Source: Desulforegula conservatrix Mb1Pa
GTDB lineage: Bacteria > Desulfobacterota > Desulfobacteria > Desulfobacterales > Desulforegulaceae
Length of the DNA stretch: 64,000 nt
Direction of reading: 5' to 3'
Assembly: GCF_000426225.1 (NCBI RefSeq)
Contig: NZ_AUEY01000009.1
Coordinates: forward strand, 1-64,000
Part shown: piece after piece, positions 1 to 64,000 of the stretch
Layout of the letters: every line of letters begins with the position of its first letter
Numbering within the stretch: position 1 is the first letter of the stretch
Notes under the pieces: model-generated
Seen by the model: the letters and a program-made list of their open reading frames with translations, nothing else
Databases searched by the model: none
What the model was told of the DNA's origin: nothing
Position numbers and translations under genes: made by a program

Positions 1-99
1 CTGAAGACCCCTTGAAGATTACGAGGTTGATAGGCTGGATGTGTAAGCATGGTAACATGTTGAGCTTACCAGTACTAATAGGTCGTGAGGCTTAGCCAC
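1..99 (+). rRNA. rrl: 23S ribosomal RNA, 3' end (partial)
   Basis: The last ~100 bases of a large-subunit rRNA gene. The stretch with GGTTGATAGGCTGG, GTGTAAGC and GTACTAATAGGTCGTGAGGCTT matches the conserved 3' terminus of bacterial 23S rRNA. The 5' part lies outside the window. The exact 3' end is estimated from the family pattern to within a few bases. Confidence 0.95.
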
Positions 100-154
100 A
101 ACTTCCGCTTTTTGTATGTTGAGTGTTTTATTGCAGCTATATGCGAGCTAAATT

Positions 155-270
155 TTTCGGTGGCGATGGCAAAGGGGGTACACCTGTTCCCATCCCGAAC
201 ACAGAAGTTAAGTCCTTTAGCGCCGATGGTACTGCGTGGGTAGCTGCGTGGGAGAGTAGGTCGCCGCCGA
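155..270 (+). rRNA. rrf: 5S ribosomal RNA
   Basis: About 116 bases with the conserved 5S core (CCCATCCCGAACACAGAAGTT, then GCGCCGATGGTACT and GGGAGAGTAGG) and terminal pairing TCGGTGGCGA with TCGCCGCCGA. It follows the 23S end by about 55 bases, as in an ordinary 16S-23S-5S operon. No tRNA lies between or after. Ends are estimated from the pairing of the terminal helix. Confidence 0.96.
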
Positions 271-280
271 TTACTTCTTT

Positions 281-320
281 TACCCCTGCTGATTTTACCG
301 ATTAGCAGGGGTATTTTTTT
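281..320 (+). terminator. Intrinsic terminator of the rRNA operon
   Basis: The left arm TACCCCTGCT (281-290) pairs exactly with AGCAGGGGTA (304-313), and a run of seven T follows. It lies 11 bases after the 5S gene, as expected for the end of an rRNA operon. Confidence 0.92.
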
Positions 321-715
321 GTACTTTTTTAAAGATATTATTTCTTTGTTATTAAAAATTTTCAATTTTAATTTATTAGGAATTATTTATTTCCTAATAA
401 ATACTAAATTTTATGAAGATAATTGAAAACCGTTTGACACAACAATAAAAATAAAGTTGTGATCATTACGGTTTTTTGTGTTAGTTTTTCTATTGTATAT
501 TTATTTGTTTTTTTGAGGTATAGTTATATCGATTTTGTAGTAACCGCTGACCAATGCTAAATACCCTGCTTAATCCGTCAATGTGATAGGCGTCCTGTTC
601 AAGCAAGCTGAATACAACTTCTTGTGAGTTTTTGCTTAGAGGTATGGGATAGGGATCCTCTTGGTGGGAAGGTGTCTGCTGAATCTGGGAATAAATTAAT
701 AAAGGGATAAGACAG
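321..715. other. Intergenic stretch with two hairpins and an antisense protein-like remnant
   Basis: No intact gene between the rRNA terminator and fusA. An AT-rich perfect inverted repeat with 11-bp arms lies at 372-401 (TTTATTAGGAA / TTCCTAATAAA). A second, imperfect hairpin at about 425-477 pairs AAAACCG and CACAAC with GTTGTG and CGGTTTT, and contains a TTGACA at 434-439 without a convincing -10 box at normal spacing. The stretch from about 490 to 700 reads as a plausible protein fragment on the minus strand (see separate entry). The fusA promoter could not be placed. Confidence 0.6.
490..705 (-). pseudogene. Possible remnant of a DprA-type C-terminal winged helix
   Basis: On the minus strand about 70 codons stay open and read like a real protein, including the segments DPYPIPLSKNSQEVVFSLL and DAYHIDGLSRVF. 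The pattern VxSLLEQDxxHIDxLSR resembles the C-terminal helix-turn-helix of DNA-processing protein DprA, where a similar HIDELxR motif occurs. The open frame continues into the antisense of fusA, and no ribosome site or natural start fits. It is therefore more likely a decayed fragment than a working gene. The family assignment rests on memory of the motif only. Confidence 0.3.
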
Positions 716-2806
716 ATGAAGAATGATATCAAGAATGTCCGAAACATCGGAATAAGCGCACACATCGACTCAGGAAAAACTACCTTAACAGAGCGAATTC
801 TTTTTTTTACAAACAGGATTCATGCAATCCATGACGTAAAAGGTAAGGATGGTGTCGGCGCAACCATGGATTCCATGGATCTCGAAAGAGAAAGAGGTAT
901 TACAATAGCCTCTGCTGCCACATTCTGTGAGTGGGATGACAGGGAAATCAACATTATAGATACACCTGGCCATGTTGACTTTACAATTGAAGTTGAGCGT
1001 TCGCTCAGAGTTCTTGATGGCGCCATCCTGGTTCTTTGTTCTGTTGGCGGCGTTCAGTCTCAGTCCATAACTGTTGACAATCAGATGAAGAGATATGGAG
1101 TCCCTTGCATTGCTTTCATAAATAAATGTGACAGAAGCGGCGCAAATCCGGACAGAGTTATTGATCAGCTTAGAGAAAAGCTCGGGCACAATGCCGTTGC
1201 TTTACAGATACCCATAGGACTTGAAAACACATTTGAAGGTGTTGTTGATCTCATAGAGATGAAGGCTTATTATTTTGACGGTCCGAATGGTGAGATTGTA
1301 AGAGTAGAGGCCATACCTGAAAATCTTCTTGACCTTGCAAAATCAAAGAGGGACGAGATGATTGACAGCGCTTCACTCTTTTCTGACGAATTGACAGAAG
1401 CCATACTTGATGAAGCTGAAATTACTTCTGAGATGATCAGAACCGCAGTCAGGAAAGGAACTCTGCAAAGAGGGATGACTCCTGTTCTGGTTGGCTCTGC
1501 ATATAAGAATAAAGCTGTACAACCTTTACTCGATTCAGTAATCCTCTATCTCCCTAACCCGGATGATGTCCCAAATGAAGCACTCGACAGAGATAACAAT
1601 GAAACTCCCGTAGCTCTTACTTCGGATAACTCGGCACCTACCGTAGCTCTTGCATTCAAGCTTGAAGACGGAGCTTATGGACAGTTGACATATATTCGAG
1701 TTTATCAGGGAATCGTAAGACGTGGAGACACTCTAATAAATTCAAGAACTGGCAAAAAGGTTAAAATCGGTCGTCTTGTTAGAATGCACTCTAATCAGAT
1801 GGAAGATATTGAGATCATACCGGCTGGTTATATCGGCGCAATATTTGGTATCGATTGTGCGTCAGGCGATACTTTTGCTTCTCCTGAAGTTAATCTGACA
1901 ATGACCTCCATGTTTGTTCCTGATCCTGTTATTTCTCTTGCTCTCAAGCCAAAAGACAATAAGTCCCAGATTAACATGTCAAAGGCGCTCAATAGATTCA
2001 CAAAAGAAGACCCTACTTTCCATGCATATGTTGATGATGAAACCACAGAGACTATCATTCAGGGAATGGGCGAGCTTCATCTTGAAATCTATGTCGAGAG
2101 AATGAAGAGAGAATACAAGGTCGAGGTTGAAACTGGCAAGCCAAAGGTTTCATACAGAGAAACCATAACCAGAATGGCCCAGTTCGACTATACCCATAAA
2201 AAACAGACCGGTGGTGCTGGTCAGTACGGAAAAATTGCAGGATTCATAGAGCCATGTGAAGAGGCTGATTTTGAGTTTGTAAATAAAATTACTGGCGGAG
2301 CAATTCCTACCCAGTACATTCCCGCTTGCGAAAAGGGCTTCAGATCCTGCCTCGCAAAGGGCCCTCTTACAGACTTTCCTGTAACCGGAGTCAGAGTTAC
2401 CATTAATGATGGTGCTTTTCACGCAGTTGACTCATCTGACAACGCATTCCAGGCTGCAGGACGCGGAGCTTTCCAGGAAGGATATGCCAAGGCAGCCCCT
2501 GCCATACTTGAGCCAATCATGAAGGTGGTTGTCGAGACTCCAACTGAATTCCAGGGTTCTGTTATGGGAACACTCAATCAGAGACGCGGTATGATTGTCG
2601 GTGCTGTAGAAGAAGGTCCAATGACAAGCGTAGAAGCTCTCATGCCCTTATCTGAAATGTTCGGATATTCAACCGTATTGAGATCGTCTACCCAGGGCAA
2701 GGCTCAGTTTACCATGGAGTTCAGCTCATACAAGCAAGCTCCTCAGAGTGTTGCTGAAGTAATCATGAAAGAAGTTGAGGCAGCAAGAAAGAAGAAGGCT
2801 TCCTGA
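716..2806 (+). CDS. fusA: Translation elongation factor G, spdEFG1/mitochondrial EFG1-like type
   Basis: A 696-residue GTPase that moves tRNAs and mRNA through the ribosome. The GTPase motifs are visible near the N terminus: AHIDSGKTT (P loop, about residues 15-23), RGIT (switch I), DTPGHVDF (switch II) and NKCDRSG (G4). The four downstream EF-G domains follow, and length is normal. DSGKTT in place of the usual DAGKTT, and [16 protein letters not shown] after the P loop, are typical of mitochondrial EFG1 and its bacterial relatives in spirochetes, planctomycetes and deltaproteobacteria (spdEFG1). Members of that group usually leave ribosome recycling to a second paralogue. AAGGGATAAG lies just upstream of the ATG. 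It follows an rRNA operon rather than the str operon (no rpsL, rpsG or tuf). A terminator lies at 2835-2884. Confidence 0.95.
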
Positions 2807-2834
2807 TTTCTGAATATATAGCTTAGCAGTTTTT

Positions 2835-2884
2835 AAAGCCGCGGCCCGCAAATAAATATTATTTGCTGACCGTGGCTTTTTTTT
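2835..2884. terminator. Bidirectional terminator between fusA and the convergent hydrolase gene
   Basis: AAAGCCGCGGCCCGCAAATA pairs, with a few wobble pairs, with TATTTGCTGACCGTGGCTTT. T runs flank it on both strands. It overlaps the last codons and the TAA of the minus-strand gene, so it can end both transcripts. Confidence 0.85.
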
Positions 2885-5039
2885 CAGTTCTTTTTATGAA
2901 TCTGGCAAGAGCTTCAAAAACTATTTCAGACCCCTCTCCATTGATTATTCCGTGTCTGTTGAAATTATACATTGAAAATTCCTTGTCTTCTGAACCAATA
3001 AGTTCATATGCATTCAGCGACCCCTTGGAATTCACAACCGGATCCCTGTGTCCTTGAATTATAAACGTAGGTATCAGTACATCCGGCAGGATGTCCTTGA
3101 CCTCATCCATGAGTTTTTCCAGCTCCAGAATCCCAAGTGCCGGGTTTCTAAGATAGTTTATGTGAGGGTTTTCCGGGTTGTTCTGAAAATAGTTTTTTTT
3201 CCGTCCTTCAAAACCGGCACTTCCCATTATCCTGTTCCATGCACCCAGGGCAGGCATAAATTTTGCCATAAAATCCTGGAGTCTTAGAGGAGGTGATATT
3301 GCAAATACACCGGTTACATCGGGTATTTTGGCAGCAAGATAAAGTGCCAATCCTGCTCCCGTAGAGAATCCACCGACAATTACATTTGAACAGAAATTCT
3401 TCAGAATTGCATATCCTTCCTCAACGCTCTCAATCCAATCAAGATACTTTCTGGTCGAAAGATCCAAAGGAGACGTTCCATGTCCTTTGAGGCGCGGAGC
3501 GTAAACCCAGTATCCTTCTTTATTCAGGTACTCGGAAAGAGCCCGTACCTCCAGAGGAGCTGCCATGTACCCATGTATAATGAGAATGCCTGTATCTCGC
3601 TTATCTCCTTCCAAGAGAAACGGTCTGCCTACGTCCTTGTTTTTTGATTCGCCTGAAATATAAAATTTCTCATAATCAAGATCAAAGGACTCAATCCCTT
3701 TTGATAGAAGATGGAACGCAATCCTTCTTTTGATATTAAACTTTGTATCAAGTGCAAGTCTATATAGATGTGGCCTGATTGAATCGATAGGTTCAACTTC
3801 GTTGGCCATGACAGACACCGGATTTTCGAATCTGATTTGATGAAAAGCAGGCTTGCTCAAGAATGCGGAATTATCCTTTTTAATTATACCGTTATCAATT
3901 TTTATAATTCCTTTTTCCTGGGCTAATTTTATGAAATCACTGAATTTGCCATAACGGTCATCGGTCAGAAGATGTATCTGGTTTTCCTGGAGACTGCTAT
4001 GTATATGCAGGTTCTCCTTATCTATATCAAGTGTTGCGGCTAAATAAACACGATTTTTCAGATCCACAGCTTCAATTGACTCTGCAGGTATCATTTTAAG
4101 TAACGATGAAAAAAGATGATCGTGGTTGAGGGTGGTCATATTATAAATATCTGACATGTATCTTGTCATTATATCTTCAGCGGCTTTTTTCAGGACTTCT
4201 AGGGACGGTATGATATCGTCAAATTCAAAAGAGGTATTTGAATTAATGTCTTTCTGGATATGAGGATGGTTCATGAATATAGCAATATTAATCGGATCCC
4301 CGAATCTGATGTCGATATCCACACCTGAAAGAAGCATTGTACCTTCAGTCATTATTTCTTCCCTGACTCTTTCTGTGATTCCATCCATCAATTTTTCAGA
4401 AATCAGATTAAAGGCATTTTCCTTTGCTCTGATCGGATAGTAGGTGATATTGACAGGGATAATATTGACGCTTTTGTCTGATATCCTATCAAATGAATCT
4501 ATGTTGAATTTTTTGATAATGCTGAGGGCCTCATTATTATTTAAAGACGATAGCTTTTTGATTCTCTGTCTGTAAAACTCGGTTCTCAGTGCAAGGTTTG
4601 CCGCACCTGTGTGCGGCTTTCCAAGTCCGGGACCATGCTCTGATGAGACCACATATTCGCCCTCATGAAAGACCTTTTTGTCCTTAACCATCTTTCCTTC
4701 CGGAAATATTATCCAGTCTGCTTCATCTATTAGTAAGCTTTTGATGATGAGCAAATCTCTGTCAGGACTCTTGGTCGATACCGCGCCGGCCTGCCTGAGA
4801 AAACCTTCAAGCGGCCCAGTAAAAAGGGAGCTGTCGGCAAGAGCCCAAACGGGCTTTGAAGTTATTTTATTCAGATGAAATGGAAGAAAGAGGGTCTCTA
4901 TTCTTGTAAAATGGTTGATTACAAAAATATTGGGACCTGAAGGAATTTTATCGCTGTCAGAAATAATGATCTTTGCCTTTGAAAAATCATACATTTTTTT
5001 TAAAGCATATGTTGAAGTTAGAAAAGCAAATCTGTTCAT
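2859..5039 (-). CDS. Fused acyltransferase (PlsC-like) and alpha/beta hydrolase
   Basis: A 726-residue protein with two apparent enzymes. The first ~270 residues look like a glycerolipid acyltransferase: NHFTRIE near residue 42 fits the NHx4D motif with E for D, and FPEG lies near residue 113. Residues from about 490 on form an alpha/beta hydrolase: HGYMAAP oxyanion region, a GFSTGAG nucleophile elbow, and a late NRHG that could carry the catalytic histidine. The middle ~200 residues were not recognised. Such a fusion could move acyl chains between a lipid and another acceptor, or remodel membrane lipids; this is inference. No signal peptide is seen, so action at the inner face of the membrane is likely. 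Start ATG chosen as given; the ribosome site (CAGG) is weak. Confidence 0.75.
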   Translation of the reverse strand: MNRFAFLTSTYALKKMYDFSKAKIIISDSDKIPSGPNIFVINHFTRIETLFLPFHLNKITSKPVWALADSSLFTGPLEGFLRQAGAVSTKSPDRDLLIIKSLLIDEADWIIFPEGKMVKDKKVFHEGEYVVSSEHGPGLGKPHTGAANLALRTEFYRQRIKKLSSLNNNEALSIIKKFNIDSFDRISDKSVNIIPVNITYYPIRAKENAFNLISEKLMDGITERVREEIMTEGTMLLSGVDIDIRFGDPINIAIFMNHPHIQKDINSNTSFEFDDIIPSLEVLKKAAEDIMTRYMSDIYNMTTLNHDHLFSSLLKMIPAESIEAVDLKNRVYLAATLDIDKENLHIHSSLQENQIHLLTDDRYGKFSDFIKLAQEKGIIKIDNGIIKKDNSAFLSKPAFHQIRFENPVSVMANEVEPIDSIRPHLYRLALDTKFNIKRRIAFHLLSKGIESFDLDYEKFYISGESKNKDVGRPFLLEGDKRDTGILIIHGYMAAPLEVRALSEYLNKEGYWVYAPRLKGHGTSPLDLSTRKYLDWIESVEEGYAILKNFCSNVIVGGFSTGAGLALYLAAKIPDVTGVFAISPPLRLQDFMAKFMPALGAWNRIMGSAGFEGRKKNYFQNNPENPHINYLRNPALGILELEKLMDEVKDILPDVLIPTFIIQGHRDPVVNSKGSLNAYELIGSEDKEFSMYNFNRHGIINGEGSEIVFEALARFIKRTEKKATVSK

Positions 5040-5101
5040 TTTTAAACCTGACAGCTATTTAGTAATTATAATATTGGGTTAAGCTTTCAACCAAGCATAA
5101 A

Positions 5102-5995
5102 CTATTTATCAATCATTCCTAACAGGTCAAGGATGAAGCCTCCTATATCCTTGTATCCTTTGCTGTTTTCCATGCTTGATATTTCATCCCAGTTTGCAGA
5201 TATATCTTCAGGGGAAATATTGCCTTTATTGCTGTCGATCAAACAGCCCTTTCCCGAGGTTATCATAACTTTGTTAAAATACCCGAATCCGGCATTATAA
5301 ATTCCTCCTGATTCTTTCATTTCATCAGAACAAAGGAATAATACAATCGGAGCAACATATTCAGGGAGCATTTTATCCAGAATTTCGGGGGGGAGAAGAT
5401 TTTCCGTCATCTGTGATTTTGCAAGTGGAGCAACCGTATTTACATGAATATTGTATTTTTCGGATTCCAGTCTCAGCGAATTCATGAAGCCTATCAGCCC
5501 CATCTTTGCAGAGCAGTAATTTGTCTGTCCAAAATTACCGAATAATGCTGCTGCAGAGCTGGTGAAAACTATTCGTCCATAGCCTCTTTCTTTCATAATA
5601 GCGAATCCAGGCTTTGTTACATGGTATGCGCCGTTTAGGTGAACGTCCAGTACTCTTTGCCAGCTATCTATGTCCATCTTTGAAAAACTTTTATCGGAAA
5701 TAATGCCTGCATTGTTTATTAGAATATCCAGTGCTCCGAACTCATCCATGGCTTTTTGTATTAGGGCAGCACCACCCTTCTCGGTTGCAATATTGTCATA
5801 GTTCGCGACTGCAATACCCCCTGATGCGACAATTTCTTTTACCACTTCGTCTGCCGGTGAAGGCTTGCTGGTATCAGGGCTATAATCGTTGATGACAACT
5901 TTAGCGCCTCTTTTTGATAGTTCAATCGCGTATATTCTGCCGAGGCCCCTTCCTGAGCCAGTGACGACCGCTGTTTTGCCTTCGAAGCTAATCAT
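5102..5995 (-). CDS. Short-chain dehydrogenase, similar to the multifunctional beta-oxidation enzyme family
   Basis: A 297-residue NAD(P)-dependent oxidoreductase. It has the Rossmann motif TGSGRGLG near residue 12, NNAG near 93, and an active-site Ser followed by YCSAK near 160. The N terminus and the DEVVKEI insertion resemble the 3-hydroxyacyl-CoA dehydrogenase domain of peroxisomal multifunctional enzyme 2, so a 3-hydroxyacyl-CoA or related substrate is a reasonable guess. The C-terminal ~50 residues extend beyond a basic SDR. AAGGAGATAC before the ATG is a strong ribosome site. It lies upstream of the acyltransferase/hydrolase gene with about 60 bases between, so they may share a transcript. 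Confidence 0.85.
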   Translation of the reverse strand: MISFEGKTAVVTGSGRGLGRIYAIELSKRGAKVVINDYSPDTSKPSPADEVVKEIVASGGIAVANYDNIATEKGGAALIQKAMDEFGALDILINNAGIISDKSFSKMDIDSWQRVLDVHLNGAYHVTKPGFAIMKERGYGRIVFTSSAAALFGNFGQTNYCSAKMGLIGFMNSLRLESEKYNIHVNTVAPLAKSQMTENLLPPEILDKMLPEYVAPIVLFLCSDEMKESGGIYNAGFGYFNKVMITSGKGCLIDSNKGNISPEDISANWDEISSMENSKGYKDIGGFILDLLGMIDK

Positions 5996-6222
5996 TGTAT
6001 CTCCTTGAAATAATTAGGTGTAGTTTTCTACGCTTTTCAATAATAGAATCATGATTATTATGCCGCTAATTTAAAGATATTAGAGAATCTGAGTAATAAT
6101 ACCATGATTTTAAGAAACACTTGAGAAAAATTTGACAGTTTTATGAATCAGAGTAGGCTGGATCTGACATGTGGAGTGATGGGCACAAGGCGGTGTTATT
6201 TTTAAGTATGGGGAATGTTGCG

Positions 6223-6256
6223 GCCCGGATTTCCTGAAATTTTAGTAGATCCGGGC
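6223..6256. repeat. Inverted repeat downstream of the binding-protein gene
   Basis: GCCCGGAT and ATCCGGGC form a perfect 8-bp stem around an 18-base loop, 13 bases after the stop of the minus-strand gene. No T run follows on either strand, so it is a weak terminator or an mRNA-stabilising hairpin. Confidence 0.5.
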
Positions 6257-6268
6257 GTAAAGAAATTA

Positions 6269-7504
6269 TCAGTATGGATTTTCCATGCTGTATTCATACA
6301 TTAAATATAGATTCTCAAGGCGAGTAAGATAGCCTCCAGGGCCAATCTGGGTGAGAAAAACCAGGTTGCTGCCCTGATGATTTGTGTGATCGAAACTGAT
6401 ATTGAAACCACCGAGATCTATCTGCTGAGATTCGGCTGTTTTGATAAAATCTTCCCTTGTCATGCTTTCTGGCATTTCAGACAAGATTTTGCAAAGGGTT
6501 TTTGCTGCAATAAATCCTTCAAATCCTATGGAATCGACATCTTTGCCTTTATTGTATTTTTCAAATATGTCGTTGAAATCCTTGACAATTGGCATTTTCA
6601 TGTAATTAGGAAACGGAACTATCTGGCTTATTATGGTGCCAATGCCTTCTCCTTTTTCCCTGAGTTTATCGGCAAGGATTTCGCTGCCCACAAATGAGAT
6701 GTTCAGAAAAAGGGCTTTGCTTTTAAGAACTCTCATTTCCTTGATAAATTCAGCGCAAGGCTCGTATGTGCCGATCATTATTATTGCATCAGGAGCTTTT
6801 GAGGATATGTCCTTTACAGCTTTTTCAACTGCTATTGTATTTCTGGTGTAAGTCCCTGTTGCGATAATTTTTTCGCCATATTGTTCCATGGCCGCTTTTA
6901 CACCGTCAAATCCAGATTTGCCAAAGTCGTCATCCTGATAAAAAACTGCTATCTTGCGCAGCTTTTTTTCATTTATCAGTCTATCAACGAGCTCCTTAGT
7001 CTCTTTCAAATAACTTGCCCGTATATTGAAAACGTATTTGCTGAAAGGTTTGCGCAGGGCTTCTGCGCCTGTCATCGGAGCAAAGAAAGGGATTTTTGAC
7101 TGCTCTACGACTGGAAGAACGGCTTTGGCTGTTGGAGTTCCCACATATCCGAAAAGCATGAATACCTTATCTGTCTCTATCATTTTGGTTGTGTTTTGTT
7201 TGCATTTTTCAGGCTCATAACCGTCGTCCGCTGAAATGAGTTTTATTTTTCGTCCTTTTATCCCGCCACTATCATTAATGCTTTTGAAATATGCATCAGC
7301 ACCGGCAAGATAGCTTTTTCCAAGTCCAGCAGCCGGGCCTGAAAGTGCGCATGATTGTCCTATCAGTATTTCATTTTTAGATATGCCAGGGTCCGCAGCA
7401 AAGGAACAGGTGCTTATGCATATAAAAAAGATCATGGTGAAAAGGGCTGTTTTTTGCAGATTTTTTATTGTCTGGCTGGCTTTGGGAAAGTAATTATAAA
7501 ACAC
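6269..7504 (-). CDS. Branched-chain amino acid type ABC transporter binding protein (LivK-like)
   Basis: A periplasmic binding protein of the LivK/Peripla_BP_6 family, 411 residues from the chosen start. An N-terminal hydrophobic segment ends in CSFA-AD, a clear signal peptide. The mature part begins ISKNEILIGQSCALSGPAAGLG, the typical first strand and ligand loop, followed by YEPEKC and GYVGTPTAK. I prefer the GTG at 7504 because GGAGG lies five bases upstream of it; the longer ATG start at 7516 would place that sequence inside the gene. No permease or ATPase gene adjoins it, so it may serve a distant transporter or act as a sensor partner. The ligand cannot be told from sequence. Confidence 0.88.
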   Translation of the reverse strand: MFYNYFPKASQTIKNLQKTALFTMIFFICISTCSFAADPGISKNEILIGQSCALSGPAAGLGKSYLAGADAYFKSINDSGGIKGRKIKLISADDGYEPEKCKQNTTKMIETDKVFMLFGYVGTPTAKAVLPVVEQSKIPFFAPMTGAEALRKPFSKYVFNIRASYLKETKELVDRLINEKKLRKIAVFYQDDDFGKSGFDGVKAAMEQYGEKIIATGTYTRNTIAVEKAVKDISSKAPDAIIMIGTYEPCAEFIKEMRVLKSKALFLNISFVGSEILADKLREKGEGIGTIISQIVPFPNYMKMPIVKDFNDIFEKYNKGKDVDSIGFEGFIAAKTLCKILSEMPESMTREDFIKTAESQQIDLGGFNISFDHTNHQGSNLVFLTQIGPGGYLTRLENLYLMYEYSMENPY

Positions 7505-7771
7505 TATTGCCTCCATTGATGATATCTGCCTGGTGAAATCCAGTTTGAATTAGATTATGAGATTAATTACTTAATTCATTACCCTCAAATATGAACAATG
7601 TCAAGCTGGCTACTCAGTGATATTAAAAGAATAGAAACCCAGGTTGCGTTAAAGAGATATGGATTTTTATGCGAATGTTGTTTCATAAATGTCGGTATTC
7701 AAGTTTGATGTTTTGTCCTGTTTTGATCGAGGAATAACCATAAAGCCTATTCCCTTCATAAATATGATAGT

Positions 7772-7921
7772 CACGCAGAAAGTAAAAAAAGGGCTTCTGC
7801 GTCATGCCGGGCTTGATCCGGTATTTTTCGTATTTTCAGTTGCTTCTGGATTTCGGTTTCCGGTTTTCACAGGACAGGTACCGCCGGAATGACGTGAATC
7901 AGAGTTTTTGCGACCTTGTCA
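7772..7921 (+). repeat. Family A repeat, degenerate copy 1
   Basis: Shares GTCATGCCGGGCTTGATCCGG, a CGCCGGAATGACG half-hairpin and the end TTTTTGCGACCTTGTCA with the clean copy at 36575-36707. The first hairpin has decayed in its right arm. Confidence 0.75.
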
Positions 7922-8469
7922 AATTTGAGTTGCTGATCATTGCCATTACTATATGTCCGCGTGATATTTCTGACTTACGTTTTTATTTATGCAGTTAACG
8001 CCATTGCTTTTGGAATTGTGTTATTCTGAGGCTGGTTGGCACTATGGTTTAGATAATTATATAAAGTCGTCATTAGGCTGGGTGGGGAAAGAATCTATAA
8101 TTACGATAAAATCGGCAAAAAAACCGAAATAAAGACAGAAAATGCTGCCCTTTAACATATTGCGCGGAATGCTATAATAAGTTTTGGATTATTTTGCTTC
8201 AAAAAATGGTCTGGCCATGTTTGGGATTACGGATCTGCCGATTTTCAAGACAACTGAGTTTTTAGCTATGGACGACAAAATCATTAATTAATAACTGATA
8301 TCAGTTTCTTCGATTAGCAAATAATAATTCAACCTCGTCCGGTCAGTCCATTCCGGTTAATGTCGTTTGATCCTTGTCACTTGAGACCTGTATGGAGTTC
8401 CGCAAAAAAAATGATATTTCAAGTGACTTGATTCCTTCATGATTAATCAGGCGATGAGAAATCAGATGC

Positions 8470-8512
8470 AAAAATCCCATGTGCGCTGCAACTGATATGA
8501 CTGCAGCACACA
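8470..8512 (-). terminator. Probable terminator of the conserved 140-residue gene
   Basis: On the minus strand TGTGTGCTGCA pairs with TGCAGCGCACA (8480-8512, one mismatch), followed shortly by TTTTT. It starts 22 bases after the stop codon of the upstream minus-strand gene. Confidence 0.5.
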
Positions 8513-8534
8513 GAATTTGCATGATGCTTTGGTA

Positions 8535-8957
8535 TCAGTGAGAAATATGCTTCTGTACCTGATTGTTTATGCATGAATATATCTCGTCATCAGATCCAAA
8601 AATATCTATCACATCTTTGTGATTGATTAGTGTCTCTATTACAAATGCAGTCAGATACATTGAAACTATATTTGGATTGCTGGAAACATTCCTGAAAGGA
8701 GCAACCTTGTAATCCACATCAAAATCATCTGCGGTCATCAGCGATTCAAGGCATTTCGATATCTGATCTTCAAGGCTTGTCTTGCTTACTGTTTCAACAA
8801 GATTATTCTCGATAAGCTTCATAGCTATGCTGTTGCTGAGGGGGCCCATGCATTCCTTTACTTTCGTAATGGAATGATGTCTCTCTCTTTCTCTGGATGA
8901 TTCGATCTGGGACAGTATGCGCGCTTCCCTTGTTTTGGGCCTGAATACCTTTGCCAT
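8535..8957 (-). CDS. Conserved hypothetical protein, 140 residues
   Basis: I do not recognise a named family. It starts MAKVFRPKTREARILSQIES, a basic and probably helical N terminus, followed by a charged SRERERHH stretch and a mostly helical, acidic C-terminal half. It has no signal peptide, membrane segment or metal motif. AGAGGAG seven bases before the ATG is a good ribosome site, so the gene is very likely real. It sits downstream of recJ on the same strand, with about 115 bases between, and is followed by a hairpin that may end transcription. Function unknown; a nucleic-acid or ribosome-associated role is only a guess from the basic N terminus. Confidence 0.75.
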   Translation of the reverse strand: MAKVFRPKTREARILSQIESSRERERHHSITKVKECMGPLSNSIAMKLIENNLVETVSKTSLEDQISKCLESLMTADDFDVDYKVAPFRNVSSNPNIVSMYLTAFVIETLINHKDVIDIFGSDDEIYSCINNQVQKHISH

Positions 8958-9072
8958 GTCTCCTCTTATCTGACCCTGTAAGGTCCTGTATGGTTCATGA
9001 TTCGAACGGGGTTTACAGTTTAAAAATTAATGTAATGTATAGATAGAAGCCGGTTTTAATGCAAGGATAAAA

Positions 9073-10791
9073 TCAATCGAAAGCTTCTATTGTCATTTGT
9101 GGCTTTTTAGTCCCTCCATATTGGTTCCAGCCTATTCTGAACGCAATCTGGCGGCAGTATGCGGGCGGACTGTCCGATGGGCGGTTTTGGGCAAACAGGG
9201 TTGCGCTGATGGATTTGGACGATCTTCCGTTCTGTGCCGCCTGCATTCTTGTGTGATTCTTTGATGTTGTAATATGGTTGAACATTTTTATATTCTTAGC
9301 CATGAAAATGGGAGACGGGTTGTTTGCTCCAAATGGCTCCAGCCTTGCCAGCTCGTCAAGAAGCCTGTCATTTATATCTTCAAAATTAAGCTCGTAATCT
9401 ATATTCAGCTCTTTGGGTTTTCCACCCGTCTTTCCGAGCTGTTCAATAACTGCGTCATCAAACATTGAAATGAATTGTTTCATATTGTTTTTATTTAGTG
9501 ACAAACCAGCTGCCTGGGCATGGCCTCCATAACTTTCCAGAACTTCAGAACAGTTTTTTATTGCATTGTAAAGATCTATGTCCTGGGCTGTTCTGGCCGA
9601 GGCTTTGCCGGTTTCTCCTTTCCATGCAATGAGTACGGCTGGCTTGTTGTACTTCTGAACGAGTTTTGATGCCACGATTCCAAGTACGCCCAAATGCCAT
9701 GTTTCAGATCCCATGACTATGCTTGGTCTATTAAAATCATCCGAATCTCTTTCTATCAGGTGACAGATATCTTCAAATATACTGTTTTCAACTTCCTGCC
9801 TTGTTGAGTTGAGCCTGCTGAGCTCCTTGGCTATGGATGCAGCCCTGTTTGGGCAGTCTGCAAGGAGAAGATCGAATCCTATGCTGGCATGTTCCATGCG
9901 GCCTGCGGCATTGAGTCTTGGCGCAAGCCTGAATGCTATGTCTCCGGCTGTTACTGTCTGCAGACTTCCAGATGCTGTTGCAAGTGCTTTTATACCTATA
10001 TTTTTCCCGCTGTTTATTACTTCTATGCCTGTTTTTGTGAATATTCTGTTTTCATCAGTAAGTGGGGCAAGATCTGCTATGGTTCCGATGGCCACCATAT
10101 CGAGATATGCCTTGAGATTGGGTTCCTTAAGATGCTCCCAGAAACCTGTTTTTCTCAATCTTGATCTAAGGGCAATGGCAAGATAGAATGCAACTCCCAC
10201 TCCAGCGAGGTGTTCAAGACCTGAAGAACAGTCAGGCCTCTTGGGATTTATAACTGCAACAGCGTCAGTCGGGACTTCAGAAACTAAATGATGATCTGTT
10301 ATAATCACATCAATACCGTTTGCTTTTGCAAGGCTTATTGCGTCAGCACTTGATGAACCGCAGTCCACAGTAACGATCAAATCTGGTTTGTTGCTGCCAG
10401 CAAGCATTTTTATGTGCTCGGGTTTCAGGCTGTAGCCTTCTGAAATTCTATGCGGAATATAATAATCCGGAGTTATACCTGTTGCAGACAGAAAGCTGTA
10501 AAGAAGAGCTGTGGAGGTAATGCCATCCGCGTCGTAATCCCCGAAAATAAGGACTTTTTCATTGTTTTTTATGGCGTTTTCGAGTCTTGATACCGCGATA
10601 TCCATATCTTTGATACTCTCAGGCGGTCTTAGATTCGTAAGGCTTGGATTCAGGAATGTGTTGATATCTCGTAGGCCAGCCAGATTTCTGTTGAGGAGGA
10701 CTGCCGCAGTGGCAGGAGCACATTGCAAAACTCTGCAAAGGTGCTGAATGTGATTCGGATCAGGTTTTTTTATCACCCATGAGTAATTCAT
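9073..10791 (-). CDS. recJ: Single-stranded-DNA-specific exonuclease RecJ
   Basis: A 5'-3' single-strand DNA exonuclease of the DHH phosphoesterase family, used in recombination and mismatch repair in the cytoplasm. Motifs in order: DYDADG near residue 85, TVDCGSS, TDHH, AIGTIADLAPL, APRLNAAGRM and the DHHA1 motif GGHAQAAGLS; a C-terminal OB-like region follows. Length (572 residues) is normal. I start at the ATG that gives MNYSWVIKKP because homologues typically begin close to it. An in-frame TTG at 10848 would add 19 residues with no clear ribosome site. Confidence 0.93.
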   Translation of the reverse strand: MNYSWVIKKPDPNHIQHLCRVLQCAPATAAVLLNRNLAGLRDINTFLNPSLTNLRPPESIKDMDIAVSRLENAIKNNEKVLIFGDYDADGITSTALLYSFLSATGITPDYYIPHRISEGYSLKPEHIKMLAGSNKPDLIVTVDCGSSSADAISLAKANGIDVIITDHHLVSEVPTDAVAVINPKRPDCSSGLEHLAGVGVAFYLAIALRSRLRKTGFWEHLKEPNLKAYLDMVAIGTIADLAPLTDENRIFTKTGIEVINSGKNIGIKALATASGSLQTVTAGDIAFRLAPRLNAAGRMEHASIGFDLLLADCPNRAASIAKELSRLNSTRQEVENSIFEDICHLIERDSDDFNRPSIVMGSETWHLGVLGIVASKLVQKYNKPAVLIAWKGETGKASARTAQDIDLYNAIKNCSEVLESYGGHAQAAGLSLNKNNMKQFISMFDDAVIEQLGKTGGKPKELNIDYELNFEDINDRLLDELARLEPFGANNPSPIFMAKNIKMFNHITTSKNHTRMQAAQNGRSSKSISATLFAQNRPSDSPPAYCRQIAFRIGWNQYGGTKKPQMTIEAFD

Positions 10792-10896
10792 AATCACCAT
10801 ATATAACTTTTTGATCTTGCGGGCAATATATATGGTGTTTTTATTCAAAAACGTCTCTTTAAAAAGAGGGATATTGGTAAATAAACAGGAGTTTTA

Positions 10897-11070
10897 TTGA
10901 ACGGCCTGAATAAAAAAGCTTTATCAATCATTAATGTTGGACGCTCTTTAGAACAGATTCATAAAATATGGGCAAGGCTCATTTCTGAACTTTTGACCAG
11001 CCTTAAAAAAATTCCTTGGAAAAATAAGGGGATAATTATAATGTCTGTAGCTTTATTAAATGATTTTTAG
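10897..11070 (+). CDS. Small hypothetical protein, 57 residues, TTG start
   Basis: An open frame of 58 codons beginning with TTG at 10897, with ACAGGAG six bases upstream. The product is basic (MNGLNKKALSIINVGRSLEQ at the start, IPWKNKGIIIMSVALLNDF at the end) and has a tryptophan in each half. Its TAG lies nine bases before the ATG of the DUF4911 gene and overlaps that gene's AGGGGA ribosome site, a layout typical of translational coupling. No family is recognised. It could be a short conserved partner of the DUF4911/miaB group, or a leader peptide. Confidence 0.45.
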   Translation: MNGLNKKALSIINVGRSLEQIHKIWARLISELLTSLKKIPWKNKGIIIMSVALLNDF

Positions 11071-11079
11071 GGGATCACG

Positions 11080-11298
11080 ATGAGAACCATTCCATACTAT
11101 TACAGGGTGGACAGGCGGGAAATCGCTTTTTTAAGATTTATAGTCGAGGCATATGAGGGGATTGCTGTTCTTAGCACTGTTGATCAGCGTAACGGTATTG
11201 TTGTCCTTCATGTTCCTCCGGGATGTGAAGAGGCTGTTTCAGGGCTGATTGGCGATTTGTCGTCGAGTATGCGTCTTGAATCAGTGGATATGGAATAA
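11080..11298 (+). CDS. DUF4911 domain protein
   Basis: A 72-residue protein matching DUF4911 as remembered: YYYRVDRREIAFLRFIVEAY, then a short beta-rich half with VVLHVPPGCE. The size is that of the whole family. AGGGGATCACG before the ATG is a good ribosome site. In deltaproteobacteria DUF4911 genes are commonly found just before miaB, as here, although a family A repeat separates the two. The alpha/beta pattern is reminiscent of small ligand-binding folds such as ACT, but the biochemical role is unknown. Confidence 0.8.
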   Translation: MRTIPYYYRVDRREIAFLRFIVEAYEGIAVLSTVDQRNGIVVLHVPPGCEEAVSGLIGDLSSSMRLESVDME

Positions 11299-11332
11299 CT
11301 TAGAATCAGGAACAGTCATACTATATGGTTTA

Positions 11333-11470
11333 GCAAAAAGCCCAAAAAAGGCGTTGGCGTCATGCGGGCTTGAATCTGCATCCAGTGTTTTCAGATATTT
11401 ATGGATTCCAGTTTTCACAGGGGCAGGCCACGCCGGAATGACGGGAATCGGAGTTTTTGTAACTTTGTCA
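11333..11470 (+). repeat. Family A repeat, copy 2, between DUF4911 and miaB
   Basis: Contains AGCAAAAAGCCC, GGCGTTGGCGTCATGCGGGC, GCATCCAGTG, CACGCCGGAATGACGGGAATC and TTTTTGTAACTTTGTCA in the family order. It fills most of the 198 bases between the two genes and ends about 27 bases before the miaB start. Confidence 0.85.
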
Positions 11471-11496
11471 ACATTATCAGGAGTTTTTTTTGTTAA

Positions 11497-12888
11497 ATGA
11501 GTAACAAGCTGGTTTATATATATACAATCGGATGCCAGATGAATGTCTATGATTCTGAGCAGTTTGAGAAGCTTCTGGCTCCACTTGGTTATTCACGGAC
11601 GGAATTCCTTGAGCAGGCTGATCTTGTGATAACCAACACTTGCTCAGTAAGGGAAAAAGCAGAGGAAAAAGCCTTCAGTTTCATAGGCCGCCTTCAGGCT
11701 TTAAAAAAGAAGAAAAAAAGCCTTATCTCTGGTGTGGCTGGATGCGTTGCCCAGCAGGAAGGCAAAAATATACTGGACAGGCTTCCGTATGTCGACTTTG
11801 TGATAGGCACGCATGCTGTTGCAAGGCTTCATGATATTGTCAGAAGCATAGAGATCAGCGGCGGAAGGATCGTTGACACAAGCTTCAACGAGGATATTGA
11901 AGAGTATAATGTTCTGCCTGAATACAGATCCCATAGCGTTTCCGGTTTTATAACCATAATGAGGGGCTGTGATAACTTCTGCTCATATTGTGTTGTGCCT
12001 CATGTCAGGGGCAGAGAATCCAGCAGAAAGCCTGATGCCATAATTTCAGAGATCAGGTCAGCTGTAAAAGGCGGCAGAAAGGAAATTACCCTTCTTGGCC
12101 AGAATGTAAACAGTTATGGTAAAAAGGAAGGTCTTCCTTCATTCCCTGAACTTCTCAGAATGATCCATGACATTGAAGGTCTTGAAAGAATACGTTTTGC
12201 GACTTCCCATCCCAAGGATATGTCGGATGAACTTGTAAAGGCGTATAAGGATCTTGATAAACTTTGCAAGCATATTCATCTTCCTGTTCAGTGTGGATCT
12301 GACAGAATTCTAAAGAGCATGAACAGAAAATATACAAGCGCAGATTATTTTGAAAAGATAGAAAAACTCAGAAACGCATGTCCTGATATCGCCATAACAT
12401 CGGATATGATTGTTGGTTTTCCAGGTGAAGAGCTTGAGGATTTTGAGGCAACGCTTGATCTTGTAAGAAAGGTGGAGTTTGATAATATTTTTGCATTCGC
12501 ATATTCTGACAGGCCATTTGCGCCTGCTGCTATGTTTGAGGGCAAGATGCCTGAAAAAGAGAGAAAAAGAAGACTGAACGAGCTGCTTGATGTTCAGGAC
12601 GAAATTTCTAAAAAGAAGAATGTGGCAATGGAAGGCAGAACTGAAGTTGTTCTTGTTGAAGGAATGAGCAGACGTTCTAATTCAGATTCGGATGTTGCGG
12701 ATTCTGAGCCGGTTCAATGGACAGGCAGGACAGACGGAAATAAAGTGCTTAATTTTACTGTTGAGCAGGATGGATCCGGCTCTGACGTAAGTATTGATCT
12801 GACAGGAAAAATAATACCGGTGGTGGTTGCAGATGGTCTTGGCCATTCCCTAAGAGGCGTGGCAAAACTTAAGAATCTCGACTTATAA
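11497..12888 (+). CDS. miaB: tRNA-2-methylthio-N6-dimethylallyladenosine synthase MiaB
   Basis: A 463-residue radical SAM methylthiotransferase that converts i6A37 to ms2i6A37 in tRNA. Three cysteines of the N-terminal cluster domain are C13 (GCQMN), C49 (NTCSVR) and C83 (GCVAQ). The radical SAM cysteines are C158, C162 and C165 in RGCDNFCSYCVVP. GQNVNSYG and HLPVQCGSD are typical MiaB motifs. A TRAM-like C-terminal region ends in VARLKNL-like residues. The ATG is directly preceded by an in-frame TAA; the nearest AGGAG is 13 bases upstream, a long spacing, possibly a result of the repeat next to it. The PHP gene follows by 12 bases. Confidence 0.96.
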   Translation: MSNKLVYIYTIGCQMNVYDSEQFEKLLAPLGYSRTEFLEQADLVITNTCSVREKAEEKAFSFIGRLQALKKKKKSLISGVAGCVAQQEGKNILDRLPYVDFVIGTHAVARLHDIVRSIEISGGRIVDTSFNEDIEEYNVLPEYRSHSVSGFITIMRGCDNFCSYCVVPHVRGRESSRKPDAIISEIRSAVKGGRKEITLLGQNVNSYGKKEGLPSFPELLRMIHDIEGLERIRFATSHPKDMSDELVKAYKDLDKLCKHIHLPVQCGSDRILKSMNRKYTSADYFEKIEKLRNACPDIAITSDMIVGFPGEELEDFEATLDLVRKVEFDNIFAFAYSDRPFAPAAMFEGKMPEKERKRRLNELLDVQDEISKKKNVAMEGRTEVVLVEGMSRRSNSDSDVADSEPVQWTGRTDGNKVLNFTVEQDGSGSDVSIDLTGKIIPVVVADGLGHSLRGVAKLKNLDL

Positions 12889-12900
12889 GGAGAGCATTCC

Positions 12901-13554
12901 ATGATAGATCTTCATATGCATACAGTTTTCAGCGATGGTGAACTCATTCCTTCGGAGCTTGCAAGAAGGGCAGAGGCGATTGGTCTTAAAGGCATGGCCA
13001 TCACGGATCACGGCGATTTTTCCAATATGGATCATATTATTCCCAGGCTTGTGAAGGTTTCCGAATATATGAACAGCCTGCCAGGGATAAGAGTTCTGCC
13101 TGGAATTGAGATAACCCACGTACCGCCCCCGCATATCGATGAAGCCGTAAAACTTGCCAGGAGCCTTGGCGCTAAGGTTGTGATTGTTCATGGAGAAACG
13201 GTTGTGGAACCTGTGGCCAAAGGGACTAATCTTGCCGCTATCATGGCAGGTGTGGATATTCTTGCGCATCCAGGACTAATTACTGCTGAGGAAGCTTCCC
13301 TTGCTGCTGAAAAGGGAGTTTGTCTTGAAATAACCGCAAGGGGCGGGCATTCGCTTTCTAATGGTCATGTGGCTATAATGGCCAAAAAAGCAGGGGCCAT
13401 GATGGTTCTTAACACAGATTCCCATGCTCCTCGTGACCTAATTAACGAAGCCTTTGCCATTACAGTGGCCATTGGTGCCGGTCTTGGCATTGATGACTTC
13501 AAAAAAATGCAGGAAAATGCCTCGAAATTTTTCAAAGAGGTTGGTTTTTGTTAA
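12901..13554 (+). CDS. PHP domain metal-dependent phosphoesterase
   Basis: A 217-residue PHP protein. The metal-binding motifs are DLHMHTVFSDGE at the N terminus, ITDHGDF near residue 38, a PGIEITH motif, HGETVVEP, LAHPGLI and NTDSHAP near the end. This is the set found in histidinol phosphatase-like and YcdX-like hydrolases. It probably removes a phosphate from a small molecule or nucleotide in the cytoplasm; the substrate is not clear. AAGGAGAGC precedes the ATG, 12 bases after miaB stops, so the two are almost certainly cotranscribed. A strong terminator follows. Confidence 0.88.
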   Translation: MIDLHMHTVFSDGELIPSELARRAEAIGLKGMAITDHGDFSNMDHIIPRLVKVSEYMNSLPGIRVLPGIEITHVPPPHIDEAVKLARSLGAKVVIVHGETVVEPVAKGTNLAAIMAGVDILAHPGLITAEEASLAAEKGVCLEITARGGHSLSNGHVAIMAKKAGAMMVLNTDSHAPRDLINEAFAITVAIGAGLGIDDFKKMQENASKFFKEVGFC

Positions 13555-13607
13555 TTGCCGCTTAATTTTTGATAATAATTGTTTGTGATAGTTATTTATT
13601 GACAATG

Positions 13608-13650
13608 GGAATTATAGCTTATAAGCCATTAGCTATAATTCCTTTTTTTT
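13608..13650 (+). terminator. Intrinsic terminator after the miaB-PHP operon
   Basis: GGAATTATAGCT (608-619 of this kilobase) pairs perfectly with AGCTATAATTCC (631-642) and is followed by eight T. Confidence 0.92.
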
Positions 13651-13725
13651 ATTGTGTTTTATGTCGATAGCCCAATATGCGCATCGCATTTTGACAACAT
13701 AACAACCTTAAATTATTTCCACGCC

Positions 13726-14076
13726 ATGCATTCAATTCTTGCTATAGATGATGAGGCTGTTCTCCTGAACTTTATCCAGGGGATTCTTGAACACTCCGGT
13801 TTCAGTGTTGTAACTGCTAATGATGGTCTTGAGGGTATTAAAATTTTTGACAAGGGCAAGTTTGATCTTGTTATAACAGATGTAATTATGCCCAATGCAG
13901 ACGGTTGTGCTGTGGCTGCTTTTGTACGCGAAAAAACCGGTGGCTCGGTCCCTGTTATCGGTATATCAGGTACTCCATGGATGCTCGATGAAAAAATATT
14001 TGATGCAGTACTTGCAAAGCCTTTTTCCATAGATTGTCTATTGTCCAGGGTGAGAAGTTTTTTCTCAAGAAAATAG
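13726..14076 (+). CDS. Single-domain response regulator (receiver only)
   Basis: A 116-residue CheY-like receiver. The acidic pair is D8-D9 (AIDDE), the phosphoacceptor is D52 in VITDVIMP, the switch residue lies in GISGTP and the conserved lysine in LAKPF. There is no output domain. I start at MHSILAIDD, where receivers normally begin; the upstream frame to 13654 would add 24 unrelated residues. No ribosome site is visible. A TTGACA at 13691-13696 would put the transcript start close to the ATG, so a short-leader or leaderless message is possible. It is convergent with the hybrid kinase at 14097, which is a natural candidate partner. Confidence 0.85.
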   Translation: MHSILAIDDEAVLLNFIQGILEHSGFSVVTANDGLEGIKIFDKGKFDLVITDVIMPNADGCAVAAFVREKTGGSVPVIGISGTPWMLDEKIFDAVLAKPFSIDCLLSRVRSFFSRK

Positions 14077-14096
14077 ACTTTTTTCTGTTCTTTTCG

Positions 14097-17000
14097 TCAT
14101 TCCCGTTCCTGCCTCATCATGTTCAATATTTCCAGGGCCTTTTCGAACTCAAGATTATTGATGTACTGTTCAATTGAGTCCATATCTCCTTGATATGATC
14201 CGCAAAAAAGATTTTTCAATTCCATAAAACAGTTTATAGCCGCAATATTATTATGGCTTAGATGTTCGTGAAGCTTCGAGAACAGATCGTTGATGATCAG
14301 AGAGTCAGCTCTCTGAAAATTATTTCTGTCATCTGTCTGATATTCATTTGTATCCTTAATTGATCTTAGCCATGCCTTTATGCCCTCTGATACCAGCGCT
14401 GTCTCTTGTTCAAGATTATCAAGTGTCCTGAAAGATGACTGCATATCACCTGTTTTGATGTCATTTTCTAGTTTAGAAGCTATCAGTGAAATCCGGGTAG
14501 CTCCTATATTAGCGCTTATGCCTTTAAATGTGTGGCAGGCAATTGATGCCATGCGATTATCTTTTGACTTGATAAATTCCCTTACTCTGGAAGGTTCTGA
14601 AGAGTATTTCATGGCAAATCCTTTCAGGATATCAACATAAAGTCTCTTGTTTCCAGCCATGTGCCTAAGGCCTGCATCCATGTCTATGCCTGAAATATAA
14701 TCATCAGGAAAACTATCATCATGATCTGGTTTTTCCGAAGCTTTTGGTTGAATCTCCTGCTCTATTTTTTTTGTGCTTATCCATTTATTTAGGGCATGAA
14801 AAAGCTGAATTGGATCGATTGGTTTTGAAACATAGTCATCCATCCCTGATTCAATACATTTTTGCAGGTCGTCTTTTAAAGCGTGGGCAGTGGCTGCTAT
14901 TATAGGAAGATGCATCATGGCCCGGTTATCAATCATATTTTCGTTTTCCCACATCCTGATCTGGCGGGCAGCCTCATATCCATCCATTACAGGCATCTGG
15001 ATGTCCATGAGCAGAGAATCATAATCATTGTTTTTCTTGATAAGATCCAGAGCCTCTTTGCCATTATTGACCACATCCACAATAAATCCTGCCTGTTCAA
15101 GTATTTCAACGGCAATCTGCTGATTCAGTTCATTGTCTTCAGCTATGAGTATTTTTGCCCCTCTTACTTGCGAAAGGTCAATATCCATATTCTGGTTTTT
15201 ATCATGAACAATGTCATTGGCTTCTTTGGCAGAGAGTGTATCAATGCCCGCTGAAAATATTTCCACTATTGCATCAAACAGAACAGATGGCTTGATCGGT
15301 TTGAACAGAAAAGCTTCGACACCTTCGTTTTCTGCTTTTTTCATGATTTTTTCTCTGCCATAGGCTGTCATCAGGATGATCTTTGGCACAGATTCTTTAC
15401 CTGGCATTTGCCTTATTTTCTGAATTGTCTCAATTCCATCCATTTCAGGCATTTTCCAGTCGACTATAACGAGACTGAAATTGTTTGCTGCTTCGATCAT
15501 TTGAATTCCATGTAGTCCTGACGAAGCAGTCGTAACTTCAAAGGAGAAGGCTGATAGCATTTCACCCATGATTTCCAAGGCAGAAGCATTGTCATCAATC
15601 AGCAGGACCTTCATGCCCCGAAGGTCAATCGGAATATACCTTTTTTGACTTTCAGGGGATTTTACTTTTTCAAAAAAGGCTGTAAATGAGAAGCAGCTTC
15701 CCTTGCCTGGCTCACTCTCAACCCTTATGTCTCCGCCCATGAGTTCCGTGAGGTTTTTGCAAATTGCAAGGCCAAGACCTGTTCCGCCATACTTGCGGGT
15801 GATCGACGAATCTGCCTGGGTGAATGATACGAAGAGTCTGGAAATCTGATCTTCTGTCAGTCCGATTCCCGTGTCTGTTACTGAAAACTCCATGCCTAAT
15901 TGGCTTTTACCATCTTTTAATATGCGGACGGCAATAATGATTTCTCCGCTTTCCGTAAATTTAATTGCATTTGTCGTCAGGTTAACAAGTATTTGGCCTA
16001 ATCTCAGTGGGTCACCCCTCAGGATTTTAGGGGTATTTTTTTCGATATTTATTATCAGTTCTATCCCCTTTTCTTCGGCTGCAAGACTTGCGATCGTCGC
16101 AACATAAGAAAAAACTTCTTCAAGAGAGAAATCAATCGACTCCATCTCAAGTTTCCCTGCCTCTATTTTGGAAAAATCGAGTATGTCATTCAAAATTCCA
16201 AGAAGCGATTTTGAGGATGAATTGATTTTGTCCAGGTAATCAGTCTGCTTTGGTGTGAGGCTTGTCTTCATTGCAAGATGACACATGCCCATGATCGCAT
16301 TCAGAGGGGTTCTTATTTCATGGCTCATGTGGGCCAGGAAATTGCTCTTTGTTTCTGCTATTGATTCAGCCTTCTGGCGTTCAGACTCAGCTTGAGCCCT
16401 GAGATGACTTTCTGTTATATCTAATATCGATCCTTCATAAAATGCTTTGCCGTTTTTTTCATCATAGGCCTTCCTTGCAGTGACCGAGCCCCAGAAAGCC
16501 TCTCCGTTTTTTTTGACAAAAACACTTTCAACGGCCATTATATGCCCTTCTTTGTTTAAATTATATAATAGCCTGTCACAGTCTTCATGATTTAAAAAAA
16601 CCTGGAGTCTTATGTCTTTTATGGATTCAAGAAGTTCGTCCGTTGATTCAAAAGCAAAAATGGAGGCCATGGCTCTGTTCGCTGCCATAAATCTGTTTTC
16701 GGATGAAATTTGAAACATTCCTTCAACGGCATTTTCAAAAATCTCCCTGTATTTTTTTTCGGATTCACCGAGCTGTTTTATATATTCATTGATGGAATCC
16801 CTCATCTTCTCGAAACTGAGCGCAAGTTTACCTATTTCATCATTGCGTTTAATTTCCAGTGGCTGATCCAGTTGTCCGCTTGTTATTAGATGCACGCTGG
16901 CGTCAAGCTTTCGAATAGGCGAGATTACAAGCTTTCTTGTAAAAAAAATAAGAAACACGGAGGTAAAGAGAATGCAGAGTCCTGATCCCCAGATAAAAAG

Positions 17001-17510
17001 AATCAGGATTCCTTTTTTGTCTGCTTCGCTTTTACTTGTCTCAGCCTTCACAAATGAAAAAAAGAACGGAGACGCTCCTTCATAGGCAAATAGCGGAGTT
17101 ATGCAGATTATGAAGCTTTTTTCAGAGTCCTTAGTCCTAAGTAAGAGGGGAGTAATCTGGTTTTCTGAGAATTCAGGGGCTTCGGACTTTATTATCTCAT
17201 TCGCACTATTACCGATCATATTTTTGTCCAGGGCATAATAGATTTTGAGATTTCTGCTGAATACAAAACCGCTGCTGAAGCGTTCCCCTAAAATATCCAC
17301 CATTGTATCCTTGTTGGCGATTGATTCATATTTCAACAGCTGCCTGTTCATGAGCTTGCCCGGGAGTAAGATCTGGGATTCAAGAGCTTTGTCAACTTCC
17401 CTTGAAAACTTTTCTATGTAATAAACTCCCATTGCAGACAGGATTATTACTTCTGTTATAATAATTATGACACCTATTCTGGATATGAGACTTTTCAAGA
17501 CGAACATCAT
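14097..17510 (-). CDS. Membrane hybrid histidine kinase with two receivers and an Hpt domain (BarA-like layout)
   Basis: An 1137-residue sensor kinase. Transmembrane helices at about 10-30 and 168-190 enclose a ~135-residue periplasmic sensor, then HAMP (about 190-245), PAS (about 250-370) and HisKA with phospho-His 397 in AHMSHEIRTPLN. The HATPase follows, with DTGIGL and GGTGLGLAI motifs. Two receivers come next (KVLLIDDN with IVDWKMPEMD; KILIAEDN with LLMDIQMPVMDG), and a C-terminal Hpt has its histidine in CHTFKGISANIG. This is a full internal phosphorelay, as in BarA/TorS types. The gene starts 37 bases after the binding-protein gene stops, so they form an operon and probably one sensory unit. 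The final output regulator is not in the kinase; the receiver at 13726 or a distant gene could serve. Confidence 0.93.
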   Translation of the reverse strand: MMFVLKSLISRIGVIIIITEVIILSAMGVYYIEKFSREVDKALESQILLPGKLMNRQLLKYESIANKDTMVDILGERFSSGFVFSRNLKIYYALDKNMIGNSANEIIKSEAPEFSENQITPLLLRTKDSEKSFIICITPLFAYEGASPFFFSFVKAETSKSEADKKGILILFIWGSGLCILFTSVFLIFFTRKLVISPIRKLDASVHLITSGQLDQPLEIKRNDEIGKLALSFEKMRDSINEYIKQLGESEKKYREIFENAVEGMFQISSENRFMAANRAMASIFAFESTDELLESIKDIRLQVFLNHEDCDRLLYNLNKEGHIMAVESVFVKKNGEAFWGSVTARKAYDEKNGKAFYEGSILDITESHLRAQAESERQKAESIAETKSNFLAHMSHEIRTPLNAIMGMCHLAMKTSLTPKQTDYLDKINSSSKSLLGILNDILDFSKIEAGKLEMESIDFSLEEVFSYVATIASLAAEEKGIELIINIEKNTPKILRGDPLRLGQILVNLTTNAIKFTESGEIIIAVRILKDGKSQLGMEFSVTDTGIGLTEDQISRLFVSFTQADSSITRKYGGTGLGLAICKNLTELMGGDIRVESEPGKGSCFSFTAFFEKVKSPESQKRYIPIDLRGMKVLLIDDNASALEIMGEMLSAFSFEVTTASSGLHGIQMIEAANNFSLVIVDWKMPEMDGIETIQKIRQMPGKESVPKIILMTAYGREKIMKKAENEGVEAFLFKPIKPSVLFDAIVEIFSAGIDTLSAKEANDIVHDKNQNMDIDLSQVRGAKILIAEDNELNQQIAVEILEQAGFIVDVVNNGKEALDLIKKNNDYDSLLMDIQMPVMDGYEAARQIRMWENENMIDNRAMMHLPIIAATAHALKDDLQKCIESGMDDYVSKPIDPIQLFHALNKWISTKKIEQEIQPKASEKPDHDDSFPDDYISGIDMDAGLRHMAGNKRLYVDILKGFAMKYSSEPSRVREFIKSKDNRMASIACHTFKGISANIGATRISLIASKLENDIKTGDMQSSFRTLDNLEQETALVSEGIKAWLRSIKDTNEYQTDDRNNFQRADSLIINDLFSKLHEHLSHNNIAAINCFMELKNLFCGSYQGDMDSIEQYINNLEFEKALEILNMMRQERE

Positions 17511-17547
17511 TTACTCCGGTATTTGCCAGAAGAGGTTCATGGTCAAT

Positions 17548-18825
17548 TTATCTGCCTTTATGGAAAAAATTTTTGGCTTTATTATCAGTTTCGCGAAGAA
17601 GTTCGTTATATTTTTCAGGGGTGTTCAGGAATTTGACAAAACAGTCAAGGCCGATTTCTGCGACCTCTGGTTGCGTAGCAAGATCATAATTGAATGCCCA
17701 TAATTTCGACTGATTGATTGTCTGACGTATTCTTGCCTGCATTGCCGGATAAAACGAATCAGGTATATTGGCATTAGGAGCAAGAGCGCCGCTTCCTCTG
17801 CTCATTTCCTTTTGGGGCTCCGTGTCTGAAAAGAATTCCAGCGCTGTTTTTGCAGCTTCCGCGTTTTTTGATTTCGGAAGAAGTATGCAGTCAACCGGGC
17901 CGAGGGAAACTATCGGTATCTCTGGTTTTATGATTGGAAAACAGAAATAATCGAAATCCTTTTCCTGTTTCCAGTTGAGTTTGTTTTCAAAAAGTCCTGT
18001 TATCCAGGTTCCCATGAGCGTCATTGCGGCCTCGCCATTGTAAACCATTTTTGAAGCCTCAGACCAGTCGAATACATTAGGTGTTGTATTGAAATACTGC
18101 TTTGAAATCATTTTGTCCCATACTGAAAAAACCTCGGCAACCATTGGATCGTTATATGAAACTTTTCCATCCATTAGCTGTTGCCTGAATTCAGGCCCTG
18201 CTGTTCTGAGCAGAAGATAATCAAACCAGAACTGGGCCGGCCATTTTTCTCTGGAACCAAGAGAAATCGGAGTAATTTTTTTCTCCTTGAGAACATCGCA
18301 TAAGGCCAGGAAATCCTGCCATGTTTTAGGAGGAAGAAGATTGAGCCTTTGAAATATTGCCTTGTTATAGAAAAAGGCTACAAAATGCTGTGTCACAGGA
18401 ATTGCGTATATTTTCCCATTATAGGTGCAGGCACCTGTAATGGCAGGACTGAATCTTGAAGCAAGGTCAGCTTTTTTCCAGACATCGTCAATAGGCAAAA
18501 GATAACCGCTGTTAACAAGATCCTGGGTTTTTGCCCCTGCCCAGAAAGAAAAGAAATCAGGCGGATTACCAACTTCGAGCATGACTTTTATGCTTGGTTT
18601 GAAAGTTTCATGCTCAAAACCAGCTGCCTTTACCTCATACCCAGGATTTTTTTTGTTGAATGTATTCACCATTTCATTGATTCCGCCGCTCATGTCTCCT
18701 GTCCAGTAGTGAAGAAATACCAGCTTTTTTGATTCCTCGGCAAAGGCCTTTCCGCAAATTAATATGGTTGAAACAATGAAAATAAAAACGAAAAGATTTC
18801 GGAATTTTTTGAATTCTGCATGCAT
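17548..18825 (-). CDS. Extracellular solute-binding protein, family 1 (sugar type), paired with a kinase
   Basis: A 425-residue periplasmic binding protein of the carbohydrate ABC type. The signal peptide ends at GKAFA-EE, and the mature part starts KKLVFLHYWTGDMSGG with NTFNKKNPGYEV, as in family 1 binding proteins. NGKIYAIPV, FYNKAIF and WDKM segments fit the same fold. I start at MHAEFKKF (18825) because AGGAAGAG lies just upstream; the longer frame to 18900 has no ribosome site. No sugar permease or ATPase gene adjoins. Instead the next gene is a membrane hybrid kinase with a periplasmic domain, so this protein more likely reports a ligand to the kinase than feeds a transporter (inference). 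Confidence 0.88.
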   Translation of the reverse strand: MHAEFKKFRNLFVFIFIVSTILICGKAFAEESKKLVFLHYWTGDMSGGINEMVNTFNKKNPGYEVKAAGFEHETFKPSIKVMLEVGNPPDFFSFWAGAKTQDLVNSGYLLPIDDVWKKADLASRFSPAITGACTYNGKIYAIPVTQHFVAFFYNKAIFQRLNLLPPKTWQDFLALCDVLKEKKITPISLGSREKWPAQFWFDYLLLRTAGPEFRQQLMDGKVSYNDPMVAEVFSVWDKMISKQYFNTTPNVFDWSEASKMVYNGEAAMTLMGTWITGLFENKLNWKQEKDFDYFCFPIIKPEIPIVSLGPVDCILLPKSKNAEAAKTALEFFSDTEPQKEMSRGSGALAPNANIPDSFYPAMQARIRQTINQSKLWAFNYDLATQPEVAEIGLDCFVKFLNTPEKYNELLRETDNKAKNFFHKGR

Positions 18826-19391
18826 ATGCTCTTCCTTTCTAATTTGGGAAAATACTCTCAAAGAAACTAAAAAAACCAAGGAATGATACGTGTGAAACAA
18901 AGCGGGCGATTTCTTTATTAGGGCATGGTTCTATATGCTTACCCGGACTTCTTTGAGGTTAATCAGCTCGTCTGACGTATGACTTTTGGGAAAAAAACTT
19001 TCAAAAGTGCTGAATTATTAATGACGCTAAAGACGATGGTCTTGCAAAAAGTCAGAAAAGAACGCCGGCGTCATGTCTGACTTGATCCTGTATATTTGTA
19101 TTTTCAGGTATTTCTGTATTTTGGCCTGCGCCGTAATGACGGTAATCGAACTTTTTGCGACTTTATCAAAGATAACACACGGCTCTATTTATTTCCATAG
19201 GTTTGAATTCGAATGGAAATCTTGCAGGTGAAGATTCGAATAAAATTGTAACTTAAAAAACGCTGTATATGCTATTGTCATTGAAAACCCGGAAAAATTA
19301 GTGGTTTTTTTGACCTGCATCAGTACCAACTGGATCAGAATCTTCAGATTCCAACCTGCATCAAGGCAATAAAAAATCAAAGGAGGTAAAA
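18826..19391. other. Divergent intergenic stretch with a family A repeat
   Basis: About 565 bases between the minus-strand binding-protein gene and the plus-strand DUF2339 gene. The family A copy fills 19037-19168. Promoters for both directions should lie here, but none matches consensus well enough to name. No gene is seen. Confidence 0.6.
19037..19168 (+). repeat. Family A repeat, copy 3
   Basis: Runs from CTTGCAAAAAGTC through CGCCGGCGTCATG, a decayed central part, CCTGCGCCGTAATGACGGTAATCG and CTTTTTGCGACTTTATCA. It has the same order of blocks as the clean copy at 36575. Confidence 0.85.
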
Positions 19392-22232
19392 GTGAACGAG
19401 CTTGCCCTCATTTTAGGTATTATAGGACTATGCGTGGGCGCCTGGCTTTTCGGTTTTCATGGCGCAGTCAGCGGTGGTGTTCTTGGATTCCTTCTTGGCT
19501 CAGTTATTGATCTCAGGGATAGGGTCAGGAAGCTTGAGCAGGAAAGGGACACCCGCCAGCAAGCTTCTTCAGTAAAATCCTTTGAAATGTCAGCCAAGCC
19601 GGAACAGCCATACCCTGAACCTGTCCAAACAGCACCGCATACTTATGATTCATTTAAAGATAAAGAAGTAATAACTGAAACAGAGCCTGATGCTCATGCT
19701 GAATCAGATATTGCAGATAATCTCGGAACAGTAGCTTCTGCGGCCATTCCAGAAGCTAACGAGACCAGAATCCAGGATGCTTTGTTTGCTGCAGCCAAAG
19801 ACGAAACAGTTTTGGCTATTAAACCAGACCCAGAAAAAACTCCTCCGGGCGAGGGTAAAATTGCCAAACTAATCGGTTATATCAGGGCTTTTTTCACAAC
19901 CGGCAATGTCGTGGTCAAGGTCGGAATAATAATCCTCTTCTTTGGAGTCGCGTTCCTACTGAAATACGCCGCTGATCACAGTATTCTGCCTATAGAGGTG
20001 AGGCTCTGCGGAGTCGCTGCTGCTGGTATTGGTCTTCTTGTTTTCGGATGGAAAATGAGGGTGGAAAAGCGGGCCTTCGGACTTTCCCTCCAGGGCGGAG
20101 GTATCGGCATTCTTTATTTGACGGTCTTTTCGGCTGTTAAGCTTTATGCTCTGATCCCTCCATTTCTTGCCATGAGTCTTATGATTTCTTTCGTGATTCT
20201 TTCAGGATTCATCGCAGTTATTCAGGATGCAAAGGCTCTTGCTGTTCTTGCTTCTGCCGGAGGTTTTCTTGCGCCAGTTCTTGTTTCAAGTGGTGGCGGC
20301 AGCCATGTCATGCTGTTTTTATATTATCTGCTTTTGAATGCGGGCGTGCTTGGAATTGCCTGGTTCAAGTCCTGGCGGGAGCTTAATCTCACAGGTTTTG
20401 CCTTCACCTTTGTTATCAGCGCAATCTGGGGTATAAATTATTACATACCTGAAAATTTTGCCACGACCGAGCCTTTCCTTCTCCTGTTTTTTATCATGTA
20501 TGCTTCAATCTCAGTCCTTTTTGCATTTCGTCAGCCTCCTGATCTTAAAGGCTATGTTGACGGCGCTCTTGTTTTCGGGCTTCCACTTGTTGCATTCGGC
20601 CTTCAAAGCGGCCTTGTCAGGCAGTTTGAATATGGAATAGCCATAAGCTCTCTTTGTCTTGCTGCATTTTATGTATTCCTTGCAATATGGCTGTGGAGCA
20701 GAAAAATCGAGCAGATCAGAATGCTTACAGAAGCATTTCTTGCCATCGGAGTCGTATTTGCTACCCTTGCAATTCCCTTTGCGTTTGACAGGCAGTGGAT
20801 CGCCGCATCATGGGGGCTTGAAGGCGCTTCCATGGTCTGGATAGGACTCAGGCAGAAAAGATGCATTGCCAGATCCTTTGGTCTTTTTCTCCAGATATGT
20901 GCAGGATTTACTCTTTTCACCGGGTTTCATCATTATTATGGCTATAACCAGGGGGATGAGTGGTTTATCCTTAATACCAGATGTTTCAACAGCATCATAA
21001 TGGCTATGGCCGGACTTTTTTCAGGGTTTTTCTATAATTATTATTCTGACAGGCTTTATAAATGGGAAAGATGGTTTCATGGAATCGCTGGTATGTGGGG
21101 AACTCTCTGGTGGTTCGGAGGCGGGCTGTCTGAAATAGACAGACATATTTATCAGAACAAAACTTCCGCCAGACTGATTTTCATGGCCCTGTCTTCCGGC
21201 GCTTTCACAATTTTAAGAAGGCCCCTTGATTGGGTATTTCTTTCCTTGCCTCCTGTAATTCTGATGCCCTGGATGTTCTTTGTCCTGCTTGCTGACCTGG
21301 TAGCGGGAGTTACTCATCCATTTTCTGAATATGGGCTGATTGCATGGGTTTCAGCTGTTATTTCCCATTTTTATGTTCTTCATGTTTTGGATACTGACTG
21401 GAAGCAAAGGTTCGCTTATTTCTGGCACACTTCAGGCTTTGTGATTCTTGTTGTCGTGGCTTCTTGGGAAGTCGCCTGGCTTGCCGATTATCTAATAAAA
21501 GGTTCGGATGTCTGGAAACTTGCAGGATGGCTTGGAGTGCCAGGTATCACGATTCTTTTTTTGATAAAATATGGAGAACACGATGAATGGCCAAAAGAGC
21601 AGTTCAGAAAAGCTTATTTTTCAACTGGTTGCTGCCTGATTGCTTCAATGCTTGGAATGTTTTTTCTATGGGCATGCCATAATGACGGAAATGCTTCTCC
21701 TCTTTCATATTTTCCGGTTTTAAATCCTGCTGATATCCTGCAGCTATTTGTGGTTATCGTGCTCCTTGTCTGGTCAAGGGCAATAACTGTGGAAAGAATG
21801 CCTATGCCTTCATTCCCTGTTTTCAGGCCGGGCGGCCTCGTTTTTTTTAGCGCTGCGGCAGCTTTTATTCTGCTGAACGTGATTGTCGCAAGGTGTGTTC
21901 ATGTCTGGGCTGATGTTTATTACAGCTTTCATAATCTGACAGCATCTTTTGTTTTTCAGGCTTCCATTTCCATATTATGGACCTTTTCAGCGCTATGCAT
22001 AATGTCTCTTGCTTCAAGAAAAGGAATTCGGAAATTATGGTTTGTCGGCGCCTGGCTGCTTTGCGCTGTTGTTATCAAATTATTTTTTGTCGATCTCGGT
22101 GGCAGAGGAACAGGGGAGAGAATCATATCTTTCATTGCGGTAGGTGTTCTCATGCTTGTGATAGGCTTTCTTTCGCCGCTTCCTCCATCTGTTGATTCAG
22201 AAAAGGATTCCGGGGAAGGTTCTGTTACTTAA
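19392..22232 (+). CDS. DUF2339 multi-pass membrane protein
   Basis: A 946-residue integral membrane protein with over 20 hydrophobic segments. After a short N-terminal membrane stretch come a coiled-coil-like RDRVRKLEQERDTRQ and a ~100-residue acidic linker. The DUF2339 core starts near residue 160, with FFTTGNVVVKVGIIILFFGVA and LLKYAADHSILPIEVRL, the hallmark entry of the family. The GTG start is chosen because AGGAGG lies six bases upstream. The next gene encodes DUF3999, its usual neighbour; the two probably form a membrane complex of unknown role. A terminator-like hairpin directly follows this gene, which may set unequal expression of the pair. Confidence 0.88.
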   Translation: MNELALILGIIGLCVGAWLFGFHGAVSGGVLGFLLGSVIDLRDRVRKLEQERDTRQQASSVKSFEMSAKPEQPYPEPVQTAPHTYDSFKDKEVITETEPDAHAESDIADNLGTVASAAIPEANETRIQDALFAAAKDETVLAIKPDPEKTPPGEGKIAKLIGYIRAFFTTGNVVVKVGIIILFFGVAFLLKYAADHSILPIEVRLCGVAAAGIGLLVFGWKMRVEKRAFGLSLQGGGIGILYLTVFSAVKLYALIPPFLAMSLMISFVILSGFIAVIQDAKALAVLASAGGFLAPVLVSSGGGSHVMLFLYYLLLNAGVLGIAWFKSWRELNLTGFAFTFVISAIWGINYYIPENFATTEPFLLLFFIMYASISVLFAFRQPPDLKGYVDGALVFGLPLVAFGLQSGLVRQFEYGIAISSLCLAAFYVFLAIWLWSRKIEQIRMLTEAFLAIGVVFATLAIPFAFDRQWIAASWGLEGASMVWIGLRQKRCIARSFGLFLQICAGFTLFTGFHHYYGYNQGDEWFILNTRCFNSIIMAMAGLFSGFFYNYYSDRLYKWERWFHGIAGMWGTLWWFGGGLSEIDRHIYQNKTSARLIFMALSSGAFTILRRPLDWVFLSLPPVILMPWMFFVLLADLVAGVTHPFSEYGLIAWVSAVISHFYVLHVLDTDWKQRFAYFWHTSGFVILVVVASWEVAWLADYLIKGSDVWKLAGWLGVPGITILFLIKYGEHDEWPKEQFRKAYFSTGCCLIASMLGMFFLWACHNDGNASPLSYFPVLNPADILQLFVVIVLLVWSRAITVERMPMPSFPVFRPGGLVFFSAAAAFILLNVIVARCVHVWADVYYSFHNLTASFVFQASISILWTFSALCIMSLASRKGIRKLWFVGAWLLCAVVIKLFFVDLGGRGTGERIISFIAVGVLMLVIGFLSPLPPSVDSEKDSGEGSVT

Positions 22233-22247
22233 AGGTTAAAAAGCGGG

Positions 22248-22296
22248 GAGCTTTTTGTAAAAAGTTTTCCGCCCAGTAAAAAGCTCTATTTTTTTA
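22248..22296 (+). terminator. Probable intrinsic terminator or attenuator after DUF2339
   Basis: GAGCTTTTT (22248-22256) pairs with AAAAAGCTC (22278-22286), followed by TATTTTTTT. Part of the stem resembles the family B tag. Confidence 0.65.
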
Positions 22297-22561
22297 TTTG
22301 GCTCTGTCTTTCTTTCAGTTATGAGCGCCTTCGAGGAATCGCTTTTTGAAAAAAGCTCCCCAAAAACTTTATGAATATGCCAGATGCTTGGGAAACAATA
22401 CTTACGTTATTTTTGTAAGTCACTTTTTTAGACCAGGCAATCATACTGAAAATCGTGCATAGCCATCTTTTTATAGGCAAACGAATGGCGGCTCTTCGCC
22501 TAAAAAATCACCGAGATAAAAAATGAACTTTTGATTAGGAATAAGACTCATAAAATCAATG

Positions 22562-22600
22562 AAGTTTTTTGCGGAGCTTTTTGCAAAAAAGCGACCCTCC
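22562..22600 (+). repeat. Family B hairpin tag next to the DUF3999 start
   Basis: AAGTTTTTTGCGGAGC, then a short GCTTTTTGCAAAAAAGC hairpin and GCGACCC. CTCCGGAGG follows at once and contains the ribosome site of the next gene. Confidence 0.8.
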
Positions 22601-22611
22601 GGAGGATAACA

Positions 22612-23982
22612 ATGAAAAAATACCTGGCCGTAGTTTTATTTATATTAATGGCGTTTCCGGCTTATGCAGGAAAATCCGAAATTTCTGATTTCGGATGCGC
22701 ACTTGAACTTGATATTACCCAGGAATCGGCAATTGCCAGAATTGTTATTCCTGATCAGGTTTATGAATGCGTGACGAGGCAGGATCTTGGAGACTTGCGG
22801 GTATTCAGTCCTGACGGGAATGTGTTTCCGCACACAATAAAAAAGCCTGAGTATTCCCAGGGCGAGGCTCCAGCTCCTGTTGAACTTCCATTTTTTCCTG
22901 TTTACAGAGACGAAAACCATAATGGTGATATTTCCATGAGGGTTGAAACAGGTGCAGGCGGTTCCATTATTGATGTCAAGACCGGATCAGGAGAGAAAAA
23001 ATCTGAAACTGAAGCTCCTACGTCATGGCTTATTGACGCGACTTCCGCAGAGAAGCCTTTTTCAGGGCTTGTTGTGGAATGGTCGGGTGCAGTCAATCTT
23101 GTTTTTGATGTGATAATTGAGGCTGGAGATGATCTTTCAAGGCTGAGAAGAATATCCGGGCCAGTAACCCTTGCTGATCTTGATTACGGTGGGCACAGGC
23201 TTTCCAGAAACAGGGCGGATATCCCCCTGATCAAAGTTAAATACCTTCGCCTTTCCTGGCCTAATGAAGCAGGAGGCGCAAGAATTTCCTCAATAAAGGC
23301 CGTATTCCCAAAGCCAGGAGTTCAGCCTGAAATGAAATGGAAAGAAGTGCATGGCCAGAAAGCCAGTGCTGCAATGGGAGCTGTTTCAGGCAAAACAGTC
23401 TATGAGTTTGATACAAACGGCGTTTTTCCTGTGGAGCGTATAGAGATGCAGATTCCTGCCGGGCTTGGTGTTCTTCAGGGGACTTTGATGTCAAGGCCTG
23501 ATCTTGCCTCGAACTGGCGAGTAAGGTACACAGGGACATTCTATGATCTGATGGTTAATGGGAAAACCATAAATGGAGGTCAGGCTTCAATTGCATATGG
23601 GACGGACAGATTCTGGGAATTTGAGACCTCTCAAGAATCTGCCTTTAAAAATACTGCTATTCCCATGCTTAAAATAGGATGGGTTCCCCATGAACTTTAT
23701 TTTGTTCCAGGCTCAAGCAAAAACTGCGTTCTTGCCTTTGGTAAACAGGGCGTAACTCTTCCATCTGACAATGCGGTTGATTCTCTTTTATCCCAACTTT
23801 TCAAAGACTCTTCTTTCAAACCGGCTTTGGCGGTGGTTTCCAATGTGAAAAATCATAACCGTAATCCACCTGTCAGGTCTTTCCCAATCAGAAAATGGCT
23901 GCTTTGGGGAGTGCTTGTTTTGGGTGTCGCTGTGATAGGTTTTATGGCTTACAGGCTTTACAGGCAGATGGGGGATAAGTAG
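22612..23982 (+). CDS. DUF3999 secreted/membrane-anchored protein
   Basis: A 456-residue exported protein. The signal peptide is MKKYLAVVLFILMAFPAYA, cleaved before GKSE. The long beta-rich periplasmic part contains DLGDLRVFSPDG, typical of DUF3999, and a single C-terminal membrane helix (KWLLWGVLVLGVAVIGFMAY) is followed by a short basic tail. It starts at the ATG at 22612, preceded by GGAGGATAAC; the longer open frame to 22531 comes from the repeat upstream. DUF3999 and DUF2339 genes are commonly neighbours, so a joint envelope complex is likely. The biochemical role is unknown. Confidence 0.85.
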   Translation: MKKYLAVVLFILMAFPAYAGKSEISDFGCALELDITQESAIARIVIPDQVYECVTRQDLGDLRVFSPDGNVFPHTIKKPEYSQGEAPAPVELPFFPVYRDENHNGDISMRVETGAGGSIIDVKTGSGEKKSETEAPTSWLIDATSAEKPFSGLVVEWSGAVNLVFDVIIEAGDDLSRLRRISGPVTLADLDYGGHRLSRNRADIPLIKVKYLRLSWPNEAGGARISSIKAVFPKPGVQPEMKWKEVHGQKASAAMGAVSGKTVYEFDTNGVFPVERIEMQIPAGLGVLQGTLMSRPDLASNWRVRYTGTFYDLMVNGKTINGGQASIAYGTDRFWEFETSQESAFKNTAIPMLKIGWVPHELYFVPGSSKNCVLAFGKQGVTLPSDNAVDSLLSQLFKDSSFKPALAVVSNVKNHNRNPPVRSFPIRKWLLWGVLVLGVAVIGFMAYRLYRQMGDK

Positions 23983-24054
23983 GCTGGCCAGTGTTTTCAG
24001 CACCTTGCTTATGAATTGAGAATTATGAAGAAATTGAGGGTGTGAAGGTGAAAT

Positions 24055-24657
24055 ATGAGAATCGCTAAATCAGTCCTAATGTTGCTGCTTTTTTGTATGA
24101 CATCCTGCGCAACTGCTCCTCCGGCAATTATCCGGGATGGCATCTATTATAACGATAATTATGGTTTTTCTTTTAAAACACCAGAAGGGTGGCATAATAC
24201 CAATAAAATGCCTGAGTGGCTGAAAAAAGGCGTTTCAGGGTGGGTTGTTCTTAGAACTCAGTATATGTGTTTTAATAATGAAACTAACGGATTCATCGAA
24301 GTGTCCTGCGTAAAATCTTATAGAAGTATGGATGGCATCAGGAAGTTCCTTGAAGATGCATTTCAGGATCAGAAGAAAGAAATGCAGGCTGATCCTTATT
24401 TCAAAAAGATAAATTGCAAGTACTATACACCTAAAGAAGCTCCTCTTGCCAATCTGGTTGAAAGAGAAGAACTCTATTATGAAAATGAGTTTGTGAAGGA
24501 ACGGCTTGAGCAGAATACTTTCGTTTATTCATTCAACGCGAGAGTTAATTATATTCTGACCTTTACGTTTATTTCCAGAAATCAGACATTCGAAGAAAAT
24601 CGGAAGGCATACGATTCAGTTCTCAAGTCTTTTCAGACATATAAAGTTGATCCTTGA
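24055..24657 (+). CDS. Putative lipoprotein, 200 residues
   Basis: The N terminus MRIAKSVLMLLLFCMTSC is a lipoprotein signal with cysteine 18 or so as the likely lipidation site, followed by ATAPP. The mature part has YYNDNYGFSFKTPEGWH, a pattern seen in PsbP/MOG1-like and other small beta-sandwich lipoproteins, and ends DSVLKSFQTYK, which also recalls that fold. GAAGGTG precedes the ATG. It lies 72 bases after the DUF3999 gene on the same strand, so it may belong to the same envelope system. No enzyme motif is seen. Function unknown. Confidence 0.75.
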   Translation: MRIAKSVLMLLLFCMTSCATAPPAIIRDGIYYNDNYGFSFKTPEGWHNTNKMPEWLKKGVSGWVVLRTQYMCFNNETNGFIEVSCVKSYRSMDGIRKFLEDAFQDQKKEMQADPYFKKINCKYYTPKEAPLANLVEREELYYENEFVKERLEQNTFVYSFNARVNYILTFTFISRNQTFEENRKAYDSVLKSFQTYKVDP

Positions 24658-24672
24658 TTAAAAAGATTCTGA

Positions 24673-24773
24673 TGGGCTGCTGTTGCAGTAAATGATGGGG
24701 CAATTCGTTAAATCAAAAGGCTTTTTGCTTTAGAGCTTAAAGCGCTACAGCTACTTTCACAGCCCATTTTTGG
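24673..24773. terminator. Weak terminator-like hairpin between convergent genes
   Basis: ATGGGCTG near 24673 can pair with CAGCCCAT near 24760, followed by TTTT on the + strand. The loop is long (about 80 bases), so this is uncertain. Confidence 0.35.
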
Positions 24774-24779
24774 TTTGCC

Positions 24780-26339
24780 TTATATCTCACGCCTGAAACC
24801 TATCCCCATTTTTTTCATTCTGCTTCTGAGTGAGCTTGGGTTCATTCCGAGAGTTCCGGCTGCTCCTCCCTGACCTGATATTTTCCACCCGCATTTTTTA
24901 AGGACAAATCTGATGTGGGCGGCGGTGGCTTCATCGCAGGTCATTATTTTTTCATTGTCCGATGCCGAGGAATGACATTCAGGCGCTGATTCCCTCGTTC
25001 CTATCCCGAATTTCAGAGGTTTGCCTTTGGATAGTATTATGGCTCGTTCCACAAGATTCTGGAGTTCCCTTACATTCCCGGGCCAGTCGTATGACATGAG
25101 GGTTTCAAGTTCTCCCGGCGCCAGTTCAGGCCTGTACGGCAAATTCATTTCAAAGCTTTTTGTTCTTATGAAATGATGAATCATTGCGGGTATGTCCTGT
25201 TTTCTTTCCCTGAGTGGAGGAATTTTTATAGGGAAAACATTGAGCCTGTACCATAAATCAGATCTGAACGAGCCGTGGTGAATCATTGACTGGAGATTGC
25301 GGTGCGTGGCAGCTATGATTCTTACATTGGCCTTGAGAAGCCTGCCCCCTCCGACCCTTTCGAACTCGCCGCTCTGGAGCACCCTAAGAAGTTTTACCTG
25401 GGCGGCCTGGGGCAGTTCTCCGATTTCATCGAGAAAAAGAGTCCCTCCGTCGGCGCGCTCGAACCTGCCTGCCGATCTTTCAAAAGCCCCTGTAAAAGCG
25501 CCTTTTTCGTGTCCGAACAGCTCGGAATCGATGAGTGATTCAGGAATTCCTCCACAGTTGAGACGAATGAAAGGCCCCTGGGATCTTCTTGAAAGCCTGT
25601 GAAGTTCAGCCGCCACCACTTCTTTTCCTGTGCCTGTTTCTCCGAGCAGAATCACAGGGCTGTCTGTAGGAGAGACGTGTTCAATAAGCCTTCTTACTTC
25701 CACAAGCCCTGCGTCGGCTCCGATCATCACATCTCCGGCCTTTTGGCGAACTTCCTTTAAGAGCGCCTTTTTGTCCCTTTCCATGTCAAGGTATCTGAGG
25801 GTGTTTGAAAGTGCTATGGCGAATGGTTCGTTTATTTCCTTTATGAGTTCTGCGTGGGAAGTGTTGTAATGTTCGGCCCCCCAGGCGCAGAGGGTGAGAT
25901 TGCCTATTATGGTTTTTTTGATTTTAAGGGCGCAGGTTATGCTACAGAATTCATCACCGCGTATGGCCCTGTCCACAAGAATCCCTTTCTGGAGGAGCCT
26001 GACCATTTCAATATTTATCGGATGGGTATGATCCCTGATCCAGGGAATGGTCTCTATTTTTGACTCTTCCTCCCATTTGCCAATGGATTTCCACGCTGAT
26101 TCGGAAAGGGGCACGTATTCATCCACAAGGAAGCCCCTGTCTCCATAAGCCATTGCTATGACCCTGGCCGCCTTGACTCCGGCCTCATAGACACTGATTA
26201 GGATAGCATCCAGGGGAAGCTGTTTTTTTAGATATGTGAAAACATCATAAACAGCTTCGTCTATGTTGAGGCTGCCACAGATTCTGAGGGTAACTTCCCT
26301 GAATAGATCAGGGGAAAGATCAGGATTTGCATTAATCAT
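24780..26339 (-). CDS. Sigma-54-dependent transcriptional activator with GAF sensor domain
   Basis: A 519-residue enhancer-binding protein. A GAF-like sensor fills about residues 20-185. The AAA+ domain has Walker A GETGTGKE (233-240), the sigma-54 contact loop GAFTGA (280-285), GGTLFLDEIGELP (Walker B) and GNVRELQN. The C terminus (about 475-519) is a Fis-like helix-turn-helix (GAAGTLGMNPSSLRSRMKKMG). It belongs to the FhlA/NorR-like architecture, where a small molecule bound by GAF releases activity. The divergent CoA-transferase gene has a fitting sigma-54 promoter 193 bases before its start and is the likely target. A 13-bp repeat overlaps this gene's own start codon, which suggests autoregulation (inference). 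Confidence 0.92.
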   Translation of the reverse strand: MINANPDLSPDLFREVTLRICGSLNIDEAVYDVFTYLKKQLPLDAILISVYEAGVKAARVIAMAYGDRGFLVDEYVPLSESAWKSIGKWEEESKIETIPWIRDHTHPINIEMVRLLQKGILVDRAIRGDEFCSITCALKIKKTIIGNLTLCAWGAEHYNTSHAELIKEINEPFAIALSNTLRYLDMERDKKALLKEVRQKAGDVMIGADAGLVEVRRLIEHVSPTDSPVILLGETGTGKEVVAAELHRLSRRSQGPFIRLNCGGIPESLIDSELFGHEKGAFTGAFERSAGRFERADGGTLFLDEIGELPQAAQVKLLRVLQSGEFERVGGGRLLKANVRIIAATHRNLQSMIHHGSFRSDLWYRLNVFPIKIPPLRERKQDIPAMIHHFIRTKSFEMNLPYRPELAPGELETLMSYDWPGNVRELQNLVERAIILSKGKPLKFGIGTRESAPECHSSASDNEKIMTCDEATAAHIRFVLKKCGWKISGQGGAAGTLGMNPSSLRSRMKKMGIGFRREI

Positions 26340-26390
26340 TTTATTTCACGTATGTGTTTTATTTAGCGAGTGTATTCGTTTTATTTCACG
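26338..26390. promoter_or_regulatory. Three direct repeats, possible upstream activator sites
   Basis: TTTTATTTCACG-type 13-mers begin at 26338, 26356 and 26378 (the middle copy has AGCG for CACG). They overlap the start codon of the activator gene and lie about 50-100 bases upstream of the sigma-54 type promoter, the usual place for enhancer-binding protein sites. Binding is inferred. Confidence 0.45.
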
Positions 26391-26440
26391 TTTTATTGCC
26401 ATGATATCTGTAATTCCTTGAAAATCAAGATGTTTTTGGA

Positions 26441-26456
26441 TGGCACTGTTTTTGTA
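26441..26456 (+). promoter_or_regulatory. Sigma-54 type promoter for the CoA-transferase gene
   Basis: TGGCACTGTTTTTGTA has the -24 element TGGCAC and a TTG at exactly the right distance for the -12 element (TTGT in place of TTGC). It faces the CoA-transferase gene and lies beside a sigma-54 activator gene, which supports the call. Confidence 0.6.
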
Positions 26457-26518
26457 ATTAGTATTCTGTTTTATTGGCAGCAAATTACGAGAAGAGGCCA
26501 TAATTTATTCCGATTTCA

Positions 26519-26634
26519 AATCAAAGATGAAATCAAGGCGGCAAGGAGGAAGCGACGCAGGCGTACGGTGGTTTGTACGTCGAGGAGCTGACGACGTAGC
26601 CAACGCAGATAGCGCTTTGATATGGAATCGGAGC
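26519..26634 (+). repeat. Family C repeat, copy 1
   Basis: About 115 bases from AAATCAAAGATGAAATCAAGG through GGCAAGGAGGAAGCGACGC, a small CGTAC/GTACG hairpin and GAGGAGCTGACGACG to AGCGCTTTGAT. Short inverted ends ATCAAAG/CTTTGAT. It lies between promoter and start codon, so it is transcribed as leader RNA. A second copy is at 51786-51916. Confidence 0.85.
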
Positions 26635-26648
26635 TACAGGAGAAAAAC

Positions 26649-28850
26649 ATGATAAAAATAAACAAAGAACCTCGTTATTTTACCGATCCGGATGAAATGG
26701 CGGATTACATAGTCCAAAAAACAGGAAAAGAAATTGCTTTCGGAACCCAGCTTGCCCTCGGAAAGCCGAACAACATAGTAAACGCGCTTTTCAGAAAGGC
26801 CAAAAACGATCCTGGAATCAAACTGAAAATCATGACAGCCCTTTCCCTTGAAACTCCAGTCAGCTCCAGCGAGCTTGAACACAGGATGCTTGGCCCCATA
26901 ATAGAAAGAATCTGGGGCGGGTATGTTCCACTCGAATATGCGGCAGCGGCAAGAACTGGAAATCTTCCGCCTAATGTGGAGGTGAGCGAGTTCTTCTGCA
27001 AGGCAGGCGCGTTCATGGGTAATGATTATATGCAGCAGAATTATATCAGCACGAATTATACCTTTGCTGCCCGGGATGTCATTGCCCAGGGCGCCAATGT
27101 CGTCGGAGCACTGATCGGTAAAAAGGAAGTCTCCGGGAATACAAAAATCAGTCTTGGCTGCAATGGTGACACGACAATAGATCTCATTGATCTTCTCAGA
27201 AAAAAAGAGCGTGAGACCAGGATGAACAGTTGCGTCGTTGCCGAGGTCAATTCAACTCTACCCTTCATGTATGGAGACGCTCTTGGCGATCCTTCAATGT
27301 TTGACGCTGTTCTTGAAAATCCGTCCATTGAAACGCGGCTTTTCAGCATTCCAAGGGAAGCCGTCAGCACCGTTGATTATATGATAGGCCTTAATTCCAG
27401 CGCATTGATCCAGGACGACGGAACCATTCAGATAGGGATCGGCTCCCTTGGCGATGCAGTTGCCACGGCTTTAATTGCAAGGCAGAACAGGAATTCTGCC
27501 TATATAGATATTCTGGAAAGAAGCGGTGTTCTCGAAAACTCGGCTCAGATCATCGAGAAATGGGGCGCTACCGGAGTCTTTGAAAAAGGGCTTTATGGCT
27601 CTACGGAAATGTTTGTGGATGGACTTCTTCAGCTTTACAAAAATGGCATAATGAAGCGCAGATGCTATGATAATATTCATATCCAGAAACTTGTGAATGA
27701 CGGCATTGGCGAAAACGGCGCCGTGACACCTTCCTTGCTTTGCGGCCTTGTCCAAAATGGCGCTATTGGGAAAATGCTTTCGACTGACGATTTTGACATG
27801 CTTGTGGAATATGGAATTTTCAAAAAAGGCCTGACCTTTGAAAGCGGTCATATAACAACTGATTCAGGATGTTATGAGGCTGATCTCGAAAACCCTGAAA
27901 ACTTCAAAAAAATTGCGGAAAACTGTCTAGGAAACAAGCTTGAAAAAGGAGTCTGGATTCACGCAGGTTTTTACGCAGGCCCCCAGGATTTTTACGACAC
28001 GATTCGCGATATGTCCGAAGAAGAGCGCATGCAGATCAATATGACCAGCGTGCTTAATGTGAATCAGCTTTATTCCAATAACAGGTATTCCAGCAGCGAG
28101 CTAAGGGTGCTTCAGAGGAAAAATTCCAGATTCATAAATACAGGACTCATGGTCACACTTCTGGGGGCAGTCGTTTCTGATGGCCTTGAAAACGGAAAGG
28201 TGATCAGTGGAGTCGGCGGTCAGTATAATTTTGTGTCCATGGCCCATGCCCTTGATGATGCGCGCGGAATAATAATGATAAGAAGCACAAGAGGAGAGGG
28301 CAGGAATATTGCCTCAAATATTGTGTTTAATTACGGGCATACAACAATTCCCCGCCATCTCAGGGATGTTGTTGTAACTGAATACGGAATTGCCGACATA
28401 CGCTCAAAAAGCGACAGCGAAATCATTCAGGCGCTTCTGAATATAGCTGATTCAAGATTTCAGGAAACCCTGCTTAGTCAGGCCAAAAAGGCTCGGAAAG
28501 TTCCGGCTGGTTATATCATCCCTGAGAGATTCAGGAACAACACTCCTGAAAAACTGGAGAAAATTATTGCTCCATCCAGAAATGCCGGTCTTTTCCCTGC
28601 ATTTCCGTTTGGCACTGATTTCACTGAAGAAGAGATTGTTCTCGGTAAGTCTCTAAGGGAATTCAAGGCCAATGCCAAAGAAAACAGGCTTTCCACAGCA
28701 GGCGGTATTATTGGTTCGTGGTTTTCCGCTCCTCCGTCAGGGGCAGGAAGATATCTCGAAAGATTGAAGCTCGACAGACCGAAAAGCATGAGGGAAAAAC
28801 TCATGCAGAAAGTAGTGGTAAACGCTCTTCAGCTGTCCGGAGCGATATGA
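26649..28850 (+). CDS. Acetyl-CoA hydrolase/CoA-transferase family protein
   Basis: A 733-residue member of the acetyl-CoA hydrolase/transferase family, longer than the common 430-550 residue forms. The N-terminal part carries the first CoA-transferase domain. The C-terminal domain is clear from SGVGGQYNFVSMAHAL, ARGIIMIRSTRGEG and VVTEYGIADIRSKSD. It probably moves CoA between acetyl-CoA and another organic acid in the cytoplasm; the acid is unknown. I start at 26649 (AGGAG seven bases upstream) rather than at 26622, inside the flanking repeat. It is divergent from a sigma-54 activator and probably controlled by it. Its TGA overlaps the ATG of the cold-shock-like gene. Confidence 0.87.
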   Translation: MIKINKEPRYFTDPDEMADYIVQKTGKEIAFGTQLALGKPNNIVNALFRKAKNDPGIKLKIMTALSLETPVSSSELEHRMLGPIIERIWGGYVPLEYAAAARTGNLPPNVEVSEFFCKAGAFMGNDYMQQNYISTNYTFAARDVIAQGANVVGALIGKKEVSGNTKISLGCNGDTTIDLIDLLRKKERETRMNSCVVAEVNSTLPFMYGDALGDPSMFDAVLENPSIETRLFSIPREAVSTVDYMIGLNSSALIQDDGTIQIGIGSLGDAVATALIARQNRNSAYIDILERSGVLENSAQIIEKWGATGVFEKGLYGSTEMFVDGLLQLYKNGIMKRRCYDNIHIQKLVNDGIGENGAVTPSLLCGLVQNGAIGKMLSTDDFDMLVEYGIFKKGLTFESGHITTDSGCYEADLENPENFKKIAENCLGNKLEKGVWIHAGFYAGPQDFYDTIRDMSEEERMQINMTSVLNVNQLYSNNRYSSSELRVLQRKNSRFINTGLMVTLLGAVVSDGLENGKVISGVGGQYNFVSMAHALDDARGIIMIRSTRGEGRNIASNIVFNYGHTTIPRHLRDVVVTEYGIADIRSKSDSEIIQALLNIADSRFQETLLSQAKKARKVPAGYIIPERFRNNTPEKLEKIIAPSRNAGLFPAFPFGTDFTEEEIVLGKSLREFKANAKENRLSTAGGIIGSWFSAPPSGAGRYLERLKLDRPKSMREKLMQKVVVNALQLSGAI

Positions 28851-29146
28851 TGGTTCAATTTGGCTCGGAAAAGATTCCGATTGAAAATCAAAGCAATCAG
28901 ATTGAAGCCGAGGGCACTGTAAGCTGGTTCATTAAGCGCGGAAACATGCTGTTTGGTTATATTGAAAGCACTTGCGGGAAGGAGGTTTATTTTGACACCT
29001 CATCCCTGATGATGCCGGAGTGCGCTGATATATCCACAGGAGACAAGGTGCGTTTCGTTATTGTAAAAATTGATCTTGGTGACGGTGCCCGCAAGGTCAG
29101 GAAAATTGATGCTGGAACCACATATTCTGCCGGAAAAGTACTTTAG
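28847..29146 (+). CDS. Cold-shock-domain-like small protein, coupled to the CoA-transferase
   Basis: A 99-residue protein. Residues ~25-90 read like a cold-shock fold: GTVSWFIKRGNMLFGYIES, then EVYFDTSSLM and a closing GDKVRFVIVKID-GDGARKVRKI. In the true cold-shock family these segments carry the RNA-binding aromatic residues; here F, W and Y are partly kept. The ATG overlaps the stop of the preceding gene (ATGA), so translation is coupled. An RNA-binding role is likely by fold, but its link to a CoA-transferase is unexplained. Confidence 0.72.
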   Translation: MMVQFGSEKIPIENQSNQIEAEGTVSWFIKRGNMLFGYIESTCGKEVYFDTSSLMMPECADISTGDKVRFVIVKIDLGDGARKVRKIDAGTTYSAGKVL

Positions 29147-29364
29147 AAGTGTGATTGTTGCACACCGGCAGTCTCCATAGATTTTTTATTCTGTTTTGCC
29201 AAATAGTCCGAGCCTCCGCGGGCTGTTTTCTCCCCGAATTCATTCCCATGCTCAGAGCCGGTGGGAATGAATTTGCTTAAAAAATGAAAATCATCGATCA
29301 AAAGTCTGTAGTCTAATATCATCAAGACTTTTTCAGTGATAATTTCACAAGTGTTTTCATTTTT

Positions 29365-29544
29365 TTATATTGTTTCAAGCAGAGACTTGACCAGATTAGC
29401 AGTGGAAAATTGGCCGTCGGTGAGTTGCATGAATGGATGCTCGCCTCCGAAAATCTCTTTAACAATGTCATCAACTGATAAACCAGATGCTTTAAGTTTT
29501 TTAACCCTGATTGCAAGCCCAGATAAATAGTCTATATTGAGATA
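29365..29544 (-). pseudogene. C-terminal remnant, possibly of a metallo-beta-lactamase-fold hydrolase
   Basis: About 59 codons stay open on the minus strand and read as a convincing protein end: DYLSGLAIRVKKLKASGLS, then DDIVKEIFGGEHPFMQ and FSTANLVKSLLETI before TAA. An in-frame TAA lies just upstream, next to a GCCCTGAAAGGGC palindrome, and there is no start codon or ribosome site. The style recalls the helical C terminus of some MBL-fold hydrolases of sulfate reducers; this family call is tentative. It is best read as the remnant of a truncated gene. Confidence 0.4.
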
Positions 29545-29735
29545 TTATGCCCTGAAAGGGCGCAACATAAACACAGACTTTTCATTCGAATTGATATTTG
29601 TAACGCCCTTTCAAGGCTGTTTTAATATTTAGACGTTCCCATGGCTGGTGTGTAAAACTCCTTTGGGATGTTCAAAACCTTAACTAAATGGCATTGCAGC
29701 ACAACCTGCATAAATTTCGATGTGATACCCCATAT

Positions 29736-29794
29736 GAAAAAGCGTCGCATCTGAATCTATTGTTTTTAGAGTATGACAATTCAGGTACGACGCT
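29736..29794 (-). terminator. Intrinsic terminator after the DUF4881 gene
   Basis: On the minus strand AGCGTCGTACCTGAAT pairs with ATTCAGATGCGACGCT (14 of 16) and is followed by TTTTTC. It lies about 43 bases after the stop codon. Confidence 0.7.
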
Positions 29795-29837
29795 GGATCG
29801 GTTCGAATAGGTCTGAAATATACCTACAGATGCTCTT

Positions 29838-30380
29838 TTACTTTTCTACCTTAACTGCTTTGCCAGGTTCGCCAACTGTTATTTTAATATCATCTCCGCT
29901 ATCATAGATTTTTTCTGGTAAGGACAATGCATTGTCATCAACAGAAATGACTGTCAGAACCTTTTGTCTTTTGGAATAAATGGTAACGGTCTTTTTTGCC
30001 TTGTCTATGGCCGGAAATTTTTCGCCCACCACAATTTTATCCAAAGGCTGAATATTTTCTTTTTTTTCAACCAATTTGAAATCAATGGTTTTAAGCGAAT
30101 TTGTAGTATCGTCGTAGTATTTAAGCTTGTTTTCGGTCAGATCAAGCTTGATTCTTTTTCCGTCCTTAACAGTGGTTCCTTCCGGCAATGAATATGTCAG
30201 TAACGGAAGCTGAAAGTCTGGCTTGGTCTTGTTATTATTGAAATCCTTGATGATGGAGATTGTGTTTTTTGTTTTATCATATGTCACGCACCTCCCGCTG
30301 ACTTCTTCAGCACATGCAAAAGAGGCCATGAATCCAAGCAACGTAGCGGTCATGACAATGATTCGGCAGCTTTTTTTCAT
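29838..30380 (-). CDS. DUF4881-like secreted protein
   Basis: A 180-residue exported protein. The signal peptide ends FACA-EE. The mature part is a series of beta strands: GRCVTYDKTKNTISIIKDF, LLTYSLPEG, GKRIKLDLTENKLKYYD, then AIDKAKKTVTIYSKRQKVLTV and GDDIKITVGEPGKAVKVEK. This matches the DUF4881 pattern found in Desulfobacterota as I remember it. AGGAG precedes the ATG. It stands alone, with its own terminator. The role is unknown; the two similar D-K-x-K-x-T-[IV] strands suggest an internal duplication. Confidence 0.75.
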   Translation of the reverse strand: MKKSCRIIVMTATLLGFMASFACAEEVSGRCVTYDKTKNTISIIKDFNNNKTKPDFQLPLLTYSLPEGTTVKDGKRIKLDLTENKLKYYDDTTNSLKTIDFKLVEKKENIQPLDKIVVGEKFPAIDKAKKTVTIYSKRQKVLTVISVDDNALSLPEKIYDSGDDIKITVGEPGKAVKVEK

Positions 30381-30445
30381 TTTTTTCTCCTGTTAGATTT
30401 ACGGATTATTGGAAGAACTTATTTAAACAAAAATCTTGAGTCATA

Positions 30446-30580
30446 AAGTTTTTGCGGAGCTTTTTACAAAAAGCGACCCGCTGGCATTCGGATCAATGTC
30501 GGATTACGAGCAAAGGGCGCTCTAATCCGACGAATTGGCCTTTTTTACGGCAATTTAACCATACAAGGCAGCAACCCTGA
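30446..30580 (+). repeat. Composite family B + D repeat, copy 1
   Basis: Starts AAAGTTTTTGCGGAGC with the GCTTTTTACAAAAAGC hairpin and CGACCCG, continues CATTCGGATC and the D palindrome GTCGGATTACG / CTCTAATCCGAC (30498-30531), and ends CTTTTTTACGGCAATTTAAC. The same block order recurs at 45428-45553. Confidence 0.85.
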
Positions 30581-30649
30581 TATATAAGAATTGACGCCAG
30601 TTTACAAGCAAGGCCCAGCAAAGGCCAGTTCCATACTTAAGCAGTGCGA

Positions 30650-31780
30650 CTAATTTGCTGCCTCAACTTCAGCAGGCTCAGTTGGTGCCTGGGCCTGGAA
30701 TTCTGTCTTTTCTCTCCACCACATAGAATATGCTGTCAGGTTGTGATAACCATAGATTTTGCCAGGGGTTGGAATAAACAGTTCACAATCTTCCGATCTG
30801 GCTGTGCTGATAAGGGTTTCAATAGGTTCATCCCAGGCGTGGAGAGCAAGATTGAATGTTCCCCAGTGAATCGGCATCATGGTTTTTCCGTTCAGCATTT
30901 TATGGGCCTTGATGGCATTTAAAGGGCCGAGGTGAATGTCGCTCCATGCTTTGTCGAATGCTCCGATTTCAAGCATTGTAATGTCAAAAGGCCCGTACTT
31001 TTCTCCTATTGCGCTAAATCCTGGAAACATTCCTGAATCGCCGCCGAAATATACTTTTTTTTCTTTGCCCATGATAACCCATGACGCCCATAAGGTTGAA
31101 TTTCTGTCAAAAAGGGTACGTCCTGAAAAATGGCGGGCAGGAGTAAGAGCAAGTGTGTGTGTATTTCCTAATTTTATTTCGTCCCACCACCTGTATTCAT
31201 TTATCCTTTTTTCCGGCACTCCCCAGTCCCTGAAATGTTTTCCGACTCCATATGGCATATAAAAAGGAGTATCCGTATTGTTTGCGATGAACAGGATTGT
31301 TTCCTTGTCCAGATGATCATAATGATCGTGGGAAATAAGGATTGCATCAAGTTTCGGCAGATCTTTGAGTCTGATAGGCGCTTCAAAGAACCTTTTTGGC
31401 CCCATGAACGATACAGGCGAACATCTTCTGCTCCAGACAGGGTCAGTAAGAAATCTTTTACCTTCGATTGTCATGAGGACAGTGGAATGGCCAAGCCATG
31501 TTATCTGAAGGCCATCCCCTTGTTTTTTGTTCAATGCGTTCAGATCTGTAGAAAATGGACCGGGCGAAGTGTCAGGTATTCTTTTTGCGCCGCCTACGAA
31601 ATAATCCATGAGCGCGCTGAATTTTGAGCGTTGGGGTGTATTCTGGTCAGTTTCTCCTGATTCATGACTTGGGCTTGATAGGCTGTTGTCCGTCGGAACG
31701 GGATGCTGGCAGGCCTGTATTACAGACAGAATTCCTGTTAAAAAGATAATTGCAGAAAAAAATGCCGGCCTTTTTTTCAA
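30650..31780 (-). CDS. Metallo-beta-lactamase-fold lipoprotein (NAPE-PLD/RomA-like)
   Basis: A 376-residue MBL-fold hydrolase, related to N-acylphosphatidylethanolamine phospholipase D and RomA proteins. Motifs: LGHSTVLMTIEG, FLTDPVW, the metal signature SHDHYDH, then TPARHFSGR and GGDSGMF, and a late PIHWGTF histidine. The chosen start is a TTG at 31780, because AAGGAGG lies six bases upstream. It yields a basic N terminus, a hydrophobic stretch and IQAC, a plausible lipobox, so the enzyme is probably anchored in the envelope. A longer frame to 31897 has no ribosome site. The substrate is probably a phospholipid-derived or similar ester; not certain. Confidence 0.85.
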   Translation of the reverse strand: MKKRPAFFSAIIFLTGILSVIQACQHPVPTDNSLSSPSHESGETDQNTPQRSKFSALMDYFVGGAKRIPDTSPGPFSTDLNALNKKQGDGLQITWLGHSTVLMTIEGKRFLTDPVWSRRCSPVSFMGPKRFFEAPIRLKDLPKLDAILISHDHYDHLDKETILFIANNTDTPFYMPYGVGKHFRDWGVPEKRINEYRWWDEIKLGNTHTLALTPARHFSGRTLFDRNSTLWASWVIMGKEKKVYFGGDSGMFPGFSAIGEKYGPFDITMLEIGAFDKAWSDIHLGPLNAIKAHKMLNGKTMMPIHWGTFNLALHAWDEPIETLISTARSEDCELFIPTPGKIYGYHNLTAYSMWWREKTEFQAQAPTEPAEVEAAN

Positions 31781-31845
31781 ATATGTCCTCCTTGGGTTTT
31801 CTGTCCGGTTATTTGAGCAATGTTGTTGAAATAAGTCAATAGTCG

Positions 31846-31914
31846 GGTGCGTGGCGCTTTCCCACGCACCGTCTGCGTTATCCAATGGTGCGTGCAATTA
31901 TTGCGCGCACCATA
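31846..31914. repeat. Family E: two GC-rich hairpins (GTGCGTGG type)
   Basis: GGTGCGTGG/CCACGCACC (31846-31870) is followed by ATGGTGCGTGCAATTATTGCGCGCACCAT (31886-31914, given here as a palindrome of 29 bases). A related single hairpin is at 42695-42719. Confidence 0.7.
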
Positions 31915-32034
31915 AGAGATCAAAGAACACCGGGGGAAGGGCGAACCTGACTGGTTTTTGCCTCTCTCATCCCGATATTATAGAAAAGATCTGTTTTGAA
32001 AGCCCCAATTTGAACCTATTAACATTGTTATGGA

Positions 32035-32670
32035 TCATTCCCGAATAAAATTGGTTCTTACGACCTCTTCTTTAACCGGGAGCGCAACTCCTGCGTTTCT
32101 TCCGGCTTCCTTGCATTTCAGTAGCCATGCCATATTCCTTGCCAGCGTACGCATTATCTGGAGCCCTTCCAGGTCTTTTTTTACATCTTGAGGCTCCATT
32201 CCGTGAACCATATTCCAGTACTTTGATGAGACGACGGGCATCTCGGATATGGTGAAGTATTTGTTGAGCTGGTCAAATGCGGCGGTTGTACCGGCTCTTC
32301 TTGCTGACAGAACCGCCGCCGCAGGCTTCAAGTAAAACGCGTTTCTGCCTGACATCATATTCGAATAAAACACCCGATCCATGAAGGATGTCATGGCACC
32401 GCTTGCGGCCGCATAATGCACAGGAGATCCAAAGATGAATCCATCCGCATGAACTGCGAGATCAACGAACTTGTTGACCACGTCAGAAAAAGCGCATCGT
32501 CCGGTTTCCGCACATTTTTTGCAGGCTATGCAGCCAGCCAGAGGCTTTGTCCCAACCTGAAAAATTTGTGTTTCGATTCCCTCTTTGTTCAGCGTTTCTG
32601 CTACTTCTTCAAGAGCCGTGTAGGTACAGCCTTTTGCGTGTGGGCTGCCATTTACAAGAATTACATTCAT
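32035..32670 (-). CDS. Flavodoxin-family / NADPH-dependent FMN reductase-like protein
   Basis: A 211-residue flavoprotein of the iron-sulfur flavoprotein/NAD(P)H-quinone type. MNVILVNGSPHAKGCTYTAL is the FMN phosphate loop. GCIACKKC followed by GRC (about residues 46-58) is the compact cysteine motif found in iron-sulfur flavoproteins and related reductases. FGSPVHYAAASG contacts the flavin. AAGGAGG precedes the ATG. It is the last gene of a minus-strand group with an aldo-keto reductase (72 bases away) and an alcohol dehydrogenase, so it probably takes part in handling reactive carbonyls or quinones. Confidence 0.86.
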   Translation of the reverse strand: MNVILVNGSPHAKGCTYTALEEVAETLNKEGIETQIFQVGTKPLAGCIACKKCAETGRCAFSDVVNKFVDLAVHADGFIFGSPVHYAAASGAMTSFMDRVFYSNMMSGRNAFYLKPAAAVLSARRAGTTAAFDQLNKYFTISEMPVVSSKYWNMVHGMEPQDVKKDLEGLQIMRTLARNMAWLLKCKEAGRNAGVALPVKEEVVRTNFIRE

Positions 32671-32742
32671 GCTTGCCTCCTTATGTTTTTTTAAGACAGG
32701 CCATATCCGTTGGATACGGACTGAGCAGAGATGAATTTTCTG

Positions 32743-33741
<999 letters not shown>

Positions 33742-34926
33742 TTAAAATGCATCCCGCATGATTTGAAGTGCTTCGTCCTTGCCAATTGAAGTCAGGATAC
33801 CCAGATTGCCTCTTTCCACAGCCTTTTCTGCCATGAAATCAAGATCTTCTTCCCTGACGCCCGCTTCACGGAGGTTTGCAGGCATTTTAATGGCTGAATA
33901 GAAAGCCTCCAGTCTCTTGACGCCTTCTTCAGCTGCCTTTGAGTCATCCGCCTCGCGTACGTCAAGAACATTCCGTGCAAACCGTGCGAAAATTGCCAAA
34001 TATTGAGGGGCTATTTTCATTGTGTGACGCATCCATGACGGAGTCAAAAGTGCCAGAGTTACGCCGTGGGTCATGTCATATTTGCTTGAGAGTTCGTGTC
34101 CCATGCCGTGAAGAGGGAATGAAAAACCGGGTTTGCCGAGCATGAACTGGAATCCGGCGAGTGCCATGGAACTTGCCCACATGATGTTGGCGCGGGCGTC
34201 GTAGTCTTTTGGGTCTGCAAGAATTTTTGGCGCGTCTTCCAGCACGGCCATCATAACCCCCTCGTTCATGCGATCCTGAACCTTTGTATTTACATCAGGG
34301 GTAAAATACTGTTCCATGAGATGGCAGAGAATATCTGCTACACCTGCCATTGAATGGATTTCCGGCACAGTGAAGGTGTATTCAGGGTCAAGGATCGAAA
34401 ACCTCGGATTGACGAGCGGGTGCAGGAGAACCATTTTCTTGTGATCTTCACCAACTGTGATGACAGCGCCCATATCCATTTCAGAGCCTGTTCCTGACAT
34501 GGTAAGGATTGTGGCAATAGGAGCTGCTGCTGCAATATCGGACAATCCCGACTCATTCACAAAAAGATCTGTAACCGGGCCGTCATGCATTACTCCTGCG
34601 GCAATTGCCTTGCAAGCGTCCAGGGTGGATCCTCCTCCGACAGCCAGAATGAAATCACAGCCGTTTTCCAGGTATAGTCTGATGCCTTCCTCAACGCTTT
34701 CGACCCTTGGGTTGGGCATGATTCCGGAGAGCTCGATAAGGGTGATTCCGGCTTTGGCAAGCTGATCAATGACTGCATCGTAGATGCCGTTTGTTTTGAT
34801 GCTTCCGCCGCCATAGGCCAGCAACACTTTTGAAGCTCCATGCGCATTGAGGGTCTCGCCGAGGATGCTTATCTGTCCTTTGCCAAAATATGCTGTGGTT
34901 GGGATACTGTAGATAAAATTATCCAT
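33742..34926 (-). CDS. Iron-containing alcohol dehydrogenase (YqhD/butanol dehydrogenase-like)
   Basis: A 394-residue group III alcohol dehydrogenase. It has GGGSIKTNGIYD and AVGGGSTLDACKAIAAG for NADPH, then HLMEQYF, HGMGHELSSKYDMTHG with metal-binding histidines, and no membrane segment. I start at MDNFIYSIPT (34926), where YqhD-type proteins begin and where AGGAAA lies upstream; the longer frame adds 13 unrelated residues. It is the first gene of the minus-strand carbonyl-reducing group and faces the AraC regulator across a gap of about 400 bases that contains a family A repeat. It probably reduces short aldehydes to alcohols. Confidence 0.93.
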   Translation of the reverse strand: MDNFIYSIPTTAYFGKGQISILGETLNAHGASKVLLAYGGGSIKTNGIYDAVIDQLAKAGITLIELSGIMPNPRVESVEEGIRLYLENGCDFILAVGGGSTLDACKAIAAGVMHDGPVTDLFVNESGLSDIAAAAPIATILTMSGTGSEMDMGAVITVGEDHKKMVLLHPLVNPRFSILDPEYTFTVPEIHSMAGVADILCHLMEQYFTPDVNTKVQDRMNEGVMMAVLEDAPKILADPKDYDARANIMWASSMALAGFQFMLGKPGFSFPLHGMGHELSSKYDMTHGVTLALLTPSWMRHTMKIAPQYLAIFARFARNVLDVREADDSKAAEEGVKRLEAFYSAIKMPANLREAGVREEDLDFMAEKAVERGNLGILTSIGKDEALQIMRDAF

Positions 34927-35328
34927 TTCTGTTTTCCTTTCCGGTTGAATTTGACAATGTCGCAAAAAGTCCTATTGTCGTCATTTAGGCATAGGCCGGC
35001 ATCCAAAACTATTTGATAATACTGGATGCCGGATCAAGTCCGGCATGACGCCGCCGCCTTTTTTGACTTTTTGCGAGTCGATCAAATTTTTCAGTTGATA
35101 TAAAGTCTTTGCAAATCCATCATGCCCCATTTAGATCATCAGCTTTCTGTTTTGGTCTGCGGGGCTGCCGTTTGTTTTGTTGTTTTGATATATACACCTG
35201 TCCTCGAGATGCCCGGTAGATTGATCCTGTCTGATTCTTGCCTGATTGTCCGAAAGTTATGATAATGGTCTTGTGCAATGATCACTCTCTCTGTTAGCAT
35301 GAAAAAGATTAAATATGGGAGGATTACA
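34927..35328. other. Divergent regulatory gap between the dehydrogenase and AraC genes
   Basis: About 400 bases. A family A repeat in minus orientation fills 34952-35083 directly next to the dehydrogenase start. The remaining ~240 bases should hold the promoters and AraC sites; no clear operator could be picked by eye. Confidence 0.55.
34952..35083 (-). repeat. Family A repeat, copy 4 (inverted)
   Basis: Reads TGACAATGTCGCAAAAAGTCC ... GGATGCCGGATCAAGTCCGGCATGACGCCG ... CTTTTTGCGAGTCGATC, the reverse complement of the family order (pieces shown here shortened). The first hairpin (GGATGCCGG/CCGGCAT) is intact, the second partly decayed. Confidence 0.85.
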
Positions 35329-36327
35329 ATGCATCGACAATATGTTGGACAGGCCAGTGAGTCAGGTGGTCTGGTATCAGCTCAGGTAGCTCTGGTGGAG
35401 AGTATTGCACGATTGACCGTTGATATGGGACAGCCTGATACTGCCATCCCTGCGCTTTCGCTCAGAAAGTGGGAAGCGCCAACCGAGCTGACAAGCTATA
35501 TGCACGAACCGAGCATATGCATGATCGCCCAGGGTTCCAAACGGGTATTTCTGGGAGATGATATATATGTGTATGACGCTCATCATTTTCTGCTGACCTC
35601 GGTCAACCTGCCTGTAGTGGCCCAGATAACCGAGGCCAGCCCTGAGAAACCCTATCTGGGGCTTATGCTTAAGCTTGAGCATAGAGCGATAGCGAAACTG
35701 ATGGTTGACAGTGATCTCCCATTGCCCCGTACCCAGCAGGCAAATCGTGGAATGGCTGTCACCAAGGTTTCGCTGCCCCTACTCAACGCTTTCCAGAGGT
35801 TGATCAATCTGCTTGATGAACCTGATGATATCCCGATTCTTGCGCCGCTTGTCCAGAGGGAAATCCTTTACCGGCTGCTTATGGGTGAGCAGGGGCTTCG
35901 GCTGCGACAGATAGCGGCTGTCGGAAGCCAGAGCCATCAGATTTCAAGGGCGATAGACTGGTTAAAGGATAATTTCACTGAACCGCTCAGGGTTGATGAT
36001 CTGGCCTCTTACAGTGGTATGAGCACCTCGACCTTTCATCATCATTTCCGAGCGTTGACAGCCATGAGTCCTCTTCAGTTCCAGAAGTGGCAGAGGCTGC
36101 ACGAAGCACGGCGGCTGATGCTCACAGAGCGCATGGACGCAGCGACTGCAGCTTTTCAGGTTGGCTATGAGAGCCCGTCCCAGTTCAGCCGCGAGTACAG
36201 CCGACTGTTTGGCGCTCCGCCGTTGCGGGATATCAAGGGGTTGCACCAGATAATCGCAGATGAAAGAGGTACGAACTCGCCTCTTAAGGGAAATCAAAAG
36301 TCAATGACGGCCGATTTAATGGCCTGA
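35329..36327 (+). CDS. AraC-family transcriptional regulator (YqhC-like)
   Basis: A 332-residue regulator. The N-terminal ~200 residues are the AraC_N ligand domain found in YqhC-type proteins (CMIAQGSKRVFLGDDIYVYD, HHFLLTSVNLPV, PYLGLMLKLE). The C-terminal ~100 residues hold two helix-turn-helix units, with RVDDLASYSGMSTSTFHHHF and AFQVGYESPSQFSREYSRLFG. The start at 35329 follows GGGAGG by seven bases; the frame to 35278 is longer but has no such site. It is divergent from an alcohol dehydrogenase/aldo-keto reductase group, which it probably activates in response to aldehydes, by analogy with YqhC. Confidence 0.91.
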   Translation: MHRQYVGQASESGGLVSAQVALVESIARLTVDMGQPDTAIPALSLRKWEAPTELTSYMHEPSICMIAQGSKRVFLGDDIYVYDAHHFLLTSVNLPVVAQITEASPEKPYLGLMLKLEHRAIAKLMVDSDLPLPRTQQANRGMAVTKVSLPLLNAFQRLINLLDEPDDIPILAPLVQREILYRLLMGEQGLRLRQIAAVGSQSHQISRAIDWLKDNFTEPLRVDDLASYSGMSTSTFHHHFRALTAMSPLQFQKWQRLHEARRLMLTERMDAATAAFQVGYESPSQFSREYSRLFGAPPLRDIKGLHQIIADERGTNSPLKGNQKSMTADLMA

Positions 36328-36350
36328 GGATTTTAGTTCAACCAAAGCAA

Positions 36351-36470
36351 GATGGTTTTGCAATAAGTCAGACAAAGACATCATCGTCATGCCGGACTTG
36401 ATCAGGTATATGCTTATTTTCAAACACTTCTGGATTCAGGCCTTCGCCGGAATGACGGAAACCCGGCTTT
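36351..36470 (+). repeat. Family A repeat, copy 5
   Basis: GATGGTTTTGCAATAAGTC, CGTCATGCCGGACTTGATC, CTTCTGGATTC and CTTCGCCGGAATGACGG in family order; the far end is decayed. Confidence 0.8.
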
Positions 36471-36574
36471 TCAAACACATTTTTCTAATATTTTTATCCC
36501 GGATTTTTCCCCGTTTCATCTTCGCAATTTTTTTCAGCTTGTTTTGGGGCCTTTTTTTCTTCCTGTGTCAGATT

Positions 36575-36707
36575 TGATGGACTCGCAAAAAGCAAAAAAA
36601 GGCGTCGGCGTCATGCCGGGCTTGATCCGGCATCCAGTAATTTCAAATACTTCTGGATTCCGGCCTGCGCCGGAATGACGGTAATCGGACTTTTTGCGAC
36701 CTTGTCA
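36575..36707 (+). repeat. Family A repeat, copy 6 (cleanest copy)
   Basis: Inverted ends TCGCAAAAAG (36583-36592) and CTTTTTGCGA (36690-36699). Inside are two perfect hairpins: ATGCCGG-GCTTGAT-CCGGCAT and ATTCCGG-CCTGCG-CCGGAAT. The core between the ends is 117 bases. This copy was used as the reference for the family. Confidence 0.92.
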
Positions 36708-36839
36708 GATTTTGATAATCGCAAAATGGAATCTGATGTGAAAAAAATGCTTGCTCTCGACTTTAAAAATGTTCAATATGTTAATAATGAAATTATTGTT
36801 ATTTATGATAAAAATAATCTGAATATACAAGAAGGTCAC

Positions 36840-37406
36840 ATGAGCGAACCCAAAATGTTCTACAGCATACCCGAAGCCGCGAAACTCTCCGGAGTAAGCC
36901 GCACTACCTTGTGGGGCTGGGTCAAATCGGGACAGATTAAAGCCCTTGTAACTCCTGGGGGGCATCACAGGATTATAAAGGAAGAAGTGGAACGAATACT
37001 CAAGGATAACCTGTCCCTGACCCAGTCAGCCAAGCATCAGAAAACCATTCTTATTGTGGATGATGATATTCAGATGAAGCTGATTCTCCAGATCACCCTT
37101 TCCAAAATGGGTTATTTTGTCGAGACAGCCAGCGATGGTTTTGATGCAGGCATAAAGGTTGCCGAACTCATTCCTGATCTTGTGCTTCTTGATCTTTTCA
37201 TGCCGGGAATAGACGGATTTGAGGTTTGCAGCAGAATAAAGAACAAGAAAGAGCTTGCCCAGACAAAAATTCTTGCAATGTCAGGTCTCGATTCCCCTGA
37301 GAACAGAGATCGAATAATGAAGCTGGGCGCAGATTCTTTCCTGTCAAAAACAGCCGATGTTTCAGTCCTTGCCGCAGAGGTTAAAAAGCTTCTGGCAGAT
37401 AATTAG
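36840..37406 (+). CDS. Regulator with N-terminal MerR/excisionase-type HTH and C-terminal receiver
   Basis: A 188-residue protein. Residues 6-53 form a helix-turn-helix of the MerR/excisionase type (IPEAAKLSGVSRTTLWGWVK, then the wing TPGGHHRI). Residues 68-188 are a receiver with acidic D74-D76, phosphoacceptor D118 in LLDLFMPG, and a C-terminal SKTADV. The usual order in response regulators is receiver first, so this layout is uncommon. AGAAGG lies five bases before the ATG; longer frames upstream have no such site. It heads the chemosensory block, with the hybrid kinase about 50 bases downstream, and probably turns that block's phosphate signal into DNA binding (inference). Confidence 0.87.
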   Translation: MSEPKMFYSIPEAAKLSGVSRTTLWGWVKSGQIKALVTPGGHHRIIKEEVERILKDNLSLTQSAKHQKTILIVDDDIQMKLILQITLSKMGYFVETASDGFDAGIKVAELIPDLVLLDLFMPGIDGFEVCSRIKNKKELAQTKILAMSGLDSPENRDRIMKLGADSFLSKTADVSVLAAEVKKLLADN

Positions 37407-37456
37407 TTTCGCTTTTTCATGTTTTGAAGAAAAGATTCTTGAAGAGGAATGGGAAT

Positions 37457-40400
37457 ATGTCTGAATCAAGCCTCAAAAAACCGGAGTCTATATTTTACAG
37501 AGCGTTTAATAACGAGAGTTTCAATATAATCATGTTTTTCAGCACGATTGATGAAGGCGTTTATATTGATGTCAACGAGGCTTTTGTAAGGGCAGTTGGT
37601 TTTCCAAAGCATGAAATCATCGGAAGAACGTCCGTGGAGCTTGGGCTAATGTCTGATAAAGACAGGGAAAGGATTAAAAAAAAACTTGCGGATAAAGGCC
37701 GACTCGAAAACTTTGAAGTTGAATTTCGAACAAATGAAAAAAAGATTCTCAATCTAAGCATGTTTGGGGAAATCGTTTCAATAGGAGGCCAGCAAAGTCT
37801 TTTTACAATCGTTCATGATGTTACCGAGCTTAAAAACGCAAAATCAGAACTTGAAAAGGAAAAGACTCTTCTCCAGGTGATTTTCGAATCGACCCCGGAC
37901 GCCCTTGTGATTAAAGACCTGAATTCGGTATATCAGAAGGCCAATCCGGCTTTTTGCCGTTCTTCAGGAATTACGGAGGCCCAGGCAGTGGGAAAGACTG
38001 ACTTTGATTTTTTCCCTGAAACAGAGGCCCTTAAATATCGTGCCGAGGATCAGGAAATAATAAAGACAGGCATTTCCAAGGAATTTGAGAGAAAATTCAG
38101 GCAACAAGACAATCTTGTGTGGTACCAGACCATCAAGACCCCGGTTATGAACTCCAGGGGCTCCATATCCGGTGTCCTGTGTTCAGTCCGGGACATCAGC
38201 AGAAAAAAGCGCTTTGATGAACTTCTTAACTCGAGGCTCTGCATCAGTAATTATTCCTTTTCAAGTTCCCTCCCCGAACTTTTCCAGAAGGTATTGTCAG
38301 AATCTGAGCGGCTGACCGAGAGCCAGTTTTCTTTTTTTCATTTTGTGGATGATATCAACAAAATGATTCATCTGAACACATGGTCTGAAAACGCTGTGAA
38401 GGTCTGTGCCATAAAAACGCATGAAAAATCATACGGCCTCGACAAAGCGGGGGTATGGGCAGATTGTGTAAGGGGCCGCAAGCCAGTGATCCATAATGAC
38501 TATCCTGATCTTGATGCTAAAAAAGGGCTTCCTCCAGGGCATACCCATATAAGCCGTGAGCTTGTCGTGCCTGTGTTTGAGGGAGAAAAAATTGTCGCAA
38601 CGCTCGGGGTGGGCAACAAACGTGCCGATTATGATCAGGTCGATGTGGAGGTGGTAACCGAGCTTGCCAAGATGGCCTGGGACATACTTGGCAGGAAGGA
38701 GGCTGAAAAGAGATTCGGCGAATCCCAGCGTGTTCTTAAAACCCTGATGGATAATCTACCCGGAATAGTATTCAGGTGCAGGGTCAGCTCTGAGCTAAAG
38801 CTTGAAGTTGAGTTCGTGAGTGATGGTTGCACAGCAATCACTGGTTATTCCCCTGATGAATTCACAACCGGCCAGGTCAATTTTTTTGACATAGTTCACC
38901 ATGAAGATTCTGCGATGATTGCCAGGATGGTTCCAGGTTTTTTCAACAATAACCGGCCCTACGAGGTTGAGTTTAGAGTGATACATAGAAACGGAGCTTT
39001 CAGGCATCTCTGGGGGCGCGGCATAGCTGTTTCTTCCATGGAAGGGGCTTTTGTAACGATAGAGGGATTTATTTCGGATATTACAGAACTCCGAAGCAAG
39101 GATGCGGAGTTGCGGCGTTTTGCCTCGGCCATGCACCAGGTGGCCGATACCATTATAATCACTGATAAGAGCGGTGTTATCAAATATGTCAATCCATCAT
39201 TCGAAAAGACCAGTGGATACGGCTGTTCCGAGGTGATGGGGAAAAAAGCCAAAGTCCTGAACAGGGGAGCGCTTGACGATGGTTTGCATAGGGATCTATG
39301 GTCAACCATTGAATCCGGCAGAATCTGGAGCGGCCGTTTCGTAAGCAGAAAAAAAGACGGAAGCCTTTATACTGAAGAGGCGACCATCTCCCCGGTATTT
39401 GATGACAATGGGGAAATAATCGAGTTTGTCGCTGTAAAAAGAGACATCACAAACGAGCTGAATCTTGAGGCCCAGATTTTTCAGTCCCAGAAAATGGAGG
39501 CAATCGGTGCCCTATCAGGCGGAATAGCCCATGATTTCAATAATATTCTTTTCCCTCTAATCGGTTTTTCTGATATTCTACAACAAGATCTTCCTGCGGA
39601 CAGTCATTTGCAGGATTATGTCAGTGAAATACTCACGGCTTCTTTCAGGGCAAAGGAGCTTGTCAAGCAGATACTCGCATTCAGCCGTCAGTCAAAGGCG
39701 GGAAAAACGGTTCTTCGCATCCAAAACATTCTGGGCGAGGTGGTTCGTTTCTCAAGAGCAACACTTCCAAGCACAATTACAGTCAGAACTTTTATAAATA
39801 CGAAATGCCGCCCTGTGCTTGCTGATTCAACCCAGATACACCAGATAGCCATGAATCTTGTCACAAACGCTCTCCATGCAATGGAGGAAAACGGCGGTGT
39901 TTTAACGATCGCCCTTGATGAGATCCAGATGGATAATGAACTTTCTTCAAATCTTTCAATAGAATCAGGTCTTTATATCCGTATGGCCGTATCGGATACG
40001 GGTTGCGGCATAGCTCCGGCCATTCAGGGCAGAATCTTTGATCCTTATTTTACAACTAAAGATAAAGGTACAGGAATTGGTCTGGCCGTGGTTCATGGGA
40101 TCGTAAAGAGCCACGGTGGCAACATTGAACTTCAAAGCACTAAGGGAGAGGGAACTTCATTCGTTATTTATTTCCCATGCCTTATGGAAGACAGAAAGGA
40201 TGCCCAAAAGGATTATATGGTTCCGACTCCTTGCGGAAGCGAGAAGATTCTTGTGGTTGATGATGAAGAGGCAATCGCAAGAATGGTCAGACAAATGCTT
40301 GAGCGCCTCGGATATACTGTGACTGTCCGTACAAGCAGCGCCGAGGCTTTCCAGCTTTTCAAAGACGATCCTTACAGATTTGATCTGGTTATTACGGATA

Positions 40401-40612
40401 TGACCATGCCCAAAATGACAGGCGATCAGCTCTCTATGGGAATTAAGAAGATCAGAGCTGGGGTCCCTATCATAATATGCACTGGTTTCAGCGAGAAAAT
40501 GGATGCAGACAAGGCAAGGATGCTTGGAATAGAGGGCTTTGTCTTAAAACCTATACTCCAGAATGAACTGGCCGTGAAGGTCAGGGAGGTTCTTGATAAT
40601 AAAGAAAAATAG
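37457..40612 (+). CDS. Soluble PAS/GAF hybrid histidine kinase
   Basis: A 1051-residue kinase without membrane segments. Domains in order: PAS (about 10-130), PAS (135-250), a GAF_2-type GAF (255-415), two more PAS (420-550 and 555-675), HisKA with phospho-His 692 in GGIAHDFNN, HATPase (SDTGCGIAP, GTGIGLAVVHGI), and a C-terminal receiver with its aspartate in LVITDMTMPKMTG. I start at 37457 (ATG with a GAGGAATGGGAAT leader); an upstream TTG would add 11 residues. It lies between the HTH-receiver gene and a chemoreceptor gene on one strand, with short gaps. The many sensor domains suggest cytoplasmic cues such as redox, light or small molecules. Confidence 0.92.
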   Translation: MSESSLKKPESIFYRAFNNESFNIIMFFSTIDEGVYIDVNEAFVRAVGFPKHEIIGRTSVELGLMSDKDRERIKKKLADKGRLENFEVEFRTNEKKILNLSMFGEIVSIGGQQSLFTIVHDVTELKNAKSELEKEKTLLQVIFESTPDALVIKDLNSVYQKANPAFCRSSGITEAQAVGKTDFDFFPETEALKYRAEDQEIIKTGISKEFERKFRQQDNLVWYQTIKTPVMNSRGSISGVLCSVRDISRKKRFDELLNSRLCISNYSFSSSLPELFQKVLSESERLTESQFSFFHFVDDINKMIHLNTWSENAVKVCAIKTHEKSYGLDKAGVWADCVRGRKPVIHNDYPDLDAKKGLPPGHTHISRELVVPVFEGEKIVATLGVGNKRADYDQVDVEVVTELAKMAWDILGRKEAEKRFGESQRVLKTLMDNLPGIVFRCRVSSELKLEVEFVSDGCTAITGYSPDEFTTGQVNFFDIVHHEDSAMIARMVPGFFNNNRPYEVEFRVIHRNGAFRHLWGRGIAVSSMEGAFVTIEGFISDITELRSKDAELRRFASAMHQVADTIIITDKSGVIKYVNPSFEKTSGYGCSEVMGKKAKVLNRGALDDGLHRDLWSTIESGRIWSGRFVSRKKDGSLYTEEATISPVFDDNGEIIEFVAVKRDITNELNLEAQIFQSQKMEAIGALSGGIAHDFNNILFPLIGFSDILQQDLPADSHLQDYVSEILTASFRAKELVKQILAFSRQSKAGKTVLRIQNILGEVVRFSRATLPSTITVRTFINTKCRPVLADSTQIHQIAMNLVTNALHAMEENGGVLTIALDEIQMDNELSSNLSIESGLYIRMAVSDTGCGIAPAIQGRIFDPYFTTKDKGTGIGLAVVHGIVKSHGGNIELQSTKGEGTSFVIYFPCLMEDRKDAQKDYMVPTPCGSEKILVVDDEEAIARMVRQMLERLGYTVTVRTSSAEAFQLFKDDPYRFDLVITDMTMPKMTGDQLSMGIKKIRAGVPIIICTGFSEKMDADKARMLGIEGFVLKPILQNELAVKVREVLDNKEK

Positions 40613-40647
40613 AAAATAGCTGCTAACTTATCGGGGAGGATAAGACT

Positions 40648-42651
40648 ATGAAAATTAATGTCAGGTCAATAGAATTCAGGCTTCTTGTTATCAGTCTCTG
40701 TGCCGTGCTTTTCCCTTTGATGGTCGTGGGAGGGGTTTCCATATCGAAATCATCCCGTGCCTTGACCGCCGTCTCAGAAGAAAAGGTTCAGATATTGGCC
40801 CAGGATACGGCAAATCTTGTCCATAATATTCTAAATGCTGAGATGAGAATTGCCGCAACTTTTTCCTCAGCCCAGAACATCATGAAACACGTCGCCCTGA
40901 TCAACCAGAACGGAATTGAGAAAGAAGCCGAATCAGTAAAAATCCTTTTTGAGAATATGAAACAAAAATTTACCCATATGGGTGATAATTATCAGGGGAT
41001 TTTTGTCACTGATATCAAGGGCAATCTTTTGACAGGCGTACTTGAGGGCGGGGCCGAATACAAAGGCGTTAATATCGCTGAAAATGAGGAATTCAAAAAA
41101 GCCGTTTTAAATCAGAAAGATGTTGTCGGTGAAATGACTGTCTCAAAAGCAACCGGGAAATTGATTGTCATAGTTGTCTCGCCAATTAAATCTGAACAGG
41201 GGCAGATTGTCGGAGTTTTCGGGTCAGTTCTGAAAGCTGGATATTTTACAAGCCTTGTTTCAGACCGTAAGATCGGTAAAACAGGCTATGGCTATATGCT
41301 AAACGGAAAAGGCATTGTACTTGCCCATCCTAAACAGGAACATGTGCTTAAGCTGGATGCTTCGGCCATCAAGGAAATGGACAGCATCTCCAAGCAGATG
41401 CTTGCCGGACAGACAGGCGTTGAATCATATGTTTTTAATGGGGTTGATAAAATAGCCGGTTTCGCACCGGTCGGAATAAACGGGTGGTCAATAAGCGTGA
41501 CCCAGGATTCCGATGAATTCCTTGAGGCGGCAGTCAGCATCAGGAATCTGACTTTGCTGGTTATTATATGTTCCATACTGATTGTTGGTACTGTCATTGT
41601 AATTGCTTCAAGATCAATAGTCAGGCCAATAAACAGCGCTGTTGAAGGTCTTAAGGATATTGCCCAGGGGGAAGGTGATCTTACCATGCGCCTTTCAGTA
41701 AATTCAAAAGACGAGGTTGGTGAACTTGCAACATGGTTCAATGTGTTCATCGAAAAACTCCAGGGAATAATGAAGGATATTTCAGGCGGTGTTCAGACCC
41801 TTGCCTCTTCGTCAACCGAGCTTTCAGTGATTTCAACCCAGATGAACAGAGGGATTTCGATAGTTACTGAAAAATCATCTGCTGTTGCTGCGGCATCCGA
41901 AGAAATGAGCGCAAGTATGCACAGCGTGGCGGCAGCCATGGAACAGTCATCCGCAAATACAAATATGCTTGCCACAGCTTCAGAAGAAATGTCCTCGACC
42001 ATAAACGAGATAGCCAGAAACGCCGAAAAGGCGAGAACCATATCAAGCAATGCCGCTAAGAAAGCAACAAACGCCACTGAAAATATTGATCAGCTTGGGA
42101 TAGCCGCAAAATCCATCGGAAAGGTTATCGAGACAATCACGGATATTTCTGAACAGGTTAACCTTCTCGCCCTGAACGCGACGATAGAGGCTGCAAGGGC
42201 TGGTGAAGCAGGAAAGGGCTTTGCTGTTGTTGCCAATGAAATAAAAGAGCTTGCAAGACAGACGGCAGACGCAACTCAGGACATCAGGGAAAAGGTCGAA
42301 GGAATTCAGGGAACAACTGCAATCACTGTCAAAGAGATAACTGAAATAACAGGTGTCATCGCTGAGGTTAACGAGGTGGTTACAACAATTGCCGCAGCAG
42401 TGGAAGAACAGTCAGCCGCCACAACAGAGATAGCCGGAAATGTCGCCCAGGTTTCCACTGGCATTCAGGAAGTCAATGAAAATGTCAACCAGAGTTCAGC
42501 GGCAGCTTCATATATTACGAAGGATATCGCTGATGTGAACGGATCTATGGCTGAAATGTCTAACAACAGCGCCCAGGTTGATGTAAGCGCCCATGATCTT
42601 TCAAAGCTCTCGGAACATCTCAAGCATATGGTTGATCAGTTCAAGTTGTAG
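40648..42651 (+). CDS. Methyl-accepting chemotaxis protein, dCache type
   Basis: A 667-residue chemoreceptor. Transmembrane helices at about 11-31 and 301-322 enclose a double-Cache periplasmic sensor with the typical [16 protein letters not shown] and [14 protein letters not shown] segments. HAMP follows (about 322-375), then a long coiled-coil signalling domain with the conserved tip [17 protein letters not shown] near 505. GGGGAGGATAAG precedes the ATG. There is no C-terminal pentapeptide. It is followed by cheW after about 100 bases, which include a GC-rich hairpin. Confidence 0.95.
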
Positions 42652-42694
42652 CCGAAAGCAGATCATGATCATGCAGGACTTGAGCGAAATATAG

Positions 42695-42719
42695 GGCGCG
42701 TGGCGCTTTTTCACGCACC
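42695..42719. repeat. Family E hairpin between the receptor and cheW
   Basis: GGCGCGTGGCGC and CACGCACC form a hairpin similar to the pair at 31846-31914. No T run follows; the genes on both sides remain likely cotranscribed. Confidence 0.6.
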
Positions 42720-42752
42720 GTAATCATTTAAGGGTTTTTAAGGAGGGCGTTA

Positions 42753-43226
42753 GTGGACATATCTGGTCTTGGAGGTAAATATCTGACATTCAGGCTGGGC
42801 AGTGAAGAGTACGGGCTTGGCATAATGAAGATCCGTGAAATTATCGGCCTTATGCCCATAACCTCTGTCCCCCAGACGCCAATATTTGTAAAGGGGGTTA
42901 TTAATCTGAGGGGAAAGGTCATTCCTGTAATTGATTTGAGACTAAGATTCTCCATGGATGAAATTCCCCATGATGATCGAACATGCATAATTGTACTTGA
43001 TATTTCAAGTGTAAGCAGCAACCTTCTTATTGGGATAATTGTGGATTCGGTATCCGAGGTTCTTAATATCAGGGCAGAAGAAATTGAGGAAACGCCTGCG
43101 TTCGGTGTCAAGTTGAATACCGGTTATATCCTTGGCATGGCAAAATCTGGGGGAGGGGTTAAAATCCTCCTGGACATAGACCAGGTTCTTACTGAAGGAG
43201 AGGTCTGCGCGATTTCAGGACTCTGA
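42753..43226 (+). CDS. cheW: Chemotaxis coupling protein CheW
   Basis: A 157-residue CheW that links receptors to the CheA kinase at the membrane. YLTFRLGSEEYGLGIMKIRE, the VKGVINLRGKVIPVIDLR core and VDSVSEVLNI are standard. The GTG start is set by AAGGAGGG six bases upstream. It is placed between two chemoreceptor genes in the same direction. Only one CheW gene is present in the block. Confidence 0.95.
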   Translation: MDISGLGGKYLTFRLGSEEYGLGIMKIREIIGLMPITSVPQTPIFVKGVINLRGKVIPVIDLRLRFSMDEIPHDDRTCIIVLDISSVSSNLLIGIIVDSVSEVLNIRAEEIEETPAFGVKLNTGYILGMAKSGGGVKILLDIDQVLTEGEVCAISGL

Positions 43227-43287
43227 TATTATTTTGCTGATTTAAGCATATTTTTTACTTTTTATCATAGGGATTACGGAGGTTTGC

Positions 43288-45294
43288 ATGTTCGCAAAAA
43301 TGAAGCTTGGGGTTAAGATAGCCTGGGGTTTTGGATCGGTGATTTTTCTGGCTCTTGTTCTTGGTGGAATCTCGGTTGTAAGCATGACAAAGGCAAAAAA
43401 TAATGCTGTAAGAATAGATGACCAGTATATTGAGGAAGTGGCCATATCGGGCCAGCTTGAGCGCAGAATTCAGCGCTATATGTTCAATATGCGTGGTTAT
43501 GGTTTTACCGAAGAGAAAAAATATCTGGATCTTGCGATTGATGATCTGAAAAAGATCAGGGAAAGCATAGATATGGGCAAGAAGCTGTTTGAAAAGAATC
43601 CCGAACTCCAGGATTTTGGGAAAAACATATCTCTGGTTGCCTCCAAAATGGACGAGTATGAATCCCTTGCCAAAACGACATCAGATAGAATTGGCAATTT
43701 AAATGCTGTCAGAAAAAGCATGGATGAAGCTGCATCAGCATACATGAAACCCTGTTTTACCTATCTTGAGAATCAGAAAATTGCCACGTCAAAAGATATT
43801 GATTCTGATGCAGGCGGGGAAAGAATGCATGAGCGCCTCGACAAGATAATGGCAATAAACGAGATCATTGAAATAGGAAATTCCATCCGCATAGCAAATT
43901 TTAAGTCCCAGGCCTTGAGGGATATGGATGCCATTAAAGCAACAATGAAAAGCTTTGAGACAGTTGCAAAGAAAATTGGTGATTTACGGGCAACAACAAG
44001 GCAGGAAGTCAATATAAAACTCCTCGATTCAATTGAGGAATCAGCGGGTCAATATAAAAGAGCCCTTTCTGATTTCCTTGATAATTTGTCATCTCTTGCT
44101 GAAGTGGGAGATAAGCGTGTGGTGGTCGGCCTTGATGCCCTCGAGCTTGTCAGGGCTACAAGTGTATCTGCCGTTGATTCAACAAAGAAGGCGTCCGATT
44201 CTTCCGTCATAAATCTAAGGGCTTCGTCATTTGTTCTTGTTTCAGGTCTTTTGTTCGTATTCGCAGCCGGTGTTGTCCTGGCATTCATCATAATCAGAAG
44301 CATAACCAAGCCTATAAACAATGTCATTGCAGGGCTCGGCGAAGGCGCAAACCAGGTCGCGGCAGCCGCAGGTCAGGTGGCCAGTTCCAGTCAGTCTCTT
44401 GCTGAAGGCGCTTCTGAACAGGCTGCGTCACTTGAGGAAACATCATCCTCCCTTGAAGAGATGTCCTCCATGACCAAACGCAACGCAGACAATTCTGCCC
44501 AGGCTGATAATCTCATGAAGGAAGCCGGAGAGACTGTCAGAAAGGCGTCAATATCCATGTCCGCCCTCACGGATTCTATAAACGAGATATCGGATGCGAG
44601 CCGCCAGACCCAGAAGATCATCAAGACCATAGACGAGATAGCATTCCAGACAAATCTTCTGGCCTTGAATGCCGCAGTCGAGGCTGCAAGGGCAGGGGAG
44701 GCAGGAGCAGGCTTTGCCGTTGTCGCCGAGGAGGTAAGGAACCTTGCCCTCAGATCAGCAGATGCCGCAAAAAACACTGCCGCGATGATCGAAGACACGG
44801 TCAAGAAGGTGAATGACGGAAGTATTCTTCTTGATCAGACAAATACAGCTTTTGCTGAAATGGCTTCTTCGGCTTCAAAGGTCGGAGAGCTTGTCAGCGA
44901 GATTGCTGGCGCTTCAGACGAACAGGCCAAGGGGATAGAGCAGGTAAACCGGGCTGTTGCTGAGATGGACAAGGTAACCCAGCAGAATGCGGCCAATGCG
45001 GAGGAATCTGCCAGCGCATCGGAAGAATTGAGCGCCCAGTCAGAGCAAATGATGGATTTTGTCAATCAGCTCATAATCCTGATAAGAGGAGAAGGCAGTT
45101 CAATGCATATGAACAGGCCATCAAGGCCAAAATCTGTTTCGATTTCCCATAATATGAAGCGCCCCATGCTTTCCTCCTATTCGCCTGTAAAGGGGGCCTC
45201 CGGAAAATCCGGTCAGGTTCTTTCAGGCAGGGGCAGGGAAATAAGGCCTGAGGATGTTATTCCGCTTGACAATGACGACTTTGCCGAGTTTTAG
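43288..45294 (+). CDS. Methyl-accepting chemotaxis protein with helical sensor and C-terminal pentapeptide
   Basis: A 668-residue chemoreceptor. TM1 lies at about 9-31 and TM2 at about 313-335. The ~280-residue periplasmic part is almost all helical, in the style of the HBM (helical bimodular) domain of McpS. HAMP and signalling domain follow, with tip [22 protein letters not shown] ~40-residue flexible tail rich in S, R, P and G ends in D-F-A-E-F. This fits the x-[FWYH]-xx-[FWYH] pentapeptide that tethers CheR or CheB. No cheR or cheB is in the window, so the partners must be elsewhere. It lies about 60 bases after cheW. Confidence 0.94.
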
Positions 45295-45768
45295 TCACAA
45301 TTTAAAGGCTCCGCATTCCTTATGAATTCTGAAACATAAAATAAGGATAGGTTCCCTAAAAACTTCACGTTTTATTATTATCAGACGCAAATGCCCTAAA
45401 GTTCTGCATGCTTTGGTTAATTATCTGAAAGTTTTTGCGGAGCTTTTTTCAAAAAGCGACCCGCCTGCATGCGGATCGATGTCGGATTACGAGCAAAAGA
45501 CGCTCTAATCCGACCTGCGAATTAATCTTTTTTATGGCAATTTAACCATGTAAGTCTCTGCTTTTTATTGAAGATATTGGTTTGTTGTCGGGTTGGTAAA
45601 ATATTCCGCATTTAACGGAAACAGAGTCTAAAAGAATGAGTGTTTCGGCGTTAAGTATTATTGCTGATCTTTTTTTCAAAAAAAGCGGACACCTGAGGTC
45701 AATGCTTATGGCCTCGCAATGAAGATGGCAAAACAGATATAAATAAAGTCACATACAGGAACAGCTAA
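45295..45768. other. Gap before cheA with a composite repeat
   Basis: About 470 bases. A family B + D composite repeat fills about 45428-45553. The 200 bases before cheA show no promoter that matches consensus well. Because of this gap cheA may have its own promoter. Confidence 0.6.
45428..45553 (+). repeat. Composite family B + D repeat, copy 2
   Basis: AAAGTTTTTGCGGAGC, the GCTTTTTTCAAAAAGC hairpin, CGACCCG, GCATGCGGATCGATGTCGG, the D palindrome at 45481-45514, then CTTTTTTATGGCAATTTAACC. It has the same layout as 30446-30580, over more than 100 bases. Confidence 0.87.
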
Positions 45769-47934
45769 ATGGTAATTGCAAAAAGAATAAGGCGGGAATC
45801 CGAGAAATTTCTTGGAGTGATTTCAAATGCCAGCGCCTCGGACATCCCCGCCCTCGGCAAATGCCTTAATTTTATGGATAATCTTCCTCTTCACATCCTG
45901 CCCGAAGATCATCCCGTGCGTGAGGTCGTTCCTGTGATAAAACGGTATATAGAGAGGCTGATTTTTGAAGAGGAAAAAGACATAGATTTCCTTGTATCCT
46001 GTGTCGAAAAATTCTGCTTCACAGATGATTATAACGAAAAAAACATCAGGGATATTCTGGCCGGTCTTGCTCTTAAAAATGAGCCTGACTGGTTTTCAGA
46101 CATGGATACCGATGTTTCCTCTTCTCCTGAAAATACTGCAAACGGCCAGGATGTGACAGACGAAGACCAGCAGATAGTCTGTGAGTTTATTACCGAGTCC
46201 CTTGACAGCATTGACGCTCTGGAATTCAGCCTTGTCGCCTTTGAGGAAAATCCTGGTGATTCGGATGTGATAAATGCTATTTTCCGGATTTTTCATACAA
46301 TCAAGGGGGTTTCAGGTTTTCTTAATCTGAATGAAATAAACTCCCTTTCCCATTCAACGGAAAACCTCCTGGACGAAATCAGGCAGGGCAGTATCAGGGT
46401 CGCAAAAAAAGTCATAGATGTAATATTTGAGTCTGTCGATACTTTAAAAAGAATGATTCTTGAGATTAGGGATAATATTGAAAGCGGCTCTCCATGGACA
46501 AGCAGCGCGATCAGTATAAAGGGGATCAAGCACAAGATAGCCGCCATTTTGCAGGCATCGGGCGAGTCTGATGACATGCCCATAGGCGAGATTCTTGTGG
46601 TCAAGGGCATAGTAAAAAAAGAGGATCTCGATGAGGGGCTTGAGATTCAGAAAAAGAATCCTGGGAAAAAGCTCGGAGAAATTCTTGTTGAGAATAAAAA
46701 GGCTGATGCCGAGGCAGTCAGTCTGGCTGTAAAAAACCAGGAGAGAGAAAGAAGCCAGGCCTCAAATCAGGTTTCAAGCCAGGTGAAAATTGACACATCA
46801 AAACTTGACAGTCTGGTGGATCTGACAGGGGAGCTTGTAATAGCCCAGTCCATGATGAGGCAGTACAGCCAGAAATATATGGATTCAGACCCCCAGTTCT
46901 ATAAATTCATAAGCCAGCTATCCTCTTCTGTCTCAGGGATTCAGAAAATAGCCATGAACATGAGGATGGTGCCAATCAGAAGCACTTTTCAGAAAATGGT
47001 CAGGGTTATCAGGGATCTTTCTAAATCATCGGGCAAGGAAATCATTCTTCAGATGACAGGCGAAGAAACCGAAATCGACCGCAATATGGTTGACGCCCTT
47101 TACGAGCCAATGGTTCACATGATCAGAAATTCGGCTGACCACGGTCTTGAGCTTGCTGATGAACGGGTAGCGAAAGGCAAAACACCTTATGGGACAGTCT
47201 TTTTAAGGGCTTTTCATAAAGGCGGCAATATTGTCATTGAGATTGAAGATGACGGCAGGGGGCTGAATAAGGGAAAAATTACAGAAAAAGCTGTTTCAAA
47301 GGGACTCATACAATCCTCTGAGAATATGACCGACGAGCAGATATATGGTCTCATTTTCGAGCCCGGATTTTCGACCGCCAGCTCAATCACTGACATTTCC
47401 GGCAGAGGTGTTGGAATGGATGTTGTGAAGCAGTCCATCGAAAAAATGAAAGGGCATATTTCCATAGATTCTGTTGAGGGAATGGGTTGCACCTTCACCA
47501 TGGCCCTCCCTCTGACCCTTGGCATAATCGAAGGCATGGTTATCAGGTCAGGGACTGAAAAATATATTATTCCAACGCTGTCAGTTCTCGAATCTTTCAG
47601 GCCTGATAAAAATGATTACAAGACTTCTTTTGAGCGCGGGGAAATGCTTCTTGTGAGGAATTCCCTGATCCCTTTTGTGAGGCTTGGCAGCATTTTCGGA
47701 ACAAAGTCTGATATTGAGAATCCCTGGGACGGCATTGTAATTGTTATTGAGAACAAGGGCAGGAAGATAGGCCTTTTTGTGGATGATATTCTCGGAAAGG
47801 ATGAATTTGTAATCAAATCCCTTGGTGATGTTTTCAGGGGGATAAAAGGCATTGCCGGCGGTTCGATAGTGGCTGATGGCAGAGTTGCCTTGATAATGGA
47901 CGTATCAGGACTGTTTGATAAGGTTTTTGATTAG
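45769..47934 (+). CDS. cheA: Chemotaxis histidine kinase CheA, unusual domain set
   Basis: A 721-residue CheA. The N-terminal ~130 residues are helical and not recognised. An Hpt (P1) domain spans about 133-245, with phospho-His 176 in IFHTIKG. Instead of the CheY/CheB-binding P2 domain, residues ~270-325 carry a segment like the N-terminal domain of GspE/MshE (PIGEILVVKGIVKKEDLDEG, KLGEILVENKKAD). Dimerisation (P3), ATPase (P4: MIRNSADHGLE, DDGRGL, GRGVGMDVV) and CheW-like P5 domains follow. Missing P2 fits the absence of CheY nearby. AGGAACAGCTAA precedes the ATG. Confidence 0.93.
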   Translation: MVIAKRIRRESEKFLGVISNASASDIPALGKCLNFMDNLPLHILPEDHPVREVVPVIKRYIERLIFEEEKDIDFLVSCVEKFCFTDDYNEKNIRDILAGLALKNEPDWFSDMDTDVSSSPENTANGQDVTDEDQQIVCEFITESLDSIDALEFSLVAFEENPGDSDVINAIFRIFHTIKGVSGFLNLNEINSLSHSTENLLDEIRQGSIRVAKKVIDVIFESVDTLKRMILEIRDNIESGSPWTSSAISIKGIKHKIAAILQASGESDDMPIGEILVVKGIVKKEDLDEGLEIQKKNPGKKLGEILVENKKADAEAVSLAVKNQERERSQASNQVSSQVKIDTSKLDSLVDLTGELVIAQSMMRQYSQKYMDSDPQFYKFISQLSSSVSGIQKIAMNMRMVPIRSTFQKMVRVIRDLSKSSGKEIILQMTGEETEIDRNMVDALYEPMVHMIRNSADHGLELADERVAKGKTPYGTVFLRAFHKGGNIVIEIEDDGRGLNKGKITEKAVSKGLIQSSENMTDEQIYGLIFEPGFSTASSITDISGRGVGMDVVKQSIEKMKGHISIDSVEGMGCTFTMALPLTLGIIEGMVIRSGTEKYIIPTLSVLESFRPDKNDYKTSFERGEMLLVRNSLIPFVRLGSIFGTKSDIENPWDGIVIVIENKGRKIGLFVDDILGKDEFVIKSLGDVFRGIKGIAGGSIVADGRVALIMDVSGLFDKVFD

Positions 47935-48088
47935 TGAGTTACAATGCCGCAAAAAATTATTTTCGCCATTATAGAGAACGTCTGAATACATATAACCGTA
48001 TTCAGACTCGTTAAACGTCATGGCAGGTTCGTAAAAAAACAGGATCTGGCCATAACCCCAATTTTTCTCAATATATAAAGAGTCAACA

Positions 48089-50752
48089 ATGTCAAGAATC
48101 CCGCATGATCTTTTTCTTCTTATGCTTAACCTTTCCCAGCTTGATTCCGAGGAGGTTATCAAGGAACTGTTCATCGAGGCAATAATAGACTGGACAGGGA
48201 ACAAACACCTCGGATTCAGCTGTAATAAAGAAAAGCACGAAGGTTTTTTTCTTGAGATTGCCACCCCTGACTATAGTTTTGGCGGTATAAACTTCGACAA
48301 AAATGACCTGGGTGACGACGATTTTTTTGTTCTAAAAAATGTCGCCACCACTCTTGCCGTGATTTTAGACAGTCTAAGGAACAAGAGGCTAATCGAACAG
48401 GAAAAACGAACACTCGAAGCAATGGTTCAGAAAAGAACCGAGGAACTTAAAAAAATCAATCAGGAGCTTATGTCCGAGATTATGGACAGGGAGCTCTATG
48501 AACAGCAGCTTATTGAAAAAGAAACCAGATACAGGGAGATTGTCGAGAACATCAATGATGTCCTTTTTACAATGGATAGCCAGGGAGTCATTACCTATAT
48601 AAGCCCTGTGATCCGTAAAATTACCGGATATGCTCCCGAATACATAATCGGAAACGATTTTATCCGGTTCATTTACCCTGACGACCGTTTAAGGATAGAC
48701 AATAAATTTAAGAACGCCGCAATCGAAGGCGTTTTTATAACAAAATTAAGGGTCGTGGGTCAAAATGGTAAAATCCGCTGGCTGAGAGCTTCTGTAAAAA
48801 CCATAACTGAAGGCTGTCATCTTAAGGGATTCAGGGGCCTTTTGGCCGACATTACTGATATCAAGGAACTCGATGACAGGCTTGAGCTTATTGCCCAGAA
48901 TATTGACGAGGTTTTATGGATAATTGATGCTGAAGGAACCCACCTTACTTATATTAGTCCTTCGTATGAGAAAATCTGGGGCTACAGCAGCAAGGCTCTT
49001 TATGAAAATTTGGCTTCATTTATAGATTCTGTCCATCCCGAGGACCAGCCAAGAATTAGAAATGAAATCAAAAAAGTTATGGAAACAGGCTATTTTGACG
49101 GTGAGTGCAGAATTGTCCGGCCTGATGGCGAGACCAGATGGATGTGGGTGAAATCTTTCCCCTTAAAGAACAGCAATGGTGAAATTATAAACAGGATAGG
49201 TCTGGCAAGGGATCTCACAGAAAAAAAACAGACCGAACTGAAGTATTCGGCCATCATCCAGACATCCCTGGTCGGATTTTTAATTATAGACATAAAGTCT
49301 GGCATACTCGAAGCCAATGACGCTGCCTGTTCCATGACAGGATATTCCAGCGCAGAGCTTCTCGGAATGAATATTTCATCAATAGAGGCAAAATACAGCC
49401 ACGAAATGGTTGTCGAAATGCTCGCGGATGTCAGCGCAAAAGGCTGGGGGCGTTTTGAGAGCAGGCTAAGATCCAGGGACGGAAGAGTCATTGATGTAGA
49501 TGTCAGTGTAAACAATCTTCCAACCGAGAAGAACAGTTTTGTGGTTTTTGTCCGTGACATAACTGAAAAAAAACAGCTTGAGGAACATGTTATACAGGCC
49601 CAGAGGATGGAGTCCATTGGAAGGCTTGCTGCCGGAATAGCCCATGATTTCAATAATCTTCTGTCTCCCATACTCGGTTATACGGAAATGATGATGCTTT
49701 CATCTCAAGGGGAGAGTGCTCAAAGGCCTATGCTGGATGAAATTAAAAAAGCGGCTGAAAGGTCAAAGGATCTTATCAGGCAGCTGATGGCATTCAGCAG
49801 GAAGCAGGTCATTGAAACAAAAAATACAAGCTTTCCAGGCATTGTTGACGGCTTTTATAAAATTTTGAGAAGAACCCTTCGTGAAAACATAGAAATTAGA
49901 ACAGTTCATAACAGCACCGGCGCATCCATCATTGCGGATATCGGCAAGATCGAGCAGATAATAATGAATCTTGCTGTTAATGCCCAGGATTCGATGCCTG
50001 AAGGCGGAACGCTTGTGATCGAAACAGGCTCTGTTTTTCTTGATGATGCCGAGGCTGCGATGATTTCAGGCCTTGTTCCTGGCAGATATGCGACTCTTTC
50101 TGTTTCTGATTCAGGGTTCGGTATGGATGCGGAAACGCAGAAGAAAATTTTCGAGCCGTTTTATACCACTAAGGAAGAGGGCAGTGGCACAGGACTTGGA
50201 CTTGCCACGGTCTATGGAATATCGAGCCAGCATGACGGAGGTGTGGCTGTCCATAGCGAGCCGGGTAAAGGATCTGTTTTTGTGGTATATATTCCCCAGA
50301 GGAAAAATTTCCTGCCTGAAGGCGAATCTGAGCATGGGGATCAGGTGGTTTTATCCGGAGCAGAGGACGGAGCCACCGTTTTGGTAGCTGAAGATGAGGA
50401 GATTACAAGAAAGGTGGTTTTGAACATTCTGACAAGCCTTGGCTACAATGCCATTTGTGCCTCAAGCGGTGAAGAATGTCTTTTTATGATGGAAGATAGC
50501 TGTTTTGCAGGGAAGGTCAGGCTATTATTGTCTGATGTTATAATGCCTGATATGAAAGGCCCCGATCTTTTTAAAAAGATCAGGGAAAAGCATCCTGAAA
50601 TGAAGGCAGTTTTTATGTCAGGCTATCCTGAGGAGTCCATGAAAATTCATGGTTTCAGGATGGATGATTATGAATTTATCCAGAAACCGTTTTCAGTAAA
50701 AGACCTTGCTTCGAAGGTGAGGAGCATCCTTAATAAAAACAGGGATGACTGA
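48089..50752 (+). CDS. Soluble PAS hybrid histidine kinase with GAF-like N terminus
   Basis: An 887-residue kinase without membrane helices. The first ~105 residues look like a diverged GAF domain, followed by a coiled coil (about 100-150), three PAS domains (about 150-262, 265-380 and 385-492), HisKA with phospho-His 519 in AAGIAHDFNN, HATPase (SDSGFGMD, GTGLGLATVYGI) and a receiver with its aspartate in LLLSDVIMPDMKG. It lies 154 bases after cheA on the same strand; the ribosome site is weak (AAAGAG). Its kinase core resembles that of the kinase at 37457, so the two that flank the receptor/CheA genes may be paralogues with different sensors. Confidence 0.92.
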   Translation: MSRIPHDLFLLMLNLSQLDSEEVIKELFIEAIIDWTGNKHLGFSCNKEKHEGFFLEIATPDYSFGGINFDKNDLGDDDFFVLKNVATTLAVILDSLRNKRLIEQEKRTLEAMVQKRTEELKKINQELMSEIMDRELYEQQLIEKETRYREIVENINDVLFTMDSQGVITYISPVIRKITGYAPEYIIGNDFIRFIYPDDRLRIDNKFKNAAIEGVFITKLRVVGQNGKIRWLRASVKTITEGCHLKGFRGLLADITDIKELDDRLELIAQNIDEVLWIIDAEGTHLTYISPSYEKIWGYSSKALYENLASFIDSVHPEDQPRIRNEIKKVMETGYFDGECRIVRPDGETRWMWVKSFPLKNSNGEIINRIGLARDLTEKKQTELKYSAIIQTSLVGFLIIDIKSGILEANDAACSMTGYSSAELLGMNISSIEAKYSHEMVVEMLADVSAKGWGRFESRLRSRDGRVIDVDVSVNNLPTEKNSFVVFVRDITEKKQLEEHVIQAQRMESIGRLAAGIAHDFNNLLSPILGYTEMMMLSSQGESAQRPMLDEIKKAAERSKDLIRQLMAFSRKQVIETKNTSFPGIVDGFYKILRRTLRENIEIRTVHNSTGASIIADIGKIEQIIMNLAVNAQDSMPEGGTLVIETGSVFLDDAEAAMISGLVPGRYATLSVSDSGFGMDAETQKKIFEPFYTTKEEGSGTGLGLATVYGISSQHDGGVAVHSEPGKGSVFVVYIPQRKNFLPEGESEHGDQVVLSGAEDGATVLVAEDEEITRKVVLNILTSLGYNAICASSGEECLFMMEDSCFAGKVRLLLSDVIMPDMKGPDLFKKIREKHPEMKAVFMSGYPEESMKIHGFRMDDYEFIQKPFSVKDLASKVRSILNKNRDD

Positions 50753-50820
50753 TGGAAACTGCCAAAATAAAAAAGCAACCCTCTGTAAGCCATGAAAATC
50801 GATGCTCTATTGACAAATTT

Positions 50821-50855
50821 GTAGGTAGGATTAGAGCGTTCTTTTACCGTAATCC
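50821..50855 (-). repeat. Family D palindrome, copy 3
   Basis: GTAGGATTAGAGCG and CGTAATCCGAC form a hairpin; this is the reverse complement of the palindromes at 30498 and 45481. It lies between convergent genes and may help to end transcription. Confidence 0.7.
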
Positions 50856-50866
50856 GACATTTATCT

Positions 50867-51763
50867 TCAGATGATCCCCAGCTTCTCTTTCAGAAAATCA
50901 ATCTGCATCAGAATGTTTTTTTCGAAATATTCACCTTTATAAAGTTCAAAATGCCCAACAGGAAGTAGTTCCAGTCTGCAATCCTTGATTTTTTTAGCAG
51001 TTCTTCTTACAGCCCATAAAGGAATCAGAGTATCTTTTTCAGCCGCGACTATCAGCACCGGAGCCTTGATATTATTGGCCTCGGCAACAGGGCGGTAAGT
51101 TCCGACCGTGAGCATGATTCTGGCTGGAACATCAACATAATCCTTAAGTGAACAGTCTTCAGGAATAAGCGATTTATAACCTTCGTAACTGTCATGGCTT
51201 ATAAGACACGCAATTCCTGTTTCGCTGACAATGGGTATTGTGACAGCTGATCGGCCCAAAGTTGAAGCTATGCTATCAGTTATTGCCAGATACATGGCCT
51301 GCGGAATTTTACTAAAAGGAAATAACAATGAACTGGCCAATCCATCCACATGGGGAACCTGGGCCACTGCCGCTGCTATGTCTTTTCTTCTCGATGCAAT
51401 AGTCAGAACATGACCACCAGCAAAAGATGTTCCCCAGAGAGCAATGCGAGATGCATCAATTTCAGGAAGGGTTTTTGCGTAATCAATAGCGGCCCCGAAA
51501 TCCTCAAGATGACGTTTGGCATCGACCAGAGATCGAGGTGATCCTTCTGAATCACCGAAACCTCTGTAATCAAATAATAATACAGCCATGCCTGCGTCTA
51601 CGAAGCGTTCCGCAAAAGAAGGAAGCACGAATTTACGAAGGCCTCCGAATCCATGTCCCATGACAAGAACTGGCGGTTTGGAATCTGATTCAGGCATGTA
51701 AAGATCGCCCCTCAGTTTATCTGATCTGACGGTAAATTCGGCACTCTTTATGAAATATTTCAT
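50867..51763 (-). CDS. Alpha/beta hydrolase
   Basis: A 298-residue serine hydrolase of the dienelactone hydrolase/YqiA-FrsA-like range. HGFGGLRK is the oxyanion region, DYRGFGDSEGSPRS follows, and the nucleophile is in GTSFAGGH. The acid is probably the Asp in AAEKDTLIP and the histidine that in VGHFELY. No signal peptide. TAGGAGC precedes the ATG. It is convergent with the last kinase gene and lies downstream of a family C repeat. Substrate unknown, probably an ester or thioester, given the fatty-acid genes upstream. Confidence 0.86.
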   Translation of the reverse strand: MKYFIKSAEFTVRSDKLRGDLYMPESDSKPPVLVMGHGFGGLRKFVLPSFAERFVDAGMAVLLFDYRGFGDSEGSPRSLVDAKRHLEDFGAAIDYAKTLPEIDASRIALWGTSFAGGHVLTIASRRKDIAAAVAQVPHVDGLASSLLFPFSKIPQAMYLAITDSIASTLGRSAVTIPIVSETGIACLISHDSYEGYKSLIPEDCSLKDYVDVPARIMLTVGTYRPVAEANNIKAPVLIVAAEKDTLIPLWAVRRTAKKIKDCRLELLPVGHFELYKGEYFEKNILMQIDFLKEKLGII

Positions 51764-51785
51764 TTTCTGCTCCTATAATTCCATT

Positions 51786-51916
51786 TTTAAATCAAAGATG
51801 AAATCAAGGCGGCAAGGAGGAAGCGACGCAAACGTACGTGGTTTGTACGTTGAGGAGCTGACGACGATGCCAACCTGATTACTGTAATGAGATAGCGCTT
51901 TGATTTAGAATTGGAA
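51786..51916 (+). repeat. Family C repeat, copy 2
   Basis: About 130 bases, nearly identical to 26519-26634 in AAATCAAAGATGAAATCAAGG and GGCAAGGAGGAAGCGACGC, with a CGTACGTGGTTTGTACG hairpin, GAGGAGCTGACGACG and AGCGCTTTGAT. It differs by an insertion of about 15 bases before the end. Confidence 0.87.
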
Positions 51917-52008
51917 TAAGACCAAATCTAAACATCCGCAAGAGCCCTGAAATTACCAGGGCTCTTGTCAGAAATCAAAAATATAGATTCGAAATTCAAT
52001 TATTTTGA

Positions 52009-52836
52009 TCACATCCCCATGAATTTCTCATTAAGTTTGGTTCTGTTGCCAAAGGCAAGAATCCTGTAGAAAATTTCCGGGCAAAGGCGTTTGAAATACC
52101 AGACAAATTTGCCGTCTAACTGGGTTATCACATAAAGCCTGTTTTTAAAGACTGAACGGATAATATGTGCTGCGATATCTTCTGCGGAGTATCTCGATCT
52201 TTTGAAAAATGTTTCGGCCATTTTTTTCTGGCGTTCGTCAGGAGATTGAAAAGACTCCATAAGATTGGTTTTGAAAAAGGTGGGGGCAACCACTGATACG
52301 CCAATTTTTTTTGGAGAAAGTTCGGATTTCAGGGTTTCAGAGAGGGATATGACAGCCGCCTTTGTTACATTGTAACAGCTCATTTCAGGCAAACAGGCTA
52401 TTCCTGCGTTTGATGCCACATTTACTATATGGCCGCCTCCCTGGGCCTCGAGCATAGGGATAAAAATCCTGCACGATGTAATGACGCTTTTCAGATTGAT
52501 GTCTATTATGCGATCCCATTGTTCACCGGATATTTTTTCCATAAAACCGGCTGTCGCTATTCCTGCGTTGTTTACCAGGATATCTATGCCTCCCCAGTCC
52601 TCAAGGACTTTATCGGCAAGAGCCTGAATGTCTTCTGACTTTGACACATCACAGTGAAAAGTCATTGCGCAGCTGCCTTTTTTTACAACAAGCCTTGCAG
52701 TTTCTTCAGCCCTTTCATCATTGATATCGGCCACACATACTTTCCAGCCCATTTCAGCGAATCCAAGACAAAGCGCGCGCCCAAGGCCAGAGCCTCCGCC
52801 TGTGACCAATACCCGTTGTTTTGCGAATTTTTTCAT
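52009..52836 (-). CDS. Short-chain dehydrogenase/reductase
   Basis: A 275-residue SDR. TGGGSGLGRAL near residue 12 binds the nucleotide, NNAG lies near 90, and the catalytic Ser and YNVTK lie near 140-155. The C-terminal ~60 residues extend with an aromatic, basic stretch (YFKRLCPEIFYR), which may bind the membrane, as in SDRs that act on lipid-like substrates. The start at 52836 follows AGGGGA; a longer frame to 52902 is formed by a family B repeat and a stretch next to it. It lies in the same direction as the acyl-CoA dehydrogenase group, but about 490 bases separate them. Confidence 0.88.
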   Translation of the reverse strand: MKKFAKQRVLVTGGGSGLGRALCLGFAEMGWKVCVADINDERAEETARLVVKKGSCAMTFHCDVSKSEDIQALADKVLEDWGGIDILVNNAGIATAGFMEKISGEQWDRIIDINLKSVITSCRIFIPMLEAQGGGHIVNVASNAGIACLPEMSCYNVTKAAVISLSETLKSELSPKKIGVSVVAPTFFKTNLMESFQSPDERQKKMAETFFKRSRYSAEDIAAHIIRSVFKNRLYVITQLDGKFVWYFKRLCPEIFYRILAFGNRTKLNEKFMGM

Positions 52837-53330
52837 ATTATCCCCTGATTTGGTTTTTGATAAAGAAGCCGCGCGGGTCGCTTTTTGGAAAAAGCTCCGC
52901 AAAAACTTTAGAATTAAAAAGAAAAGCTATGCAAAAAAAAGAGCTGAGAACTAACTATTATAACTGTCTTTAAAGCTTTTTATGTATACTCCCACAAACG
53001 CAATGTCGTCGAATTAGACGTAGGTCGCGCTGAGGCGTCCTTTGCCGAAGCTCGACTGGGACGGTAGGTCTAATTCCCGTCTCATGTTGGGCTTCGCTGA
53101 AGCTCAGCACAACTTACATATTCTTATTTCAACAACATTGCAGCACACACAAGCTTTTCAGGTTTTGGAGTTGAGCCGGTCAAGATGATTTCCAAGCTTC
53201 AGGCTCCAGCTTTTCAGTAAAAAAGGGATACAGCATAACAAGAAAACCATAAGTTTTTTGCCAAGCTTTTTTTCAAAAAAGCGGCCTTGCTTTACATAAG
53301 GCCTGCTTTTGGTTTTTGGTTAAAAGAGTC
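52837..53330. other. Repeat-filled gap of about 490 bases
   Basis: Family B tags at 52874-52910 (minus) and 53250-53286 (plus), and a composite inverted repeat at about 53010-53075, where AATTAGAC pairs with GTCTAATT. A further hairpin-like GTTGGGCTTCGC/AAGCTCAGCACAAC lies near 53094. No gene is seen. Confidence 0.6.
52874..52910 (-). repeat. Family B hairpin tag
   Basis: CGGGTCGC, CTTTTTGGAAAAAG and CTCCGCAAAAACTT: the reverse complement of the tag at 30446. It lies 38 bases upstream of the short-chain dehydrogenase start, in its leader. Confidence 0.8.
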
Positions 53331-54179
53331 CTAAAGTCCCTCATACTCAGTGTACTGGCATGAATGAACAGCCTCTCTTGATTCACCGATATGGCCTTCA
53401 AAAGATTTTACATTTTTTTCAACCACTGTGCCTGAAGGAAGTATTGCGGAACGCTCGGTATAATAAACAGACATGAATGGTTTTTTTGAAATGCCGAGCT
53501 GCTTTATGGATTCAGCCACAGGATGATCTCCGAATTTTACGAATGAACCCTTTGTAAATACAGAAACCCTTTTTATTCCTGTCTGAGGGATTACGGTTTT
53601 GATCAGTTCCTCGTTTTTCACGGAATAAGTTGTAAGAGGCTTATTGTCTTTCATCGAAAAGCCTCTGCGCATCACCTGAATATCAAGTATTTTTCTGCCG
53701 TTATCCTGCATATTGCATCCCAGATATTCTGGAGTGATTTTGAAATTCATGTCAGCCACGAATTTTGTGTATCCCCATTCTCCTCTTCCTGCATCCCTCG
53801 CAAGCACTTTGGTGACAGGAAGGTGCTGAACAATAACCCCGAATCCAGGGAAGGAGCTTTCAAGCATGGCCGGAAAAAAGCCTGTCTTTGGAGTGGTCTT
53901 TTTTCCGTATACAACTGGTATTCCGACTGGGATTTCTCCATATGAGCCTATGCTTGTGTCTATGTAATTATAGGCGGCAATGGCTATTATGGCTTTACCG
54001 TTTGGCATTACTACAGGGTGAAGATTTTTTGATGGCATGATTGCCTGAACTTTATCAAGATCTGCCGTGAAATACAGGCCAAAAAAATCGTCCCTGAAAT
54101 AAAGGATAGGCAGATCAAAGTTCGCCATTCCATAAGTTACATTCTTGCCTGGTCTGGTATTTCTGAAAAAAGATTTCAT
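53331..54179 (-). CDS. Acetoacetate decarboxylase-like protein
   Basis: A 282-residue protein with the acetoacetate decarboxylase fold as judged from DFFGLYFTADLDKVQAIMPS, AIAAYNYIDTSIGSYGEIPVGIPV and FGVIVQHLPVTKVLARDAGRGEWGYTKFVADMNF. In this family a lysine forms a Schiff base with the keto acid; I cannot place that lysine with certainty. Many relatives are not true decarboxylases. The start at 54179 follows AGGGGA; the longer frame is only eight residues more. It begins 11 bases after the acyl-CoA dehydrogenase gene stops, so both are cotranscribed. A role in processing a beta-keto acid or a similar intermediate is plausible. Confidence 0.78.
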   Translation of the reverse strand: MKSFFRNTRPGKNVTYGMANFDLPILYFRDDFFGLYFTADLDKVQAIMPSKNLHPVVMPNGKAIIAIAAYNYIDTSIGSYGEIPVGIPVVYGKKTTPKTGFFPAMLESSFPGFGVIVQHLPVTKVLARDAGRGEWGYTKFVADMNFKITPEYLGCNMQDNGRKILDIQVMRRGFSMKDNKPLTTYSVKNEELIKTVIPQTGIKRVSVFTKGSFVKFGDHPVAESIKQLGISKKPFMSVYYTERSAILPSGTVVEKNVKSFEGHIGESREAVHSCQYTEYEGL

Positions 54180-54189
54180 GTGGTTCCCC

Positions 54190-55302
54190 TTATTTCTTTT
54201 CAAGATATTTTAATTTTTTCAATGGAAAAATTCCAAGAAGAGCCTGAACCTGCTTTGCGTCACGCATTCTTTTTTCCTGGCCGAAATCCTTCATATAGCC
54301 GACTCCGCCAAGAACCTGAACTCCGTTTGTTGTCAGATCACATGCTGCTGAAAGGACATGTATGGCCGCAGCCCTCGATGCATGCTCCCATCCAGGGAAA
54401 TTCTTTTCCACCAGCTCGCATGCCTTTGCCACGACCATTTCCGCAACTTTTGATTGAACAGCCATATCAGCGAGAATCATTCTGAGTTCTGACCAGTTGA
54501 TTATCTTGCGGCCTCCCTGATTTCTTTTGCTCGCATAATCAAGGGCTTCTTTGAGAGATCCTTTCATTATCCCGCTTGCCATTGCAGCAGTGGCCAGATG
54601 CATGGTATTTGCGGCTATCTCAAAAATCTCAGCTCCTTTTCCTATATGCCCCGCTAATCTGCCCTTCGCGTTAACGAGTTCCAGATCAACTGCCTTGCAG
54701 GCGTGCATCCCTAAGCTTGTCACAGGTTTGCCTGTCTTGACTCCTGTCTGATTGAAATCTACCATGAACCAGGAATAACCGTCCTGACCCTTTATGCGTC
54801 CGGGTATCAAGGCTCTGGAGGCAAGTTTGGCCGGAACAACATAGGGAATCTGTCCTGAAAGTATGTAAGAGTCCTTGTCTGGAATCGCATCAGCAATATG
54901 CTCAACCTCAGAAGGATTATTGAAACACGGGCAGGCGACTATTATCTGATTTGCCGAAGCGCCATTTTGCCTGGTTTCTTCAAGCAGATCCTCGGCACCT
55001 GCGCAGACAAGCATTTTCATTGAAAAGGCGTGGCTGAAAAGAATGCAGCCCATGCTTGCGTCATCACAGCAAATTTCTTCAAGTATGGCGCACAGGCCTG
55101 TTATTCCAAGTCCGGTTCCGCCGAATGGCTCAGGAATTGCCGAATGGAAAAAATCCATATCAAAGGCCTTGTCCAGAATGCTTCGGAGCAGTTCATCGGC
55201 GCCTTTGTTGTCCAATTCTTCACGGTTTTTTATCAGCTCTTTTTTTGAAAAATCAGCAGCTGTTTTTTTTATCATGGAGAGGGTGTTTGCATCTGCGGTC
55301 AT
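54190..55302 (-). CDS. Acyl-CoA dehydrogenase family protein, C-terminal catalytic Glu not evident
   Basis: A 370-residue member of the acyl-CoA dehydrogenase fold (N-terminal helical, beta, C-terminal helical). IPEPFGGTGLGITGLCAILEE and the C-terminal GVQVLGGVGYMKDFGQEKRMRDAK are standard. After RDAK most members read IYEGTxx, with the catalytic base Glu; here it reads QVQALLG. A base at another position, as in isovaleryl- or long-chain enzymes, cannot be excluded. It may be the non-catalytic half of a heteromer with the enzyme at 55609, which has YEGTNQ. The ribosome site GGAGG lies inside the family B repeat that ends just before the ATG. Confidence 0.83.
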   Translation of the reverse strand: MTADANTLSMIKKTAADFSKKELIKNREELDNKGADELLRSILDKAFDMDFFHSAIPEPFGGTGLGITGLCAILEEICCDDASMGCILFSHAFSMKMLVCAGAEDLLEETRQNGASANQIIVACPCFNNPSEVEHIADAIPDKDSYILSGQIPYVVPAKLASRALIPGRIKGQDGYSWFMVDFNQTGVKTGKPVTSLGMHACKAVDLELVNAKGRLAGHIGKGAEIFEIAANTMHLATAAMASGIMKGSLKEALDYASKRNQGGRKIINWSELRMILADMAVQSKVAEMVVAKACELVEKNFPGWEHASRAAAIHVLSAACDLTTNGVQVLGGVGYMKDFGQEKRMRDAKQVQALLGIFPLKKLKYLEKK

Positions 55303-55608
55303 TTTTTTTATGCCTCCGGCGGGTCGCTTTTTGGAAAAAGCTCCGCAAAAACTTTATGGTTTTGAAAATAAATATGATTTTTGTAACTATTCAGTTAGCT
55401 TTTTAAAGGGATGGCTTCATTCTTGGAAACCCCTTTTGGTAAAAAGTGTTTCATGAAAATTTTAAGAAAGTTATGCGCAACGGATTCAGGCAACAAATTC
55501 AAAACCTGAAGTTTTTTGCCAAGCTTTTTTTCAAAAAAGCGTCCTTTTAAAAGGTTGAATTTCATATTTGGTGAATAGTTACTTATTTTTTTTTATTGTT
55601 TTATTTGT
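55303..55608. other. Gap with two family B tags between acyl-CoA dehydrogenase genes
   Basis: Family B tags at 55314-55357 (minus orientation; it contains the ribosome site of the downstream gene) and 55509-55543 (plus orientation, decayed). The two can pair with each other into a larger hairpin. No gene is seen. Confidence 0.65.
55314..55357 (-). repeat. Family B hairpin tag supplying a ribosome site
   Basis: On the minus strand AAAGTTTTTGCGGAGC, the GCTTTTTCCAAAAAGC hairpin, GACCCGCCGGAGGC; the GGAGG is then followed by the ATG of the acyl-CoA dehydrogenase after about nine bases. Confidence 0.82.
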
Positions 55609-57108
55609 TTAGTCTCCGAAGACATCAGAATCAGGTATGTTTGGGGCTATCAAACATTTAAACAGATTAATGCGGTTAAGCTGGTTAGTGCCTTCATAAA
55701 TCTGCATCAGCTTGGCGTCCCTGAAATGTTTCTCAGCTCTTTGATCGTGCCTCAGCCCTGCCTGTCCCATAAGCTCCAGAGCGAGGTGGCTGTTTTTCAT
55801 TCCTGCGTCTGTTCCCGTGAATTTTGCAAGAGAAGCAAAGCCTGATGTTCTTTCGATCTGCTTTTCTGTCTGCTGGTCAAAATGTACTTTCCGCAGCAGC
55901 CATGTTCCCATGCTGTGGAACATAAAAGGGAAGACCAGTTTTTTCATGATAAATGCCGGAGTGAATTTTGTCATATAATAGACAGGCTTCCAGTTAAGGA
56001 GCCTGAATACCCCATCGATGCTGTTCGCGTAATTGCTCTCGAGATAGGAAAGGCGGCCAAGTTCAACATTCTTGTACATTTCCGCAAGCATGCCTTGGGC
56101 CCATTCATGTTTTACGAGAAGTTTTCCTTCAACTTTTGTTTCTGACGCAAATCTGAGCGCTTCCTCGTAAGCCCCTCTTGCAACGCCAGTTCCAAACGCA
56201 CAGACTCCGGCTCTGGATGCTGAAAAGATATAATCAATAATCTGCATGGTTGTTGAGGTATGGCTTCTTTTGAGTTTTGATGCCTGTGAGGGATCAATGC
56301 AGACATTTTTGTCCTCAACAAAAGTGTCACGAAAAACAAGCTCACTTGCAGGACATGATTTCTGGCCCATTTTTTTTTCTGTGCGCCCGAAAGAAAATCC
56401 CGGTGTGCCTGTTTTGACAGCGAGAAGAACAAGATTTTCAGAAGGTTTTTTTGTGCTGGCAAAAGAAAAAAGAATATGCCAGGTGGATAAATGCCCGTTA
56501 GAAATAAAGACTTTTGTGCCGTTGACAGCATATCCGCCCGGAGCTTTTTTGGCATGGCAGGTTATGACGCCTTTATCCATGAGGTCAGTCTCTTCGATGT
56601 CTGTTCCTGCGTCAGGTTCTGTCAGAGCAAGGGAAATCAGGCATGGTTTTCCGGTTTTTTCTCCTTCGACAACTTCATTGCAGATTTCCATGATTAATTT
56701 GGAATTCCAGCCCGAGATAAGAGTCCCGAATCCAAGATAATGAACTCCTATAAGATTGGCCATGCCAGCGCATACAGAGGCGATTTCTTCCAGAAAAATG
56801 GCAAGAGAAGTGAGGCAGAGCCCTTTTCCCCCGAAGATCCTTGGAATCCATAGTGAGTATAGTCCCCATCTGTTTGCCGTTTCAACGAACTCCCAGGGCA
56901 GATAATCAGGATTTTCAGTTATCCTGTTTTCAAGTTCCAGAGTCATTGGCCGGACAACTTCTTCATTGAATTTTCTGGCCAGGGCCACGGCTTTCTTAAT
57001 ATCCCTTACAACGTCTTTGGGCTGGGCTGCGGCTGCATTCACGCCGCACAGCATCTCTTCAAAACAGGGAGCCTGATTCAGCCATGAATTTATTTCTTTG
57101 CGTTTCAT
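55609..57108 (-). CDS. Acyl-CoA dehydrogenase, large form
   Basis: A 499-residue FAD enzyme, longer than the usual 380. LWIPRIFGGKGLCLTSLAIFLEE, SLALTEPDAGTDIEE (FAD/substrate loop), GTKVFISNGH and HLALELMGQAGLRHDQ are typical. The C-terminal HFRDAKLMQIYEGTNQLNRIN keeps the catalytic glutamate. Extra residues lie in the C-terminal domain (about 330-400), including VYYMTKFTPAFIMKKLVFP. It oxidises an acyl-CoA to the enoyl-CoA and hands electrons to ETF. AGGAAC precedes the ATG. It heads a minus-strand group with a second dehydrogenase and a decarboxylase-like gene, divergent from a TetR gene with paired palindromes between. Confidence 0.92.
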   Translation of the reverse strand: MKRKEINSWLNQAPCFEEMLCGVNAAAAQPKDVVRDIKKAVALARKFNEEVVRPMTLELENRITENPDYLPWEFVETANRWGLYSLWIPRIFGGKGLCLTSLAIFLEEIASVCAGMANLIGVHYLGFGTLISGWNSKLIMEICNEVVEGEKTGKPCLISLALTEPDAGTDIEETDLMDKGVITCHAKKAPGGYAVNGTKVFISNGHLSTWHILFSFASTKKPSENLVLLAVKTGTPGFSFGRTEKKMGQKSCPASELVFRDTFVEDKNVCIDPSQASKLKRSHTSTTMQIIDYIFSASRAGVCAFGTGVARGAYEEALRFASETKVEGKLLVKHEWAQGMLAEMYKNVELGRLSYLESNYANSIDGVFRLLNWKPVYYMTKFTPAFIMKKLVFPFMFHSMGTWLLRKVHFDQQTEKQIERTSGFASLAKFTGTDAGMKNSHLALELMGQAGLRHDQRAEKHFRDAKLMQIYEGTNQLNRINLFKCLIAPNIPDSDVFGD

Positions 57109-57272
57109 TTGTTGTTCCTTTTTTAAAAAAAACTGGATTGCAGCGGGGTTGTGAAATAAACCGGCTCTTAGTTAAAGTGCCGTTCGGATTGCTTTTCTTT
57201 AAAACTTAAGAAAAAAATCAGCTTAGGGGTGTGGGCTGATTAATTCAGGTCATATATTTCAGAAGCTTTATA

Positions 57273-57317
57273 TTAACATCTGTGTTAATTTGGTGATTAA
57301 ATTAACAGTGGTGTTAA
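57273..57317. promoter_or_regulatory. Two tandem palindromic operators, TTAACA-N4-TGTTAA
   Basis: TTAACATCTGTGTTAA (57273-57288) and TTAACAGTGGTGTTAA (57302-57317) are the same 16-bp palindrome with different centres, 29 bases apart centre to centre (about three helical turns). They lie between a TetR-family gene (51 bases downstream) and the divergent acyl-CoA dehydrogenase group, as expected for sites of that regulator. Binding is inferred. Confidence 0.75.
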
Positions 57318-57367
57318 TTTAAATCAAGAAAAAATATTTATGCAGATTTTCATGATATAAGGGACAG

Positions 57368-58033
57368 ATGGATAACAATAAAAAACCAACTCTTCAGCGC
57401 AGGCGGGGGCGTCCTCCAAAACAGGAAGACCAGCAGTCTTTTGACCGGGTTATAATAGATGCTGCCGCAGATGTGTGTGCTGTTCATGGATTTCATGGGA
57501 CAACCGTGGAGCTTATTATTCAGGATGCAGGGGTATCAAGGCCGACTTTTTACCGTTTTTTCAAGAACAAGGATGATGTGCTGAAAAAAATGGCAGTTGA
57601 GATCAATCAGGATCTGGTTGATACTGTCATAAATGCCGTGAAAAAAGCGGAAACAGTAATTGAAAAGATTGAAACAGGTGTGGACGCTTATATAGACTGG
57701 GGAATAAGGCGCGGGGAGATTGTTAGGGTTCTTTATAACGCTCTTTTTGATCCTGCATTTCCTATTCCCGAGATAAGGCAAAACACGTTCCGGCAGTTGA
57801 CCCTGCTTTTTGTCGAAGAGCTTAAAGAAGCTGATAGACCTGCATTTGATCCTTTGTTTATTGATGCTCTGATAAATACAGTGGAATATCTCGGAACGTC
57901 TCTTTTTACAGGCAGGGATAGTGAAAAGAACCTTGCCAGGGTAAGAAACATTATCCTCTATTTTTTGAAAAGCTCTTTACTCGGAATCAGGGAAGACGCG
58001 CCTGTGGCTCCTCAGCCTGATGGGGCTGTTTGA
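57368..58033 (+). CDS. TetR-family transcriptional repressor
   Basis: A 221-residue TetR-type regulator. A basic N terminus (LQRRRGRPPKQED) precedes the helix-turn-helix at about residues 25-70 (IIDAAADVCAVHGFHGTTVE, DAGVSRPTFYRFFKNKDDVL). The rest is the helical ligand and dimer domain. AAGGG lies before the ATG. It is divergent from the acyl-CoA dehydrogenase group, and two identical palindromes lie between them, so it probably represses both itself and that group until an acyl-CoA or related ligand appears (inference). Confidence 0.92.
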   Translation: MDNNKKPTLQRRRGRPPKQEDQQSFDRVIIDAAADVCAVHGFHGTTVELIIQDAGVSRPTFYRFFKNKDDVLKKMAVEINQDLVDTVINAVKKAETVIEKIETGVDAYIDWGIRRGEIVRVLYNALFDPAFPIPEIRQNTFRQLTLLFVEELKEADRPAFDPLFIDALINTVEYLGTSLFTGRDSEKNLARVRNIILYFLKSSLLGIREDAPVAPQPDGAV

Positions 58034-58040
58034 TGATGGG

Positions 58041-58169
58041 GATGTCGCAAAAAGTCCGATTACCGTCATTCCGGCGCAGGTCTGAATCCACAACTATCTG
58101 AAAATACAAAGATGCCTGATCAAGTCCAGCATGATATCGGCGCCTTTTTTTGCTTTTTGCGGGGCCATC
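58041..58169 (-). repeat. Family A repeat, copy 7 (inverted)
   Basis: GATGTCGCAAAAAGTCCG, CCGTCATTCCGGCGCAGG, GCCTGATCAAGTCCAGCATG, CGGCGCC and GCTTTTTGCGGGGCCATC. It fills the gap between the TetR gene and the convergent chemoreceptor gene, touching the latter's stop codon. Confidence 0.87.
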
Positions 58170-60309
58170 AATATTTGAATCTGTTTATGAGTGCGGATAA
58201 ATCCGCGGACAATTTGCCAAGCTCATTCGAGCTTTCCTTCAGTTTTTCCATGCTGTCAGCCGTATTTTCAGAAATAACAGACACGGTATTTATGTTTGAA
58301 GCTATTTGACGAAGGCCCTTGGCAGATTCGGTCACATTAATGGCAATTCCGCTCGCGGCAGTTCTGGCATTCTTCATGTTGTAAGTGATTTCTTTTGCTG
58401 TATTGTTCTGTTCATGGACTGATTTTACTATTATTTCGGAGATTTCAGAGAATTCCATGATGATCTCGGAAACTTTTTTAATGGCATTGATAACCTCGTC
58501 TGTATCTGCCTTCATATCACCAATCTGCCCTGATATTTTGTCTGTGGCTTCTGTTGTTTGCCTCGCAAGATCTTTTACTTCAGATGCAACAACAGCAAAA
58601 CCCTTGCCTGCTTCTCCTGCACGCGCGGCCTCGATTGTGGCATTTAATGCCAGAAGATTTGTGCTGTCTGCAATTTCATTAATGATACCTGTTATTTCAG
58701 CTATGCTGGCGGCAGAATTCCCGAATTTAACAATCAGATCCTGCATAGCTGTCATCTGCCGTTCGGCCTCTGATGCTATTGCAGACTCATGCTGACAATG
58801 GCGCGAAACATCATTTATGGACAAGCTCATTTCTTCTGCTGCTATTGTTGCCGCATCAACCAATAAAGTCATATCTTCGGCGGATCTTGCCATCACGTTT
58901 ATATTTGAACTTGCCGCTTCAGTTGAAGAAGACACATTTCTCGTCTGGGTTTTCATTTCTTCAGTATTTGCTGCTATCCGCTTCGAACCGGTTCTCATAT
59001 TATCCGATGATTGCGTGAGTTTCTCTATCATTGTCAGAAGCTGCTTAACTATGGCCCTCAGCCCATCCGACATTTTTTTCAGGCCGGTCATTCCCTTGCC
59101 CAGTTCGTTTTTGCCCGCTCCTTCCAAGCATATTGTTTCCTTGAGATTTCCCGAGCCTATGGCCTCCATGATTCTGACGATCTCCTGAAAAGGGTTGGTT
59201 ATTGAAAGAATGAATCCATAGGCTATCCCGCCACCAAGCAGAATAGCAACCAAAGCGATCATAAGGGTCAGGTATTTGATTTTTTCAAGCCCTGATTCGA
59301 ACTCATCCTCATATCCACTGTAACCTATGACCCAGTCCCACTCAGGATAACTCACGTAAGAAGCCAGCTTTTTCCGTGAATAATCTTTGCCCTTGTCGAC
59401 CCAGGGATACCATTTTATCTTTGCCTCGCCTTTTTTAAGATTTTTGCTGTCATTTATAATGTCCTGGATGAAATACCTGCCGTCAGCGTCCTTTGAATTC
59501 CAGATGCTTTTTCCATCCATTTCCCTGTTCTTGGAAAGGATATAGTCTCCTTTTGAGTTTACAATCCAGATATATCCGGTTTTTCCGATCACAATCTTTG
59601 CAAAGGTTTCCAGAAGCGATTCCTGGATTTCCTGCTCCGGTATACCCACAAAAATGGCTCCTATTATTTTGCCGGACTTATCTTTAAACGGCTCATAAGC
59701 AGTTAGGTATTTGGAATTTACGACAACTGCGCTGCCAAAGTATGTTTTGCCTGCAATGATTGACTGATAAACAGGTGACTCCCTTGGGATATAGGTGTTG
59801 ACAGCTCTGCTTCCGTCATCTTTGGTTACGTTTGTTGAAATTCTGAGCATGCCTTGGGGCTCGATAATCTGAAAGACCGTTGCCACGACTCCGATGTCTG
59901 TTTTTATTCCGTCAACAATGCTGTAATCTCCGGTAATCGCTTTACCATCAATTTTCATGGCATATATGGCCACTTCCTCTGTCTGGTTTGTGACCTGATT
60001 TGTGATTTTAAGGTTCAGCTTTTCATTTTCATCAATCTCAATGCTTTTTTCATTGGAACCACCTTTTAAAATTACAAGTCTTGCTGTAGACAATGCGATT
60101 TTAAGCTTTTCCATTGCCGAGGTTTTCTGGTTCTCGACAGTATGATATATCTGTCTGCATTGATTGTTGAATAAAATCTCCAGCTGTCCCCTGGTCTCTT
60201 TATTTATGGTCGTATATGTTACGACTGAAACCGCTATGAGTGATATAGAGACAATAGCTATTATAATTCCCATCAGCTGCCATTTAATGCTTATATCTTT
60301 TAATTTCAT
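58168..60309 (-). CDS. Methyl-accepting chemotaxis protein, Cache type (orphan)
   Basis: A 713-residue chemoreceptor. TM1 lies at about 10-30 and TM2 at about 345-368. The ~310-residue periplasmic part has the Cache_3-Cache_2 pattern: [42 protein letters not shown], then [16 protein letters not shown] and [12 protein letters not shown] in a second Cache unit. HAMP and the signalling domain follow, with tip [29 protein letters not shown] precedes the ATG. There is no C-terminal pentapeptide. It stands alone, about 7 kb from the che block, with repeats on both sides. Confidence 0.94.
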
Positions 60310-60640
60310 AACAGCTCCTTCTTTACAGCCTGATTTTATAAATTCGAACTTAGAAATTATGATCTGCGAATAAATAAACAGATTATTGCTTTATATGGGT
60401 ATGGTCTCGTAAAAACAGATTGAAGAGAAAACAAGAAAGCAGGCGGCGCTGCTCCCATCTTGGGATATTTGATTTGTAAATTATATTAATCTATTTTGCT
60501 TAAAAAAACAGCATTATAATTCAGGATGTGATCCTGTTTTTAGGCCCTGGAAAAGGGCAGCCCTGCATTTTCATTTCAAGAACCTGATGAGCGGATAAAA
60601 AGATAATGTGGTTTTCGATTTAACACGTTAAGCCGAGTTC

Positions 60641-60684
60641 CTCCGGCGGGTCGCTTTTTGTAAAAAGCTCCGCAAAAACTTTAT
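60641..60684 (-). repeat. Family B hairpin tag
   Basis: CTCCGGCGGGTCGC, GCTTTTTGTAAAAAGC and TCCGCAAAAACTTTATGG, the same as the tag at 55314-55357 over about 40 bases, but here not next to a start codon. Confidence 0.82.
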
Positions 60685-60825
60685 GGTTTTGTTAGTAGGC
60701 AAAAAACTGATATTTTTAGAGTTTTAAAAATGTTAAGCCCATGAACTTTCAAATGTTACTGAGGATTGAGCATAACCACATAAATTTATGTCCAGTTATC
60801 TGTAGGTTATAGATTCGTTCAGTTT

Positions 60826-60877
60826 TGACAATGTCGCAAAAAGTCCGATTTTCGTCATTCCGGCGTAGGCCGGAATT
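60826..60877 (-). repeat. Family A repeat, half copy 8 (inverted)
   Basis: TGACAATGTCGCAAAAAGTCC, CGTCATTCCGGCGTAGGCC and GGAATTAG: only one end and one hairpin of the family A unit are present. Confidence 0.82.
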
Positions 60878-60948
60878 AGTGTTTGACTTATTCAAACCTA
60901 CATTTTAAATACTTATTTGAAATATGCATTTGATTATATGGGAATGAT

Positions 60949-61602
60949 ATGAAAATAAAAAAATCCGATGTTGCCATGAAAAAGCTGTTAACTGCTGCAA
61001 GCGACGTATTTGCAGAGAAGGGCTTTCGTGACTCGACTGTGGCCGAGATATGCAAGCGTGCCGGAGCAAATATTTCTGCCGTCAATTATTATTTCGGAAG
61101 CAAGGAGGCTCTGTATCAGGAGAGCTGGCGTCACTCCTTTGCCGAATCAGTAAGAGTTCATCCCCAGGACGGAGGTGTAAGAGATGATGCTCCTGCCGAA
61201 GACAGGCTCAGAGGGCAGGTGAGGGCGCTTATGGCAAGGATTGCCGATGAAAATAACAGGGACTTTTTTATATCTCAGATGGAATTTGTTAATCCCACAG
61301 GCCTTCTTGAGGAGGTCATGAAGTCCGAGCTTATTCCGCTTCGTGAAAAGACCCTGGCCATAGTCAGGGAGCTTTTGGGGCCGGGTGCCACAGATGAGCA
61401 GATTCTTTATTCCGAAACATGTATAATCAGCATGTGTCTTCATCCCATGCTGATCAGGAGAGTAAGGAAAATGGCAAAAAAAACTGAGGCTCCGGTCATC
61501 ATAGACGATCTCGGGGCGTTTGAGGGTCATGTAATGAAATTTGCTTTGGCAGGGATTGCCTCTATTCGCCGGGAAATTAAAACGGATTTGAGCCATGATT
61601 AA
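60949..61602 (+). CDS. TetR-family regulator of the CecR/YbiH type
   Basis: A 217-residue TetR regulator. The helix-turn-helix is at about residues 10-55 (LLTAASDVFAEKGFRDSTVA, NISAVNYYFGSKEALY). NYYFGSKE and the C-terminal domain (DUF1956 style) resemble E. coli CecR, which sits before the ybhG-ybhFSR export genes. A GGGAATG lies before the ATG. Its stop overlaps the start of the adaptor gene by eight bases, so it is the first gene of an efflux operon that it probably represses. Confidence 0.9.
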   Translation: MKIKKSDVAMKKLLTAASDVFAEKGFRDSTVAEICKRAGANISAVNYYFGSKEALYQESWRHSFAESVRVHPQDGGVRDDAPAEDRLRGQVRALMARIADENNRDFFISQMEFVNPTGLLEEVMKSELIPLREKTLAIVRELLGPGATDEQILYSETCIISMCLHPMLIRRVRKMAKKTEAPVIIDDLGAFEGHVMKFALAGIASIRREIKTDLSHD

Positions 61603-62806
61603 GATATTAAGGGAAAAATACACTGTATGGGTTGTTGTCCTCTTGCTTTTTGCAGGCTCTGGACTGGCGATTAAAAAAATATTTTTCGGCAAACCACGCG
61701 CATCATTTATAACGGCCGATGCCGTCAAAATGGATATTGAGGAGAGCGTTCTGGCCAGCGGCACTCTCAAGGCTTTCAAGACAGTAGCTGTCGGAGCACA
61801 GGTTTCAGGACAGCTAAAGACTCTTCATGTGGCCCTCGGAGACAAGGTTGAAAAAGGGAAGCTTCTTGCGGAAATTGACCCCGTGCTTCAGCAGAACACT
61901 TTAAAAGATGCCGAAGCCCAGGTGGAGAATCTGCGCTCCCTTAAATCCGCCAAACAGGCCCTTGTTAAACAGTATGAGCTGACTTTGAAAAGACAGGAAC
62001 AGATGAGCGCCAGGGATGCGGCATCAAGGGCTGATCTTGAGAGCGCCCAGGCCCAGCTTGAAAGCAACAGATATGAAATATCCGCCCTTGAAGCCCAGAT
62101 AAAAAAGGCTCTGATTGCCGTCGATACTGCAAAGGCCAATCTTGGGTACACCATGATAAATGCTCCCATGGACGGAGTGGTCATATCAATAGATACGGAA
62201 GAAGGCCAGACAGTGGTTTCAACCCAGTCTGCGACAACAATTCTGACCATGGCTGATCTTGACACCATGACGGTCAATGCCAAAATATCAGAGGCCGACG
62301 TAACAAGGGTTAAACCAGGTCTTACAACATATTTTACCCTGCTTGGGGATTCGGATTTCCGCTATTATGGCAAGCTCAGAGCCATAGAGCCAGGGCCTGT
62401 TTCAAGCTCCACCTCCGGCTCTGGGACCGGTAGCAGCACAAGCACCAGCAGCTCAGGCACCGCTGTCTATTATTACGGACTTTTTGAAGTTCCAAATGCT
62501 GACCATAGGCTCAAGGTTTCCATGACCGCCCAGGTCACGATTGTCATGAACCAGGCGAAACAGGCTCTGTGCATACCTGCGTCAGCTATTATTGATAAGC
62601 AGAAAGACGGGCGGTCTACTGTCAAGGTTCTGATCGGGGATGTCGCAGAAACCCGGACAATTCGCACAGGAATTTCGGACAATGTTCAGATCCAGGTGCT
62701 TGAGGGGCTGGAAGAAGGCGCCAGGGTCGTAATCGGCGACAGCGCTGATCTGCCTGCGACTGAATCAAGCGCGTCACATCCTCCTCCTCCGGGCGGGGGG
62801 CATTGA
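61595..62806 (+). CDS. Periplasmic adaptor subunit of a MacAB-type efflux system
   Basis: A 403-residue membrane fusion protein. One N-terminal membrane helix (about 8-28), then a lipoyl/barrel-sandwich half (GAQVSGQLKTLHVALGDKVEKG), a coiled-coil hairpin (about 100-165, KNTL.. to ..KANLGYT) and the second lipoyl half (INAPMDGVVISIDTEEGQTV). A beta-barrel region follows. A low-complexity Ser/Thr/Gly stretch of about 25 residues near 268-292 breaks the beta-barrel domain, which is not usual for MacA. The C-terminal tail is Pro/Gly/His rich. It bridges the ABC transporter to an outer membrane channel. The start overlaps the TetR gene and its stop overlaps the next ATG. Confidence 0.92.
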   Translation: MIKILREKYTVWVVVLLLFAGSGLAIKKIFFGKPRASFITADAVKMDIEESVLASGTLKAFKTVAVGAQVSGQLKTLHVALGDKVEKGKLLAEIDPVLQQNTLKDAEAQVENLRSLKSAKQALVKQYELTLKRQEQMSARDAASRADLESAQAQLESNRYEISALEAQIKKALIAVDTAKANLGYTMINAPMDGVVISIDTEEGQTVVSTQSATTILTMADLDTMTVNAKISEADVTRVKPGLTTYFTLLGDSDFRYYGKLRAIEPGPVSSSTSGSGTGSSTSTSSSGTAVYYYGLFEVPNADHRLKVSMTAQVTIVMNQAKQALCIPASAIIDKQKDGRSTVKVLIGDVAETRTIRTGISDNVQIQVLEGLEEGARVVIGDSADLPATESSASHPPPPGGGH

Positions 62807-64000
62807 TGATGGACAGACCTTTGCTTGAGCTTTCCGGGCTGGTGCGCTGGTTTCTAATCGGTGGCCAGGAAATTCCTGTGCTCAAAGGAATCGATCTTAT
62901 CATCCGTAGCGGAGAGATGGTTGCGATTGTCGGGGCCTCTGGTTCGGGGAAATCTACCCTGATGAATATCCTCGGCTGTCTTGACCGTCCGAGTGAAGGA
63001 CTCTACCTGATCGACGGCAGGGAAACAGGTACGCTTAATAGTAACGAACTTGCGGAATTGAGAAGGGAACATTTCGGTTTCATATTCCAGCGCTATCATC
63101 TTATGCCCCACCTGACCGCAGTCCAGAATACAGAAATTCCGGCTGTCTACTCAGGAATTAAAAAGGGCGAACGCAGGGCCAGGGCAAATGAGCTCCTTAA
63201 CAGGCTCGGTCTTTCTGACAGGGTCGATCATCATCCCAATCAACTGTCAGGCGGTCAGCAGCAGAGGGTTAGTATTGCAAGGGCATTAATGAACGGAGGC
63301 GATGTAATCCTTGCAGATGAGCCGACAGGCGCGCTTGACAGTAAAAGCGGCCAGGAGATGATGGATATTCTCCACGAGCTTCATGGTCTCGGCCATACCA
63401 TTATCCTTGTAACACATGACATGCAGGTTGCCAGCCATGCCGAAAGGATAATTGAGATAAGAGACGGCGAGATTGTCCGAGATACTCCGAATCTTGCGGT
63501 TCAGGAAAAGAAAAAAAAGGCGTTTATTGAAAAAACAAAGGCCGAAAGATCAGTGTCTTTTTTCCAGGCCAACTGGGGGCGTTTTGCAGAAGCCTTCAAG
63601 ATGGCCACGGTTGCCCTTGCATCACACAGGATGAGGACATTGCTCACAATGCTTGGAATCATCATAGGCATCACATCGGTGGTGTCTGTTGTGGCTCTTG
63701 GTCAGGGAGCCCGTCAGAAGGTTATAAATGACATCAGTGCCATGGGTACGAATGTCATAGGCATAAATCCTGGAAAAGACTGGGGAGATGAGGATGCCTC
63801 AAGCATCCAGACCCTTGTACCGTCTGATCTGGAAGTGCTGAAAGGCCAGGTTTATGTTGACAGCGCGACTCCTTCCACTGGTGGAAGTCAGCTTCTGCGT
63901 TACAGGAACATCACAGCCAATGTTTCGGTCAATGGAGTAGGTGAACAGTATTTCCGTGTCAGGGGATACGAAATGGCAAAGGGCGTTCATTTTGACTCAA
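62806..64000 (+). CDS. MacB-type ABC transporter ATPase/permease (partial)
   Basis: The first ~398 residues of a MacB-family fusion; the rest lies outside the window. The ATPase has Walker A GASGSGKST (43-51), the Q loop FIFQRYHLMP, the signature LSGGQQQR (147-154), Walker B VILADEPTGAL and the THD switch. After residue ~260 come the first membrane helix (MRTLLTMLGIIIGITSVVSV) and the start of the periplasmic domain. The ATG at 62806 overlaps the adaptor's TGA (TGATG), and ATG at 62809 is an equal choice; GGGGGG lies before both. With the adaptor it should form a tripartite pump for macrolides, peptides or lipids; substrate unknown. Confidence 0.93.
   Translation, partial: MMDRPLLELSGLVRWFLIGGQEIPVLKGIDLIIRSGEMVAIVGASGSGKSTLMNILGCLDRPSEGLYLIDGRETGTLNSNELAELRREHFGFIFQRYHLMPHLTAVQNTEIPAVYSGIKKGERRARANELLNRLGLSDRVDHHPNQLSGGQQQRVSIARALMNGGDVILADEPTGALDSKSGQEMMDILHELHGLGHTIILVTHDMQVASHAERIIEIRDGEIVRDTPNLAVQEKKKKAFIEKTKAERSVSFFQANWGRFAEAFKMATVALASHRMRTLLTMLGIIIGITSVVSVVALGQGARQKVINDISAMGTNVIGINPGKDWGDEDASSIQTLVPSDLEVLKGQVYVDSATPSTGGSQLLRYRNITANVSVNGVGEQYFRVRGYEMAKGVHFDS

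Follow-up and report, generated by a model that had tools for sequence, protein, structure and literature searches.

A putative c-di-GMP-binding MshEN_N/GSPII unit between the P1 and P3 domains of a chemotaxis histidine kinase CheA

The window, the whole stretch of 64,000 nucleotides of Desulforegula conservatrix Mb1Pa that was analysed, contains a short chemotaxis cluster on the forward strand. Two genes for methyl-accepting chemotaxis proteins (MCPs) enclose a CheW gene and are followed by a gene for a CheA histidine kinase. The genes of the cluster, and the domains and motifs of the CheA, are as follows.

40648..42651, + strand, methyl-accepting chemotaxis protein (dCache_1, HAMP, MCPsignal)
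42753..43226, + strand, CheW
43288..45294, + strand, methyl-accepting chemotaxis protein (MCPsignal; a 4HB-like sensor below cut-off)
45769..47934, + strand, CheA histidine kinase, 721 aa (pseudo-P1, P1, MshEN_N, P3, P4, P5), from ORF and domain profiles
45769..46086, + strand, N-terminal helical domain, residues 1–106, probable pseudo-P1, from the model and VIA-align
46174..46467, + strand, P1 (Hpt), residues 136–233, with phospho-acceptor His176 (HTIKG), Pfam PF01627, E 1.2e-10
46579..46740, + strand, MshEN_N/GSPII c-di-GMP-motif unit, residues 271–324, from NF053729, predicted fold and conservation
46579..46650, + strand, motif I, PIGEILVVKGIVKKEDLDEGLEIQ, residues 271–294
46669..46740, + strand, motif II, KLGEILVENKKADAEAVSLAVKNQ, residues 301–324
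46777..46962, + strand, P3 dimerisation domain (H-kinase_dim), residues 337–398, Pfam PF02895
47110..47517, + strand, P4 ATP-binding kinase domain (HATPase_c), residues 448–583, Pfam PF02518 and N/G1/G2/G3 motifs
47530..47922, + strand, P5 CheW-like domain, residues 588–718, Pfam PF01584

The neighbourhood of the window CheA consists of MCP-CheW-MCP-CheA only, with no genes for CheR, CheB, CheD, CheX or CheY. On either side of this cluster lies a large hybrid histidine kinase rich in PAS domains and equipped with receiver domains (37424-40612 and 48089-50752). The window protein has P1 with its phospho-accepting histidine, P3, P4 and P5, and the N, G1, G2 and G3 box motifs are all intact, which identifies it as a CheA. 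These parts it shares with the canonical P1-P2-P3-P4-P5 CheA of E. coli and Salmonella. It differs from them in an additional N-terminal P1-like domain that carries no phospho-His, and in having the MshEN unit where they have P2. The P2 domain is not universal in CheA. A domain search of the protein gave no Pfam match for P2, and the gap between Hpt and the MshEN_N unit is ~37 residues, leaving no room for such a domain. The preliminary description spoke of an insert in place of P2; this holds for the window protein but not for other CheA lineages, where another domain precedes the unit in the P1–P3 interval.

The unit is 54 residues long and is made of two 24-residue motifs and a 6-residue spacer, with GEILV at residues 273–277 and 303–307. 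This agrees with the ~55-residue unit with two GEILV motifs that had been described between Hpt and the dimerisation domain. NF053729 ('c-di-GMP motif, MshE-related'), the curated NCBIfam profile for the 53-residue double motif, has a cut-off of 38 bits; it matches the whole protein with 42.6 bits and an E-value of 3.7e-11, and also all 24 aligned relatives. In a phmmer search against the PDB the GSPII domains of Thermus PilF are found at 2.2e-12 and MshE, weakly, at 0.016. On these scores the resemblance of the CheA unit to the c-di-GMP motif exceeds chance, and the earlier naming of the insert as GspE/MshE-N-like is well founded. Pfam MshEN (PF05157) gives no match to the unit at the gathering score, in the window protein or in a whole-genome search. 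With its 90 positions this model exceeds the 53-residue MshEN_N unit in length, and MshEN_C is missing from the CheA unit. The length of the model explains the miss, and we rejected the silence of PF05157 as a sign that an MshEN unit is absent.

The AlphaFold2 model of the window fragment (24 alignment rows) has a pLDDT of ~92 over the unit and shows four helices in MshEN order, the last of which extends towards P3. In a Foldseek search of the PDB, ranks 1–16 are exclusively MshEN/GSPII chains with probabilities of 0.91–1.0, while unrelated folds rank lower with probabilities of at most 0.2. The E-values are modest (best 0.008) because the unit is so short. The model superposes with 1.0 Å over 56 columns on c-di-GMP-bound PilF GSPII-B and with 0.8 Å over 55 columns on c-di-GMP-bound MshE. 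VIA-align gives Z of 9.9 and 9.8 for the PilF GSPII-B/MshE pair, 7.5 for PilB and 7.1 for the non-binder XpsE. The unit is thus predicted to have the four-helix MshEN_N/GSPII fold; structure prediction had been set beforehand as a check on the insert, and the fold obtained is a related one.

In MshE numbering the window unit carries P9, I10, G11, G18, L25, L29 and Q32, then the 6-residue spacer, then K38, L39, G40, K47, V54, V58 and Q61. The third-position Gly and the last-position Gln are present in both motifs (G273, Q294, G303 and Q324). All six hydrophobic contact positions are still hydrophobic, and Pro and Lys stand where the consensus has Arg and Arg. The strict consensus per motif is RLGxx(L/V/I)(L/V/I)xxG(L/V/I)(L/V/I)xxxxLxxxLxxQ. 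Motif I agrees throughout with the relaxed form that Wang et al. give ([RKPN]hG...). Motif II is off consensus at the turn Gly (Lys310) and at the following position and has Val at both Leu positions; Val at the second of these (L58) is found in one of 37 units. The nucleotide-binding residues of MshEN, on which the preliminary description let its reading depend, are therefore mostly present, and they are conserved across relatives.

Published work indicates that several consensus positions tolerate change, but not all. XpsE, which lost c-di-GMP binding, is changed at G11, I19, L29, R38, G40, L54, L58 and Q61 (PMC5013675); of these the window unit retains G11, I19, L29, G40 and Q61, with Lys in place of R38. 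In Thermus PilF GSPII-B, where Lys and Leu occupy the two Arg positions, binding is at 6 nM; PilF K167L binds c-di-GMP at 2 nM, and GSPII-C, also a binder, carries Pro at the Arg position in one motif (PMC11731258). In PilF GSPII-A, Ile for Leu at two motif-II positions caused only a 2.4-fold loss, and the Gly, the Gln residues and the first-position Arg mattered (PMC12002112). Since Arg is dispensable in PilF and Pro occurs in a binding member, c-di-GMP binding by the window unit is plausible. The window copy may bind c-di-GMP, perhaps more weakly than its relatives because both motif-II leucines are Val. Some features argue against binding. Motif I begins with Pro, a residue outside the tested R/K/L set, and PilF GSPII-C has three motifs, of which the one with Pro may not be used. 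Motif II has Lys for its turn glycine, and 6 residues, not 5, separate the two motifs. Non-binders such as XpsE and PilF GSPII-A share the fold (PMC12002112), and a restored consensus alone did not always bring binding back.

Alignment with other CheA sequences, also suggested at the outset, places the contact positions among the better conserved parts of the motifs. Across the 24 units aligned with MAFFT, G11, G40 and Q61 never vary, and 19 units have Q32; both motif glycines make backbone contacts to guanine. Mean entropy is 0.78 bits at the 12 contact positions versus 1.53 bits over all 48 motif positions, with a permutation p of 2e-4 that is a guide only, as the alignment rows are related. 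This p value comes from the MAFFT alignment of the window and named genomes, and not from the search pattern, which itself demands the Gly and hydrophobic residues. The other core hydrophobic positions have a mean entropy of 1.2. Of the sequence arguments, the conservation of the contacts speaks most strongly for a ligand and against a fold that merely spaces or docks.

A protein partner could nevertheless take the place of the ligand. P2 recruits CheY and CheB, and a unit that occupies its place could have replaced it in this role as a ligand-free docking or spacer domain, with the GSPII fold binding CheY, CheB or a PilZ-type protein. A PilZ protein is the partner of the GSPII-fold domains in Xanthomonas citri PilB (7lko and others, Foldseek ranks 13–16), and XpsE-N has lost c-di-GMP binding. 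We consider this explanation rather unlikely. The c-di-GMP contacts are among the most strongly conserved residues, and those that XpsE lost are exactly the ones that the CheA unit family keeps. In other CheA lineages, moreover, the unit stands beside a further P1–P3 domain and so is not simply a substitute for P2. That domain received no Pfam name in a profile search; the label 'P2-like' was dropped for it, as the likeness was by eye only. It precedes the unit in the short-spacer lineages, suggesting addition at the P1–P3 linker more than replacement of P2.

In Nitrospira and Desulfoluna units the spacer has one residue in place of five to seven, and the Nitrospira form passes NF053729 with 54.9 bits. 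Nitrospira-type units with the one-residue spacer occur at L058, L059, L061, L063, L064, L066, L068, L070, L076, L079 and L080. The architecture of the window CheA, including the N-terminal domain, occurs across the order, and MshEN-CheA loci are found in Desulfobacterales, Nitrospira, Syntrophus, Desulfacinum, Desulfoluna, a Holophagaceae, a spirochaete and a Zixibacterium. By hand count, window-type CheA is present in ~50 of 147 genomes sampled from the class (E 1e-23 or better). A tree of P3–P5 cores needs seven trait changes, five of them forced by well-supported branches, so that several CheA lineages have the unit; gain and loss look alike on this tree, and the sample is biased by the way relatives were found.

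Six CheA dimerisation domains are encoded in the genome, and three of its CheA carry the unit, namely the window CheA (C9) and the copies C2 and C5. The C5 CheA (L043, G000:C5) has a degenerate unit with Lys for the first Gln and a one-residue spacer, located after an unnamed P1–P3 domain. Its NF053729 score is below the cut-off, as is that of the long CheA form. The window CheA is most closely related to the C2 copy (49% over the N-terminal half), which lies in the operon cheR-cheA-cheD-HDOD-cheY-cheX-cheB (L039:3612-10338). This gene order recurs in many relatives, and in two of them (L051 and L054) CheW-MCP precede cheA-cheD-...-cheB. It is plausible that the window and C2 loci are a split of one ancestral cluster, and likewise plausible that the window CheA would pass phosphate to the CheY at C2.

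The comparison with C2 bears on whether the unit family binds c-di-GMP while the window copy, as a diverged paralogue, is losing the function. The branch of the window copy is 0.40 long versus 0.14 for C2, the C2 paralogue retains Arg at R38 and Leu at L58, where the window copy has its uncommon Val, and adaptation and output genes are lacking beside the window CheA. Such a loss is nonetheless quite improbable. Between the two copies the MshEN unit (63%) is no less conserved than P5, Hpt and P3 (62–67%), and the Gly and Gln contacts and the kinase motifs are intact. Some GGDEF enzymes of delta-proteobacteria make 3',3'-cGAMP. It is hardly credible that the unit binds this or another cyclic dinucleotide instead, since MshEN binds cGAMP weakly (KD 3.3e-4 M), its specificity comes from backbone amides that accommodate guanine but not adenine (PMC5013675), and the unit gives no sequence sign of an altered preference.

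The genome also encodes 28 GGDEF domains, so that diguanylate-cyclase domains are abundant in it, nine Pfam MshEN matches and FliG. Together with the predicted fold, the contact residues and their conservation, the GGDEF domains favour a c-di-GMP input built directly into CheA, which is the best reading and one that we hold with slightly better than even confidence; it supports the second-messenger input at which the preliminary description had hinted. The MshEN_N/GSPII four-helix unit, placed between the phosphodonor P1 and the P3 dimerisation hairpin of an otherwise complete CheA, would bind one c-di-GMP in a pocket made by both motifs. Binding would change where P1 lies, or how freely it moves, with respect to the kinase core, and cellular c-di-GMP would in this way tune the phosphate output of the MCP-CheW-CheA complex. 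Binding of c-di-GMP by the window unit is fairly likely, while an effect of c-di-GMP on CheA kinase activity has about an even chance. More tentatively, and with somewhat less than an even chance, the chemotaxis kinases of a large and ancient group, spread over Desulfobacterota, Nitrospirota and a few other phyla, may sense c-di-GMP directly through this unit at the P1–P3 junction, which separate CheA lineages would have gained or kept on several occasions, with the second messenger gating output at the kinase and not at the receptors or the motor.

Other links between c-di-GMP and chemotaxis include a PilZ domain on a chemoreceptor (Azospirillum Tlp1), MapZ-CheR1 and the CheY-like CleD proteins. 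A phosphodiesterase is linked to the chemotaxis machinery in Pseudomonas aeruginosa (PMC3861689). Like the proposed input into MshEN-CheA, all of these join c-di-GMP to the chemotaxis machinery, but there the receptor or enzyme is a separate protein, whereas in the window case it would be within the kinase. With Vibrio cholerae MshE and Thermus PilF GSPII-B and -C the CheA unit shares the two 24-residue motifs, the four-helix fold and the Gly, Gln and hydrophobic contacts. It differs in lying inside CheA with neither MshEN_C nor a secretion ATPase, in its spacer of 6 residues, not 5, in Pro and Lys at the Arg positions and in Val at two Leu positions. One sentence of Wang et al. 2016 names CheA among the MshEN partners, a domain combination that is the same as in the window CheA (PMC5013675). 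The fusion is thus not new, and it is also common in the class. In the literature searched, mostly without subscription papers, we found no experiment on c-di-GMP acting on an MshEN-CheA. If both binding and a kinase effect hold, many anaerobic and nitrifying bacteria would take the swim-or-stay decision within the chemotaxis kinase itself, at a kinase-level c-di-GMP control point undocumented in that literature. A compact, testable family is at hand in CheA proteins that have or lack the unit and whose spacers are long or short, some of them sharing one genome.

The helical domain noticed earlier before Hpt is borne out as a fairly confident predicted bundle of residues 1–106, with a pLDDT of ~80–90 for residues 1–100. 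Foldseek gave no significant match for this domain. Among the Foldseek candidates realigned with VIA-align, the best is the P1 of Salmonella CheA (1i5n; Z 12.5, 105 residues, 2.6 Å), and CheA P1 domains make up six of the 11 top matches, although Z values this high can arise between helical bundles by chance. The aligned N-terminal domains of relatives have no conserved phospho-acceptor His. A profile kinship between the N-terminal domain and Hpt was rejected, as only the overlapping alignment edge matched; with the profile comparison empty, the kinship to P1 is drawn from structure alone. A pseudo-P1, that is a P1 without the phospho-His, is the likeliest reading of the predicted bundle and a reasonably probable one. 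The domain is conserved in relatives, and in some Desulfobacula-type relatives (L044, L047, L051, L052 and L054) it is duplicated.
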